Origin: a virus | Length of the DNA: 34,669 bases | IMG/VR virus record: IMGVR_UViG_3300045741_000211 | Location: 1-34,669 of that record | Strand: one strand, 5' to 3' | In this document: one piece after another, positions 1 to 34,669 of the stretch | Layout of the letters: the number at the start of each line of letters is the position of its first letter | Position numbering within the stretch: the stretch's first letter is position 1 | Notes under the pieces: generated by a model | Seen by the model: the letters and a program-made list of their open reading frames with translations, nothing else | Databases searched by the model: none | Told to the model about the DNA's origin: nothing | Position numbers and translations under genes: made by a program

Positions 1-1387
1 TTGGTGCTGGCGGAGGTGGCGGAGTAGGTGCAGGTGGCGGAGGTGATGCTGGGGCTGCTGCTGGCTGTGGCGTAGAAGCGGGGGCTTGTGACTTAAGCAC
101 ATTATCTCTTAATTGCTGTGCCTTGTTCTTATCGGTAATAACAACCTCACCCTTCTTAGAATCATACAGATTATTACTGATAAGTGATTGAGTAATAGCT
201 AATCGCTGTGCATCACTATATTTAGCCCAGTCAGGGCCAAAAGTATCAAGATTACCATAGACGTGCATCAAGTCTGGGGCTTCTAATCCAGCCTTCTTAT
301 ACTCATTAAACGTAGCATATTTACCAGCAAAAGGATGTGCTGGATCAGGTGGTGCAGCATCAGACTGCTGTCTAACCGTATTAACATAGCCTTGCCACTG
401 CATATCATCGGGGGCTTGGTTGCGTAATCCTTCCGTATGCTTCTGAGCAGCTTCTCTAGTAGTCTCATGATTAAATAAGCTACTCCAAAGAGTCTTAGCA
501 CCATAAAGAAGGGCATATCCAGCAGCAGCCTCTGGCCCTAAGCCAAAAGCAGAGCCGGCAGTAAAAGCACCTAATGTACCTTCACCGAATCCACCCACAC
601 TAGGCTTATGACTTAGAGCATCAATAGCACCGTAAGCGCCACCAGCAACCTGTAGTCCTGGTAGAATATTTGCTGACATATCAGTAGAACTAAATGGATT
701 AACGGCACCCGAACCAAACTGACTACTAAATGGATTCCATTTACCTAGAGTAGAAGCTTGCTCTAGCATACCAGCAGGGCCAGTAGGGGCTACAGTTCTA
801 GCCTCTGGCGCGGGGAAGCCAGGAGGGGCATCTGTAAAGGGTAGCGCACCAGGATCGGCTATAGGGCCACCTGTAGGAGATAGCTCTGGAGGAATAGAGC
901 CAGTAGTAGAGGCAGCACCTTGAGTAAAAGCAGCAGCAGGACTTGAGGCCACTGGTTGAGATGCAGAAGGCTGTGTAGTTGGTAGTCTTAAGGCCGGAGT
1001 AGAAGTTCCAGTTCCCCTAAGAGCATCAGCAACAGTTTGAGCCTTTATAGTTTCAGCATCAGGCCAAAAATGTCTAACTAAACCTGTAGCAGCAACAGTA
1101 CCCAAGGCTGGGCCTAATATAGGAAAAGCTTGTCCAGCTAATGAGTTTTGCTTTTTAGCTAAATCAATCTTTGCTTGCTCTTGATCCTTAGCCTTCTGTT
1201 GCTCGTCCAGACCAGGCTTGGGATTAGGAAAGAAAACAGAGTGCCCCTGAGACTTAGAAAGAAAAGGATCATAGACCCAGCTTGTGCCAGGCACCTGATA
1301 GTAAGTACCACCCGAAGGTGTAGTAACGACAGGCCAACTTAAGTAGCCAGAAACATCTATATTAGTACCAGTATTTGCTTTCGCCAT
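1..1387 (-). CDS. Ejection/head-tail protein, Pro-rich C-terminus; runs off the window start
   Basis: An open frame starts with ATG at 1387 and has no stop down to base 1 (462 codons), so it is partial in this linear window. The N-terminus is soluble and Gly/Tyr/Pro-rich, a Lys/Gln-rich segment follows, then a Pro/Ala/Thr-rich linker. The middle holds a Gly/Ala-rich hydrophobic stretch (reading VGGFGEGTLGAFTAG) that could insert in membranes, and the C-terminus is a run of Pro and Ala. It lies right behind the tail adaptor (stop at 1391). If the window is circular, the frame continues across the junction as Met-Leu-Trp-stop and overlaps the start of the next gene by 7 nt, giving 465 residues. 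The position between tail adaptor and nozzle, plus the hydrophobic Gly-rich segment, fits a minor virion or DNA-ejection protein. No family was recognised. Confidence 0.7.
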   Translation of the reverse strand, partial: MAKANTGTNIDVSGYLSWPVVTTPSGGTYYQVPGTSWVYDPFLSKSQGHSVFFPNPKPGLDEQQKAKDQEQAKIDLAKKQNSLAGQAFPILGPALGTVAATGLVRHFWPDAETIKAQTVADALRGTGTSTPALRLPTTQPSASQPVASSPAAAFTQGAASTTGSIPPELSPTGGPIADPGALPFTDAPPGFPAPEARTVAPTGPAGMLEQASTLGKWNPFSSQFGSGAVNPFSSTDMSANILPGLQVAGGAYGAIDALSHKPSVGGFGEGTLGAFTAGSAFGLGPEAAAGYALLYGAKTLWSSLFNHETTREAAQKHTEGLRNQAPDDMQWQGYVNTVRQQSDAAPPDPAHPFAGKYATFNEYKKAGLEAPDLMHVYGNLDTFGPDWAKYSDAQRLAITQSLISNNLYDSKKGEVVITDKNKAQQLRDNVLKSQAPASTPQPAAAPASPPPPAPTPPPPPAP

Positions 1388-1390
1388 AGT

Positions 1391-2311
1391 CTATACGTTC
1401 CAACTTCCAGGCGGTACATTAGGCCAATCAAAATAGTCTCCAAACTCATCAGCCATATTAATACGCATCGGCCCATTAAATCTGGCAAAGGTGTTCTTAA
1501 CAGCTTGCTCCCAGTCCGCCCTTTCTGTCTGAAAATCTTGCCCTTTAGCCCTCTTATAAGCCCATATCATGCCATCAATCATTAAATCATCATCAAAGAG
1601 ACAGAGGCAATTGTCAGTAAGTTTTGTATTGGAACTGTCTAAAAGAAAAGGCTCTTGCCAGACTGCCCAAGTAACACCACCATCAGTTTGTGAACCAGTA
1701 GTATGACTAGGCCGAGTGCTTCCCGAAGTACCGCCAGCAGTAGTAATATAAGTAAAGCCATTTCCAGAAACTACAGAGTTAGCAGCATAAACAGTTGCAG
1801 CTACCCAGTCCTCTGGCCAAAGCCAATTGCCGGACACATAGCCTAAGAAAAGCTGGTCAGTATCATTTCCACCAGCCGGATCTATCTCAAAATGACCAGC
1901 AGACCTTTGAACATAAGGCGCGGTACTAAAAAGATAGTTAGTAGGCCCAATAAGCCTAAAGGCTTTTCTGGTTTGCAAAGAAACAACAGCAAACTGCCTT
2001 ACATTATAATTATAATCTGAAATAGGCCCACGCAAAGGCCAGTGATTAGTTTGATCCCACTGTCCAGACTCTAAGATTCTATAAAAATCTCCTGGTAGCT
2101 GATAATCTCTTACTCCTGTCTGAGTAGTAAAAGTATATCCCCTCTTAAGCTGTGGCCAGTTGTAAGGTCTATTTCTTAGGTTATCCCCTATAGACCTAAA
2201 GATTGATAAGTATTGCTGTTCGGCAGGAGAATTAACGCCAACAAATGAGCTAGGCGCAGGAAGGTTTATCCTATAGCAGAAACCTTGAATAATCGTTTTA
2301 AGTGTAGCCAT
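1391..2311 (-). CDS. Tail tubular protein A-like head-tail adaptor (gatekeeper)
   Basis: A 306-residue protein. The N-terminal half reads like the T7 gp11/P22 gp4 adaptor group: a short helical start, then a YNWPQL segment (about 50-55) and a DYQLPGDFYRIL segment (69-80), a pattern typical of podovirus tail tubular A proteins. Residues about 172-218 form a Gly/Thr/Ser-rich insert with the spacing V-x-G-x-x-Y ... GGTSGSTRP ... DGGVTW, which recurs in phage tail proteins as a small beta domain, often thought to bind carbohydrate. The C-terminus is helical (DGMIWAYKRAKGQDF). The gene sits between a beta-rich structural gene and the Pro-rich ejection candidate. The role as a ring between portal and tail nozzle is inferred from family resemblance and gene order. 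Confidence 0.7.
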   Translation of the reverse strand: MATLKTIIQGFCYRINLPAPSSFVGVNSPAEQQYLSIFRSIGDNLRNRPYNWPQLKRGYTFTTQTGVRDYQLPGDFYRILESGQWDQTNHWPLRGPISDYNYNVRQFAVVSLQTRKAFRLIGPTNYLFSTAPYVQRSAGHFEIDPAGGNDTDQLFLGYVSGNWLWPEDWVAATVYAANSVVSGNGFTYITTAGGTSGSTRPSHTTGSQTDGGVTWAVWQEPFLLDSSNTKLTDNCLCLFDDDLMIDGMIWAYKRAKGQDFQTERADWEQAVKNTFARFNGPMRINMADEFGDYFDWPNVPPGSWNV

Positions 2312-2320
2312 TTCATTTTA

Positions 2321-3124
2321 CTAATATGGAAAGCCATCTTTAAACAACATAATCGTAGCATGTGCCCTAACTGGAGTATTAGAGCTAGGCGCAGCTTCAC
2401 AAAAACCTCTAAGGTCTATTGTTTCTTTAGAAGCTACTGGCAGCATTAGGTTGGTTCTATCAATATGACCGCCACCAGAAGTATTGGCTGTTGGAGAATT
2501 AATAATCCCAGCGCCCCAGCCTACATTAGTCACACCAGCACTATTAGTATTCATAATATAAAAGTGCATAGAGCCAGCAGTAGCACCAGCAATTCTGTAA
2601 TAAGAGATCCATAAGTCGGTAACGACTCCAATCATGCCAGCAGGAACGGTATAGAGAAAATCAAAGTCCTGACCTACCGCCTGAGCTACTGAAGGAATAG
2701 ATTTATAAACGGTTGAACCAGTGACGGTTCTTATATCAATATTGCCAGCGTTCTTTAATCCAGAACCAGCAGTAAGAACCTTTGCTGAGTTAATTCTAAA
2801 GACACTAGAGTTTACTAATGGAACTGGCGTTACACCGTTAAGAGTTACTGTTTCTGTAAACTCATTCCAACTAGCATCAAGCCCCTTAACTTGTATGGTT
2901 CTAGCACCAGTACCAGCAGCCGCATTATTAGCACTAGAAGAAAGAACTTCAAAAGCTCCTGCTGTAGTTATATAAGCAGAAATAGTACCAACCCTAGAGA
3001 TAACAGCATCAGAACTGCCTATCGCTGGATTCATTCCCCTAATAAAATCTACTCTAATCGGCCTTTGTCCAGTAACACTGGCCAATCTTTCTCTACCTGC
3101 TGGGACTAAACTTGTAAAACTCAT
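2321..3124 (-). CDS. Virion structural protein, beta-rich (possible decoration or tail protein)
   Basis: A 267-residue protein rich in Ser, Thr, Ala, Gly and Val, with alternating hydrophobic residues throughout, as in beta-sandwich virion proteins. No signal peptide, membrane segment or catalytic motif is visible. The C-terminal third contains the pattern VPAGMIGVVTDLWISYYRI followed by a long Gly/Ala/Asn stretch and ends in HATIMLFKDGFPY, reminiscent of small receptor-binding or decoration beta domains. It starts 3 nt before the stop of the upstream small gene and is followed 9 nt later by the adaptor gene, so it is part of the late operon. A specific function cannot be assigned. Confidence 0.65.
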   Translation of the reverse strand: MSFTSLVPAGRERLASVTGQRPIRVDFIRGMNPAIGSSDAVISRVGTISAYITTAGAFEVLSSSANNAAAGTGARTIQVKGLDASWNEFTETVTLNGVTPVPLVNSSVFRINSAKVLTAGSGLKNAGNIDIRTVTGSTVYKSIPSVAQAVGQDFDFLYTVPAGMIGVVTDLWISYYRIAGATAGSMHFYIMNTNSAGVTNVGWGAGIINSPTANTSGGGHIDRTNLMLPVASKETIDLRGFCEAAPSSNTPVRAHATIMLFKDGFPY

Positions 3125-3270
3125 TTTTTCTTACCCTTCTTTCTTTTATAGGCTTCCATTACCTTTTCGGTTTTAGCCTTGGCAGATTCTTTAGAATAGC
3201 CAGAGTTTATAAGATGCCCAATTATCTTTCCGTAAGTTCCTTTCTTCTTCCAAGATTCTGGTACTGGCAT
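3121..3270 (-). CDS. Small basic protein
   Basis: I prefer the ATG at 3270 (49 residues, beginning MPVPESWKKKGTYGKII), which lies 4 nt after the stop of the preceding gene. The frame is open back to 3327, but the extra N-terminus is buried in the upstream gene. The protein is very basic, with a C-terminal KRKKGKKK tail and a SGYSKESAKAKTEK helix. The stop overlaps the ATG of the next gene (ATGA type). It may bind nucleic acid or be a packaged basic peptide. Family unknown. Confidence 0.55.
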   Translation of the reverse strand: MPVPESWKKKGTYGKIIGHLINSGYSKESAKAKTEKVMEAYKRKKGKKK

Positions 3271-3274
3271 AAAC

Positions 3275-3526
3275 TTAAACCAACTCGTCCTTAGCCAGGT
3301 CTTGATAATGACTCTGAGCCGCCTCAACCATCTCTGTTTCGATTTCTTTTTTATTTTTATTCTCCATCAGAAACTTTTCATACAACGGAGCATAGTCTTT
3401 AATGTGTCTAGCTTCTGCTTTACCATCAAAGACAAAAGGAACGGCAATTACATCTGCAATAGAAGGCTTTTCAAAATGAAAGAAGGTCAATCCTTCTTGT
3501 TCATAAAAATAAGCCTTGTATTTCAT
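3275..3526 (-). CDS. Hypothetical 83-residue protein
   Basis: Starts with ATG at 3526, overlapping the stop of the lipoprotein gene by 4 nt. The N-terminal half has beta-like spacing (MKYKAYFYEQEGLTFFHFEK) and the C-terminal half is an acidic helix (NKKEIETEMVEAAQSHYQDLA). There is no signal peptide or membrane segment. The tight overlaps on both sides show it is translated as part of the late operon. Function not recognised. Confidence 0.6.
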   Translation of the reverse strand: MKYKAYFYEQEGLTFFHFEKPSIADVIAVPFVFDGKAEARHIKDYAPLYEKFLMENKNKKEIETEMVEAAQSHYQDLAKDELV

Positions 3527-3708
3527 TTTTTAGCCGATTCTTTCTTGGGCTGTAATGTGTTTAACGCTTGAGCTAATGCAACGATATTATCATCACGACT
3601 CTTTAGCGCATCAGCCAATTCCTGCTTACTTACTCCGGCAGGAAAGGGCTGAAAACTAGCAGAACAACCCGATAAAATTAGTGCCAAAACAATCAATGTC
3701 TTTTTCAT
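3523..3708 (-). CDS. Small predicted lipoprotein
   Basis: A 61-residue protein with a textbook lipoprotein signal: two lysines, a hydrophobic stretch, then the lipobox LSGC with Cys at residue 15 (MKKTLIVLALILSGC). The mature part would be about 46 residues with a short amphipathic helix (SKQELADALKSRDDNIVALAQALN) and a basic tail. A good Shine-Dalgarno site (AAGGAG) precedes the ATG. In phages, small lipoproteins serve as outer-membrane spanins (normally beside endolysin genes) or as superinfection-exclusion proteins that mask receptors. Here it lies directly after an exported tail-like protein, far from the lysis genes, so exclusion or a partner role with that protein is more likely than a spanin role. 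That is inference. Confidence 0.75.
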   Translation of the reverse strand: MKKTLIVLALILSGCSASFQPFPAGVSKQELADALKSRDDNIVALAQALNTLQPKKESAKK

Positions 3709-3733
3709 ATACTCACTCCTTGAGGTTTATTAA

Positions 3734-5107
3734 TTAGTTCGTTATTAGCATAGCCCAGTTATAAACTGAGGTTTCGCCAGCTACAGAACATTTAACGCTA
3801 AAGCTTGTAGCTGCTGATATGGCTGACACATAAGGAGAGCCAATAGCTGCAGTACCCGAAATAGTCTGAGGCGAAAACGCTAACACCATATTGGTAGCTG
3901 CTGCTGTAGTGCTTACAACAACTGCTGTAACACCGTTACAGGTAAACTGTCCTGAAGTAGCTGCTGCACCACCACCCTTTACCGTAATTTTAGAGCCAGC
4001 TACAGGCTGAAGAATACCACCCTGAAAAGTAGCATTTTTAGCTTGATCTAATTTTAGTACAGATGACGGAGTAGAAGATCCATCCTGAGAGGTTAGAAAG
4101 TCTAAAGCGCCAGGCATATCATTGGAAGCACCAGGAGTTGCATCTATGGTAGCTTTAATCTGAGCAGCAGTGTCAAAAGTAGCTCCATTAGCACCCTTAA
4201 AAGAAATAAGTCCTACAGTATCTCCACTAGCAACAATCGTATCTGCTGTTCCATCAGTTGCTCTGGACTTAAGTAGGTTAAGCAATACGCCGTTTGTATC
4301 TGCTGTTCCCTGCGCCCAGGCTTGCTGAACAGTTGTGCCTGAACTTGTCAGTGTGTATTGCTGTGGCGTTCCCGCATCACCAGCAATAGAGGAAGCACCA
4401 AGAAGTAGCGCACTGTTAGCATTTTGAGAACGGCCTAGAACAAGATTGCCACCATTGGAACCATCTTGAAGGAAATTACCATTACTGTTTATAGTCCAGC
4501 GAGTGGCTGGGGTAGCACTTCCATCAGCAGAAGTTAAAAACGATAGCTTTCCAGGCATATCATTGGAAGCACCAGGAGTATTGTCTATGGTTGCAAAAAT
4601 CTGGGCAGCTTTGTCAAATGTAGCTCCGTTAGCTCCATAAAAATCTATAGAACCTACGTTATCACCAGAAGCTACAATCGTATCAGCCGATCCGTCTACT
4701 GCTCTACTTTTTAGGAACGTCATTACAGCAGCAGTAGTATCAGCAGAGCCTCTAGCTATAGACAAAGGAATACCAGCCGCAGAAAACGAATAAGCCTCAG
4801 TAGCGCCTACCGTAGTTACGTCTGCTGGCATAGCTGTTCTACCAAGAATAGCCGCATTAGAAGTAGCTGAATTTATCAAGCTAGTTCCTAGGTAGAGCGT
4901 CCTAAATTGCTTAGAGGCACTGCCAAGGTCTATAGCATTATTGCTAGAAGGAAGTAGCGTAGTTGGTAAACTACCCACAACCTTAGAGCAAATAGCCGTT
5001 GCCTGAAAAGCATTAAACATAGGCATTAGGCTAGTTGCACAAGTATCCGCCAAGGCGTTAGTAGCAAAAAGACCAAGCCCTAAAAGTACACTAAGAACTT
5101 TTTTCAT
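3734..5107 (-). CDS. Exported tail-fibre/adhesin-like protein with a duplicated domain
   Basis: A 457-residue protein that begins with a classical Sec signal peptide: KK, then a Leu/Gly-rich core, then a likely cut after NALA (about residue 20). The mature protein is Ala/Ser/Thr/Gly-rich. It carries a domain of about 100 residues twice, at about 118-215 and 265-360, 147 residues apart. Each copy reads LKSRA..G.ADTIVASGD.VG...F.GANGATFD.AAQI.ATID.TPGASNDMPG.L.FLTS.DGS.TP, a pattern seen in phage tail-spike and fibre regions. DNA for the core is identical over 29 bases between 4110-4138 and 4551-4579. The C-terminal part has few Cys and a beta-like pattern. A signal peptide on a tail-like virion-operon gene is unusual. 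It could be a cell-surface or secreted adhesin, a receptor mask, or a tail fibre that passes the membrane. Confidence 0.75.
   Translation of the reverse strand: MKKVLSVLLGLGLFATNALADTCATSLMPMFNAFQATAICSKVVGSLPTTLLPSSNNAIDLGSASKQFRTLYLGTSLINSATSNAAILGRTAMPADVTTVGATEAYSFSAAGIPLSIARGSADTTAAVMTFLKSRAVDGSADTIVASGDNVGSIDFYGANGATFDKAAQIFATIDNTPGASNDMPGKLSFLTSADGSATPATRWTINSNGNFLQDGSNGGNLVLGRSQNANSALLLGASSIAGDAGTPQQYTLTSSGTTVQQAWAQGTADTNGVLLNLLKSRATDGTADTIVASGDTVGLISFKGANGATFDTAAQIKATIDATPGASNDMPGALDFLTSQDGSSTPSSVLKLDQAKNATFQGGILQPVAGSKITVKGGGAAATSGQFTCNGVTAVVVSTTAAATNMVLAFSPQTISGTAAIGSPYVSAISAATSFSVKCSVAGETSVYNWAMLITN
4110..4579. repeat. Direct repeat, 29 bases, two copies 441 nt apart
   Basis: The same 29 bases occur at 4110-4138 and 4551-4579, inside the exported tail-like gene. 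The spacing of 441 nt is a multiple of three, so it marks an in-frame duplication of a 147-residue module. Flanking sequence is also similar but has drifted, mostly at third codon positions. Confidence 0.9.
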
Positions 5108-5839
5108 TTATTCACCTGTATTAACAGTCGAGGTATCCTCAATCTTACGAGGCCTACCCCTTTTTGGTTTATCTTCTAAATTTATTTGCTGGCCCCTACT
5201 ATCTAAAAGCATACCCTTCATCTCACCAATCTGCTTTTGCATTTCAGCAATAACAGCTTGAGATTTTTCTAGCTCAGACTTTAATAGGTTTACTCGGCCA
5301 TCACTCTTACCGCGATTCTCAGCATCTACCTTAGCTCTAGCAAATTCTCTTAGCTCAAAGCCATTAGCTATCTGCTGTGCCAATATATCAGAACAGTCGG
5401 CGAGTTGTTCCAGTGTATGACACCCATAGTACCGAAGCTCGGTTGCTATGTGTGGAGATACAAAGGAACACTCGTCGAGGTTTATCCCCATTGGGGCAGT
5501 TTTCCCATCCCTAAACGCTTTGTAAGCAGCCCAGTGTTCTCTTTTATGATAATCACAAGCCACATCATCTATCTCATTCTTATCACCAGGAGTAATAATA
5601 TTAACCATCTCTCTTTCTACTTCTCTGGTGCCTGTTTTCTTTACAACAGAAGTGCCAGTAGCAGGGTTAATATCAACCTCAGTAGCGTAAACTTCCACAA
5701 AAGTTTTCTTGTAGAATCTTACAAACTGACGGGCAGAGCCTTTTAGCCTTTGTCCATCCTGAAGTGAATCGAGATCAAATCCTTGAAGCGTAGGCGCATC
5801 CCATGAAGGAAGCACTTTATTTAGGGGAGAAAAATCCAT
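5108..5839 (-). CDS. Coiled-coil protein with C-terminal AT-hook-like motif
   Basis: A 243-residue protein. The first 160 residues are globular with a Cys/His-containing segment (DDVACDYHKREHW, about 91-103; Cys 124, 140 and 149). Residues 165-212 form a helical region with coiled-coil spacing (LLKSELEKSQAVIAEMQKQIGEMKGMLL). The C-terminus holds KPKRGRPRK (224-232), whose GRP core flanked by basic residues matches the AT-hook minor-groove binding motif. An SD site (AAGGAACAG) precedes the ATG. It sits between the capsid accessory gene and the exported tail-like gene, so it may be a virion protein that contacts packaged DNA. Family not recognised. Confidence 0.65.
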   Translation of the reverse strand: MDFSPLNKVLPSWDAPTLQGFDLDSLQDGQRLKGSARQFVRFYKKTFVEVYATEVDINPATGTSVVKKTGTREVEREMVNIITPGDKNEIDDVACDYHKREHWAAYKAFRDGKTAPMGINLDECSFVSPHIATELRYYGCHTLEQLADCSDILAQQIANGFELREFARAKVDAENRGKSDGRVNLLKSELEKSQAVIAEMQKQIGEMKGMLLDSRGQQINLEDKPKRGRPRKIEDTSTVNTGE

Positions 5840-5860
5840 TTTTCTGTTCCTTTAAGTTAA

Positions 5861-6358
5861 TTAGCTATTATTTACAGACAGCTTTCTAGTAGCAGTAACG
5901 CCATAGGCAGTACCAGCAGTAGTAGCTGTAGCAGAAAAGACTAGGCCAGGTATAAGTACAGCACTTGCCGCAGTCTGGTCACTTATACGACCAGCAGTTG
6001 CATGACTGTATAGCTTAACACTAGCAGCAGAGGGCGAGTTACCGTTATTTACGAGAAACTCAGTAACACCGTCCTCTCTTAGTACAAACGGCCCAACAGC
6101 TACCCAACCATATTCAGCATCAGCAAACGCAAACTGCGCTATGCCAATACATTGTGGGTTTGTTGAGGTTGCTAATGTGGTAGTTAATGAGCTAGCAAGA
6201 CAAGTCTTATTAGTAATTACTACCGCATCATACTGAGCAATAGCACCAGATGCCTTTACATACATCCAAGTAGCGCCATTCACCTCGAATAATTCGCCTA
6301 GCTGGCCGTTGGAAGTTAGTCCATCGGAAGCTGTTAAATTTACAAATCCAGTTCTCAT
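5861..6358 (-). CDS. Capsid decoration/cement-like protein
   Basis: A 165-residue protein directly downstream of the major capsid gene, 18 nt after its stop. Composition is Ala/Thr/Val/Gly-rich with beta spacing and no signal peptide. The sequence GELFEVNGATWMYVKASGAIAQYDAVV is typical of small capsid-associated beta proteins that follow the coat gene in many phages. No catalytic residues are apparent. The decoration role is inferred from position and composition. Confidence 0.55.
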   Translation of the reverse strand: MRTGFVNLTASDGLTSNGQLGELFEVNGATWMYVKASGAIAQYDAVVITNKTCLASSLTTTLATSTNPQCIGIAQFAFADAEYGWVAVGPFVLREDGVTEFLVNNGNSPSAASVKLYSHATAGRISDQTAASAVLIPGLVFSATATTAGTAYGVTATRKLSVNNS

Positions 6359-6376
6359 AATTTTTGTTCCTTATTA

Positions 6377-7354
6377 TTAAGAATCCAACATTACAAAGCT
6401 AAGGCCAGCGCCGTTGCATGTAAATTGTCCGATTCCAACAGTGATAGAAATATCAACCAACTGATTGACACTCACTCTTTCTGGTACTGGCTGGAAGTTG
6501 TAGTTTTTGTACATCTTCAAAGCAAAGTTATCCAAGCGGATACCATAGCAACGATCAACAGCAATACGGCTTAGTCCAGAAAAGACCTTTCCGTTAGCAT
6601 TAACCATCGTCATACCTTCGATAACTACGTTATCAAAGTTAGCTTCAATCATGTCCATATTCTGCGTAAATCTCTGTTTAGCAGACATGGCATCACAAGC
6701 CGCAGTGAAATAAGTAGAACCAGCTAGACAAAGCTCTGGGCCACCATTTCTTAATACTTGGTTTTTTGCATAACGCAGTCTGGACTCAATGTTGCTTGAA
6801 TCAGTTGCGCCAGTAAAAGTAGAAGGAGCGTTGATTGATGTATTACGGATAGAGGTAAAAGAAGCTCTGGCAAGACCACCATAAGAGCCGCTTGTTACTG
6901 TATCTGCAATATAAGATTTAATACCAGCAAAAGATTTTCCACCAAAGCCAGTACCGTCACCTTGCAAATCCTGCTCAACTGCGTTCATCAACGAATCCTC
7001 AGCAGTTACATTTCTCTGCTCAAGTAGGTCAAGAAACTTAGCATCACCATCATTCTGTGCTTTCTCAAGCGCATTGATGACGACAGGAACAACGATAATT
7101 TTAGGAGAATACTCAAAACCAGTAATAGTTTGATTGTACCCTAGTGTGATTTCCTCTGTAGGATCGATACGCTGCACATAGGAGTTTTGAGAATATCTAA
7201 TATCTTCCCAAATAACACGTCCACCGTTAATAGTCTTAACGTTGCCTTTCTTCTTAAGCATGTAAAGCAACGGAATATTATCTGAGACAGCATCAGAGGG
7301 TTTCTTTTCCCTATTTTCCCATGTGACAGCTTGGATTTCTGATAAACCAGCCAT
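6377..7354 (-). CDS. Major capsid protein
   Basis: A 325-residue protein. The N-terminus (MAGLSEIQAVTWENREKKP, DNIPLLYMLKKKGNVKTINGG, then RVIWEDIRYSQNS) resembles coat proteins of a widespread phage group that begin with an SEI.AVT.ENR..K..D sequence, followed by L...LK.KG....F.GGR.I.E. The middle has an oligomer-forming segment with conserved Asp/Glu (LEQRNVTAEDSLMNAVEQDLQGDGTG), and the C-terminus is beta-rich. An HK97-like coat fold is assumed from length and neighbours. It lies 47 nt after the scaffold stop, behind a hairpin that may protect its message, and is followed by a decoration-like gene. The family match is from memory of sequence patterns and was not tested. Confidence 0.8.
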   Translation of the reverse strand: MAGLSEIQAVTWENREKKPSDAVSDNIPLLYMLKKKGNVKTINGGRVIWEDIRYSQNSYVQRIDPTEEITLGYNQTITGFEYSPKIIVVPVVINALEKAQNDGDAKFLDLLEQRNVTAEDSLMNAVEQDLQGDGTGFGGKSFAGIKSYIADTVTSGSYGGLARASFTSIRNTSINAPSTFTGATDSSNIESRLRYAKNQVLRNGGPELCLAGSTYFTAACDAMSAKQRFTQNMDMIEANFDNVVIEGMTMVNANGKVFSGLSRIAVDRCYGIRLDNFALKMYKNYNFQPVPERVSVNQLVDISITVGIGQFTCNGAGLSFVMLDS

Positions 7355-7375
7355 AAATTTAACTCACCTTAATAA

Positions 7376-7407
7376 GATTGAGCTAAATCTATGGACTCGG
7401 CTCAATC
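7376..7407 (-). promoter_or_regulatory. Hairpin between scaffold and capsid genes
   Basis: An 8-bp perfect inverted repeat (7376-7383 with 7400-7407, 16-base loop) overlaps the scaffold stop codon and ends about 20 nt before the capsid ATG. On the transcribed strand it is followed by TTATT, not a real T tract. It more likely stabilises or processes the capsid message than terminates it. Confidence 0.45.
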
Positions 7408-8505
7408 TGAATTTAATTCAGCAAGTGCAGCTTCTGCTGCTTCTCGATAGGTTTTAAATTTCTTACCTGTCGAGGTACTTGCTACATTAGCTCCGCGCCC
7501 AGGTTTGGATGCGGCAGCACGAATAGACTTAATAATATGTGATTGCGTATTATCTTGAGTCCTAGTCGGTTCAGATTCGTCAACCCTACCGCCCAACCAT
7601 CTGTAACCTTCTTCGATTACTTTCTGGTGTGAGGCATCGGGGATACGAGCCTTTATATAACCAAGAAACGCCACTGAATCAGGGTGTTTCCCAGTCACTA
7701 GGGAACCAATGGAACTGGAGAGCTTAATGCCTGACTCAGTAGTATTAACGTCAGGGAACTTAGGAACACCAGCCGCATTTTTCTCTTGCTCAAAAGTAGT
7801 CCAGGCTTGGGCAAACGGTTGTGCCGCCCTCACTTGATCTTCTTGAGCTAATCTAGCTTTTATGGAATTTAGTTCAGTTTGTAAAGGAATTATTTTCTCA
7901 TCATAGATAACACTCTTACCGCCTGATTCTATTGCGGAAAGTAATTCCTTCGGAACCTCTTTTCCCTTAGCTCTTAGATACGCAGCAGCATTAACTAGCG
8001 GATCCCCAGTGTCTAACTCATTAACTGCTTTAAGCGCCTTGATGATTTCTTTGGGTACATTACCTGACTCCCCACGCTTATTAGTCTTAAGAAATGGCTC
8101 TACCTCTCTAGCAATATCCTTAGCCCACTGAAGCTCTGCCGCTTCTCTCTTAATTTCTTCAAGCTTAGATTGCCTCTTAGCGTGAAGCTTTAGAGCAGCT
8201 CTTTGTTGTTCAGGGGAAGATTGAGAAAAGAGTTCCTTATCTTCCCTATCCCATTCTGCTGGCGGATCCAACGGTTTGTCATTTCCTCTGTTTCCTCCAC
8301 TCTTTCCAGTTGTAGCTGGAGCTTCTGGTTCTTTAGCTGGTTCTTCGGGGGCAACTTCTTTCTTAGTTTCTTCACTTGGTTCCTCCTTAGTTCCCTCAAC
8401 GGCTACCTCTAAGGCATCTCTTAGCGAGAGTCCCTTAGTAGTATCTTCGATGAGATCAGCTTGGGTAACAGGTTCGGTTTCTACTTCCTTTTCTTTCTTT
8501 GCCAT
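7402..8505 (-). CDS. Capsid scaffolding protein
   Basis: A 367-residue, very acidic and Lys-rich protein. The N-terminal 100 residues are low-complexity (Glu, Pro, Ala, Lys). A charged helical region follows (about 95-230) with coiled-coil character, including KLEEIKREAAELQWAKDIA, then a region with alternating helices (QTELNSIKARLAQEDQVRAA). The C-terminus is basic and Ala-rich (KKFKTYREAAEAALAEL), as expected for a coat-binding end. Position directly upstream of the major capsid gene, composition and length all match phage scaffolds. No protease domain is visible. Confidence 0.75.
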   Translation of the reverse strand: MAKKEKEVETEPVTQADLIEDTTKGLSLRDALEVAVEGTKEEPSEETKKEVAPEEPAKEPEAPATTGKSGGNRGNDKPLDPPAEWDREDKELFSQSSPEQQRAALKLHAKRQSKLEEIKREAAELQWAKDIAREVEPFLKTNKRGESGNVPKEIIKALKAVNELDTGDPLVNAAAYLRAKGKEVPKELLSAIESGGKSVIYDEKIIPLQTELNSIKARLAQEDQVRAAQPFAQAWTTFEQEKNAAGVPKFPDVNTTESGIKLSSSIGSLVTGKHPDSVAFLGYIKARIPDASHQKVIEEGYRWLGGRVDESEPTRTQDNTQSHIIKSIRAAASKPGRGANVASTSTGKKFKTYREAAEAALAELNSD

Positions 8506-8508
8506 GTT

Positions 8509-9042
8509 TTATTTCCTTTTAAAACGCTTTCCTCTTGGATTGTTTTTCCTTCCTACGACATTAAAAGCATCAAAGTTTAATGCCTTAGAAACTATTTCAT
8601 TTTGACGCTCACACAATGCTCTTGTTTCTTCTGATAGTGGTGCTGTGCCAGCATCTACCTGAGCTACTGCTTTTCTTAGCGCCTTATGATGATCCTCTTT
8701 TATTTCCTTAATACGCTTCTTTTCTACGCTTCTATCCCCAGGAATCATCTGGTCAGTAGTAATAGTACCACAAGCCTTATCTGCTTCTGCTAATGCAGAA
8801 CGACTATCAATGGTCTTGCATACCCCAGGATGATAGTAAGGTGTTATAGAGTCTTGGATAAAATAAGGTGCCACCCCAAAGTTATTAGTCTTTCTCGGCG
8901 GATAACCTTCTTTAAAAGACTGGCTCTCAGAGTCCCAGTAATAAACACCAGCCTTCCTTGTTCCAAACTTCGGAGGCCAGTCTGATTCTTTCTCATCACC
9001 ATACTCAAATATTCTAGTTTGAATTTTCTGCTCCTTGCTCAC
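8509..9042 (-). CDS. Hypothetical virion-operon protein
   Basis: A 177-residue protein, start overlapping the stop of the collar-repeat gene by 4 nt. The N-terminal half is aromatic-rich (KAGVYYWDSESQSFKEGYPP), followed by a region with PYFIQDSITPYYHPG. The C-terminal half is a charged helix (VEKKRIKEIKEDHHKALRKA) ending in a basic tail (GRKNNPRGKRFKRK). Proteins of this kind, with an aromatic N-terminal motif and basic C-terminus, often precede scaffold genes in podovirus clusters, but I cannot assign a function. Confidence 0.6.
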   Translation of the reverse strand: MSKEQKIQTRIFEYGDEKESDWPPKFGTRKAGVYYWDSESQSFKEGYPPRKTNNFGVAPYFIQDSITPYYHPGVCKTIDSRSALAEADKACGTITTDQMIPGDRSVEKKRIKEIKEDHHKALRKAVAQVDAGTAPLSEETRALCERQNEIVSKALNFDAFNVVGRKNNPRGKRFKRK

Positions 9043-10427
9043 AATTCCAACTCCATTAAAAGTAAAAGAAAGGCTTCTTCATCCTGAAGATCCATGTGTC
9101 TTTTAATCATTAATTCTTCTATTTCCTTCCTAGTAAGTTTTCGTTTGGGCTTAGTAGTAGGCTTTATAACATGTAAACTGTCTGGCCTAGTTTGTAATTT
9201 TAAATAGGCTGCCCTATCAAATTTGATAAAAATTACTCGCTTGTACTGCGGATAATGCGCCTCTGAGGCCGAGGTATCAATTGAGACAGAAGCAGCAAAG
9301 TTTCCAATAACCGTAGTGCCATCATCAGTCCAAGTATGAGTATGAGTAGCCGGACTAATATTAAATCCAACACCAGTTATGCCAATATTAAGAGTAGAGG
9401 TTGCACCTGTCCAACTATGAAAATGTGAGTTTTGAATCGGCAAACAATCATCAGCCGTATGAGTATGAGTTAATGAGCCGCCAGTAGATACATTTGATTC
9501 CCCATCTGCATTAGCCCCCTTATGGAACTTGCCATCCATAGACGTATAACGCGCCCATGCTTTTGGAATACCAGCATTAGTTCCGCCCCATAATGCTATT
9601 ATCTTATCAGGTAAGTCTCCGCCTGTTTTCCCATTACTAATAACATTTAACTTCTTATAAACTGGCTCTGCCGTTGTAGTACTAATTGTTGTAGTTACAC
9701 TTTGGTTCGTTGCTGTATTGGCGTTACCAGTAAGCGCATGAGTATGCGCCCCCTTTGCTACAGTAGAACCAGCTACACTTTTTCTAGATACGCCTAAGTC
9801 AATCGGCCCAGAGTTACCAGTATGTGAGTGTGCTTGTTGAGTATGAGTATGTGCTGGCGAAGTATGATTATGAGAAGTAGAGCCACCAGTAGCGCCACCA
9901 TCTCCGGCAGCAGCAGCGCCCTTAAGATAAGTATTACCTACAACCCTAGTCCAACTAGCAGGTAAAGTATCACTCTCAAAAAACGAATAAGCATTAAAAG
10001 GAATTGATGTAGGACTGCCAGCACTCTTTATGAAAATAACTTTCTTATAAGTTAAATCATTAGTAGCAGCATCAACCGTTATCGCTACTGGGTCATTAGT
10101 TCCTGTAGTGCCATCATCAGTAGGCGTAGGATGCAAGTGAGTAGAGGGGCTATCCTGAACGGCAGGCGTACCACTACCTGCAACCAAAGAAGAACCGTCA
10201 TTACCGCCATCTGTTAAATTGTGAACGTGAAAATCTTGTAGCGGAGTATGATTTGGAGAAGTATGGGTATGGGAAGCATTACCACGGACAGTAGTTAAAT
10301 CAGCATCGGCAGCAGCGGCTGCGCCCTGAATATAAAAACCATCTAATGAAGTTTCTCTAGTCCAACCAGCAGGGATAGATGCGTTAGTAGACGGCCAGCA
10401 AACTATTATGCCTCTAGCTATCGCCAC
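9039..10427 (-). CDS. Tail-collar-like protein with three His-rich repeats
   Basis: A 462-residue protein with a GTG start at 10427, preceded by AGGA at good spacing and overlapping the upstream gene by 14 nt. It contains three copies of a domain of about 130 residues. Each begins with a P-A-x-W-x-R segment (IPAGWTRETSLDGFYIQGA, LPASWTRVVGNTYLKGA, IPKAWARYTSMDGKFHKGA), then a His cluster (SHTHTSPNHT, SHNHTSPAHTHTQQAHSH, LTHTHTADD), and ends with a YKK/YKRVIFIK strand. This matches phage tail-collar/short-fibre modules, where HxH residues bind metal in trimers (T4 gp12). The last 60 residues are a charged helix. It may be a neck fibre or appendage, since it lies between portal and scaffold and not among tail genes. 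Confidence 0.75.
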   Translation of the reverse strand: MAIARGIIVCWPSTNASIPAGWTRETSLDGFYIQGAAAAADADLTTVRGNASHTHTSPNHTPLQDFHVHNLTDGGNDGSSLVAGSGTPAVQDSPSTHLHPTPTDDGTTGTNDPVAITVDAATNDLTYKKVIFIKSAGSPTSIPFNAYSFFESDTLPASWTRVVGNTYLKGAAAAGDGGATGGSTSHNHTSPAHTHTQQAHSHTGNSGPIDLGVSRKSVAGSTVAKGAHTHALTGNANTATNQSVTTTISTTTAEPVYKKLNVISNGKTGGDLPDKIIALWGGTNAGIPKAWARYTSMDGKFHKGANADGESNVSTGGSLTHTHTADDCLPIQNSHFHSWTGATSTLNIGITGVGFNISPATHTHTWTDDGTTVIGNFAASVSIDTSASEAHYPQYKRVIFIKFDRAAYLKLQTRPDSLHVIKPTTKPKRKLTRKEIEELMIKRHMDLQDEEAFLLLLMELEL

Positions 10428-10665
10428 GTTTTTGAGTCCTCAAAAAGTCATTTATCTCTAGTAGACTTTGAGCAACTTCCTTAGCAATCTCTCTTAAGTG
10501 ACTACCAAAGCTAAAACTTCTTGTCTCAGGCAATAAAGAAATATTCTTCCCATCACTCTGGGCTTCCATCTTACGGACAGCAAGATAGTAATCGGTTACA
10601 TTCTGGTGGACTTCAATCTTACCATTTCCACCCTCACCGTCCTCATGTTGGATTGTTATTTTCAT
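10414..10665 (-). CDS. Hypothetical 83-residue protein
   Basis: Starts at 10665, overlapping the preceding gene by 23 nt, and its own end overlaps the collar-repeat gene by 14 nt. The N-terminus is acidic with Gly (QHEDGEGGNGKIEV), and the C-terminal half is a helix (HLREIAKEVAQSLLEINDFLR). No motif recognised. The overlaps support translation as part of the late operon. Confidence 0.55.
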   Translation of the reverse strand: MKITIQHEDGEGGNGKIEVHQNVTDYYLAVRKMEAQSDGKNISLLPETRSFSFGSHLREIAKEVAQSLLEINDFLRTQKRGDS

Positions 10666-10897
10666 CTGGCACTGGTGGTGTATAGTTTTGAATATAATCG
10701 TTTACGTCTTGCAAGAACTGAGCATTAGCTTGCATATACAAAGCAAACTCAGTCTTAATTCTTGTATGCACTTCCTCTGGGTTCTTCTCCCAGTCATCAA
10801 GATAAATCTGCGTCTTACTAACAAACCTCATAAAGTTAGATACCGCAGTATTAACCGTATGAAAAAAGTTTAATCCAGGTGGAATAGTTAATGACAT
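10643..10897 (-). CDS. Hypothetical 84-residue helical protein
   Basis: Starts at 10897, 21 nt after the portal stop, and ends inside the next gene. The body is helical (FFHTVNTAVSNFMRFVSK, then EVHTRIKTEFALYMQANAQFLQDV) with a Pro/Asn-rich tail. It lacks a signal peptide. Small helical proteins next to portal genes can be head-completion or portal-associated factors, but nothing specific can be said here. Confidence 0.55.
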   Translation of the reverse strand: MSLTIPPGLNFFHTVNTAVSNFMRFVSKTQIYLDDWEKNPEEVHTRIKTEFALYMQANAQFLQDVNDYIQNYTPPVPDENNNPT

Positions 10898-10918
10898 AAT
10901 TAATCCTTGTTAAAGAAT

Positions 10919-13486
10919 CTAAGCTCCGCCTATCGGCTCATAACCTATAATATTTCCGTTAGCGTCACGAATAACCTGATAACCTTGCTGCCCCTCTATC
11001 TCATAACTCTTTACGTTACCTAAATCATCTCTTGTCACCTTAATCTTTTTCTTCATTGGTGGTGGAGGTGGAGTTGGAGCATTAGGCAGATTAATAGTAG
11101 GCCCAACAGCTTGTGGTTGTTGCTGTTGCTGCTGACTAAGCATCTCTATATGCGTTCTAAATAGCTCAAGCTGATGCTCAGCTTGTAACCTAGCCTCTGT
11201 TGCATATTTTTCTTTCTCATCTAACGCAACCTTATACTGCTCTAGTTGCTGAGTAGATTGAGCTAATGCCATCTCAAACTGAGCTAATTGAGCCTTAGTT
11301 TGCTCACTAAACTGCATCACTTCTTGATTACCTGTTATCTTTCTTAGCTCAACCATTAGCGCATCCCTATCTAACGCTAACTTCTCTTGTGCTAATTGAA
11401 TATCAGTTTGCAACTTAGCAAGACTCTGTTGCTGTTCCGCTTGTGCATTAAAGTTATCAGATTGAATCTTAAACTGCTCAACCTGAGACTCTAGGTCAGC
11501 TATCATCTTTTCTTGTGAAAGCTTGGTCATCTCAATTCTTTCTTTCGATTGAATCTCTTGACCTCTCATCTCGGTGTCTATCTGTAGCTTAAGCTGCTCA
11601 AGCTTGTTATCAGCCTCATCCTTATTAAAGGCTGGCTCTTGCGGTTGCTGAGTCTGTTGTATAACAGCATCAATAGCCTCCGTAATCTCATTCTGAAACA
11701 TCTTGCCATGTCTAAAGCCTTGGACAAGATACTTAAGACAATGAAGCTCTGGAACTATTAGCGCAGGATTCTGTTGCGCTACTGAAGCTGTTTTCTCTAG
11801 TGCGCTAGTTAATGTATTAACAAGCTCTAAACGCATCTTCTTATCGTAATCCTCATTAAGAGCAATCGTGGAATCTGTCTCAAGCTCAATGCGGAATCTC
11901 TTTTGATTCTCTTTTAACATACCGATAGCTGCACTGTACCTCTGCTGATGTTCTTGCGGTAATGTTGCTGGCATAATGTACATATCAAGAGAAGCGTCCT
12001 TAAAGTTCTTTAGCGCCATCTCACAGAGAAGCTGATAAGAACCCCGAACAAACTCTTGCATCTTACGTTGAGGCTCTGCCGATTGGTTAAGAGCATACTT
12101 TTCTTGTAGCTGTCTCTCACCAAAAGTTCGCTCTGTCTGGTCAGTAACAAAGCCCTGAAGTAAGTCTGATGTACCAGTCAGCTTATAAAGCGTATTTAAT
12201 CGCTGCTCTAACGCCTGATAAATCTGAGCTAATCCGTTAATAAGCTGCTCAACCGGAATGTACTGAACTACATTCTCTAAAGAACCACCAGCAGAGGCTA
12301 ACGCTTGAGCTAAATTAGGAACTCCAAAAGCATCCCCCTCAGTAGCTTCATTTAGTGCAGCTTGAAGCCCCTCTATGTTATTATCGAATAGAAGCCTAGC
12401 CCTAATAGCCTTAGTCAAGGCTACCATGCGGCTAAAAATTGTATGTATATCCTCTAGGACCTCTACTAATTGGTAATACTCTGGTACTGGCCAGAACTCG
12501 TCAGTAGGTTGGTTTAAAAGTAGCGGGTCTGGAACCGGAAAGAATCTCTGCAAATCATAAAGCCCATTTCTAACATCAGCTTCTTGGGCTTCTTCATCAT
12601 CTGGCACATAGTAATCAACAGGTGTCAGGAACTCGTTACCCAAGTCAGAGAACCAATAAACCTCTTTCTCGTATTCATCCCAGTACTCAAAAACTTTAAT
12701 GAGTTGTCTCTTGTGATAAGCCTCATCATAAGGAGCTTTTTGCTCACCCTGACTAGGTAAATTAGCTAGAGCCTTAGCCCCAAAGATTTCTTTAAATTCT
12801 TGTTGAGAATAATGCTCGGCAAAAGCTATACGCTTGCATCTATTCCAACGTCTTATATCAGGGTCAACATAGACCTCCCGATATAGTACAGGCTCAAGAC
12901 ATACTCTCTCATTCTCAACATCAACAGTTGACTCATGCTCTATAAAAAAGCCTTCATCATCCTGGCCTATCTCATCTGATTCAACTCGGTTGCCATCTTC
13001 ATCAGAAAAGAAAGCTTCTCCAGTATCAGGATCCTGTTGTGGTGTTATGTATTCCTTTACATTCTGCGTTACCTCATCACGCTCATAATATGCGCGACAC
13101 AAAGCAAAGTTAGTGATAAGAAAATCATCACGACATGCCGACATGACATCAAAGAAGTCAAAAGACTTAGCAAGATTAATCGCAAGCCTCTCAAGACATA
13201 GCGCAGCAGTTGCGCCAACATTGTCATTACCATCTTGAGTAGTATCTTTACCTATCGGAATACCAACCCTAGAAAGGAGAAGGGGCTGACGTATTCTGAA
13301 AATAGAATACCAAACTGGATACCTAGCCCTACGGCGTAAACTATTTGGAGTAACGCTCCATAATCTGTGATTCTTTTGTCTTTTCTTAATCTCATTCCAA
13401 GACCTGTCGGCCATTACCTGCCAGTGTTCTTTAGACTTAATAGCATCTTTGATAAATGCTTTGGCTTCTTCAATCGTGACTGCCAT
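10919..13486 (-). CDS. Portal protein
   Basis: An 855-residue protein that would form the dodecameric ring through which DNA is packaged and ejected. It follows the large terminase, separated only by a small overlapping gene. The N-terminal 450 residues are globular, with the portal-like segment RRRARYPVWYSIFRIRQPLLLSR, acidic loops, and a helical stem/crown region. From about 600 the protein is helical and Gln/Glu/Lys-rich (coiled-coil, roughly 620-800), then a poly-Gln stretch and a Pro-rich linker (TPPPPPMKKK). The last 40 residues are a beta-like tail (DDLGNVKSYEIEGQQGYQVI). The long C-terminal helix recalls the P22 portal barrel that extends into the head. The family match is from length, context and pattern. 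Confidence 0.85.
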   Translation of the reverse strand: MAVTIEEAKAFIKDAIKSKEHWQVMADRSWNEIKKRQKNHRLWSVTPNSLRRRARYPVWYSIFRIRQPLLLSRVGIPIGKDTTQDGNDNVGATAALCLERLAINLAKSFDFFDVMSACRDDFLITNFALCRAYYERDEVTQNVKEYITPQQDPDTGEAFFSDEDGNRVESDEIGQDDEGFFIEHESTVDVENERVCLEPVLYREVYVDPDIRRWNRCKRIAFAEHYSQQEFKEIFGAKALANLPSQGEQKAPYDEAYHKRQLIKVFEYWDEYEKEVYWFSDLGNEFLTPVDYYVPDDEEAQEADVRNGLYDLQRFFPVPDPLLLNQPTDEFWPVPEYYQLVEVLEDIHTIFSRMVALTKAIRARLLFDNNIEGLQAALNEATEGDAFGVPNLAQALASAGGSLENVVQYIPVEQLINGLAQIYQALEQRLNTLYKLTGTSDLLQGFVTDQTERTFGERQLQEKYALNQSAEPQRKMQEFVRGSYQLLCEMALKNFKDASLDMYIMPATLPQEHQQRYSAAIGMLKENQKRFRIELETDSTIALNEDYDKKMRLELVNTLTSALEKTASVAQQNPALIVPELHCLKYLVQGFRHGKMFQNEITEAIDAVIQQTQQPQEPAFNKDEADNKLEQLKLQIDTEMRGQEIQSKERIEMTKLSQEKMIADLESQVEQFKIQSDNFNAQAEQQQSLAKLQTDIQLAQEKLALDRDALMVELRKITGNQEVMQFSEQTKAQLAQFEMALAQSTQQLEQYKVALDEKEKYATEARLQAEHQLELFRTHIEMLSQQQQQQPQAVGPTINLPNAPTPPPPPMKKKIKVTRDDLGNVKSYEIEGQQGYQVIRDANGNIIGYEPIGGA

Positions 13487-13679
13487 ATTGCTCCGTTATC
13501 ATCTTTGTTATTGTTGCTGAATTGTCGGGAGCAAATCTTATGCGTACCAACTCGCCAGGTATAGCAAACTCTGTGTAGTATCCGTTATTGTCCTGATAGA
13601 TGATGAAACAATGTTCATCTATTAATAGCGGTACTCCGCCATCTTTATCTTTCCTGAAGTCTCTAGCGGAAATATCCAT
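13470..13679 (-). CDS. Hypothetical 69-residue protein between terminase and portal
   Basis: ATG at 13679, overlapping the end of the large terminase by 17 nt and the start of the portal gene by 17 nt. The sequence looks like a small beta domain (HCFIIYQDNNGYYTEFAIPG, then ELVRIRFA). It has no signal or membrane segment. The tight overlap on both sides argues for a real gene, possibly a packaging or head factor. Family unknown. Confidence 0.6.
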   Translation of the reverse strand: MDISARDFRKDKDGGVPLLIDEHCFIIYQDNNGYYTEFAIPGELVRIRFAPDNSATITKMITEQYGSHD

Positions 13680-15165
13680 AACCCTGCCCTGATGTTATTT
13701 TCTTCATTGTGGGTTTTTGTACAGCTATAGCTCTATCAATCTTGGCTTGCATTGGCAAAACATTATCTTTGATGATTGTGTGAGCCATGCAAATTAGTCT
13801 TATTGCGTCTGGTGAGTGAGTAGCTTCCCCATGCTCTGCTGCATCTTCCTTCTTTGACTCGCTAGGATGCCTGGGCAGTGCTGGAATATAATCACGAGCA
13901 TACTTGCAGCACTCACAGAAATATATCATTGGTGTACGCTCTTCACTGTTAGGATCTAACTTAATACCTATCAGTCTAGAACGGAATTGGTTCCAGCCTA
14001 CTACACGGGAAGTGTCCCCCATTGTCAATGTAAAACCTTCACCCTTATTCTGGAATACAGAATTAACAGATTCGCCACCGCGGTCTTGAAAAGGCAAGGA
14101 GTCGGTAAGGGTTACATCTGTTCTGTGGCCATGTTCTGTCCTGGCTATGATGCCGTCTCTAATATCTTCGTTGCGGAGTCTTAAGCCCTTAGCTGGGTCA
14201 TTCTGATCGCAAACATACCATTCTTTGTAAATAATAAAGGCTCCCCTGGGAAACCAACGCTGCCTACCGTCTCTGTCTTTAAAGACTTCGCCATCTGAAA
14301 CAGCTACCCAGTAGACTGCCGTTGGCTCTGCATAGCCCAAGTCCATAGATCTGAACCTAAACCACCAGTGAGGAGGGATAAAGTCGGGGACAACGTGGCG
14401 ATCCTCGTCCCACTCAGGAAAGAACTCTCCAGTAATAGCTGACCAATCTCCGACATCTAATGCTCTGGCTATCTGAGCATCACCTATGCCTTCTAGCCTA
14501 CCCTTGTGGGCTTCCTCATCTACTGAGGGATTATCTGTATAACGGCTAATCATGTACTGACGGAGAAATCCCTCAACAAGCTCTATCTGTTCGTGTGGCC
14601 TAGCCTCCACAAATCTGCGTTTAAAGAACGGAACGGACACGCCGATAGGGTTAGCTGTATACATAATGCAGGGGAGTTTGTGCCTCCAGTCATCCGGTAG
14701 CGCGTCTTTCATTTCTTTGGGCATACGCACCCAATTCCTAAAGAATCTGATTAATCTTTCTGAGATTTGGGTGGCCTCGTCTATCGCCAGGATATGTTTC
14801 TCGACACCCATCGCCGAGGTGAACTGCCTCTCATCCTGGCAGTGTTGGAAGGAAATCACTGAGCCGTTAGAGAAAGTAATTCCTGCATTAGTTATGTTTA
14901 CTTGCTTTAGTTTTAATAATGGCGCTAAAAGATTCCTAAACCCAGTACGGCCCTCAACATGATTAGCAGAGATGTCTGAGTATTTTTTACGGACTAAGAC
15001 ACATTGGAGATGTGAAACAGAGAGACAGGCAGCGATTAAAAATACTCGAAGGAAATGGGACTTGCCACCCTCGGTAGCACCCCCAAACAAAAGCTCGGTA
15101 CTACGGCTATTAAATGCCTCAAGCTGCCTTGGATGTAAAAACAGGTCTAGCTCTGTTTCAATCAC
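13663..15165 (-). CDS. terL: Terminase large subunit (packaging ATPase/nuclease)
   Basis: A 500-residue protein. The ATPase has a Walker A motif GGATEGGKSH (28-37), Walker B ILAIDE (125-130) with the catalytic Glu at 130, and a coupling motif YTANP (169-173). The nuclease half has an RNase H-like acidic residue at Asp275 (SMDLGYA) and a late Asp at 453 (SPDAIRL). It pumps DNA into the prohead at the portal and cuts it. The start overlaps the small terminase stop by 4 nt. The packaging strategy (cos, pac or terminal repeats) cannot be read from this. Confidence 0.95.
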   Translation of the reverse strand: MIETELDLFLHPRQLEAFNSRSTELLFGGATEGGKSHFLRVFLIAACLSVSHLQCVLVRKKYSDISANHVEGRTGFRNLLAPLLKLKQVNITNAGITFSNGSVISFQHCQDERQFTSAMGVEKHILAIDEATQISERLIRFFRNWVRMPKEMKDALPDDWRHKLPCIMYTANPIGVSVPFFKRRFVEARPHEQIELVEGFLRQYMISRYTDNPSVDEEAHKGRLEGIGDAQIARALDVGDWSAITGEFFPEWDEDRHVVPDFIPPHWWFRFRSMDLGYAEPTAVYWVAVSDGEVFKDRDGRQRWFPRGAFIIYKEWYVCDQNDPAKGLRLRNEDIRDGIIARTEHGHRTDVTLTDSLPFQDRGGESVNSVFQNKGEGFTLTMGDTSRVVGWNQFRSRLIGIKLDPNSEERTPMIYFCECCKYARDYIPALPRHPSESKKEDAAEHGEATHSPDAIRLICMAHTIIKDNVLPMQAKIDRAIAVQKPTMKKITSGQGYGYFR

Positions 15166-15491
15166 TTTTTAACTAAGTTTACTTTAATATTCATATTACC
15201 CGACAACTCTACTGCGTTAGTTTCTCTCCAGCCGCATTGGGTTTTAAGATAAAAGATCATTGCAACCATGTTGCCTTCAAGAGCCTTCTGCACAAGTTTG
15301 GCAGCAATAGCACCAGCTACCTTGGCCTTCTCGTCGTCTAGCTCTTTTCTAAAATGCTTCTCCAGAGTCTCTACGGTACATTCTATGACAGAAGCCATAA
15401 CTTTTTGAGTACAACCAGCCAAGGCCATACGCTTTACAAGTTGTCGTTCTTGCTCTGTGTAAATTCTAGGTTTAGGGCCAGGTTTTGCCAT
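15162..15491 (-). CDS. terS: Terminase small subunit
   Basis: A 109-residue protein that would recognise the packaging site and recruit the large subunit. The N-terminus is basic (AKPGPKPRIYTEQERQLVK), followed by a helix-turn-helix-like region (MALAGCTQKVMASVIECTVETLEKHF, about 27-52) and a helix with EGNMVAMIFYLKTQCGWRET, typical of phage small terminases of this kind. It overlaps the upstream methyltransferase gene by 20 nt and the large terminase by 4 nt. Confidence 0.85.
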   Translation of the reverse strand: MAKPGPKPRIYTEQERQLVKRMALAGCTQKVMASVIECTVETLEKHFRKELDDEKAKVAGAIAAKLVQKALEGNMVAMIFYLKTQCGWRETNAVELSGNMNIKVNLVKK

Positions 15492-16710
15492 TTATCTTAC
15501 ACTCAAAGGGCTTACCAGACTTTTCACAATAGGCTTTGTAACGGTCAACTATAACCTGACAGTATTTAGGCTCTATCTCCATACCATAGCATATTCTGCC
15601 GAGTTGGTCTGCTGCTATGAGAGTTGTGCCCGTTCCCATAAAAGGATCAAAGATAATTAAGCCGCCTAATATTTCAAGACATTCACCAGCAAATTTAACC
15701 GGCATTGTAGCCGCATGAATATCTGAAAACTCATTTGAATGCTGCGGATCGATGTTGATAACTGAGTTTTTAGTACCATGAAATGATGCAGTTTCAATAG
15801 CCCTAGATGGTGCATCTTTTGGGCTAAATAAAAATACAAATTCATGGTTAGTATTAACTACATTCTTTGCAGCGGCTGGCGCAGCCAGCCGCTTATTCCA
15901 AATGAAAACATCTACAAAATGATCACCAAACTCATGTAACCAATCTAAAACTGCAACCTTATTTCCCGCTAATATTTGTAAATTAATCGCGATTACTTTA
16001 CCAATTTTCAACATCCGACGTAAAAATTTACCAAGAAATTCACAATATTCATCTTGATCCATATTATCAGGAGTTGATTGATAAGAAGATTCGCCAACTG
16101 ATTTATTGGCTAATTTTACTGAAGAACCTCGATTATAAGGGGGTGAAGTAAATATTACATCAACATTGGGCCAAGAATATTCTTGAGTATTTAAACAGTT
16201 GCCGCACAACAATCTATGCTTACCAAACTGAATCTGATCACCATACTTGATAACCGTTTCAATCTTATCTAATTCTTCGGCCTCAAAATCATCCTCAACC
16301 ACCTCTGGCTCATCAACTTCCCCTAGCATCAAATCTTTAAGATTATCTAATCCCCACTTCTCCAAATCAAATCCCTGATCAATAAGATAATCAAACTCAC
16401 TAGCCAAAGAATCAAAGTCCCAGGTAGAATCATTCTGTAACTTATTGTCTAAGATTCGATAGGCTCGTTTATCTTTCTCAGCTAGCCCTTTGATATAGAC
16501 TATAGGAACTTCTTTTAGCTTAAGCAGTTGTGCTGCGTATAAACGACCATGACCGACTAAGATTTCATTGTTTTCGTCTATAACTATGGGCTGATTAAAT
16601 CCAAAGCTTTTTATAGACTCTGCTATTCTTGTAACTTGCTGTTCTGAATGAACTCTGTTGTTTTGTTGATAAGGTTTAATGAGGGAAATAGGTATGTTTT
16701 CTATTTTCAT
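15472..16710 (-). CDS. ParB-like N-terminal domain fused to a DNA methyltransferase
   Basis: I choose the ATG at 16710 (412 residues) because AAAGGA lies 5-6 nt upstream. The frame is open to 16797 but that extension looks unlike coding sequence. The first 110 residues are ParB/sulfiredoxin-like, with IPISLIKPYQQNNR, then VGHGRLYAAQ (52-61), the ParB nucleotide-binding motif. The C-terminal part is an amino-methyltransferase: catalytic SPPY (189-192) comes before the SAM-binding DPFMGTGTT (355-363), the order of the beta class, which modifies adenine N6 or cytosine N4. ParB-methylase fusions beside terminase genes are common in phages and may protect DNA from host restriction or mark it for packaging. 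No partner restriction gene is present. Confidence 0.9.
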   Translation of the reverse strand: MKIENIPISLIKPYQQNNRVHSEQQVTRIAESIKSFGFNQPIVIDENNEILVGHGRLYAAQLLKLKEVPIVYIKGLAEKDKRAYRILDNKLQNDSTWDFDSLASEFDYLIDQGFDLEKWGLDNLKDLMLGEVDEPEVVEDDFEAEELDKIETVIKYGDQIQFGKHRLLCGNCLNTQEYSWPNVDVIFTSPPYNRGSSVKLANKSVGESSYQSTPDNMDQDEYCEFLGKFLRRMLKIGKVIAINLQILAGNKVAVLDWLHEFGDHFVDVFIWNKRLAAPAAAKNVVNTNHEFVFLFSPKDAPSRAIETASFHGTKNSVINIDPQHSNEFSDIHAATMPVKFAGECLEILGGLIIFDPFMGTGTTLIAADQLGRICYGMEIEPKYCQVIVDRYKAYCEKSGKPFECKINGKTWP

Positions 16711-16856
16711 ATCTATCCTTTGATAGAGAAGGGTCATCCCCCTCTGCTGCTTTAGAACCAAGCCAAAGCAACTAGAATAAGTTATGTCATTCATCACTAC
16801 TTAGGATTCTCTAGTTCATTACTTATACGCTAGGTTTTTATAATTCCCAGCTTTAT

Positions 16857-16930
16857 GACCAGGACGTCGCCCAATTTGCAGGATCAAATACCTGCCCGTT
16901 GCCTGGTTAAAACCAGCATATTCATGCTGG
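16857..16930. ncRNA. Nested stem-loop cluster, candidate structured RNA or DNA site
   Basis: An outer stem pairs 16857-16863 with 16902-16908 (CCAGG with CCTGG core). It encloses a 5-bp hairpin, GCAGG (16878-16882) with CCTGC (16891-16895). A second, separate hairpin follows at once: CCAGCAT (16913-16919) with ATGCTGG (16924-16930), loop ATTC. The cluster lies upstream of the late operon's first gene. It could be a leader RNA element, an antitermination (boxB/put-like) site, or a protein-binding DNA site. No known RNA family was recognised. Confidence 0.35.
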
Positions 16931-17012
16931 AACCTTTGCTTTCGTAACAAATCACTACACCCCTCGCCTTGTAGCTTCTAGAGAACCAACCGTATATCGG
17001 CCAGTGTTTATT

Positions 17013-17040
17013 TAGACACTTCTTAGATTTATAGGATAAT
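17013..17040 (+). promoter_or_regulatory. Rightward early promoter, sigma70-like
   Basis: TAGACA (17013-17018) matches the -35 consensus at 5 of 6, and GATAAT (17035-17040) matches the -10 consensus at 5 of 6, with a 16-base spacer. Transcription would start near 17047 and run into the rightward operon, leaving a leader of about 280 nt before the first gene. Confidence 0.6.
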
Positions 17041-17117
17041 CCAAAGTGTGAAAACGACCATGTGAACTGTCGGCTAGAATAGAGCTAGTTGTGGGGGTTG
17101 TAAAGGGGAAAAGGGAA

Positions 17118-17154
17118 GCTGCTCGTTTGCGCTGATTTCCAACTGACGAGCAGC
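17118..17154. promoter_or_regulatory. Inverted repeat in the early leader
   Basis: GCTGCTCGT (17118-17126) pairs perfectly with ACGAGCAGC (17146-17154), with a 19-base loop. It lies in the leader of the rightward operon. No T tract follows on either strand, so it is not an intrinsic terminator. It could be an operator or an RNA element that controls readthrough. Confidence 0.55.
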
Positions 17155-17211
17155 CCATAGCTGAGGTCGCTATGCAAACTTTACATACCACAAGTAATAG
17201 CATGAAACAAG

Positions 17212-17247
17212 AAAAAACCCTGCCGAGATTTGGAGTCTCAGGCAGGG
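17212..17247 (-). terminator. Leftward intrinsic terminator
   Basis: A strong hairpin: CCCTGCC/GGCAGGG (7 bp) extended by GAGA/TCTC with one bulged A, loop of 7. On the minus strand it is followed by a run of six T. On the plus strand no T run follows. It would stop leftward transcripts that begin just to its right, before they reach the late operon. Confidence 0.75.
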
Positions 17248-17325
17248 CAGGAGATTGACTAACGATAAGATTACGGTCTCTGAGAGATTTAGTCTAACCT
17301 AACGTCAGATTTGATGCTAGGATTT

Positions 17326-17353
17326 TGTATATGATGCAATTTTACCTTGTCAT
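17326..17353 (-). promoter_or_regulatory. Candidate leftward promoter
   Basis: On the minus strand, ATGACA (17353-17348) matches the -35 consensus at 5 of 6 and TATACA (17331-17326) matches the -10 at 4 of 6, spacer 16. The predicted start near 17319 is about 70 nt before the terminator hairpin at 17247. It overlaps the start of the first rightward gene. Confidence 0.35.
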
Positions 17354-17543
17354 TACCCTATTCTTCTTACTCATTACCCTTATAACCCTTGTCTATAAAT
17401 TTGTTGGTTATGTTCAAAAATTATCTTATGAGATTAGGGTGTTAAGAGGATTAGTGGCTGATATATTAGAGAATGAAAAGCTCCTGTCTGCGGAAATTAA
17501 AAGTCTAAAACCGATTGAACTAGTCGAGGATGTTTGGCACTAA
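17331..17543 (+). CDS. Small membrane protein
   Basis: A 70-residue protein. I choose ATG at 17331 because TAGGA lies 8 nt upstream; an earlier TTG at 17325 is also possible. The N-terminal 30 residues are a strong membrane segment (FYLVITLFFLLITLITLVYKFVG), and the rest is a charged helix (LRGLVADILENEKLLSAEIKSL). It is the first gene of the rightward operon, so it is probably expressed early. Early membrane proteins of phages often exclude other phages or alter host membrane function, but no family is recognised. Confidence 0.65.
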   Translation: MMQFYLVITLFFLLITLITLVYKFVGYVQKLSYEIRVLRGLVADILENEKLLSAEIKSLKPIELVEDVWH

Positions 17544-17908
17544 GCAGAGATAGGCCTTATGAGTCCCAGGAACACTCTGCCCTCTGGCAGTGGTGTCAGC
17601 TAAGTTTTAACGTCTATCCAGAGCTAAGGCTGCTCTATCATATACCCAATGGAGAGCGTAGAAGCCCCAAGGATGGGGCTAAACTTAAGAGGATGGGGGT
17701 TAGGCCTGGTATACCTGATTGGTGTCTACCAGTGGCAAGGGGGAGCTTCCACGGGTTGTATATCGAGATGAAAAGGCTAGGGGCTAGTCTTAACGACCAT
17801 CAGCGATACTGGTTTGAGACGCTGCAAAAGCAGGGCTATAGATGCGAGATAGCTAAGGGCTGGGAAGCTGGCAGAGAGATTTTAATACAATATTTGAGCC
17901 TAAAATAA
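17534..17908 (+). CDS. VRR-NUC domain nuclease
   Basis: A 124-residue protein with a TTG start at 17534, overlapping the upstream gene by 10 nt, with CGAGGA a few bases upstream. It matches the VRR-NUC family (PD-(D/E)XK superfamily), with the sequence LLYHIPNGERRS, then LKRMGVRPGIPDWCLPVARG and GLYIEMKRLGASLNDHQRYW. The catalytic core is the PD of GIPDW (about 60-61) with E-x-K in YIEMK. Phage VRR-NUC proteins may resolve branched DNA during replication or recombination, and here it could provide Holliday-junction cleavage for packaging. No recombinase gene is nearby. Confidence 0.85.
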   Translation: MALSRDRPYESQEHSALWQWCQLSFNVYPELRLLYHIPNGERRSPKDGAKLKRMGVRPGIPDWCLPVARGSFHGLYIEMKRLGASLNDHQRYWFETLQKQGYRCEIAKGWEAGREILIQYLSLK

Positions 17909-17952
17909 GTATAAGTTTTATATAGTTAATAGGTAAGTTAAAATTATCTTTG

Positions 17953-17994
17953 TTTTGTATCGTTTTGGTACTATACAAAAGTAATAGTTATGAT
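17953..17994 (+). promoter_or_regulatory. Candidate internal promoter overlapped by an inverted-repeat operator
   Basis: TTTTGTAT (17953-17960) and ATACAAAA (17973-17980) form an 8-bp inverted repeat with a 12-base spacer. TTGGTA (17965-17970) and TATGAT (17989-17994) are -35 and -10 candidates with an 18-base spacer, so a protein on the repeat would cover the -35. The region 17909-18029 is AT-rich and without a gene. The small HTH protein at 19913 is a possible binder. Confidence 0.45.
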
Positions 17995-18029
17995 ATTATC
18001 TTTTTGTAACTCGGAATTGACTAACTGAA

Positions 18030-18239
18030 ATGAAACGCAAACTAACAGCAGAGAGAAAAGCCTGGATACTTAAAGAGAGAAGCTATCTCTTTCAAGCTAT
18101 CACTCAGGAGAAGCGAGAACTAGAGAGAAGGAACCTTGAGCAGCGATTCAGAGATTTAGCTAAGAATAATTTAAAAGACTATCAGAGAAGCTATCTAGAA
18201 TTAGGACAAATACTTTTAGACGGTTATGAGGAAGAATAA
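18030..18239 (+). CDS. Hypothetical charged helical protein
   Basis: A 69-residue protein, highly charged and probably all helix (MKRKLTAERKAWILKERSYL, LEQRFRDLAKNNLKDYQRSY), ending in an acidic GYEEE tail. It is the first gene after the candidate internal promoter. No motif, signal or membrane segment. The next gene starts 2 nt after its stop. Confidence 0.55.
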   Translation: MKRKLTAERKAWILKERSYLFQAITQEKRELERRNLEQRFRDLAKNNLKDYQRSYLELGQILLDGYEEE

Positions 18240-18241
18240 AA

Positions 18242-18451
18242 ATGCAACAAATAATTAAACTAGAGCAAACAACTTTTGAGGCAATTAAAAACTGGCACCA
18301 TGCCTTTAGCTCCTGGCGCGTCAGGGTTTACAACTCGTCAGCACTCTTTGCAACAAAAGAGCAAGCACTAGCTTGGGCACTAGAACAAGAAAAGCCCCAG
18401 GAATATACCAGGGCACAAGTAACTCAGGATGAAAGATTTGGTACTGACTAA
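18242..18451 (+). CDS. Hypothetical 69-residue protein
   Basis: ATG at 18242, 2 nt after the previous stop. A small mixed alpha/beta sequence with many Gln and Trp residues (NWHHAFSSWRVRVYNSSALF, KEQALAWALEQEKP). No family recognised. Expressed in the early operon with its neighbours. Confidence 0.5.
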   Translation: MQQIIKLEQTTFEAIKNWHHAFSSWRVRVYNSSALFATKEQALAWALEQEKPQEYTRAQVTQDERFGTD

Positions 18452-18476
18452 TTAATAACACCAATAAAGGAGTAAC

Positions 18477-18695
18477 ATGGGAAGTTTAGAACAAACGATA
18501 AGACTTTTAGAGAATCGAGCTTGGGGAATTGAAACAGTGCTAACTCGCTCAACAAGATTAACAGAGCGAGGGAGAGAGCTGGCAGAGGCTAGGCTTGAAG
18601 AACTAAAAGAATGTTTAGAGATGTTATCTTCAGAACTTGCTAACGAATTTGCAAAACACGATAAGGAAACAAAGGAAAAACAAAATGAGTGCTAG
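18477..18695 (+). CDS. Hypothetical coiled-coil protein
   Basis: A 72-residue charged helical protein with coiled-coil-like spacing (MGSLEQTIRLLENRAWGIE, LAEARLEELKECLEML). AAGGAG lies upstream of the ATG (18477). Its end overlaps the next gene by 11 nt. Function unknown. Confidence 0.55.
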   Translation: MGSLEQTIRLLENRAWGIETVLTRSTRLTERGRELAEARLEELKECLEMLSSELANEFAKHDKETKEKQNEC

Positions 18696-18897
18696 AGTAT
18701 TTGAATGTGAATGTTGCCACCACTTCTGCTGGATAGGACAGGAGAGATCAGCAAAAGTTGATGGTCATTATGCTGAGGTTTGCCCAAGCTGCTTTGATAA
18801 GTATAGGACTGGGCAGACGCTAACAGAGAATTTTGACGATGGCCGTTATTGGCCAGACGAGTCAGATTGGGATAATGAAATTTTAAACAATAAATAA
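18685..18897 (+). CDS. Small Cys-pair (zinc-ribbon-like) protein
   Basis: ATG at 18685, overlapping the previous stop. The frame is open further upstream to 18637, but that part lies inside the previous gene. Cys pairs ECECCHHF and CPSCF, about 24 residues apart, make a possible zinc ribbon. The C-terminus is acidic with Trp (DDGRYWPDESDWDNE). Likely a 70-residue nucleic-acid or protein-binding factor of the early operon. Confidence 0.6.
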   Translation: MSARVFECECCHHFCWIGQERSAKVDGHYAEVCPSCFDKYRTGQTLTENFDDGRYWPDESDWDNEILNNK

Positions 18898-18908
18898 GGA
18901 AAAATAAA

Positions 18909-19424
18909 ATGAACGAACCTACACCACTAAGAAATACATTTAAGGAAGCCCCACCAATGGAATACGAGGCGTTAAAACCTGGTATGCACATCTGTGGGCT
19001 TATCGAGATTAAGAACTGCCAGCGCAGAGCCTTTCAATCGGAGGAAATGATTGACGCTTTTCGTTTTGTCTTTAGAAGCTTTGATAACGAGAAGGCTTTT
19101 GTAAATCACACTGTAACAGCAACATCAGGAGAACGCAGCAATTGCTATAAAACTCTTAAAAAGATGACTGGTGGAAGCTTAGATCCTAAGTCTAGCTCTG
19201 CTGAGTTATTTGACGTAATGCAAAACAGAATAGGCCACTGGTTTACTTTGATGGTTGAACAAAAGCCGTACAAAGATGGCGTATGGGTTAATGTTGTAGA
19301 CAATACAATCCTCCCCGATACTGCTACTGATAAAAAGCTAGGCGATTGCAGAGAGTATTTTGGCAGTAGCACAGATAGTAAGCTTAAAGACCCTAAGGCT
19401 GATAACGATAATATCCCCTTTTAG
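18909..19424 (+). CDS. Putative single-stranded DNA-binding protein (acidic DNIPF tail)
   Basis: A 171-residue protein with AAGGA ahead of the ATG. A beta-rich body (GMHICGLIEIKNCQRRAFQ, then DAFRFVFRSFDNEKAFVNHTV) suggests an OB-type fold. The C-terminus is a flexible acidic stretch ending in DNDNIPF, closely like the DDDIPF tip through which bacterial SSB recruits repair and replication enzymes. It is 3 nt ahead of a second OB-like gene. Overall identity with bacterial SSB is not evident, so the call rests on the tail and context. Confidence 0.6.
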   Translation: MNEPTPLRNTFKEAPPMEYEALKPGMHICGLIEIKNCQRRAFQSEEMIDAFRFVFRSFDNEKAFVNHTVTATSGERSNCYKTLKKMTGGSLDPKSSSAELFDVMQNRIGHWFTLMVEQKPYKDGVWVNVVDNTILPDTATDKKLGDCREYFGSSTDSKLKDPKADNDNIPF

Positions 19425-19427
19425 TAT

Positions 19428-19916
19428 ATGAGCTACAAAACAGAAGCTATAACCGGAAAAGTTACAATGGCCCCTTGGCTGATGGTATCATCTAAGGGGC
19501 TACCTTATTGTAAGTTCACTTTGCTCACCCCAAAGGATAAAGCCATAACTTGCTTGTGCATCACAAAAGCCGGAAATGGATTAGCAGCTAGGGCCGAGGC
19601 TGATTTGGTTTTAGATGCTCAGGTTTTAGTTATAGGAAACACCGGAGAGAATGGAACCTTCTTTGTCTCTAGCTACGAGGTTAGAGGCAAAGCAGGAGAA
19701 ACAAAAGCTATCAGTAACCCCAGAAAGGTAGTCTATAAAAATGATGTTGAGGACATTATGGATGCTCTTGGCCCAGAGTATGTAACAAAAAGGCTAAGAG
19801 AATTTTTAGGACGAAAACCAACAGATACTAAAGTTACTAAGAATCTTTTTACCTTCTCAGTCCCAGCATACAAAGCGTTGATACAAGAATTGAGAAAGGA
19901 AGCTAATTTACCATGA
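19428..19916 (+). CDS. Second OB-fold-like protein
   Basis: A 162-residue protein starting 3 nt after the SSB candidate. The opening (ITGKVTMAPWLMVSSKGLPYCKFTLLTP) follows the SSB/PriB-type pattern of an N-terminal strand, then x-x-S-x-x-G-x-P-x-C-x-F. The middle has LDAQVLVIGNTGENGTFFVSSYEV, again OB-like. The C-terminal 60 residues are helical and basic. No Shine-Dalgarno is visible, so translation may be coupled to the upstream gene. It could be a replication or recombination factor. Confidence 0.5.
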   Translation: MSYKTEAITGKVTMAPWLMVSSKGLPYCKFTLLTPKDKAITCLCITKAGNGLAARAEADLVLDAQVLVIGNTGENGTFFVSSYEVRGKAGETKAISNPRKVVYKNDVEDIMDALGPEYVTKRLREFLGRKPTDTKVTKNLFTFSVPAYKALIQELRKEANLP

Positions 19917-20149
19917 AGAAATTATTACCGACAAAAGAGGGATTGCTTACAGCAGCAGACCTTAAAAATATAATTAAAAAGCGTATGCGAAAACGTGGGG
20001 ACTTAGTAGAGATATGCAAAGAGTTGGGATTAAAACTTCCCAGGCTCTATAATATTCTCTATTCAGAAAGACCCATCACTGATAAAATTGCTAATCTTAT
20101 GGGGTATCAAAAAGTCTATATTAAAAAGGAAGGGTCAAGTGAGCAATAG
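19913..20149 (+). CDS. Small HTH DNA-binding protein (Cro/XRE-like)
   Basis: A 78-residue basic protein, ATGA overlap with the previous gene. A helix-turn-helix-like pattern covers about residues 28-62: GDLVEICKELGLKLPRLYNIL, then SERPITDKIANLMGY. The N- and C-termini are Lys-rich. It may act as a repressor or activator of the promoters at 17013 or 17965. Family assignment is tentative. Confidence 0.55.
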   Translation: MKKLLPTKEGLLTAADLKNIIKKRMRKRGDLVEICKELGLKLPRLYNILYSERPITDKIANLMGYQKVYIKKEGSSEQ

Positions 20150-20396
20150 CTTTTCTATGTACACAGTTGAGGAGCTTATAGATAGACTTAACGATATGAC
20201 TCTGCGTTATCACAATGGCCCAAGCTTTAAGAGAGATACTCGATTGATAAAGGGTAAAGAGTACGAGTGCAAGGAAGCTTTTGAGGTTAGGAAAGAAAGC
20301 TGGCGCAGATGCTTAATAAGTTTAATTGGAGCATTAGAGTCTGAGATAGCTTTTAGGAGTAAATCTTCTGTTGATTATTATCAGGAGGCTGTGTGA
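20139..20396 (+). CDS. Hypothetical 85-residue protein
   Basis: I prefer the GTG start at 20139 (VSNSFSMYTVEELIDRL), 8 nt after AAGGA and overlapping the HTH gene by 11 nt. The frame is open to 20088 inside the previous gene. A helical, charged protein (ELIDRLNDMTLRYHNG, EAFEVRKESWRRCLISLIGA). Family unknown. Confidence 0.55.
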   Translation: MSNSFSMYTVEELIDRLNDMTLRYHNGPSFKRDTRLIKGKEYECKEAFEVRKESWRRCLISLIGALESEIAFRSKSSVDYYQEAV

Positions 20397-20494
20397 AATA
20401 TTTTGTAATAATCTTACTAAGTTTTAGCTTTGCTTTTGCAGTGCTGCATCAAAGAATAGAGCAGCAGATAAGTTTAGCAGCAGGTAGAAAATGA
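20393..20494 (+). CDS. Tiny exported or membrane peptide, 33 residues
   Basis: GTG start at 20393 directly behind a strong AGGAGG site. The sequence is a hydrophobic N-terminal helix (KYFVIILLSFSFAFAVLHQR) and a polar tail. It overlaps the previous stop and, by ATGA, the following hydrolase-like gene at 20491. It may be a membrane anchor, a toxin-like peptide, or an inner-membrane partner of the next protein. The strong SD, tight overlaps and hydrophobic start argue against chance. Confidence 0.5.
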   Translation: MKYFVIILLSFSFAFAVLHQRIEQQISLAAGRK

Positions 20495-21648
20495 GCTTTA
20501 AAGCTATGCTATCTTATGGGCCGTATACCTACCCTGATTACATTCAGAGTCAAAGCACATTTAACAACGTGCAAAACAGTCCCATAGATGGCTTTACTAT
20601 GGATTTAAGAACAAATTCTGGGCAGCCCTTTAGCACTAGTGTTTGGAATACAACGGTAATAACACTTGATGATCTATCTAACTCTATAGCTCAATTACAA
20701 GATAGAAAACTACAGAACGAAAGTTATCTTTTGCACAAAGAAAATAATTGGGCATCAGCATCTACTTTTTTAGGTTATGGAAAGTGCCAATATAATTTCT
20801 GTAAGCTTCAAATCTCTGGCGTTATTATAGATCCGTTCAGTGCTGATTTTGAGAAAGTCTATAATAAGCTAGTGGTGTTGGCTCAGTTTGCAGCAGCAGT
20901 AGGTTTCTATGGAATCTGGTTTGATGTGGAGCCGTATGTTGAAATTTGGAAATATAATAATTTACCGCTAAGAAGCAAGTATACCTTTGCACAATATCAA
21001 CAAAGATATTACGAAATAGGTTATGGAATAGCTCTACAGTGGAGAAAAGCTAATCCCAACTTAAGCGTAATGACTACCTCTGCCTATGATGGCTTTGCTG
21101 GGCAAGGTTTACCCTATGAGGCTAATCAATACGGTTTATATAAAAACTTTCTTGATGGTCTATTTGATGGCTGGGGAGATTTTTATTATCGGCTTGGTGT
21201 TCGCGGTACTGGAAAAATTATAGTTACTACTGAGGGTACTTTCTCCCTAACTAATCTTCCTAACATTATTCGCTATGGCTATCGTCAGATGTCTGGTCAG
21301 TACGATAGTTATATAAATCCAGGAAACCCGCCGACTGTGTTGGGTACTCCACCGCCAGACCAAACTTATTGGGGCGGTAGTTCTTACTTTTTCGATACAA
21401 ATATAAAAGAGATAGGTTTGGCCATTTGGCCCACTGCCCCATTTTATAATCCTTTGGGGCTACCTGAAGATAACCAGTGGGCACCAGATACATTTAGAGA
21501 TGCACTAAAAACCATGATTGATTACTGCCAATGGATCTGGATTTATAATCCAGATTGGAGTTTTTACAACGGATCATCTGGTGATTTAGATCCTGTTTAT
21601 ATAGCAGCTATTGAGGAAGCTAGAGTTTATGGAAAACTGCCGGAATAA
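20491..21648 (+). CDS. TIM-barrel-like putative glycoside hydrolase
   Basis: A 385-residue protein with no signal peptide of its own. The pattern of strands each followed by polar loops (AMLSYGPYTYP, PIDGFTMDLRTN, VGFYGIWFDVEPYVEIW, LSVMTTSAYDGFAG, GKIIVTTEGTF, IGLAIWPTA) recalls a beta-alpha barrel. Acidic residues at the strand ends (FDVEPY, TTEGTF) could be catalytic. It is rich in Tyr, Trp and Asn, as carbohydrate-active enzymes often are. It is the longest protein apart from the phosphoesterase in the early operon and follows a tiny hydrophobic peptide. Host-wall or capsule-modifying activity is a guess. It differs from phage lysozymes and amidases known to me. Confidence 0.4.
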   Translation: MSFKAMLSYGPYTYPDYIQSQSTFNNVQNSPIDGFTMDLRTNSGQPFSTSVWNTTVITLDDLSNSIAQLQDRKLQNESYLLHKENNWASASTFLGYGKCQYNFCKLQISGVIIDPFSADFEKVYNKLVVLAQFAAAVGFYGIWFDVEPYVEIWKYNNLPLRSKYTFAQYQQRYYEIGYGIALQWRKANPNLSVMTTSAYDGFAGQGLPYEANQYGLYKNFLDGLFDGWGDFYYRLGVRGTGKIIVTTEGTFSLTNLPNIIRYGYRQMSGQYDSYINPGNPPTVLGTPPPDQTYWGGSSYFFDTNIKEIGLAIWPTAPFYNPLGLPEDNQWAPDTFRDALKTMIDYCQWIWIYNPDWSFYNGSSGDLDPVYIAAIEEARVYGKLPE

Positions 21649-21652
21649 TAAC

Positions 21653-21901
21653 ATGACCCTGCGCGAGAAGATTACAGGCTATGCTGCATGGCATCCCGAA
21701 CAGGGCTTTTTAGATTACAGGGAAGGCAAGGGCGCTTATAAAACTTATTGCGTTATGCCCGATGAGCAATTTTGTATTGACTCAGCCCATGTGCGTACAG
21801 GGAGTCAGTTTGTTCAGGGCCAAAATGCAAAAGGTTGGCAAATTAAGCGTGTCATCATAGTAGGTGCCGAGGTAGAGAAAGAAAAGGCGGGGGAGAAATG
21901 A
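21653..21901 (+). CDS. Hypothetical 82-residue protein
   Basis: I prefer ATG at 21653, 5 nt after the previous stop. The sequence (MTLREKITGYAAWHPEQGFLDYREGKG) looks like a small alpha/beta domain with Cys in CVMPDEQFCID. It ends KAGEK. The stop overlaps the next start by 4 nt (ATGA). Function unknown. Confidence 0.55.
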   Translation: MTLREKITGYAAWHPEQGFLDYREGKGAYKTYCVMPDEQFCIDSAHVRTGSQFVQGQNAKGWQIKRVIIVGAEVEKEKAGEK

Positions 21902-22041
21902 ACACACTAAAACTAATCGGAATTATTGCATCAATTGCCACACTCTTTGGGCTTTCAATTTGGTGGCAGGTTTACAAATACGGCGACTGTCGAGCAGTTG
22001 GACATAGCCGAATTTATTGCATTGGGAGTATTGGGAAATGA
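21898..22041 (+). CDS. Small membrane protein, 47 residues
   Basis: ATG at 21898 overlaps the previous stop as ATGA. A membrane helix covers residues about 5-22 (LIGIIASIATLFGLSIWW), followed by a Cys-containing tail (YKYGDCRAVG). Its stop overlaps the next gene at 22038, again ATGA. It is one of several tiny membrane proteins in the early operon. Confidence 0.6.
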   Translation: MNTLKLIGIIASIATLFGLSIWWQVYKYGDCRAVGHSRIYCIGSIGK

Positions 22042-22283
22042 CAATCAAAGACGAGATTGAGAAGGCCGTTAAGTTTGCGCCAAGTCGATGCGCTTATCCG
22101 AATGACTCACGAGAAGATATTTGGAAAGACGGCGCACTCTGGGCTATGCGGTGGTGGGCGACTAAATACAATCAACTAGACATGCTATTAAGTGCTACTA
22201 GCGATTGGGACAAGGCACAGAAGTTTGAGAATATACGAGAACTGAGAGCAGCAGCAGCAGAGATTTTAGGGGATGAGAAATGA
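22038..22283 (+). CDS. Hypothetical 81-residue protein
   Basis: I choose ATG at 22038 (ATGA overlap with the previous stop); a TTG at 22017 is possible. A helical protein with Trp-rich middle (DIWKDGALWAMRWWATKYN) and an Ala-rich end (LRAAAAEILGDEK). The C-terminal GDEK and overlapping ATGA recur in the next gene. Function unknown. Confidence 0.5.
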   Translation: MTIKDEIEKAVKFAPSRCAYPNDSREDIWKDGALWAMRWWATKYNQLDMLLSATSDWDKAQKFENIRELRAAAAEILGDEK

Positions 22284-22516
22284 TTACCTCATCGGGGCCA
22301 CGATGTGATGTTTGCGGCGAGTACATACTCCCCTTTTTAGACAAATCGGTAAATCCGTTTTGTATAACGGGCATAGAGGGGACTTTGCTGTGTCACGACA
22401 AATGTAAGCTAGTAGTTTTAGAGGCTATGGAAAAGAAAGATTGGAAGTTGCTTCCTGATGGGCCTATTCGACAATGTTTTAGCGACCACGCGAAGGAATT
22501 GGGGGACGAGAAATGA
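22280..22516 (+). CDS. Small Cys-pair (zinc-finger-like) protein
   Basis: A 78-residue protein, ATGA overlap at both ends. RCDVCGEY near the N-terminus and LLCHDKCK about 30 residues later make two CxxC/CHxxC-type pairs that could bind zinc. It ends ELGDEK. The N-terminus MITSSGPRCDVCGEYI looks like a treble-clef or ribbon finger. Likely an early regulatory or DNA-associated factor. Confidence 0.6.
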   Translation: MITSSGPRCDVCGEYILPFLDKSVNPFCITGIEGTLLCHDKCKLVVLEAMEKKDWKLLPDGPIRQCFSDHAKELGDEK

Positions 22517-22806
22517 GTAGGACGTTTATTGAGATAGTTAGTTGCGATACTTGCCGCGCAAGCACAGCTAATCGAATCAAAACATCGGTAGTGTTCTTAA
22601 CCGAACAAACTGAGGGCTACCCCTGTAAGCCGCACATTGAAGTGTGCGAGATAGATCTATGTGATGATTGTTTGGGCTTAATGTTTGAAGGTCAACAAGT
22701 ATACGCCCACGGAGCGCAAGGTCATAACACATACTTCTTTAAGGCCGCATCGGGCGACAAGAAGAAATTGGTCGGGATCGAAGTGAACGATAAGGCGAAA
22801 AAGTGA
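22513..22806 (+). CDS. Small Cys-pair protein
   Basis: A 97-residue protein with ATGA overlap. Cys pairs at CDTC (residues 11-14) and CDDC (about 50-53), with another Cys near CKPH and one in VCEI, suggest a zinc ribbon. The end is basic (VGIEVNDKAKK). Its role is unknown. It continues the run of overlapping Cys-pair genes. Confidence 0.6.
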   Translation: MSRTFIEIVSCDTCRASTANRIKTSVVFLTEQTEGYPCKPHIEVCEIDLCDDCLGLMFEGQQVYAHGAQGHNTYFFKAASGDKKKLVGIEVNDKAKK

Positions 22807-22814
22807 CGCAGGAC

Positions 22815-22895
22815 ATGAGCCGAAGGGTAATACAGTCTGCACAGCGGGGGCAGTACCCGCTATCGTTCGATAGTTTACAGGATAGGAAACTATAG
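22815..22895 (+). CDS. Possible 26-residue leader peptide
   Basis: A short ATG frame (MSRRVIQSAQRGQYPLSFDS) ends 7 nt before the next gene, with CAGGA close upstream. The same 90 bases contain overlapping hairpins (GCGGG/CCCGC, CTATC/GATAG, ATAGTTT/AAACTAT). It may be a leader peptide or an untranslated structured spacer. Confidence 0.25.
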   Translation: MSRRVIQSAQRGQYPLSFDSLQDRKL

Positions 22896-22902
22896 GGATT
22901 AT

Positions 22903-23157
22903 ATGAGCAGCGATTGGACAAAGATAATAGCAGCGTCAATTGTTGATGATGCACTAGAGCAGGTTAGTGACAAGCACGTTAATAGTCCTCTAACTCATTG
23001 GGAAGAGATGCCCGAAGCTGTTGCGTTACAGGTTGAGTCGGCAAGGAAAGTAATCAGTGACCTAGTGCAGCTATTAAAAGATGCCGAGATTCCTATCGAC
23101 AAAGAAACGTATTTTAAGTTTGTCGCAGATAAAGATAAAAATTGGGGGAAGTACTAA
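22903..23157 (+). CDS. Hypothetical 84-residue helical protein
   Basis: ATG at 22903. An acidic helical protein (IVDDALEQVSDKHVN, VALQVESARKVISDLVQLLKDA) ending FVADKDKNWGKY. Its stop overlaps the next start (TAATGA). No family recognised. Early operon. Confidence 0.5.
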   Translation: MSSDWTKIIAASIVDDALEQVSDKHVNSPLTHWEEMPEAVALQVESARKVISDLVQLLKDAEIPIDKETYFKFVADKDKNWGKY

Positions 23158-23360
23158 TGATTTGCCCATTATGCGGTCAGTATCACGAAGTACAGTATAT
23201 GTATAAAGATGCTCCAATATTGTGCTGCCCTGAGGCTAGGCTCAATAGGGTTATGCACTTTGACTCAGAGCAAATATATATCACAACTTTAAATACAAAT
23301 AGTTTTCTTGAGAAAATTAGAGATGACTTTGAGGAGTGGAGTAATAATTATGGGGAATGA
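23157..23360 (+). CDS. Small Cys-pair protein
   Basis: I choose ATG at 23157 (67 residues, MICPLCGQYHEVQYMY) overlapping the previous stop. CPLC at the N-terminus and CC about 25 residues later form a possible zinc ribbon. The C-terminus is acidic helix. It overlaps the next gene by 11 nt. Confidence 0.5.
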   Translation: MICPLCGQYHEVQYMYKDAPILCCPEARLNRVMHFDSEQIYITTLNTNSFLEKIRDDFEEWSNNYGE

Positions 23361-23616
23361 TAATGGGATACGAGAGAAGATACTTCGGGCTTGGTTTGAA
23401 AGCGATATTTTAAAATATAGATTAAAACCTTATGGGATTGCTCTAAATCGTAAATGGTATGAATGTTTACTAAGCGAGCTACAAGCAATTCAGCGTCAGC
23501 CAGAAAATATTATGGGTGGCGTAACATATCTAAGTATGATGCTACCAAGTCAATCAGATCCCGTTCCTGTATTTTTAGTTGTGAATCTTCTAGAGGAAGT
23601 TAGGTTTTTAATATGA
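23350..23616 (+). CDS. Hypothetical 88-residue protein
   Basis: ATG at 23350 with GGAG upstream, overlapping the previous gene. The earlier frame start at 23308 lies inside that gene. A mixed helical protein (IREKILRAWFESDILKYRL, KWYECLLSELQAIQRQ). Stop and next start overlap as ATGA at 23613. Function unknown. Confidence 0.5.
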   Translation: MGNDNGIREKILRAWFESDILKYRLKPYGIALNRKWYECLLSELQAIQRQPENIMGGVTYLSMMLPSQSDPVPVFLVVNLLEEVRFLI

Positions 23617-23768
23617 GTAAAAAGCAAAAAAAATCAAAACGCAAAAATCCGGCTGATAATTTTAATGCCGATAATCCTTTAATAAAACTTCTCAAAAAGT
23701 ATGGTGTTATTCAATTTGGATCTGGTGGTCGAACTATTAAGCGTAGACTTAAATTTAAAAATGGTTAA
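23613..23768 (+). CDS. Small, very basic 51-residue protein
   Basis: ATG at 23613, overlapping the previous stop, ending inside the protease start (ATGGTTAA overlap of 8 nt). The N-terminus is a Lys/Ser cluster (MSKKQKKSKRKNPADNF) and the C-terminus is also basic (GRTIKRRLKFKNG). It could bind nucleic acid or be exported with the protease. Family unknown. Confidence 0.5.
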   Translation: MSKKQKKSKRKNPADNFNADNPLIKLLKKYGVIQFGSGGRTIKRRLKFKNG

Positions 23769-24327
23769 GAGTCTTATCTTTATCGTCTTTATCCTTGCTC
23801 GTGGCCCAGACTCGCTTAATCGTAATCAGATGGTAAATGTAGTTAGTAACGTAAGGCGACTATACCGGACTGTAGGTATAAAAATTATACCAGTTCGATA
23901 CATAGTAGCTAGGCGTGACCCAACTGCGTTTTTAGATAGTGCCTTATATGGCGCATTAGAGCGTAGAAGGTTCTGGGAGTTTTATTTAAGAAAGCATTAT
24001 CTAAAAGACAGCAGGGCACATAGGCATGTAGTATTACCGCCAGTACATTTTAATAAGGAGCTTTGGTATTATGGAGCAGCTACGGTTTGCAGTTATCGCA
24101 ACTATAATCCTTCTGTGGGTATTAGCAGCGCTACTATCAGTGACACTGCTCCAAGCACCACCGCTATAAAGTCTATGATTCCTATAGCTCACGAGATAGG
24201 ACACGCTATTGGGGCTAGTCATGACGATACTAATCACAATATTATGAACTCTGGCGCAGGGCAGTTTTGGGCTGAGCCGTTAGGGTTTAATGAGAACGCT
24301 TTAAGAGAGTTTGAGGAATGTTTATAA
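23761..24327 (+). CDS. Exported metzincin-type zinc metalloprotease
   Basis: I choose ATG at 23761 (188 residues) because it overlaps the preceding stop (ATGGTTAA) and gives a proper signal-like start (MVKSLIFIVFILARG). Upstream in-frame Met at 23701 lies in the preceding gene. The zinc motif HExxHxxGxxH is complete: HEIGHAIGASH (144-154), followed by a Met-turn candidate NHNIMNS (Met 162). This combination is diagnostic of the metzincin clan, and the H-x-D after the third His resembles matrixins and related small archaeal/bacterial proteases. The first 100 residues form a fold typical of a metzincin upper domain. No propeptide with a Cys switch is visible. Exported, it could act on periplasmic or cell-surface proteins. 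Confidence in the catalytic call is high, the target is unknown. Confidence 0.85.
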   Translation: MVKSLIFIVFILARGPDSLNRNQMVNVVSNVRRLYRTVGIKIIPVRYIVARRDPTAFLDSALYGALERRRFWEFYLRKHYLKDSRAHRHVVLPPVHFNKELWYYGAATVCSYRNYNPSVGISSATISDTAPSTTAIKSMIPIAHEIGHAIGASHDDTNHNIMNSGAGQFWAEPLGFNENALREFEECL

Positions 24328-24403
24328 TGTTGGGTAGCATAACTGGTAATGTGCCTGACTGTTAATCAGGAGTATGGGGGTTCGATTCCCTCCCCAACAG
24401 CCA
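24328..24403 (+). tRNA. tRNA-Asn (anticodon GTT), CCA encoded
   Basis: Full cloverleaf: acceptor TGTTGGG (24328-24334) pairs perfectly with CCCAACA (24393-24399). The D stem is GCAT/ATGT with the GG of the loop. The anticodon stem CCTGA/TCAGG holds loop CTGTTAA, anticodon GTT (Asn). The T stem is GGGGG/CCCTC with one G-U pair and loop TTCGATT. Discriminator G and encoded CCA end at 24403. It starts directly after the protease stop. Confidence 0.95.
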
Positions 24404-24481
24404 AAATAGTATCTTCTTAGAATCCTAAGCACCTGTTATACTTCTGCTGCATCTGTCGTATAGGCTAATTTTTAAGAGATT

Positions 24482-26257
24482 ATGCCAAACGCCAAAAGGT
24501 TCCAGCAACTCAGCCGAAATGTTTTTAAGATAACTATCCCTATAGTAGTCCGTAAGGATTGGGAGTCCTGGGTACTACTCACCTCAGACCAGCACTGGGA
24601 CAATCCTAAATCAAACCATAAGTTACAGCTAAAACATTTAGAGGAAGCAAAAGAGAGAGATGCTTCAATAATTTCTGCTGGAGATTTTTTCTGTGCTATG
24701 CAGGGGAAATATGACAGAAGGGCTAATAAGACAGCATTAAGGCCAGAGCATAGGTCTGATGACTACTTTGATTCTCTAATAGAGACAGCATCAAACTTCT
24801 TTGCCCCCTATGCTCATAATTTCTTTTTAATTGGTATGGGCAATCATGAAGCTTCTATCGTTGATAGGCATGAGACTAATTTAATAGAAAGATTAGTAGC
24901 GGTACTAAATAACAAAACCAAATCTAAAATTTTCTCCGGTGGTTTTTCTGGCTGGATAATTTTTACCTTTATGCGACATGACAATAAGCAGTGCGGCAGT
25001 ATCGTACTGCACTATGATCATGGCTATGGCGGAGGTGGCCCTGTGACGGCAGACATGATTCAGCATCAGCGAAGGTCTGTTTATCTTCCTGATGCTGACA
25101 TCATTCTTAGTGGGCACTGTTTTTCTGAAGATACCGAGATTCTTACGCCAGAGGGTTGGAAGTTTCATCAAGAGATTACTGAGCATAGCTGTGTAGCTAC
25201 GATGAATAAAACTAATAAAACACTGGAATGGCAGCAAGTTAATAGCATTTTTAAATATGACCATTTCAAAGAGATGCATAGTTTTGAGAACAGCAAAGTT
25301 AATTTACTTGTTACATCTGAACATGGAATGATTTTTGAAAAATATAGGGATAAAGAATTAGTAGAACTTCCCGCAAAAGATACTAATAAGATACCAGAAT
25401 TATGTTGGTTGCATGGAGCTTTGGATACAATCCCAGATTTTAATATCTGTGATGATACCCTTAGATTACTTACCTGGATTGTGGCTGATGGTTGTATAGA
25501 AGATGGCGGTATAAGATTCCATTTTTCTAAACAAAGAAAAATAAATAAAATTAAAAAACTTTGTGCCTCCTTAGACATTCCCTTTACTAGTCATGTCCAA
25601 AATACAGGTAATACAAAAATTAGAATTGGCGTAGCCTACGCAACTTCCTTTATTGACCTACTAGAGGGTGTAAAGGAGCTTCCTACCAGTTTCATTAAAA
25701 ACCTAAGCGGCAGACAGGCCCAGATAGTTTTGGAGGAATATCGTTTAAGTGATGGGCAGTTTGAGAATAGTGTTATTAGCTGGCAGCTTTATAGTTTTAA
25801 TAAACAAAATATAAATGTTCTACAAGCTTTAGCAGTAAAGGCGGGTTTTCGTGGTCTGTGCTCTAATGAAACTATTTTAAATATTTGTCCCAAGCATACT
25901 TCATTTGAAGCAAGAATAGAATCTAGGGTAGTGCCCTATTCTGGTATCGCTTGGTGTGTGAGTGTTCCCAATGGAACATTAATAGTACGGCGAAAAGGAA
26001 AGGCTGTCATAACACAGAACACACATGATAGTTGGATGAGAGAAATTGCTAGGATTAGGCTCACACAGCATGGGGGCTTAAAACAGGATGTCCAGACACA
26101 TTTAAAGCTACCTAGCTATAAAGATGACTATGTAGATGGGCATGGGGGCTGGGCTGTTACTAAGGGCTTTCCTCCCAAACCTCTTGGTGCATACTGGCTT
26201 AAATTTTCGTATGATGTAAAAGAGTCTAGGGTAGTTTATCAGATAGTGAAGGCATGA
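24482..26257 (+). CDS. Calcineurin-like metallophosphoesterase interrupted by an intein
   Basis: A 591-residue precursor. The host protein (290 residues after splicing) has the five metallophosphoesterase motifs: DQH (36-38), GDFF (67-70), GNHE (120-123), LHYDH (176-180), and a final GH-x-H. The last motif is split: G211-H212 ends the N-extein and T514-H515 begins the C-extein, giving GHTH after splicing. Residues 213-513 are an intein. Substrate could be DNA, nucleotide or phosphoprotein. It follows the tRNA and lies near the end of the early operon. Without splicing the last metal-binding His is displaced by 301 residues, so activity should depend on splicing. Confidence 0.88.
   Translation: MPNAKRFQQLSRNVFKITIPIVVRKDWESWVLLTSDQHWDNPKSNHKLQLKHLEEAKERDASIISAGDFFCAMQGKYDRRANKTALRPEHRSDDYFDSLIETASNFFAPYAHNFFLIGMGNHEASIVDRHETNLIERLVAVLNNKTKSKIFSGGFSGWIIFTFMRHDNKQCGSIVLHYDHGYGGGGPVTADMIQHQRRSVYLPDADIILSGHCFSEDTEILTPEGWKFHQEITEHSCVATMNKTNKTLEWQQVNSIFKYDHFKEMHSFENSKVNLLVTSEHGMIFEKYRDKELVELPAKDTNKIPELCWLHGALDTIPDFNICDDTLRLLTWIVADGCIEDGGIRFHFSKQRKINKIKKLCASLDIPFTSHVQNTGNTKIRIGVAYATSFIDLLEGVKELPTSFIKNLSGRQAQIVLEEYRLSDGQFENSVISWQLYSFNKQNINVLQALAVKAGFRGLCSNETILNICPKHTSFEARIESRVVPYSGIAWCVSVPNGTLIVRRKGKAVITQNTHDSWMREIARIRLTQHGGLKQDVQTHLKLPSYKDDYVDGHGGWAVTKGFPPKPLGAYWLKFSYDVKESRVVYQIVKA
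25118..26020 (+). mobile_element. Intein with LAGLIDADG homing endonuclease in GHTH motif
   Basis: 301 codons (precursor residues 213-513). Block A starts with Cys213 (CFSEDTEILTPEGW). Block B is VTSEHGM with Thr278 and His281. The endonuclease has two LAGLIDADG-type motifs: LLTWIVADG (329-337) and VLEEYRLSDG (415-424). Block F is YSGIAWCVSVPNG, and block G is KAVITQN before Thr514. The penultimate residue is Gln where most inteins have His, and the +1 nucleophile is Thr. DNA borders are 25118 and 26020. Confidence 0.9.
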
Positions 26258-26589
26258 CATTTTTCCCCTGGGATAATACTGTTGGGTTAGGCTCCTGGCC
26301 TTTTAGAATACAGCTTGCGCCAGACCATCCTTTTTATGGGCCTTATCGGGTTCATGATGCTGAGTATCAATTAATCAAAGAGGGTAAAGCCAAGAAGAAT
26401 TTACATGCTATTGATCTAGATTTTCTTAATGATTGTCTAAGAAATGCTGCTTCCTGTGATTTGTATATAGATAAGATAGCACTGATAGACCAAGCCTATA
26501 TGATGTATGGCATCTGTCGATTATGGGCAAAGTATGTAAGGCCTACGTTTGAGGCCTGGCAGCCTGGAGAACCTGCGCCTACCCTTTAG
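26254..26589 (+). CDS. Hypothetical protein, DUF1353-like pattern
   Basis: A 111-residue protein, overlapping the phosphoesterase stop by 4 nt (ATGA). The sequence has PFYGPYRVHDAEYQLIKEGKA with an HD pair, then an acidic helix (DLDFLNDCLRNA) and MMYGICRLWAKYVRP. That HD...D..F..A...MY...R pattern recalls a small phage family (DUF1353-like) of unknown function. It is the last rightward gene and overlaps the holin-like gene on the other strand by 11 bases. Confidence 0.5.
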   Translation: MTFFPWDNTVGLGSWPFRIQLAPDHPFYGPYRVHDAEYQLIKEGKAKKNLHAIDLDFLNDCLRNAASCDLYIDKIALIDQAYMMYGICRLWAKYVRPTFEAWQPGEPAPTL

Positions 26590-26794
26590 GGGCTAGTGCG
26601 GCATGGGCCACACCTACAGCGCCTAAGGCAGCAGCAAACTGCACTGGATTAAGACCTACTAAGCTAGTTAGCTGGTTTAATAGTGCTACAACTGGAGCCA
26701 ATTGAGGAAACTGCGATAGCACTAGAATAGCTATAGCAATTGCTCTTTTGACACCGTTGCTCTGTGTTAGTTTCGATAGTAGTGACATAGACAT
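26579..26794 (-). CDS. Holin-like small membrane protein
   Basis: A 71-residue protein with two hydrophobic stretches, about 16-34 (RAIAIAILVLSQF) and 52-68 (VQFAAALGAVGVAHAAL). A short basic start and a polar C-terminus fit a small phage holin, which would form the membrane lesion at lysis. It is the last gene of the leftward operon, next to the endolysin candidate. No dual-start motif is evident beyond Met1 and Met3. The holin call comes from topology and position. Confidence 0.55.
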   Translation of the reverse strand: MSMSLLSKLTQSNGVKRAIAIAILVLSQFPQLAPVVALLNQLTSLVGLNPVQFAAALGAVGVAHAALAPKG

Positions 26795-27826
26795 TTACCC
26801 CTGAAAAAAGCCTGTACGAAAAACAGGATGTACAGGCCCATACAGCTTATTATTTGCTTTAAAAACAACCCAGGGAGAACCTGAGAGCGCCTTGGCTTTA
26901 TCAGCTATCTGAAAGCCGTACATCTTTAGGCCATTTGGCGTACCGCTATAGTAGCGCCACATGCCCCCTAGAAAACTACCATAAAGCGGAAAACTACCAA
27001 CAAGTTGTTTATCATGTGTCAAAATATCGACATGGTTAGCCCGCTCAGGGATAATTAAACAAGGCTTATTTGCCCTGCTATCCACGCCATTGTCCTCGCT
27101 ATGCGTCTTATATAGAGAGGGCTTGGTTAGTACTAGGCTGGGGGCAAAAAAAGCTGGTGGTGGGCCTTTAGGCTCGAATAAACGTAGTACGCTTATAATG
27201 TAGTTGGCGGAAGGGGGGTTTTTCCTGTCTGGTGGTGGGGTAGCGTTACCAGCAGTAGAGAGGTTAAACCTAGCACCCCAGCCAAAGACTATATCAGCAA
27301 ACTTGTTCTTATTTATCCAAGCTTCTGCGTCAATATCAAACAAGGATTGACCGTCAGTAGAAGCTATCTGGCCAAGTCCAGCAGTAGCGTTTTTGCCATG
27401 TTCCTCCGTCATAACCCCAGGTATAGCAGGACTACCCATAGGAGCCTGAACCGGAATACAGCTAGGACAAAGCTGCTTAACTAAATCAACTCTCTTTTGT
27501 ACATTGGTTACTGATGATTCACTGTATTCACAGGAGTGAGAAACATAGACTTTTACGTTTGGAAACTGTTTAGCCAGCCCCTCCCAGCGAGGAAGCTTTT
27601 TATTTAGAAAGTCCAAAGGAACAATCTTATGCCCATAGTCCCACCAGATATGACCACGCACAGCAGCAACCTTGCCAGAATTTATAAGAGTAATTAGGTG
27701 TGGCATGACATCACCAAAGGTGTTATCAAAGCAACCTATGGCTGTACCAGCAGGAAAAGAATTAAGAGTCTCGTTTACGTTCCAAGACTTATTGCCCAAG
27801 CCTAAAAGGTCTAGTCCGACTAACAT
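26795..27826 (-). CDS. Putative endolysin or glycoside-hydrolase-like protein of unknown family
   Basis: A 343-residue protein with a good SD (GAGG) ahead of ATG 27826. Strand-like segments followed by polar residues (VAAVRGHIWWDYGH, VKVYVSHSCEYSESS, GQSLFDIDAEAWIN, FADIVFGWGARFN) look like a beta-alpha barrel. The last 120 residues look like a beta domain (VFKANNKLYGPVHPV). There is no signal peptide. It sits directly before the holin-like gene, the usual place of an endolysin, but no known lysozyme, amidase or endopeptidase motif is seen. Residues HIWWDYGH and DIDAEAW could be catalytic. Alternative: a tail-associated or surface-directed hydrolase. Confidence 0.45.
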   Translation of the reverse strand: MLVGLDLLGLGNKSWNVNETLNSFPAGTAIGCFDNTFGDVMPHLITLINSGKVAAVRGHIWWDYGHKIVPLDFLNKKLPRWEGLAKQFPNVKVYVSHSCEYSESSVTNVQKRVDLVKQLCPSCIPVQAPMGSPAIPGVMTEEHGKNATAGLGQIASTDGQSLFDIDAEAWINKNKFADIVFGWGARFNLSTAGNATPPPDRKNPPSANYIISVLRLFEPKGPPPAFFAPSLVLTKPSLYKTHSEDNGVDSRANKPCLIIPERANHVDILTHDKQLVGSFPLYGSFLGGMWRYYSGTPNGLKMYGFQIADKAKALSGSPWVVFKANNKLYGPVHPVFRTGFFQG

Positions 27827-27850
27827 AGAACCTCATTAAAATAAAAATGG

Positions 27851-27920
27851 TGCGGCTTTTGCTTATCAAATACCATGCAACCTGATAAAACCAAGAGAGA
27901 GAGAAAGAGCAAAAGCCGCA
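27851..27920 (-). promoter_or_regulatory. Long inverted repeat before the lysis cassette
   Basis: TGCGGCTTTTGCT (27851-27863) and AGCAAAAGCCGCA (27908-27920) pair perfectly over 13 bp. An inner 6-bp pair TTATCA (27863-27868) with TGATAA (27883-27888) may extend it. It lies in the gap between the coiled-coil gene and the endolysin candidate, starting 3 nt after that stop. On the minus strand an AT-rich ATTTTTATTTT follows. It may be a terminator or an attenuator limiting lysis gene expression. Confidence 0.6.
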
Positions 27921-27923
27921 TTA

Positions 27924-28190
27924 TCACCTTCTGCTCTTTCCTTCTAAAAGTCTATCAAGTTTATACTCTATAGATCCTAATCGACGATCCATCTCAACCC
28001 ACCTTATAGTTGATTCAGATTCCAGCTTTGTAAATCTAGTCAGATTTTCTGTGGTTACATTCTCTTGTTGAGAAACTCTATTCTCTATCCCATCAATCCA
28101 GTGCTTAACACTAAATGTAAAGTAAGATGAGAGGATGCCCAACGCTAATAGCGCAGCACTAAATAAATTTATAGAACCTCTGAGTGTCAT
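27924..28190 (-). CDS. Membrane-anchored coiled-coil protein (spanin/XhlA-like)
   Basis: An 88-residue protein: one membrane helix near the N-terminus (about 8-26, NLFSAALLALGILSSYFTF), then a soluble helix with coiled-coil-like spacing (ENRVSQQENVTTENLTRFTKLES, MDRRLGSIEYKLDRLLEG). This is the layout of inner-membrane spanins and of XhlA-type lysis-accessory proteins. It is followed by the endolysin candidate and holin-like genes. No overlapping outer-membrane spanin lipoprotein gene was found here. The role in lysis is inferred from layout and position. Confidence 0.55.
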   Translation of the reverse strand: MTLRGSINLFSAALLALGILSSYFTFSVKHWIDGIENRVSQQENVTTENLTRFTKLESESTIRWVEMDRRLGSIEYKLDRLLEGKSRR

Positions 28191-28196
28191 AAAAAT

Positions 28197-28577
28197 CTAT
28201 GGAGTATATGTAATATAAAAAAGATTTAAACTAAGATCGCTAGTAATCACATCAACAAATAAACCTTCTCCAGTATTAGTTTCGCAGTACCCAGTTTCTA
28301 CAATAGGTAATTTATCTATTACTCCATTGGTAATCATAGGAACTACAACACCAGCTAAAATAAAAGTGCCCCCTGATGCACTTTTTAATCCAAAATTACT
28401 AACTGCTGCACCAGTAGATTGGGCTAACCATCCCATCACCCTAATTCTTTGGCCCGTCACAGCAGCCACTACCTGTCTATTTGCTCCAACGGTATGAATA
28501 AGACTGCTATTCTTAAGGGGGGAAACATGGCCCTTAATCTGAAAAACTCTTATAGGGTCTATCTGAAATAGGCTCAT
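28197..28577 (-). CDS. Hypothetical virion beta protein
   Basis: A 126-residue protein, beta-rich, with Val/Gly/Thr composition (RQVVAAVTGQRIRVMGWLAQ, GTFILAGVVVPMITNG, GEGLFVDVITSDLSLNLFYITY). The pattern resembles small decoration or fibre-associated beta domains in phages. It overlaps the ejection protein stop by 4 nt and precedes the lysis cassette. Function uncertain. Confidence 0.55.
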   Translation of the reverse strand: MSLFQIDPIRVFQIKGHVSPLKNSSLIHTVGANRQVVAAVTGQRIRVMGWLAQSTGAAVSNFGLKSASGGTFILAGVVVPMITNGVIDKLPIVETGYCETNTGEGLFVDVITSDLSLNLFYITYTP

Positions 28578-30862
28578 GCACTAGCCCCTAGATTTTTAAG
28601 AAAGTGTGGTAATGCTAAGTTTTGAAAGTCCTCTACATGCTGTGCTTCAGTATCAGATAGCGGTGCGTTTTTAAGTAGCTTACTAAGAAGCGGAGCGCCT
28701 AGAAAATGGGCAGCATAAAGCAATCTAGGATCATCACCAAATCTTGTTTTGTTTTCATCGGTAAGCTTTTTAACCGCATCTAAACTTTGAGCTAAATCCA
28801 TCGGGTCTTTAAGCCCAACAGCCTTAGCAGTAGCATCAATAAACTGGAACCCACCCTTAGCAGTACTCTTTAGATTCTGCGCGTTAGGATTTCTGCTGGA
28901 CTCAGTTTGATAAAGCGCCCTTAAATATGGGTCAGCATCTATCTCAGCTTCTGCCTCTTTTACCTTGTCTACTTTTGGTGTCTCTGTTGATGTCATAGCA
29001 CGATCCCCATGCTCACGCTGTAATGTTGATTGCAATAAATCTGTTAGTTTCCCCACCTGTGCGCCAACTTGACTAGCTGGTGCATTTAAGACCTCCAGTG
29101 CCTTGGGTTCCCCTGCTGCTGCCCTCATGAGTAATTCTTGAACTCTACCAACACTATTTCCGCCAGCCATAGAAGCTAAACCCAATGCTGCACCTGCCAA
29201 GCCCCCTTTATGGCCCCCTATTTCTTCACCTATCCCACCACCAATAGCAGAGCGTAGTGCTAATTTAGAAAATAATGCTTTTAGTCCATTATTGTCTGTT
29301 AGTAATTGCTTACCAATAGTCCCCTCTCTAGACATCATATCAACCAATCTTTGTGTGCCATCTTCACCAAAAACTGCTTTATAATTATCTAGTTTTCCTA
29401 CTATTCTTTTGATCCAGGTTACAGGCTGGGCCTTTAATAAATCAGAGATCATAAGGTTTTGAGCATTGGCTACTTCGTGTGGGGCCATAACAGAAACAAC
29501 TTGAGCAGCTTGCTTAGGATCTCCCAACAAAACATTCTTAAGGGCTAAAATTCCTTTATCTGGTTCTGATAGAGAATCTCTAACTTTACCAACACCACCA
29601 CTTTCAAAAGTTTGTAACATATTACGCCAACCAGTTCGGGCTGCATTAAGTGCATCTGCTGCCTCTGGCGCAAGATGCACTGCTCCAGCATTTAATAATT
29701 CATTTTTAGCATTTGCTATAATTGCCGCATCTGGCCCTGAAGCACCACGGCCTAATGTTCCTACATCTCTAAGAATGTTTTGAAATTGATTAATAGGAAC
29801 TGTTGCGGGGCCGCCCTCAATCAATTTGCTAGTAGCGGCAATCATGGGACTGCCAGATGTGCTAACAATTGTTGAGGCAGGAGTTTCTAATATAGAATCT
29901 GCTGGTTTTAATCTTTCTAAATAACCAATTAATTGAGCCGTTCTACCCCCAGGAACTATTGGGCCAGTTAATTCTTCAGCAAAATCTTTTATGTTTTGAA
30001 TGGCGTTATCTAAAATAACATGACGCCCTTCTGGTAGGTTCTCAAATGCTGCACTTGCAGTGTCTTTGGCCTTTTGTCCAGTAGCTTCTAATGCCTTAGC
30101 TCCAGCCACCGATCTTTCGGCAATGCTTAAATCGGAAGTTAATGCATCTGGCACCACCCCCCTAAGTTCTTCGGCAATATTTTGTGCAGTTTTAGTAGCT
30201 ACTCTGTTAGCACCACCAGGCAAATAATCTGTTGCTTTACCAAATACAGATCCAATGATAGGAACAGAAGCGCCTATAGTGGCTCCAACTGCGGCTTGAG
30301 TACCTAAATTTTCAGCTTTAGGGTTTCCCAACACTCCATAAGCCGCCCCCTCTGCTCCAGAGCCTAGAGCGTTAGCAAATAAATCAGCAATAGAAGATCC
30401 AATACCAGTACCCTCCGCCAACTTACTTAACACTGGAATGTTTTCTGCTAGGTTTTTAGCTTGAGATGGAACAGCCAATGCTGTACCTAAATTTCCTAAA
30501 ACATGAGTAGCTGTTTCCGCAGTTTGATTACCCTGACCATTGGAAATATAATCAAGAAACTTATTAGTCCAATCTGATGGATACCACCCTGTCGGGTCTA
30601 GCTTATCGGTTGATAGCGCGTTCTCAGCACCAACGCCAGCGCGGAAAAGTAAATCAGCAGGAGCAGTGAAAATATCAAGTGCGGATTTAGCAATACCCTT
30701 CAATCCGCCCTGAAGTAAATCTTGAGAGCTAGATTCGGGAGTGACGGATTCTGAGTCCATCATTTTTTGAATTTCTTCAGGACTGGGAAGTGTTTTTGTG
30801 GAGGCACCACCAGACTCGGAATCCATCATGGTCTGTATTTCTTCAGGACTAGGAAGGGCCAT
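28574..30862 (-). CDS. Ejection (internal virion) protein with C-terminal lytic transglycosylase
   Basis: A 762-residue protein. The N-terminus has a short repeat, LPSPEEIQ.MMDSES, at residues 3-17 and 25-39. A membrane-like region follows (Gly/Ala-rich, e.g. GLAGAALGLASMAGG near 550-570). The C-terminal 120 residues are an SLT-like domain: YQTESSRNPNAQN with the catalytic Glu at about 654, then STAKGGFQFIDATA (GGFQF at 670-674) and LYAAHFLGA. This is the layout of podovirus internal proteins (like T7 gp16) that cut peptidoglycan during DNA ejection. It overlaps the next upstream gene by 1 nt, so translation may be coupled. Confidence 0.85.
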   Translation of the reverse strand: MALPSPEEIQTMMDSESGGASTKTLPSPEEIQKMMDSESVTPESSSQDLLQGGLKGIAKSALDIFTAPADLLFRAGVGAENALSTDKLDPTGWYPSDWTNKFLDYISNGQGNQTAETATHVLGNLGTALAVPSQAKNLAENIPVLSKLAEGTGIGSSIADLFANALGSGAEGAAYGVLGNPKAENLGTQAAVGATIGASVPIIGSVFGKATDYLPGGANRVATKTAQNIAEELRGVVPDALTSDLSIAERSVAGAKALEATGQKAKDTASAAFENLPEGRHVILDNAIQNIKDFAEELTGPIVPGGRTAQLIGYLERLKPADSILETPASTIVSTSGSPMIAATSKLIEGGPATVPINQFQNILRDVGTLGRGASGPDAAIIANAKNELLNAGAVHLAPEAADALNAARTGWRNMLQTFESGGVGKVRDSLSEPDKGILALKNVLLGDPKQAAQVVSVMAPHEVANAQNLMISDLLKAQPVTWIKRIVGKLDNYKAVFGEDGTQRLVDMMSREGTIGKQLLTDNNGLKALFSKLALRSAIGGGIGEEIGGHKGGLAGAALGLASMAGGNSVGRVQELLMRAAAGEPKALEVLNAPASQVGAQVGKLTDLLQSTLQREHGDRAMTSTETPKVDKVKEAEAEIDADPYLRALYQTESSRNPNAQNLKSTAKGGFQFIDATAKAVGLKDPMDLAQSLDAVKKLTDENKTRFGDDPRLLYAAHFLGAPLLSKLLKNAPLSDTEAQHVEDFQNLALPHFLKNLGASA

Positions 30863-31896
30863 TAAAGAAATCCTTTTTTCTTCATAAACTCTATTTGCTG
30901 AGGAGTATATTTAGAAAGTTGGTTAGGTGCAGTAATTGTGCTTGCCGCACTTAATGCGTCTTGTACTTTCTTATAACCTTGTTCACTATATCCAGTCGCC
31001 GAATCTTCTACTTCTTTTTTAATAACATCTTCAATATTAGAGATAGCAATTTTAATTCCTAATGGACTACCCAATTTTCCTGGATCGGTTAAATCTTTGT
31101 TTTCGTCAATAATCTTTTGTCTAGCAGAATTGGAAACAAATTTACCCACTCCTTCATAAACAGTTTGCATCAGAGAGTTATAAACTCCTTCGGGAGTATC
31201 ATTTTGCATGCCACTAAAAGCCCTCTGAGAAGATCCAACAACCTTACTAGCAAAAGGCCCCACTAGAGGAACATCAGATAGTCCACCTAATGCTGGATTC
31301 GGCGTAAAAGTATCTACTAAGCTTTTAGCTTTTTCTAATTGAGAAAGAAGGCCAGTAGCTGTACTTAATTTTTGAATAGCTTGCGCTGGTAGCGGATTAG
31401 CCCTTTTTGCTTTTTCTCCAGCAAAAACATCGGCTATTGTAGTATCTAGCGTATTATCAGGATTAACGGTTACCCCCTTTTCTCCCAAGCTTCTCTTAAT
31501 AGCATCTTGTATTAGTGCTTGCTTCTCAATAGCAGCAGCCTTAAGACCACCAAAGGCTTGAGCATCAACCCCCTCTGGAGTAGCTACAGAGGCAGGATCT
31601 TTATAGAGGTCAGGAAGCACAGAAACGACACTATTAAGCTGATTAGACTCGTCTCTCTGGCCTAGCGCATTAAGCAAAGAAGAAAGAAAAGATTGGCCAG
31701 CAGTAACGCCTAGCGTTTGTAATGGTGACCAAGTAGAGGTATTAAACTTAGCAGCCGCAATAGGAGCAGCAGCCTGTCTATACATATCATTAGCCGCCAA
31801 TGTTTTCTGGAATGTGGCCAAATCACCAGTACTACCAGCGCTAGAACCAGAGCCAAAAATATCGCTTAAAGCTAATGTTGAAAATGGATCAGCCAT
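30862..31896 (-). CDS. Probable internal virion/ejection protein
   Basis: A 344-residue protein directly upstream of the SLT-bearing ejection protein in the late operon. The N-terminus is Ser/Gly/Ala-rich (SDIFGSGSSAGSTGDLATF), and the rest is helical, with Asn/Asp-rich turns and no membrane segment. Position between the Pro/Thr/Ala-rich protein and the transglycosylase fits a second ejection component. No recognised domain. Confidence 0.6.
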   Translation of the reverse strand: MADPFSTLALSDIFGSGSSAGSTGDLATFQKTLAANDMYRQAAAPIAAAKFNTSTWSPLQTLGVTAGQSFLSSLLNALGQRDESNQLNSVVSVLPDLYKDPASVATPEGVDAQAFGGLKAAAIEKQALIQDAIKRSLGEKGVTVNPDNTLDTTIADVFAGEKAKRANPLPAQAIQKLSTATGLLSQLEKAKSLVDTFTPNPALGGLSDVPLVGPFASKVVGSSQRAFSGMQNDTPEGVYNSLMQTVYEGVGKFVSNSARQKIIDENKDLTDPGKLGSPLGIKIAISNIEDVIKKEVEDSATGYSEQGYKKVQDALSAASTITAPNQLSKYTPQQIEFMKKKGFL

Positions 31897-31908
31897 ATTA
31901 CACCTTTA

Positions 31909-33015
31909 TTATTGAGCAGTACCGCCCATGAATTGATCCGTACTACCAGCAGATGCCCCAGCACCCCTATGATACCTATCCGCTATGTCTCTTAGCTTAA
32001 CCATCGTATCTTTATCTATACCATACTTCTTAAGTTCAGCATCAGACATGCCTATAAGACCACTCATAAAACTACTAAACGCATTAGTGTTGGCGTTTTG
32101 TACCGTAGCGCCCTCAGTAATGGCTTGATTCTTAGCTTGGTCATAAAGATTCTGGTAGTGAGTGTCTATATTATTTAGAGACTTCATCCAGAGACTATTA
32201 GGATCCGCACTAATAGGGATTCCCCTTTGTGCTAACTCTTGTTTCTTATCCTCTACATCTTGCTGCTTCTGCGTAGCATAATCTTTTGTAATAAAATCAT
32301 AAGCTGCTCTTTGAGCATCTGTCTGACCTGTCTGAGCAAAGTCTTTTGCGCCACCAATAGCAGCGCCAGGAGTAATCTGCCCAGTAGCCGGATCTATACC
32401 CATATTAGCCGGATCGGCTGTGTTCCCAGGCCCAGCAGGATTGCCAGGATTTCTAGCAGGTCTGCCAGCTTGTAGTTTTGCCCATGCCGCCTTTAATTGC
32501 TCTGGGCCATATCTAAGACCAGCAGTCTTGGGATTAGCCGCATGAAGCTGACGTAGCATAGTTCCTGGGTCTGGATATCTAATAGGTGCTGCTGGCACAG
32601 GATTAGTAGTAGCTACAGTATCTACCCCACCAGTTTGAGAGGTAGTAGTAGCAGCCGGAATAGTAGTAGCCAAAGTAGTAGCTGCTGGCGTAGTAGTATC
32701 TGTAGTACCTGCACCCATACCCTGAGTAAAAGCTTGTCCAGTACTAGCCGCATTAGCAATAGGTGGAGCATCAGGAGCAGTTCCCCCAGATCCAGCCATA
32801 CCAGCAGCAGGAGTAGTCATAGGAGAAGGGTCTAATGTGGCATTAGCAGCCGTAGTAGGTGAACCTCTTTTCTGTAGCGTAGCCGCTAAAGCAGCAGCCT
32901 TAGCACCATAAGCCCCATTGTCTTGACCTACACTAAGAACCCTTTGAACCTGCTCTGGACTAAGCCCAGCAACATTAATTCTAGTTCCATATTTTGTCGT
33001 AACAGTATTTGCCAT
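31909..33015 (-). CDS. Probable internal virion protein, Ala/Thr/Pro-rich
   Basis: A 368-residue protein with GAGG upstream of its ATG. The first 200 residues are low-complexity Ala/Thr/Pro/Gly with repeated Thr-Thr and Ala-Ala runs (TTTPAATTLATTIPAATTTSQ-type), so disordered. The C-terminal 150 residues are helical and acidic (QQDVEDKKQELAQRGIP, MSDAELKKYGIDKDTMVKLRD). It sits between the nozzle-like protein and two ejection candidates, so it may be the first of three packaged proteins. Family unknown. Confidence 0.6.
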   Translation of the reverse strand: MANTVTTKYGTRINVAGLSPEQVQRVLSVGQDNGAYGAKAAALAATLQKRGSPTTAANATLDPSPMTTPAAGMAGSGGTAPDAPPIANAASTGQAFTQGMGAGTTDTTTPAATTLATTIPAATTTSQTGGVDTVATTNPVPAAPIRYPDPGTMLRQLHAANPKTAGLRYGPEQLKAAWAKLQAGRPARNPGNPAGPGNTADPANMGIDPATGQITPGAAIGGAKDFAQTGQTDAQRAAYDFITKDYATQKQQDVEDKKQELAQRGIPISADPNSLWMKSLNNIDTHYQNLYDQAKNQAITEGATVQNANTNAFSSFMSGLIGMSDAELKKYGIDKDTMVKLRDIADRYHRGAGASAGSTDQFMGGTAQ

Positions 33016-33021
33016 ATTTTC

Positions 33022-34665
33022 TTACCTCGGACTTGTTCCCTGCTGTACCCAAACATTAGTGCCATATAAAGTATAGCCTACAGTTTTACTGGTAGTAGTA
33101 GTTCCTTTAATTCTGTATTGAATGTAAGTGCCATCAATACCACCATTAACAAAGATTTTCTGTAGTCCTGCTATACTTGGCACAGTCTGAGCCAGAGTAG
33201 CCGTAACTCCCAAATCTTTGATGAAAGTATATTGTGTCTGCGCCCCTAAATCTGTTTCTAAAATAACATCCATACCCAAAAGCTGCTGAGTATAACCAAC
33301 TAGCTTAGATTGATTTCTAGCAAAGCTTACTACCTGAGGGCTATAGCTTGCATAGTTCTTATCATTAGTTACTGGTGCTGAAATAATCTCATAAGAATAA
33401 GGATTGTCTGTAGAATCATCTTGGCCTCTATCCGTAAAGTTAGAGGCTCCTTCTTTTGTAAAGACAGAAAAGTTAGTATCGCCTGAAGATAATAATTTTA
33501 CGCTATTTTTATAACGACAAATATCCACATCAAAACGAGGTACTGCTGTCTGGTCTATTGATTGATGAAAGAACCAGGACTGTAATTGATTATAGAAAAC
33601 AAATTTATAGTTACCAGTGAAACTAACCTGACCAGCATCAAGAAAGTAAGGAAAATTAATTATGATTCTATCACTAATGGGATCCCAGACCGCACTAACT
33701 ATACCTAGTGTAGGAATTCCGGCAGAAATTGGGCCTGTAGGTACATTAAAGTATAAGCGTATTTTAGAAATTAGACCTGTCCAGGAAGCTTGAATTCTAG
33801 CATTAACAGTTAAGCTGGCTGCTTCTTCTGAACCCTTAAGAAATAAATCTCTAAGAGAGATAACGCCAGAATCGCAGAAAACTAAAGAATCGCCCTGATA
33901 TTGCAAAGAACAATTATAATCTAGTGGCTGACCTATTCTAGTTCTACCGACACGTTCCCAATCGGCAGAGTCGGGATAAGATCCTTTGTAATAAAGAACT
34001 TCACCATTACTAAAAATAAAAGCTAAGTAGGTTGTGGTGCCTTGAGTTTCAGAGAGGGTAAGCGGAGCAATTATAATTAAATTGCTCTTTTCAGTAACTA
34101 CAGTACTCAAATCAACTTTAGTACAAGCTCCAGAAATAGCACTAATAGGGGAATACCAATAAGCAGCCTCGCCCTTTTGTATTAGATAGGCTCTTTCGTT
34201 AAAGATAGCTCCACCCAAAGGAGAAAAGGTTCCTGTACCTGTATATCCAACCGCCCCTAAAGCAGCACCATCCCAAACTAGGCCAGGTGCATAGCCAGCA
34301 AGGAAAGGAAAGAAGAAAAGATATTTATTAAAGTAAAGAGGATACCACGAGCTTGGCCCTAAAAAGGCAGTACTAGTAATAAGTGTAGCAGTATCAACAT
34401 CTATAAAATCACATTTAGCGGTAGTTGAGTTAAAGGTAATTAGAAAAAGTTTGGTATCATCATAAGGGATAATTCTTAGAGGATAGCCAGCATTGGTTTT
34501 TGCTATCTTCTTATAAATACTATCCCCATTCCTTAATGTTACCCCATTAGCATTAACATTAAAGTTAAGAAGCTGCTGACAGAATGGCGGCTGAATAGCT
34601 ACAACTGGAACTACTTGGTTTACGCCACCAAACGGTGGTGGCATATCAATGGGTTCCATTACCAT
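33022..34665 (-). CDS. Tail nozzle / tail tubular protein B-like
   Basis: A 547-residue protein starting ATG at 34665 (MVMEPIDMPPPFGG). It follows, across the window end, the Pro-rich protein that follows the tail adaptor. The sequence is beta-rich with blade-like repeats (FLITFNSTTAKCDFIDV, YLAFIFSNGEVLYYKGSY, QGDSLVFCDSGVISLRDLF), and contains an N-terminal NFNVNANGVTLRNGDSIYKK segment often found in podovirus tail nozzle/stabilisation proteins. It would form the hexameric tail tip and plug below the adaptor. No SD is seen across the joined ends, so translation may be coupled to the upstream gene. Confidence 0.65.
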   Translation of the reverse strand: MVMEPIDMPPPFGGVNQVVPVVAIQPPFCQQLLNFNVNANGVTLRNGDSIYKKIAKTNAGYPLRIIPYDDTKLFLITFNSTTAKCDFIDVDTATLITSTAFLGPSSWYPLYFNKYLFFFPFLAGYAPGLVWDGAALGAVGYTGTGTFSPLGGAIFNERAYLIQKGEAAYWYSPISAISGACTKVDLSTVVTEKSNLIIIAPLTLSETQGTTTYLAFIFSNGEVLYYKGSYPDSADWERVGRTRIGQPLDYNCSLQYQGDSLVFCDSGVISLRDLFLKGSEEAASLTVNARIQASWTGLISKIRLYFNVPTGPISAGIPTLGIVSAVWDPISDRIIINFPYFLDAGQVSFTGNYKFVFYNQLQSWFFHQSIDQTAVPRFDVDICRYKNSVKLLSSGDTNFSVFTKEGASNFTDRGQDDSTDNPYSYEIISAPVTNDKNYASYSPQVVSFARNQSKLVGYTQQLLGMDVILETDLGAQTQYTFIKDLGVTATLAQTVPSIAGLQKIFVNGGIDGTYIQYRIKGTTTTSKTVGYTLYGTNVWVQQGTSPR

Positions 34666-34669
34666 AACA

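Follow-up and report, generated by a model that had tools for sequence, protein, structure and literature searches.

Predicted Sec-exported fibre-like proteins between the capsid and tail adaptor genes of a clade of uncultured podophages

The stretch of DNA analysed here (the window) is the whole of the viral record IMGVR_UViG_3300045741_000211, 34,669 nt in length. It reads as a complete circular map, the open reading frame split at position 1 stopping 8 bases past the junction and overlapping the closure gene. The phage belongs to a clade of uncultured phages of the short-tailed type (podophages), whose members are metagenome contigs. The virion genes of the window relevant to this report are as follows.

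9039-10427 (-): 462-aa collar-like tail protein without signal peptide, in the portal-scaffold slot (phrog_5795)
6377-7354 (-): major capsid protein, Mx8 type (phrog_9953)
5861-6358 (-): 165-aa decoration-like gene, located where Mx8-type phages have their second major virion protein
5108-5839 (-): 243-aa conserved virion-operon gene, immediately upstream of the exported slot
3734-5107 (-): 457-aa predicted exported fibre-like protein, with signal peptide, DxC...C module, two fibre repeats, and K1-lyase_C-type C-terminal domain
3523-3708 (-): 61-aa predicted lipoprotein, with lipobox LSG-C15 and then a short charged tail
3275-3526 (-): 83-aa gene without signal peptide, within the capsid-adaptor interval
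2321-3124 (-): 267-aa protein without signal peptide, at the end of the slot (phrog_8198)
1391-2311 (-): 306-aa tail adaptor closing the slot (phrog_6013, tail protein)

The capsid-to-adaptor interval of the window holds the 165-aa gene, the 243-aa gene, two genes with export signals, two small genes, and the 267-aa protein. The ATG of the 457-aa gene abuts the stop codon of the 243-aa gene, and promoter- or terminator-like sites did not exceed the shuffle expectation in a consensus scan, so the exported pair looks like part of the virion operon; nothing in the sequence marks it as an independent unit. Since the proteins of phage particles are as a rule assembled inside the cytoplasm, secreted fibre- or spike-like proteins in a particle-building operon are unusual.

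The 457-aa protein begins with a predicted Sec signal peptide (MKKVLSVLLGLGLFATNALA followed by DTC; residues 1-20, site between A20 and D21, score 5.2 with a home-made heuristic), and the DxC...C module occupies residues 21-44. Two stretches match PHROG tail-fibre families (phrog_18345, E 2e-30; phrog_9942, E 8e-27), which bears out the duplicated fibre-like modules described in the original prediction, made by a model from the letters of this DNA; by eye, the repeats were placed at about residues 117-216 and 262-357. The C-terminal domain (residues 383-453) is of the K1-lyase_C type (PF24146, E 3.5e-6, above the Pfam cut-off). AF2 modelled the protein poorly (mean pLDDT 46), and only its C-terminus was interpreted because the rest is mostly of low confidence; the modelled C-terminus resembles the tips of the K64-1 depolymerase, the Pam1 tailspike, the R2 pyocin fibre, and the K1 lyase, with weak E-values. 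The protein has the recognised fibre and spike domains of tail fibres and tailspikes, and departs from the cytoplasmic make-up of that class, free of export signals, in its predicted Sec signal and paired cysteines. A search of viral contigs with back-translated peptides found no close relative.

The adjacent 61-aa protein carries a lipobox (MKKTLIVLALILSG followed by C; LSG-C15 by the heuristic caller) with Ser at +2, which is compatible with outer-membrane sorting. Its match to the Cor family (phrog_1119, E 0.009) is confined to the signal peptide (residues 1-22), its mature part shows no similarity to Cor in a PHROG search, and the second cysteine for an Llp-like disulphide is absent. The lipoprotein is optional, being absent from most clade relatives that retain the exported DxC protein, and lipoproteins of outer-membrane type, 59-82 aa long, adjoin a fibre gene in at least four clade lineages. 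A role as o-spanin was rejected, as there is no adjacent inner-membrane spanin gene; a membrane-anchored 88-aa spanin candidate lies at 27924-28190, with a small lipoprotein of its own at 27820-27927.

This second lipoprotein (27820-27927, -) is a tiny protein of 33-35 aa (LSGC), located between the 88-aa membrane-anchored, coiled-coil-like protein and a conserved 343-aa protein, and looks like an o-spanin or lysis-lipoprotein gene. The 343-aa protein (26795-27826, -) is conserved in the clade, has no Pfam or PHROG match, and has signal peptides in the G003 and G004 relatives and none in the window copy. Also in the window are a 385-aa protein among early-type genes (20491-21648, +) with no Pfam or PHROG match, and a 591-aa metallophosphoesterase-like protein (24482-26257, +) with no Pfam match at E 0.01, in which, by eye only, a GH-T-H motif is interrupted by an intein-like stretch that begins CFSEDTEILTPEGW and ends VITQN ahead of THDSW. 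A reprolysin-like zinc metalloprotease is encoded at 23701-24327 (+; PF13688, E 1.6e-7); its relative in L136 (7122-7838) clearly starts with a Sec signal peptide, so protease secretion is a further possibility in the clade. The same contig encodes an exported, fibronectin-type-III-like protein of 117 aa (8439-8792, +) beside a short protein with a signal-like start.

Signal peptides and lipoboxes were called with a home-made heuristic, which also recovers PhoA, OmpA, Bla, Lpp, MBP, DsbA, TolB, and Rz1. It returned no positives among 604 unique core virion proteins, 11 among 1309 ORFs (60 aa or longer) from outside the clade, and a rate of 7% on composition-preserving N-terminal shuffles; a few further signals missed by the caller were recognised by eye (552-aa protein of L113; 184-aa protein of L119-L122). 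The two adjacent genes with export signals that the original prediction had reported were recovered as ORFs with both signals called, and the oddity of exported genes inside a virion operon, also pointed out there, extends to the whole clade.

The clade was collected through the capsid and a degenerate DNA pattern of the DxC motif. Nearest among the relatives found first is L002 (capsid 79% identical), whose protein at this place is 300 aa long; it retains the C-terminal domain, a signal peptide, and the motif D-T-C-x3-L-x3-F-x3-Q-A-x3-C, and differs in the middle. Over 2.9 million viral contigs the D-T-C pattern matched six, with a signal peptide preceding it in each, and a pattern also permitting D-A-C gave more clade members and one chance match; outside the clade, these scans returned two chance matches only (L103 and L125), neither with a signal peptide. 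The clade capsid alignment led to 22 loci. At clade loci with a complete capsid-to-adaptor interval, to which the count is limited, there are one to four exported genes per interval, a D[TAS]C...C protein being among them in each. Mx8-type phages (Myxococcus Mx8 and Mx9, Stenotrophomonas BUCT555, and Bradyrhizobium ppBjS10J-1) have a homologous capsid with about 28-32% identity and share the gene order capsid, 243-aa gene, adaptor, closure, but no exported gene was called between capsid and adaptor in the roughly 60 more distant relatives examined; BUCT555 has annotated holin and endolysin genes at the place of the exported slot. Searches of GTDB genomes with two alignments found no host or prophage of the clade, and the collections searched held no cultured relative.

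The bodies of the exported proteins are phage adhesin modules, namely fibre repeats, an S74 chaperone domain, and a gp9/gp10/tailspike fold. L011 has an exported fibre of 448 aa and L014 one of 306 aa with an S74 chaperone domain (PF13884, E 2e-12); an exported 552-aa protein has a weak CBM96 match, and small 123-aa proteins and decoration-like domains occur in single phages. The 152-aa DxC protein was modelled with a mean pLDDT of 80. Structural matches to its body (residues 52-152) include a Solidus phage tailspike domain (Z 10.2), CBA120 TSP4 (Z 9.6), T4 gp10 and gp9 (both with Z about 8), and the capsid spike of a phage (Z 7.1); its modelled N-terminus consists of two short helices carrying both conserved cysteines. 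A PDB sequence search with both family alignments gave no credible match, and a PHROG scan of the 152-aa family gave none. Profiles (PF24146, PF13884, PHROG tail fibre) as well as fold comparison (Z 8-10) show these modules to be like those of known fibres and spikes (T4 gp9/gp10, CBA120 TSP4, K1 lyase), but here they carry predicted Sec signal peptides and cysteine pairs; to our knowledge, the known fibres of the gp9/gp10, K1-lyase_C, and S74 types are made and assembled in the cytoplasm.

Cysteine is 2.8-fold as frequent in mature exported proteins as in core virion proteins of the same phages (p 2e-9). An even number is present in 24 of 27 mature exported proteins vs 44 of 98 controls, many of these proteins being related and not independent, and three longer exported proteins have odd counts, so the even number is not strict. 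Three alternative cysteine pairs occur in the C-terminal domain, each gained or lost as a pair. The 152-aa body has non-exported homologues in other phages of the same capsid type (L054, L055, L060, and L067), one of which occupies the same slot (L060), and these have no signal peptide, DxC module, or C-terminal cysteine pair. Relatives without the signal peptide, which the original prediction had named as evidence against itself, exist only as these distant homologues of one body domain; clade orthologues all retain it. In most pairs compared, the signal peptides (identity 15-65%) are more diverged than the mature protein, and the A-x-A sites before D or Q are conserved. Because of the paired cysteines, and because the non-exported homologues have neither signal peptide nor cysteine pairs, export of the slot proteins looks real. 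Sequence-level evidence covers the predicted signal peptides, the conserved slot, the paired cysteines, and the adhesin-like folds, and we infer cleavage, disulphides, and periplasmic residence.

Between portal and scaffold, fibre or decoration genes without export signals are present in most clade members, and in the window the 462-aa gene at this place is the other clearly fibre-like gene of the genome. This slot is empty in G005/L017 and L098/L105, where the portal is followed directly by the 177-aa gene and then the scaffold, so in at least these two lineages no fibre candidate other than the exported proteins is recognisable. Large proteins of the portal-scaffold slot carry signal peptides in G004 and G007. 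Two exported proteins were observed in this slot in L121 (4438-7133) and G004 (33276-35347), where sister phages have non-exported fibres. No sequence common to the exported bodies and the non-exported fibres of the same phages was detected.

Our preferred explanation, held tentatively, is that the exported proteins are adhesins maturing in the periplasm and attaching to virions upon lysis, and we favour it over superinfection exclusion because the fibre slot is empty in some lineages and portal-scaffold proteins themselves carry signal peptides in G004 and G007. As part of it we favour regarding the slot that runs from the capsid block to the tail adaptor as a clade-specific cassette of adhesins with predicted Sec export. 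The proteins would be translated together with the virion genes, cross the inner membrane, lose the signal peptide between A and D, and fold in the periplasm with disulphides. Lysis would then bring them together with particles from the cytoplasm, and docking would follow, perhaps via the short helical D-x-C...C module at the start of the mature protein; fibres anchored in the virion are usually laid out in this way, with one N-terminal module common to interchangeable bodies. Once docked they may serve as receptor-binding proteins or as capsid or tail appendages, with tips swapped between phages, and the small lipoprotein, where present, may help or tether long fibres at the outer membrane. 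The weakest elements are post-lysis docking on virions and the part assigned to the lipoprotein. Against this explanation, the window also has a non-exported fibre-like gene (9039-10427), receptor binding could be carried out by other conserved non-exported proteins, and the partner of the DxC module could just as well be a component of the envelope.

Superinfection exclusion or receptor masking is an unlikely account of the slot as a whole. Here the exported proteins and the lipoprotein would, in the manner of T5 Llp or Rtp45, work within the infected cell's envelope, where they would obstruct the receptor or a later stage of entry and keep progeny phages from binding to debris. Both Llp and Rtp45 are receptor-binding lipoproteins, small in size and periplasmic (PMC9586334, PMC12685063). 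Exported products with an outer-membrane-type lipoprotein beside a fibre gene do resemble T5 llp beside pb5, and Llp (T5), Cor (T1), and Rtp45 (Rtp) are likewise small phage lipoproteins beside a fibre or receptor-binding gene with a residue other than Asp at +2; exclusion is possible above all for the lipoprotein. However, unlike these systems, the window lipoprotein resembles Cor at the level of the signal peptide only, has no second cysteine for an Llp-like disulphide, is not conserved across the clade, and is accompanied by exported fibre modules, which are large, swapped adhesin bodies. The original prediction had proposed a two-protein surface-display pair for exclusion or cell adhesion; that proposal is not supported, as one partner is absent from most relatives that keep the DxC protein, the Cor match is limited to a signal peptide, and a Sec signal alone leads to the Gram-negative periplasm and not to the cell surface. 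A receptor-mimicking decoy would be expected to share sequence with the phage's non-exported fibres, and the exported bodies share none that is detectable.

It is improbable that the proteins are free adhesins, released unattached at lysis and binding envelope debris, capsule, or neighbouring cells, or aggregating cells. The carbohydrate-binding-like tips (K1-lyase_C and the weak CBM96) and soluble export with no recognised membrane anchor are consistent with this, but unattached receptor-binding domains would also block the phage's own progeny, and one N-terminal module on differing bodies suggests docking to a common partner.

A signal-like N-terminus that is not used for export, serving as an uncut hydrophobic peg for a cytoplasmic virion protein or as a membrane anchor in assembly, would suit the virion-operon location and virion-type domains, but is very unlikely: cleavage sites are conserved in signal peptides that have mostly diverged further than the mature proteins, unrelated bodies each have their own signal, lipoboxes lie next door, and paired cysteines are absent from non-exported homologues, so that a Sec signal and an oxidising compartment appear to fit the data better. 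Lysogenic-conversion morons that modify the host with no particle role, like lambda Lom/Bor and further exported phage products whose genes lie among or close to those of the tail, are just as hard to credit, since the slot genes, exported and variable in number and content as they are, have start and stop codons that abut, no promoter or terminator beyond the level of shuffled sequence in the consensus scan, fibre and spike modules, and a presence in every complete clade interval.

We know of no tailed phage in which a fibre is secreted first, nor of a two-compartment assembly route in tailed phages, and the literature searched, with most subscription papers outside its coverage, contained no precedent for tailed-phage fibres with signal peptides. 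That a tailed-phage lineage routes its receptor-binding fibres through the host Sec system and disulphide folding in the periplasm, mounting them on particles only when the compartments mix at lysis, is a conceivable though doubtful extension of the preferred explanation. If the exported proteins are virion parts, tailed phages do not in every case assemble exclusively in the cytoplasm, and secretion and oxidative folding of adhesins would be a design option for phages; if they are not, they would form a large family of secreted phage adhesins that act on the infected cell or on debris.

What the first reader, a model, noticed from the sequence alone, without database searches (positions are those of the whole stretch)
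23761..24327. Secreted metzincin zinc protease encoded by a phage
The complete HExxHxxGxxH motif (HEIGHAIGASH), a Met-turn candidate (NHNIM) and a signal-like N-terminus are visible. Metzincins are common in cells but unusual in phage early/middle operons. Location between small early genes and a tRNA suggests expression before lysis. Possible roles: cutting surface proteins to exclude other phages, degrading matrix to help release, or processing an exported phage protein such as the one at 3734-5107.
Basis: partly seen in the sequence, partly recalled or inferred. Interest (0 to 1): 0.8.

Follow-up and report, generated by a model that had tools for sequence, protein, structure and literature searches.

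The report
Phage gene for adamalysin-like zinc protease
This virus of an unknown bacterium carries a small zinc-dependent protein-cutting enzyme with the fold of snake-venom proteases; relatives in other uncultivated phages mostly carry export signals and travel with a sugar-cutting-type enzyme found beside cell-bursting genes, so it probably helps break down the host's outer layers.

Summary
In detail: 23761-24327 (+) encodes a 188-aa protein with HEIGHAIGASHD and a Met-turn; Pfam Reprolysin_5 and _2 pass their cut-offs, and an AlphaFold model matches adamalysin II along its whole length (Z 15.6). It is a metzincin, closest to M12B. No relative exists in 50,697 phage records, but IMG/VR holds a small phage family (about ten lineages) under purifying selection. 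Most other lineages carry a Sec-type signal peptide before that strand; this protein and its neighbour in G004 do not, so export of this copy is unproven. The gene is accessory: a sister phage lost it, leaving a remnant. Every metzincin-bearing contig of 17 kb or more also carries a second unnamed family (window 26795-27826), a predicted TIM-barrel glycosidase, which in other phages adjoins lysozyme, transglycosylase and holin-like genes. Most likely role: an auxiliary envelope-acting protease that works with the glycosidase to weaken the host surface for lysis or release, resembling the Listeria prophage metzincin Mtz. Receptor shaving (superinfection exclusion) is the main rival. Substrate, host and activity are untested.

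The parts
23761..24327 (+). metzincin zinc protease, M12B/adamalysin-like, 188 aa
   Evidence: Pfam Reprolysin_5/_2 above cut-off; AF2 model and Z 15.6 to adamalysin II
24190..24225 (+). zinc-binding and catalytic motif HEIGHAIGASHD (H144, E145, H148, H154)
   Evidence: H144, E145, G147, H148, H154 invariant in the family alignment; on helix 131-149
24235..24249 (+). Met-turn region with Met162
   Evidence: Met162 invariant in ten family members
   Evidence: DSSP on the model E8-12; aligns with the post-signal-peptide strand of relatives
23613..23768 (+). 51-aa ORF overlapping the protease start by 8 bases; resembles the N-terminus of the phage's own major head protein
   Evidence: phrog_9953 E 0.0024; local score 67 against shuffles 26.5 +/- 4.3
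24328..24403 (+). tRNA-Asn (GTT), directly after the protease stop codon
   Evidence: ARAGORN
24482..26257 (+). gene with DNA repair exonuclease/metallophosphatase-like N-terminus, with an apparent intein inside; its homologue is the next gene after the protease in G004
   Evidence: phrog_7339 E 4.1e-9 plus intein-type matches; synteny
26254..26589 (+). unnamed small gene, neighbour of the protease also in G004
   Evidence: 40.8% identity to the G004 gene
26579..26794 (-). short hydrophobic protein, holin-like by sequence only
   Evidence: no family match; homologue beside the TIM-barrel gene in G014
26795..27826 (-). TIM-barrel, glycoside-hydrolase-like protein ('fam2') that accompanies the protease family
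   Evidence: AF2 pLDDT 85.7; Z up to 13.4 to GH5 enzymes; co-occurrence
27924..28190 (-). small protein with one N-terminal membrane-like segment followed by a coiled-coil-like tail (by reading the sequence)
   Evidence: sequence; 50% identical homologue in G004

Best explanation
The gene encodes a single-domain zinc endopeptidase of the metzincin clan, closest to M12B (adamalysin/reprolysin), belonging to a phage-specific accessory family. Shown by computation: the fold, the zinc site, the Met-turn, purifying selection in relatives, dispensability, and occurrence in phages that carry a TIM-barrel glycosidase-like protein found in lysis-type modules. Inferred: the protease acts on proteins of the host envelope or surface, together with that glycosidase, to weaken the surface for lysis, release or spread of virions. 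In most lineages it would be exported by a Sec signal peptide. The window and G004 versions lack a separate signal peptide and would either use their short hydrophobic N-terminus as a poor signal or build up in the cytosol and reach their substrate once holin or lysis opens the membrane.
For: Pfam Reprolysin_5/_2 above cut-off; Reprolysin_5 above cut-off in the L004 homologue; AF2 model with active-site helix 131-149; adamalysin II Z 15.6, 170 residues aligned over 1-188; Foldseek 2aig E 9.4e-8; profile search against PDB sequences, trimerelysin II E 1.5e-8. Family found in about ten phage lineages, dN/dS 0.07-0.15. Signal peptides ending ASA, AVA, AEA or CYA before strand 1 in relatives (read). 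All metzincin-positive contigs of 17 kb or more also carry fam2; among 11 fam2 loci found without regard to the protease 3 have it, against 0 of 47 comparison loci, Fisher p 0.005. fam2 lies next to lysozyme-like, lytic-transglycosylase-like, holin-like or lipoprotein genes in G014, G010, L156, L164, L166 and has a signal peptide in G010. Sister phages G001/G002 lack the gene, and G002 keeps a remnant. Precedent: Listeria prophage-derived Mtz-Tim sensitises cells to lysins and raises virion release (PMC8235301).
Against: No substrate, activity or host is known. In the window the gene is on the opposite strand to the lysis-type genes and about 2.5 kb away, in an early-type operon; in G010, G014, L153 and G015 it is far from lysis genes or among head/terminase genes. 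The window copy has no separate signal peptide. fam2 function is inferred from fold only, with low Foldseek TM-scores. The co-occurrence partly reflects shared ancestry of these phages, and most loci were +/-8 to 10 kb stretches. No Tim-like lipoprotein partner lies next to the protease.
Confidence: 0.45

Rival explanations
1. Superinfection exclusion by receptor shaving: made early, the protease cuts host surface proteins that serve as receptors, keeping out other phages and stopping progeny from sticking to debris.
For: Early/middle-type operon in the window, G010 and G014; signal peptides in most relatives; accessory and found at varied genome positions.
Against: The window copy lacks a clear signal peptide; no exclusion protein of this type was found in the papers searched; the link with a lysis-module glycosidase is not predicted by this idea.
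Confidence: 0.25
2. Cytosolic phage protease: in the window/G004 branch the signal peptide was lost and the enzyme cuts an intracellular host protein, for example a defence protein or repressor.
For: Only 7 and 11 residues precede strand 1 in the window and G004 copies; the G004 start codon is supported by an ATGA overlap with the upstream gene.
Against: The central and C-terminal Cys seen in relatives are kept (alignment), as expected for an oxidised, extracytoplasmic protein; the rest of the family looks exported; PADLOC gives no match.
Confidence: 0.15
3. Lysogenic-conversion or public-good enzyme: cargo that benefits the host or its community by degrading external protein.
For: Accessory; several relatives (G001-G003, G005, G006) carry a tyrosine integrase; scattered genome positions.
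Confidence: 0.1
4. Processing of an exported phage protein such as the tail-fibre-like protein at 3734-5107.
For: That protein has a signal-peptide-like N-terminus, matches tail fibre PHROGs and has a K1-lyase C-terminal domain.
Against: Nothing links the two genes in position or co-occurrence; the protease is absent from sister phages that otherwise keep the gene order.
Confidence: 0.05

Closest known systems
M12B adamalysin/reprolysin metzincins (adamalysin II, trimerelysin II, BaP1)
   Same: Catalytic fold along the full length (Z 15.6), HExxHxxGxxHD, Met-turn, Pfam Reprolysin models above cut-off
   Different: No propeptide or extra domains; about 16% identity; phage gene; two conserved Cys whose correspondence to the M12B disulfide was not resolved
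Listeria prophage-derived metzincin Mtz with lipoprotein Tim (PMC8235301)
   Same: Phage-associated, accessory, small secreted metzincin; linked there to sensitivity to lysins and virion release
   Different: Mtz is paired with an adjacent Tim lipoprotein and in prophages often lies after holin-lysin in Gram-positive hosts; here no Tim-like neighbour, different partner (TIM-barrel protein), window copy without separate signal peptide; sequences not compared directly
Other phage metzincins: matrixin-type of Maribacter phage Colly_1; L014/L015/L023/L025, L035, L066/L067
   Same: Phage-encoded HExxHxxGxxH proteases
   Different: Outside this family by profile score (about 1e-6 to 5e-3 against 1e-61 or better for full-length members); different architectures
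Fragilysin / karilysin-type bacterial metzincins
   Same: Same clan; weaker structural and profile matches
   Different: NCBIfam fragilysin score 20.4 against a cut-off of 190.7

Membership tests
Metzincin clan | HExxHxxGxxH/D zinc motif | tested here: met
   HEIGHAIGASHD; H, E, H, H invariant in the family
Metzincin clan | Met-turn after the third zinc ligand | tested here: met
   Met162 invariant in ten members
Metzincin clan | Metzincin fold with active-site helix | tested here: met
   Model pTM 0.77, helix 131-149; Z 15.6 to adamalysin II
Metzincin clan | Zinc binding and proteolysis | not testable with these tools
   needs purified protein
M12B (reprolysin/adamalysin) | Sequence match to reprolysin catalytic-domain models above curated cut-off | tested here: met
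   Reprolysin_5 32.6 (27), Reprolysin_2 28.8 (27); Reprolysin_3, _4 and PF01421 below cut-off
M12B (reprolysin/adamalysin) | Disulfide joining the central loop to the C-terminal helix | tested here: inconclusive
   C-terminal Cys nearly invariant and a central Cys in most members; pairing and correspondence not resolved
ADAM/venom subfamilies of M12B | Latency propeptide before the catalytic domain | tested here: not met
   Catalytic strand 1 begins at residue 8; not filed as an ADAM or venom-type enzyme
Secreted (Sec) protein | Separate cleavable signal peptide before the mature domain | tested here: inconclusive
   7 residues before strand 1 in the window, 11 in G004, clearly longer signal-type leaders in most other lineages; no signal-peptide predictor available
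Listeria Mtz-Tim system | Adjacent Tim lipoprotein | tested here: not met
   Neighbours are a 51-aa head-protein fragment, tRNA-Asn and the exonuclease-like gene
Listeria Mtz-Tim system | Sequence relationship to Mtz | not tested
   Mtz sequence was not fetched
Glycoside hydrolase (fam2 partner, 26795-27826) | TIM-barrel glycosidase fold | tested here: inconclusive
   Z 13.4 over 206 residues to a GH5 enzyme, but low Foldseek TM-scores; catalytic acids not assigned

The most novel reading that the evidence does not exclude
A previously undescribed two-enzyme surface-demolition kit of uncultivated phages: an adamalysin-like protease that occurs only with a new TIM-barrel glycosidase family of lysis modules, together opening a protein- or glycoprotein-rich envelope layer, with a branch (this window) that dropped its export signal and relies on lysis for release.
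Probability: 0.25. Interest if true: 0.65.

Novelty: new variant of a known kind. Interest (0 to 1): 0.45.

Why it matters
Phage lysis is usually described with holins, endolysins and spanins; a dedicated phage protease acting on the envelope is documented in one Gram-positive prophage-derived pair. A conserved, accessory protease family in diverse phage lineages, tied to a new lysis-module glycosidase-like protein, would point to host surface layers whose protein part must be cut, and offers a small enzyme that can be expressed and tested directly.

Tried and rejected
INPHARED searches with the window protein, the L004 protein and fam2: no match. Viral scan with the window protein alone: no relative; the alignment and motif pattern succeeded. 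Bacterial genome scan: two short local hits, not family members. Host search with fam2 in 398 genomes of one bacterial phylum: nothing, uninformative without a positive control. Longer start at 23701 (208 aa): rejected, it adds an acidic stretch without signal features and overlaps the upstream ORF by 68 bases. The idea that the protease belongs to the module around the exonuclease-like gene: rejected, 0 of 47 other loci with that gene carry it. PADLOC: no match. Promoter-like sites were no more frequent than in shuffles; terminator-like sites were more frequent (14 vs 8.1) but gave no clear operon boundary, so the operon structure is inferred from gene order only.

Full report
The window is a whole IMG/VR virus record of 34,669 bases. 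Terminase, portal and major head protein identify it as a tailed phage, but no close relative exists in 50,697 phage records: the terminase matches at about 33% identity and the portal more weakly. The host is unknown.

The observation. ORF 23761-24327 (+) gives 188 aa with HEIGHAIGASHD and a Met-turn. The strict motif is absent from 300 simulated windows. Pfam Reprolysin_5 and Reprolysin_2 pass their curated cut-offs. PHROGs has no such family. The AlphaFold model made with eight family members has pLDDT 70.8 and pTM 0.77. Foldseek gives adamalysin II at E 9.4e-8, and VIA-align gives Z 15.6, rmsd 3.0, 170 residues aligned, spanning 1-188. A profile of the family finds trimerelysin II at E 1.5e-8. 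Fold and active site are thus well supported; zinc binding and proteolysis are inferred.

The family. A sister phage (L004/G003, terminase 67% identical) carries a homologue. Alignment and motif scans of IMG/VR add G004 to G015, and a search through a neighbouring gene adds the divergent L153, L164 and L165. dN/dS is 0.07-0.15, so the gene is kept for its protein. In G004 the zinc motif has Glu in place of the Gly (HEIGHLLEASHD), and L164/L165 have one extra residue.

Signal peptide. Most relatives have a Sec-type signal peptide followed by a hydrophobic strand (A-x-G-P-x-S ending in the closest ones). In the window the hydrophobic stretch is that strand itself: the model has strand 8-12, and the structural alignment begins at residue 1 on adamalysin residue 2. 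Only 7 residues precede it, and 11 in G004, where the start codon is supported by an ATGA overlap with the upstream gene.

Accessory nature. In G003, G005 and G006 the gene lies between a small gene and 'fam39'. G002 has both flanks with a 133-base gap that still holds sequence matching the start of the protease gene, so the gene was most likely lost there; G001 also lacks it. Elsewhere it sits in early-type operons (window, G010, G014), next to the TIM-barrel gene (G007-G009, G011, G012), before the terminase (G015) or between structural genes (L153).

The partner. Window 26795-27826 belongs to an unnamed family (fam2) without Pfam or significant PHROG match. Its model (pLDDT 85.7) is a TIM barrel plus a beta-rich C-terminal part, closest to GH5-type enzymes by VIA-align (Z 13.4 over 206 residues) and GH29 by Foldseek, with low TM-scores. 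fam2 is next to lysozyme-like, lytic-transglycosylase-like, holin-like or lipoprotein genes in several phages (those labels rest partly on reading the sequences) and has a signal peptide in G010. Every metzincin-positive contig of 17 kb or more also has fam2, while G001, G002 and other phages have fam2 alone. Among 11 fam2 loci found independently of the protease 3 have it, against 0 of 47 loci holding the exonuclease-like gene (Fisher p 0.005). Shared descent inflates such counts, so this is a lead.

Mechanism. The best-supported reading is an auxiliary protease that acts on host envelope or surface proteins together with the glycosidase-like protein, helping lysis, release or spread (confidence 0.45 for this role; the enzyme identity is far more certain). 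The precedent is the Listeria metzincin Mtz of phage origin, which with Tim sensitises cells to phage lysins and increases virion release (PMC8235301). Receptor shaving for superinfection exclusion fits the early operon and is the main rival. A cytosolic role in the window/G004 branch is possible.

Comparison. It is a metzincin by every feature that could be tested. Within the clan it is closest to M12B, but it lacks the propeptide of ADAM and venom enzymes and is not filed among them. It works, in the proposed reading, like Listeria Mtz, but the Tim partner is absent and the sequences were not compared. Novelty: a new phage family and gene pairing of a known kind of enzyme.

Noticed in passing
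window 23613-23768 (+): A 51-aa ORF just before the protease is a partial copy of the N-terminus of the phage's own major head protein (score 67 against shuffles 26.5 +/- 4.3). Relic, or a capsid-interfering peptide?
   Followed up: partly
window 24482-26257 (+): Exonuclease/metallophosphatase-like gene interrupted by an apparent intein with homing-endonuclease-like sequence (phrog matches to intein-bearing thymidylate synthase and ribonucleotide reductase).
   Followed up: no
window 26795-27826 (-): TIM-barrel family without Pfam or significant PHROG match, placed in lysis-type modules of many uncultivated phages.
   Followed up: partly
window 3734-5107 (-); homologues in G005 and G012: Tail-fibre-like protein with a signal-peptide-like N-terminus and a K1-lyase C-terminal domain; other virion-region proteins in relatives also begin with signal-peptide-like sequences, odd for virion parts.
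   Followed up: no
G001/G002 (L138, L140 about 18836-18968): Gap where sister phages carry the metzincin; the G002 gap holds a remnant of its start, with repeated and inverted GGCAAGG-type motifs.
   Followed up: partly
L011/G014 2360-2976: Homologue with signal peptide whose reading frame is broken in the contig; real or an assembly error is unknown.
   Followed up: no
L066, L067, L014, L015, L023, L025, L035: Unrelated phage metzincins: one with a twin-arginine-like signal near the same exonuclease-like gene, others with a membrane anchor or a peptidoglycan-binding-like domain, by reading the sequences.
   Followed up: no
window 24328-24403 and L002 164-239: tRNA-Asn(GTT) directly abuts the protease stop codon; a sister phage also carries a tRNA-Asn.
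   Followed up: no
window 20491-21648 (+): 385-aa protein of unknown family in the early-type operon, with only a weak TIM-barrel hint.
   Followed up: no

Follow-up and report, generated by a model that had tools for sequence, protein, structure and literature searches.

Metal ligands of the calcineurin-like phosphoesterase fold are provided by the DxH, GD, GNH(E/D), H and GHxH motifs. Inteins placed in the metallophosphoesterase (MPE) domain of phage proteins have been described in the RDF proteins of mycobacteriophages of cluster A1, e.g., Bethlehem gp51 (Kelley et al. 2016, PMC5050341), and this was the sole text on phage MPE-domain inteins found in the open-access literature, subscription papers being mostly outside of it.

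In this study, a similar element was analyzed in a viral DNA stretch of 34,669 nucleotides (the complete IMG/VR record IMGVR_UViG_3300045741_000211, hereafter the window). Like the mycobacteriophage RDF inteins, it is a class 1 LAGLIDADG intein localized at a conserved metal motif of a phage MPE-domain protein, and its insertion point falls inside the last of the motifs listed above (GH/TH; a slash within a motif marks the intein boundary). We consider it very probable that, as a whole, this locus is best explained by a class 1 intein that invaded a phage MPE gene at GH/TH, splices, and spreads by homing. The first-pass annotation regarded such an insertion as not previously described. This is correct insofar as no description of a GH/xH intein site was found in the open-access literature (with the subscription papers again mostly outside), and both "GHTH" and "GNH" are absent from the main text of the above-mentioned paper (PMC5050341); it does not hold for inteins of phage MPEs in general, as these have been published. 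Phage MPE inteins are already known and the intein of the window is a good example of them, not new in principle, while the recurrent use of the GH/xH site is the more interesting part of the finding.

The Intein-Bearing Phosphoesterase Gene and Its Family

The gene (positions 24482-26257, plus strand) is one open frame encoding a 591-amino acid precursor, followed by a stop codon. Its best match among the PHROG models is PHROG 7339, "DNA repair exonuclease" (E-value 4e-9, precursor residues 15-239), and a DNA-processing role of the enzyme, although a guess, would fit this annotation. The 212-aa N-extein (24482-25117, plus strand) contains the motifs D36xH38, G67D68, G120NHE123, and H180, as well as GH (residues 211-212), i.e., the first half of the last motif. 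The 78-aa C-extein (26021-26254, plus strand) starts with the +1 Thr, which is followed by the second metal-ligand His of GH-T-H. The extein thus carries all MPE ligand motifs, with a contiguous GHxH only after splicing.

The D-x-H, G-D, G-N-H-E, H, and G-H-x-H columns are invariant across the alignment of 41 intein-free family members, 25 of which are matched by Pfam Metallophos (best E-value 4.7e-7), while the window protein itself is unmatched. Judging from these sequence comparisons, the host protein is a calcineurin-like MPE, as had been proposed in the first-pass annotation; its own signal is weak when taken alone and the identification rests on its relatives. The extein family of phage proteins is large, with at least 547 relatives in IMG/VR; a few more come from genome assemblies of planctomycetes and Verrucomicrobium, and another is encoded by a Rhodobacteraceae phage (37.6% identity over 92% of the spliced query).

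Several other genes are also worth mentioning. A tRNA-Asn (GTT) gene (24328-24403) is localized directly 5' of the MPE gene. The ORF at positions 23701-24327 of the window shows a match to M12B/reprolysin-like metallopeptidases (HEIGHAIGASHDD; Pfam Reprolysin_5, E-value 1.6e-7), which is unusual in a phage, and a similar metallopeptidase-like ORF also adjoins the MPE gene in another contig (L001, 5386-5988). At positions 15472-16797 of the window, there is an N6/N4 DNA methylase fused to a ParB-like N-terminal domain.

The Insert as a Class 1 LAGLIDADG Intein

The 301-aa insert (25118-26020, plus strand; precursor residues 213-513, Cys1 to Asn301) begins with CFSEDTEILTPEGW and ends with KAVITQN. 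It is flanked by ...DADIILSGH and THDSWMRE..., giving the reading ...IILSGH/C...TQN/THDSW, with the insertion between GH and TH of the last metal motif. The N-terminal splicing nucleophile, Cys1 (25118-25120, plus strand), is invariant in the aligned GH/xH inteins, among which Cys was demanded at this position by the search pattern itself. Block B is TSEH (TxxH, intein residues 66-69; 25313-25324, plus strand), with T66 and H69 invariant in 15/15 aligned inteins. Two LAGLIDADG motifs follow: LLTWIVADG (residues 117-125; 25466-25492, plus strand; catalytic D124 at 25487-25489), recognized by its sequence, its aligned position and matches to the homing endonuclease fold, and VLEEYRLSDG (residues 204-213; 25727-25756, plus strand; catalytic D212 at 25751-25753), in which D212 and G213 are invariant in 15/15 inteins. 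Block F contains Trp279-Cys280 (25952-25957, plus strand), the Cys being invariant in the same 15/15, and block G is Thr-Gln-Asn301 (26012-26020, plus strand), with a penultimate Gln and a terminal Asn. The boundaries and length given in the first-pass annotation were exact to the base, and every motif that it had listed (Cys1, TxxH, the two LAGLIDADG motifs, the TQN/T end, and the penultimate Gln) is present.

A penultimate His is usual in class 1 inteins, but not obligatory. The insert has Cys1, the block B TxxH, the C-terminal Asn301, and the +1 Thr, while the usual His is absent, its position being occupied by Gln. Class 3 inteins are marked by the lack of a position-1 nucleophile and by W at B12, C at F4, and T at G5; this class was rejected, as Cys1 is present and B12 is Met, although the F4 Cys and G5 Thr do occur. 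The presence of two motifs, each with its catalytic acid (D124 and D212), assigns the nested domain to the LAGLIDADG homing endonucleases. On these grounds, the insert is classified as a class 1 LAGLIDADG intein with exact boundaries and predicted splicing.

The window contains a single occurrence of the motif pattern of the N-terminal junction, as compared to 0 in 100 shuffles, so it is not a product of chance. The PHROG models for ThyX, RNR, and PhoH-like proteins with inteins give alignments that begin exactly at the first residue of the intein or end at its last one. PHROG models thus match both the intein and the phosphoesterase, while Pfam and NCBIfam scans of the window protein gave nothing above the threshold for an intein or MPE domain; both parts are diverged and are missed by these two collections alone. 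Sequence searches of the PDB with the window protein and with a profile of the 41-member family gave no match, and neither did a search of a plasmid collection. Using tblastn, relatives that span 80% or more of the intein, at about 22-30% identity, were found in 344 phage records, within genes of RNR, DNA polymerase, primase, TerL, nucleotidyltransferase, RtcB, and phosphoesterase.

The AlphaFold2 model of the intein (built with 14 relatives) reached a pLDDT of 94.7 and a pTM of 0.92. In Foldseek searches, it matched the TliVMA (best, E-value 7.7e-17), PhoVMA, and PI-SceI inteins, and then stand-alone LAGLIDADG enzymes, including the I-DmoI fold; by these matches to solved inteins, the modeled splicing domain has the Hint fold. 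The precursor model has a pTM of 0.58, with the relative placement of its two domains not fixed, and the fold search with it gave only inteins among the matches listed. The G+C content of the intein (35.8%) is lower than that of the extein (41.7%), which fits an acquired element; the mean for the 25 window genes is 41.6% (sd 2.5%), and only 0.4% of same-size stretches of the window lie below the intein.

Predicted Splicing and Homing, and the Penultimate Residue

According to the known class 1 mechanism, the following course of events may be proposed. A class 1 LAGLIDADG intein would have entered the MPE gene at the codon after "GH" of the last metal motif. In the precursor, the His ligands lie 301 residues apart and no contiguous GHxH exists, so this form should be inactive. 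Cys1 would attack the His-Cys bond, the +1 Thr would take over the N-extein, and Asn301 would cyclise without the help of a penultimate His, after which the ligated enzyme would regain GHTH. The endonuclease, whose intact motifs point to homing on an intein-free allele, would cut such an allele at the DNA encoding the conserved motif. Since a metal ligand would be lost upon any imprecise deletion, the retention of the intein may be explained without any regulatory role.

A regulatory role was, however, suggested in the first-pass annotation, according to which the penultimate Gln may slow Asn cyclisation and make splicing conditional, so that splicing could time the enzyme. In such a case, the precursor would accumulate and would splice only under a certain condition (redox state or metal), the enzyme being timed in this way during infection. 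We consider this unlikely, although splicing may possibly time the enzyme. The split metal site would make activity dependent on splicing, Cys1 and the block F Cys could be redox-sensitive, and in the phage MPE intein studied previously the penultimate residue does tune the level of the precursor (Kelley et al. 2016, PMC5050341). However, this mycobacteriophage RDF intein splices completely with its native penultimate Gly, while the change of Gly to His slows splicing and makes the precursor accumulate (PMC5050341). Moreover, a penultimate His was found in 0 of the 48 related phage inteins compared. Among the 44 MPE inteins at GHxH or GNH, this position is occupied by Gly (35), Gln (6), Leu (2), or Met (1), and in the four other inteins compared it is always Gly. 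A residue other than His is normal here in phage inteins, so the Gln is no mark of special regulation, and the slowing of splicing by Gln is unsupported. There is also no sign of a trigger at the locus.

It is even less probable, in our opinion very improbable, that the intein is degenerate and has lost splicing, in which case the gene would be decaying and its enzyme dead. This could be argued from the absent penultimate His, as none of the last 36 intein residues is a His able to replace it, but the tested RDF intein, which also lacks this His, does splice (PMC5050341). Furthermore, the frame is open, the class 1 nucleophiles, the Asn, the TxxH, and both endonuclease acids are present, and all metal ligands of the extein are kept.

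Empty Sites in Intein-Free Relatives

Dozens of intein-free relatives align directly over the insertion point, with the exteins joined and an unbroken GH[T/V/I]H. This motif follows an HGxGGG motif at near-constant spacing, identical in 63 of the 66 scanned family members. The claim that the insert splits the final MPE motif is therefore borne out by the aligned relatives, in which the metal motif is intact, as had been predicted. The idea that the insert is a native phosphoesterase domain of 301 residues and not a mobile element, for which one may cite the open frame and the sharing of the insert by a few family members (L095 and L102), is refuted by these intein-free homologues and can be practically dismissed, the more so as relatives of the insert occur in RNR, ThyX, TerL, and other MPEs, its modeled fold is that of an intein, and some other family members have their intein at another motif.

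In the nearest relative (L001, IMGVR_UViG_3300025889_000862; MPE 68% identical), the contig stops six residues short of the intein site; this may be due to chance or to the assembly having broken at a polymorphic intein. The 1004-aa frame of L046 turned out to be merely an extended open frame with no intein.

Recurrence of the GH/xH Site

A family-based DNA pattern scan revealed inteins at the identical position in two more members of the MPE family to which the window protein belongs, i.e., L095 (GH/CFDEETEIL...VITQN/THDRW) and L102 (GH/CFDDSTEIL...VTMN/THDSF). In a general scan of IMG/VR, with a DNA pattern for GH/CxxxxTE[I/L/V]LT, inteins at GH/[T/S/C]H were found in other MPE-like genes (L121, L122, L123, L126, L128, L130, L132, L135, L137, L139, L141, L146, and L150), together with truncated copies (L129 and L148). 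GH/xH inteins are thus present in at least 12 phage MPE genes outside the family of the window, each rejoining to GH[T/S/C]H. A Metallophos match was obtained for 6/10 checked host genes, the others being assigned by the GHxH context and BLAST links between exteins. Several of the exteins show no mutual BLAST similarity. The scan also picked up inteins of ThyX and terminases; GH/C by itself therefore does not identify an MPE. GH/xH is a recurrent intein site in phage MPE genes.

One of these genes (L123, IMGVR_UViG_3300048672_001051, 1600-2046) contains a 149-residue mini-intein, GH/CVDMVTEIL..LTGN/THTPF, at the same GH/TH site; it is too short for an endonuclease domain and is possibly an endonuclease-less derivative.

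Searches of cultivated phages with five GH/xH genes gave no GH/xH MPE intein among the best matches. Two promising matches were rejected, as their inteins are localized in M15 peptidase-like genes. These are Bacteroides phage BF766P4 (L184, OP172679.1, 4947-6365; SDH/C..GN/C, Pfam Peptidase_M15_3, E-value 1e-15) and the crAss-like cr53_1 (L185, NC_055889.1, 30805-32310; SGH/C..GN/C), whose gene is annotated as "phosphoesterase" and, when read with table 11, contains in-frame stops. Both inteins are unannotated and sit at a His of the presumed zinc-binding motif, which is another split of a metal site.

Inteins at Other Metal Motifs and Their Relationships

Two further scans indicated about 30 contigs with inteins at GNH/C or GNH[D/E]/C, and at least seven of these GNH-site inteins belong to the window's own MPE family, where GH[I/V]H is intact. 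GNHE is followed by T or S in 33 of the 41 intein-free family members, and T occupies the x of GHxH in 21 of the 41; the corresponding residues of the window protein are Ala (after GNHE) and Thr (in GHTH). The three genes of the family with GH/TH inteins have the nucleophilic Thr, and the seven with GNHE inteins have Thr or Cys after GNHE. From the chemistry, it may be concluded that inteins of the family sit where a +1 nucleophile exists, as splicing demands, and the choice of the insertion site appears to be tied to the +1 residue.

Insertion sites cluster strongly on a tree built from 45 inteins, the GHxH site requiring 2 changes (vs. 12.7 in shuffles) and the GNH site 3 (vs. 14.2). A single clade of all GH/xH inteins is not rejected (AU p of 0.31 and 0.405), but the deep branches are weak and the inteins were sampled by sequence pattern. 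A single clade of the three GH/TH inteins of the window family is weakly rejected (AU p 0.028). The L102 intein groups with that of L121, which is a member of an RDF-like family (bootstrap 98-99). This grouping, together with the weak rejection, is suggestive of the movement of GH/xH inteins between MPE families. A single lineage specialised on GH/xH and crossing unrelated MPE families, with a separate lineage or lineages at GNH(D/E), is a tentative interpretation, to which we assign somewhat less than an even chance. If it is true, the choice of the target follows the metal-binding active-site motif more than the particular gene.

Comparison with Known Systems

The VMA inteins TliVMA, PhoVMA, and PI-SceI (PDB 7qsu, 7qst, and 1vde) share with the modeled window intein the Hint fold with a nested LAGLIDADG endonuclease, but differ in the host protein and the insertion site, and are about 12% identical to it. 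The mycobacteriophage RDF inteins also have a penultimate residue other than His (Gly, as compared to Gln in the window), but the RDF extein represents a different MPE family and the inteins are distant (26% identity). In BPBiebs31 gp52, a relative of Bethlehem gp51, the site is GNHD/C..TGN/S, i.e., motif III, and not GH/TH. The same motif is used, as GNH/C..TGN/C, by the phosphoesterase intein of Rheinheimera Barba phages (e.g., NC_048189 and MT497226), which is 28% identical to the window intein over its full length. Another site, the GD motif (GDE/C..SGN/C), is occupied in an MPE-like protein (Pfam Metallophos, E-value 4e-4) of Proteus phage RS1pmA (MG575418). The inteins of the phosphoesterase-type genes of the last two phages (L005, MT497226.1, 39527-40996, and L007, MG575418.1, 10857-12770) are unannotated in the public records, and many MPE metal-motif inteins are likewise unannotated in viral contigs.

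In phages, inteins therefore occupy at least three of the phosphoesterase metal motifs (GD, GNH, and GHxH), which makes the MPE inteins a natural set for analyzing how inteins choose active-site motifs and move between them. Within this set, it is the GH/xH inteins of uncultivated IMG/VR phages that have an insertion point and catalytic residues identical to those of the window intein, while being 24-36% identical to it and residing, except for L095 and L102, in different extein families.
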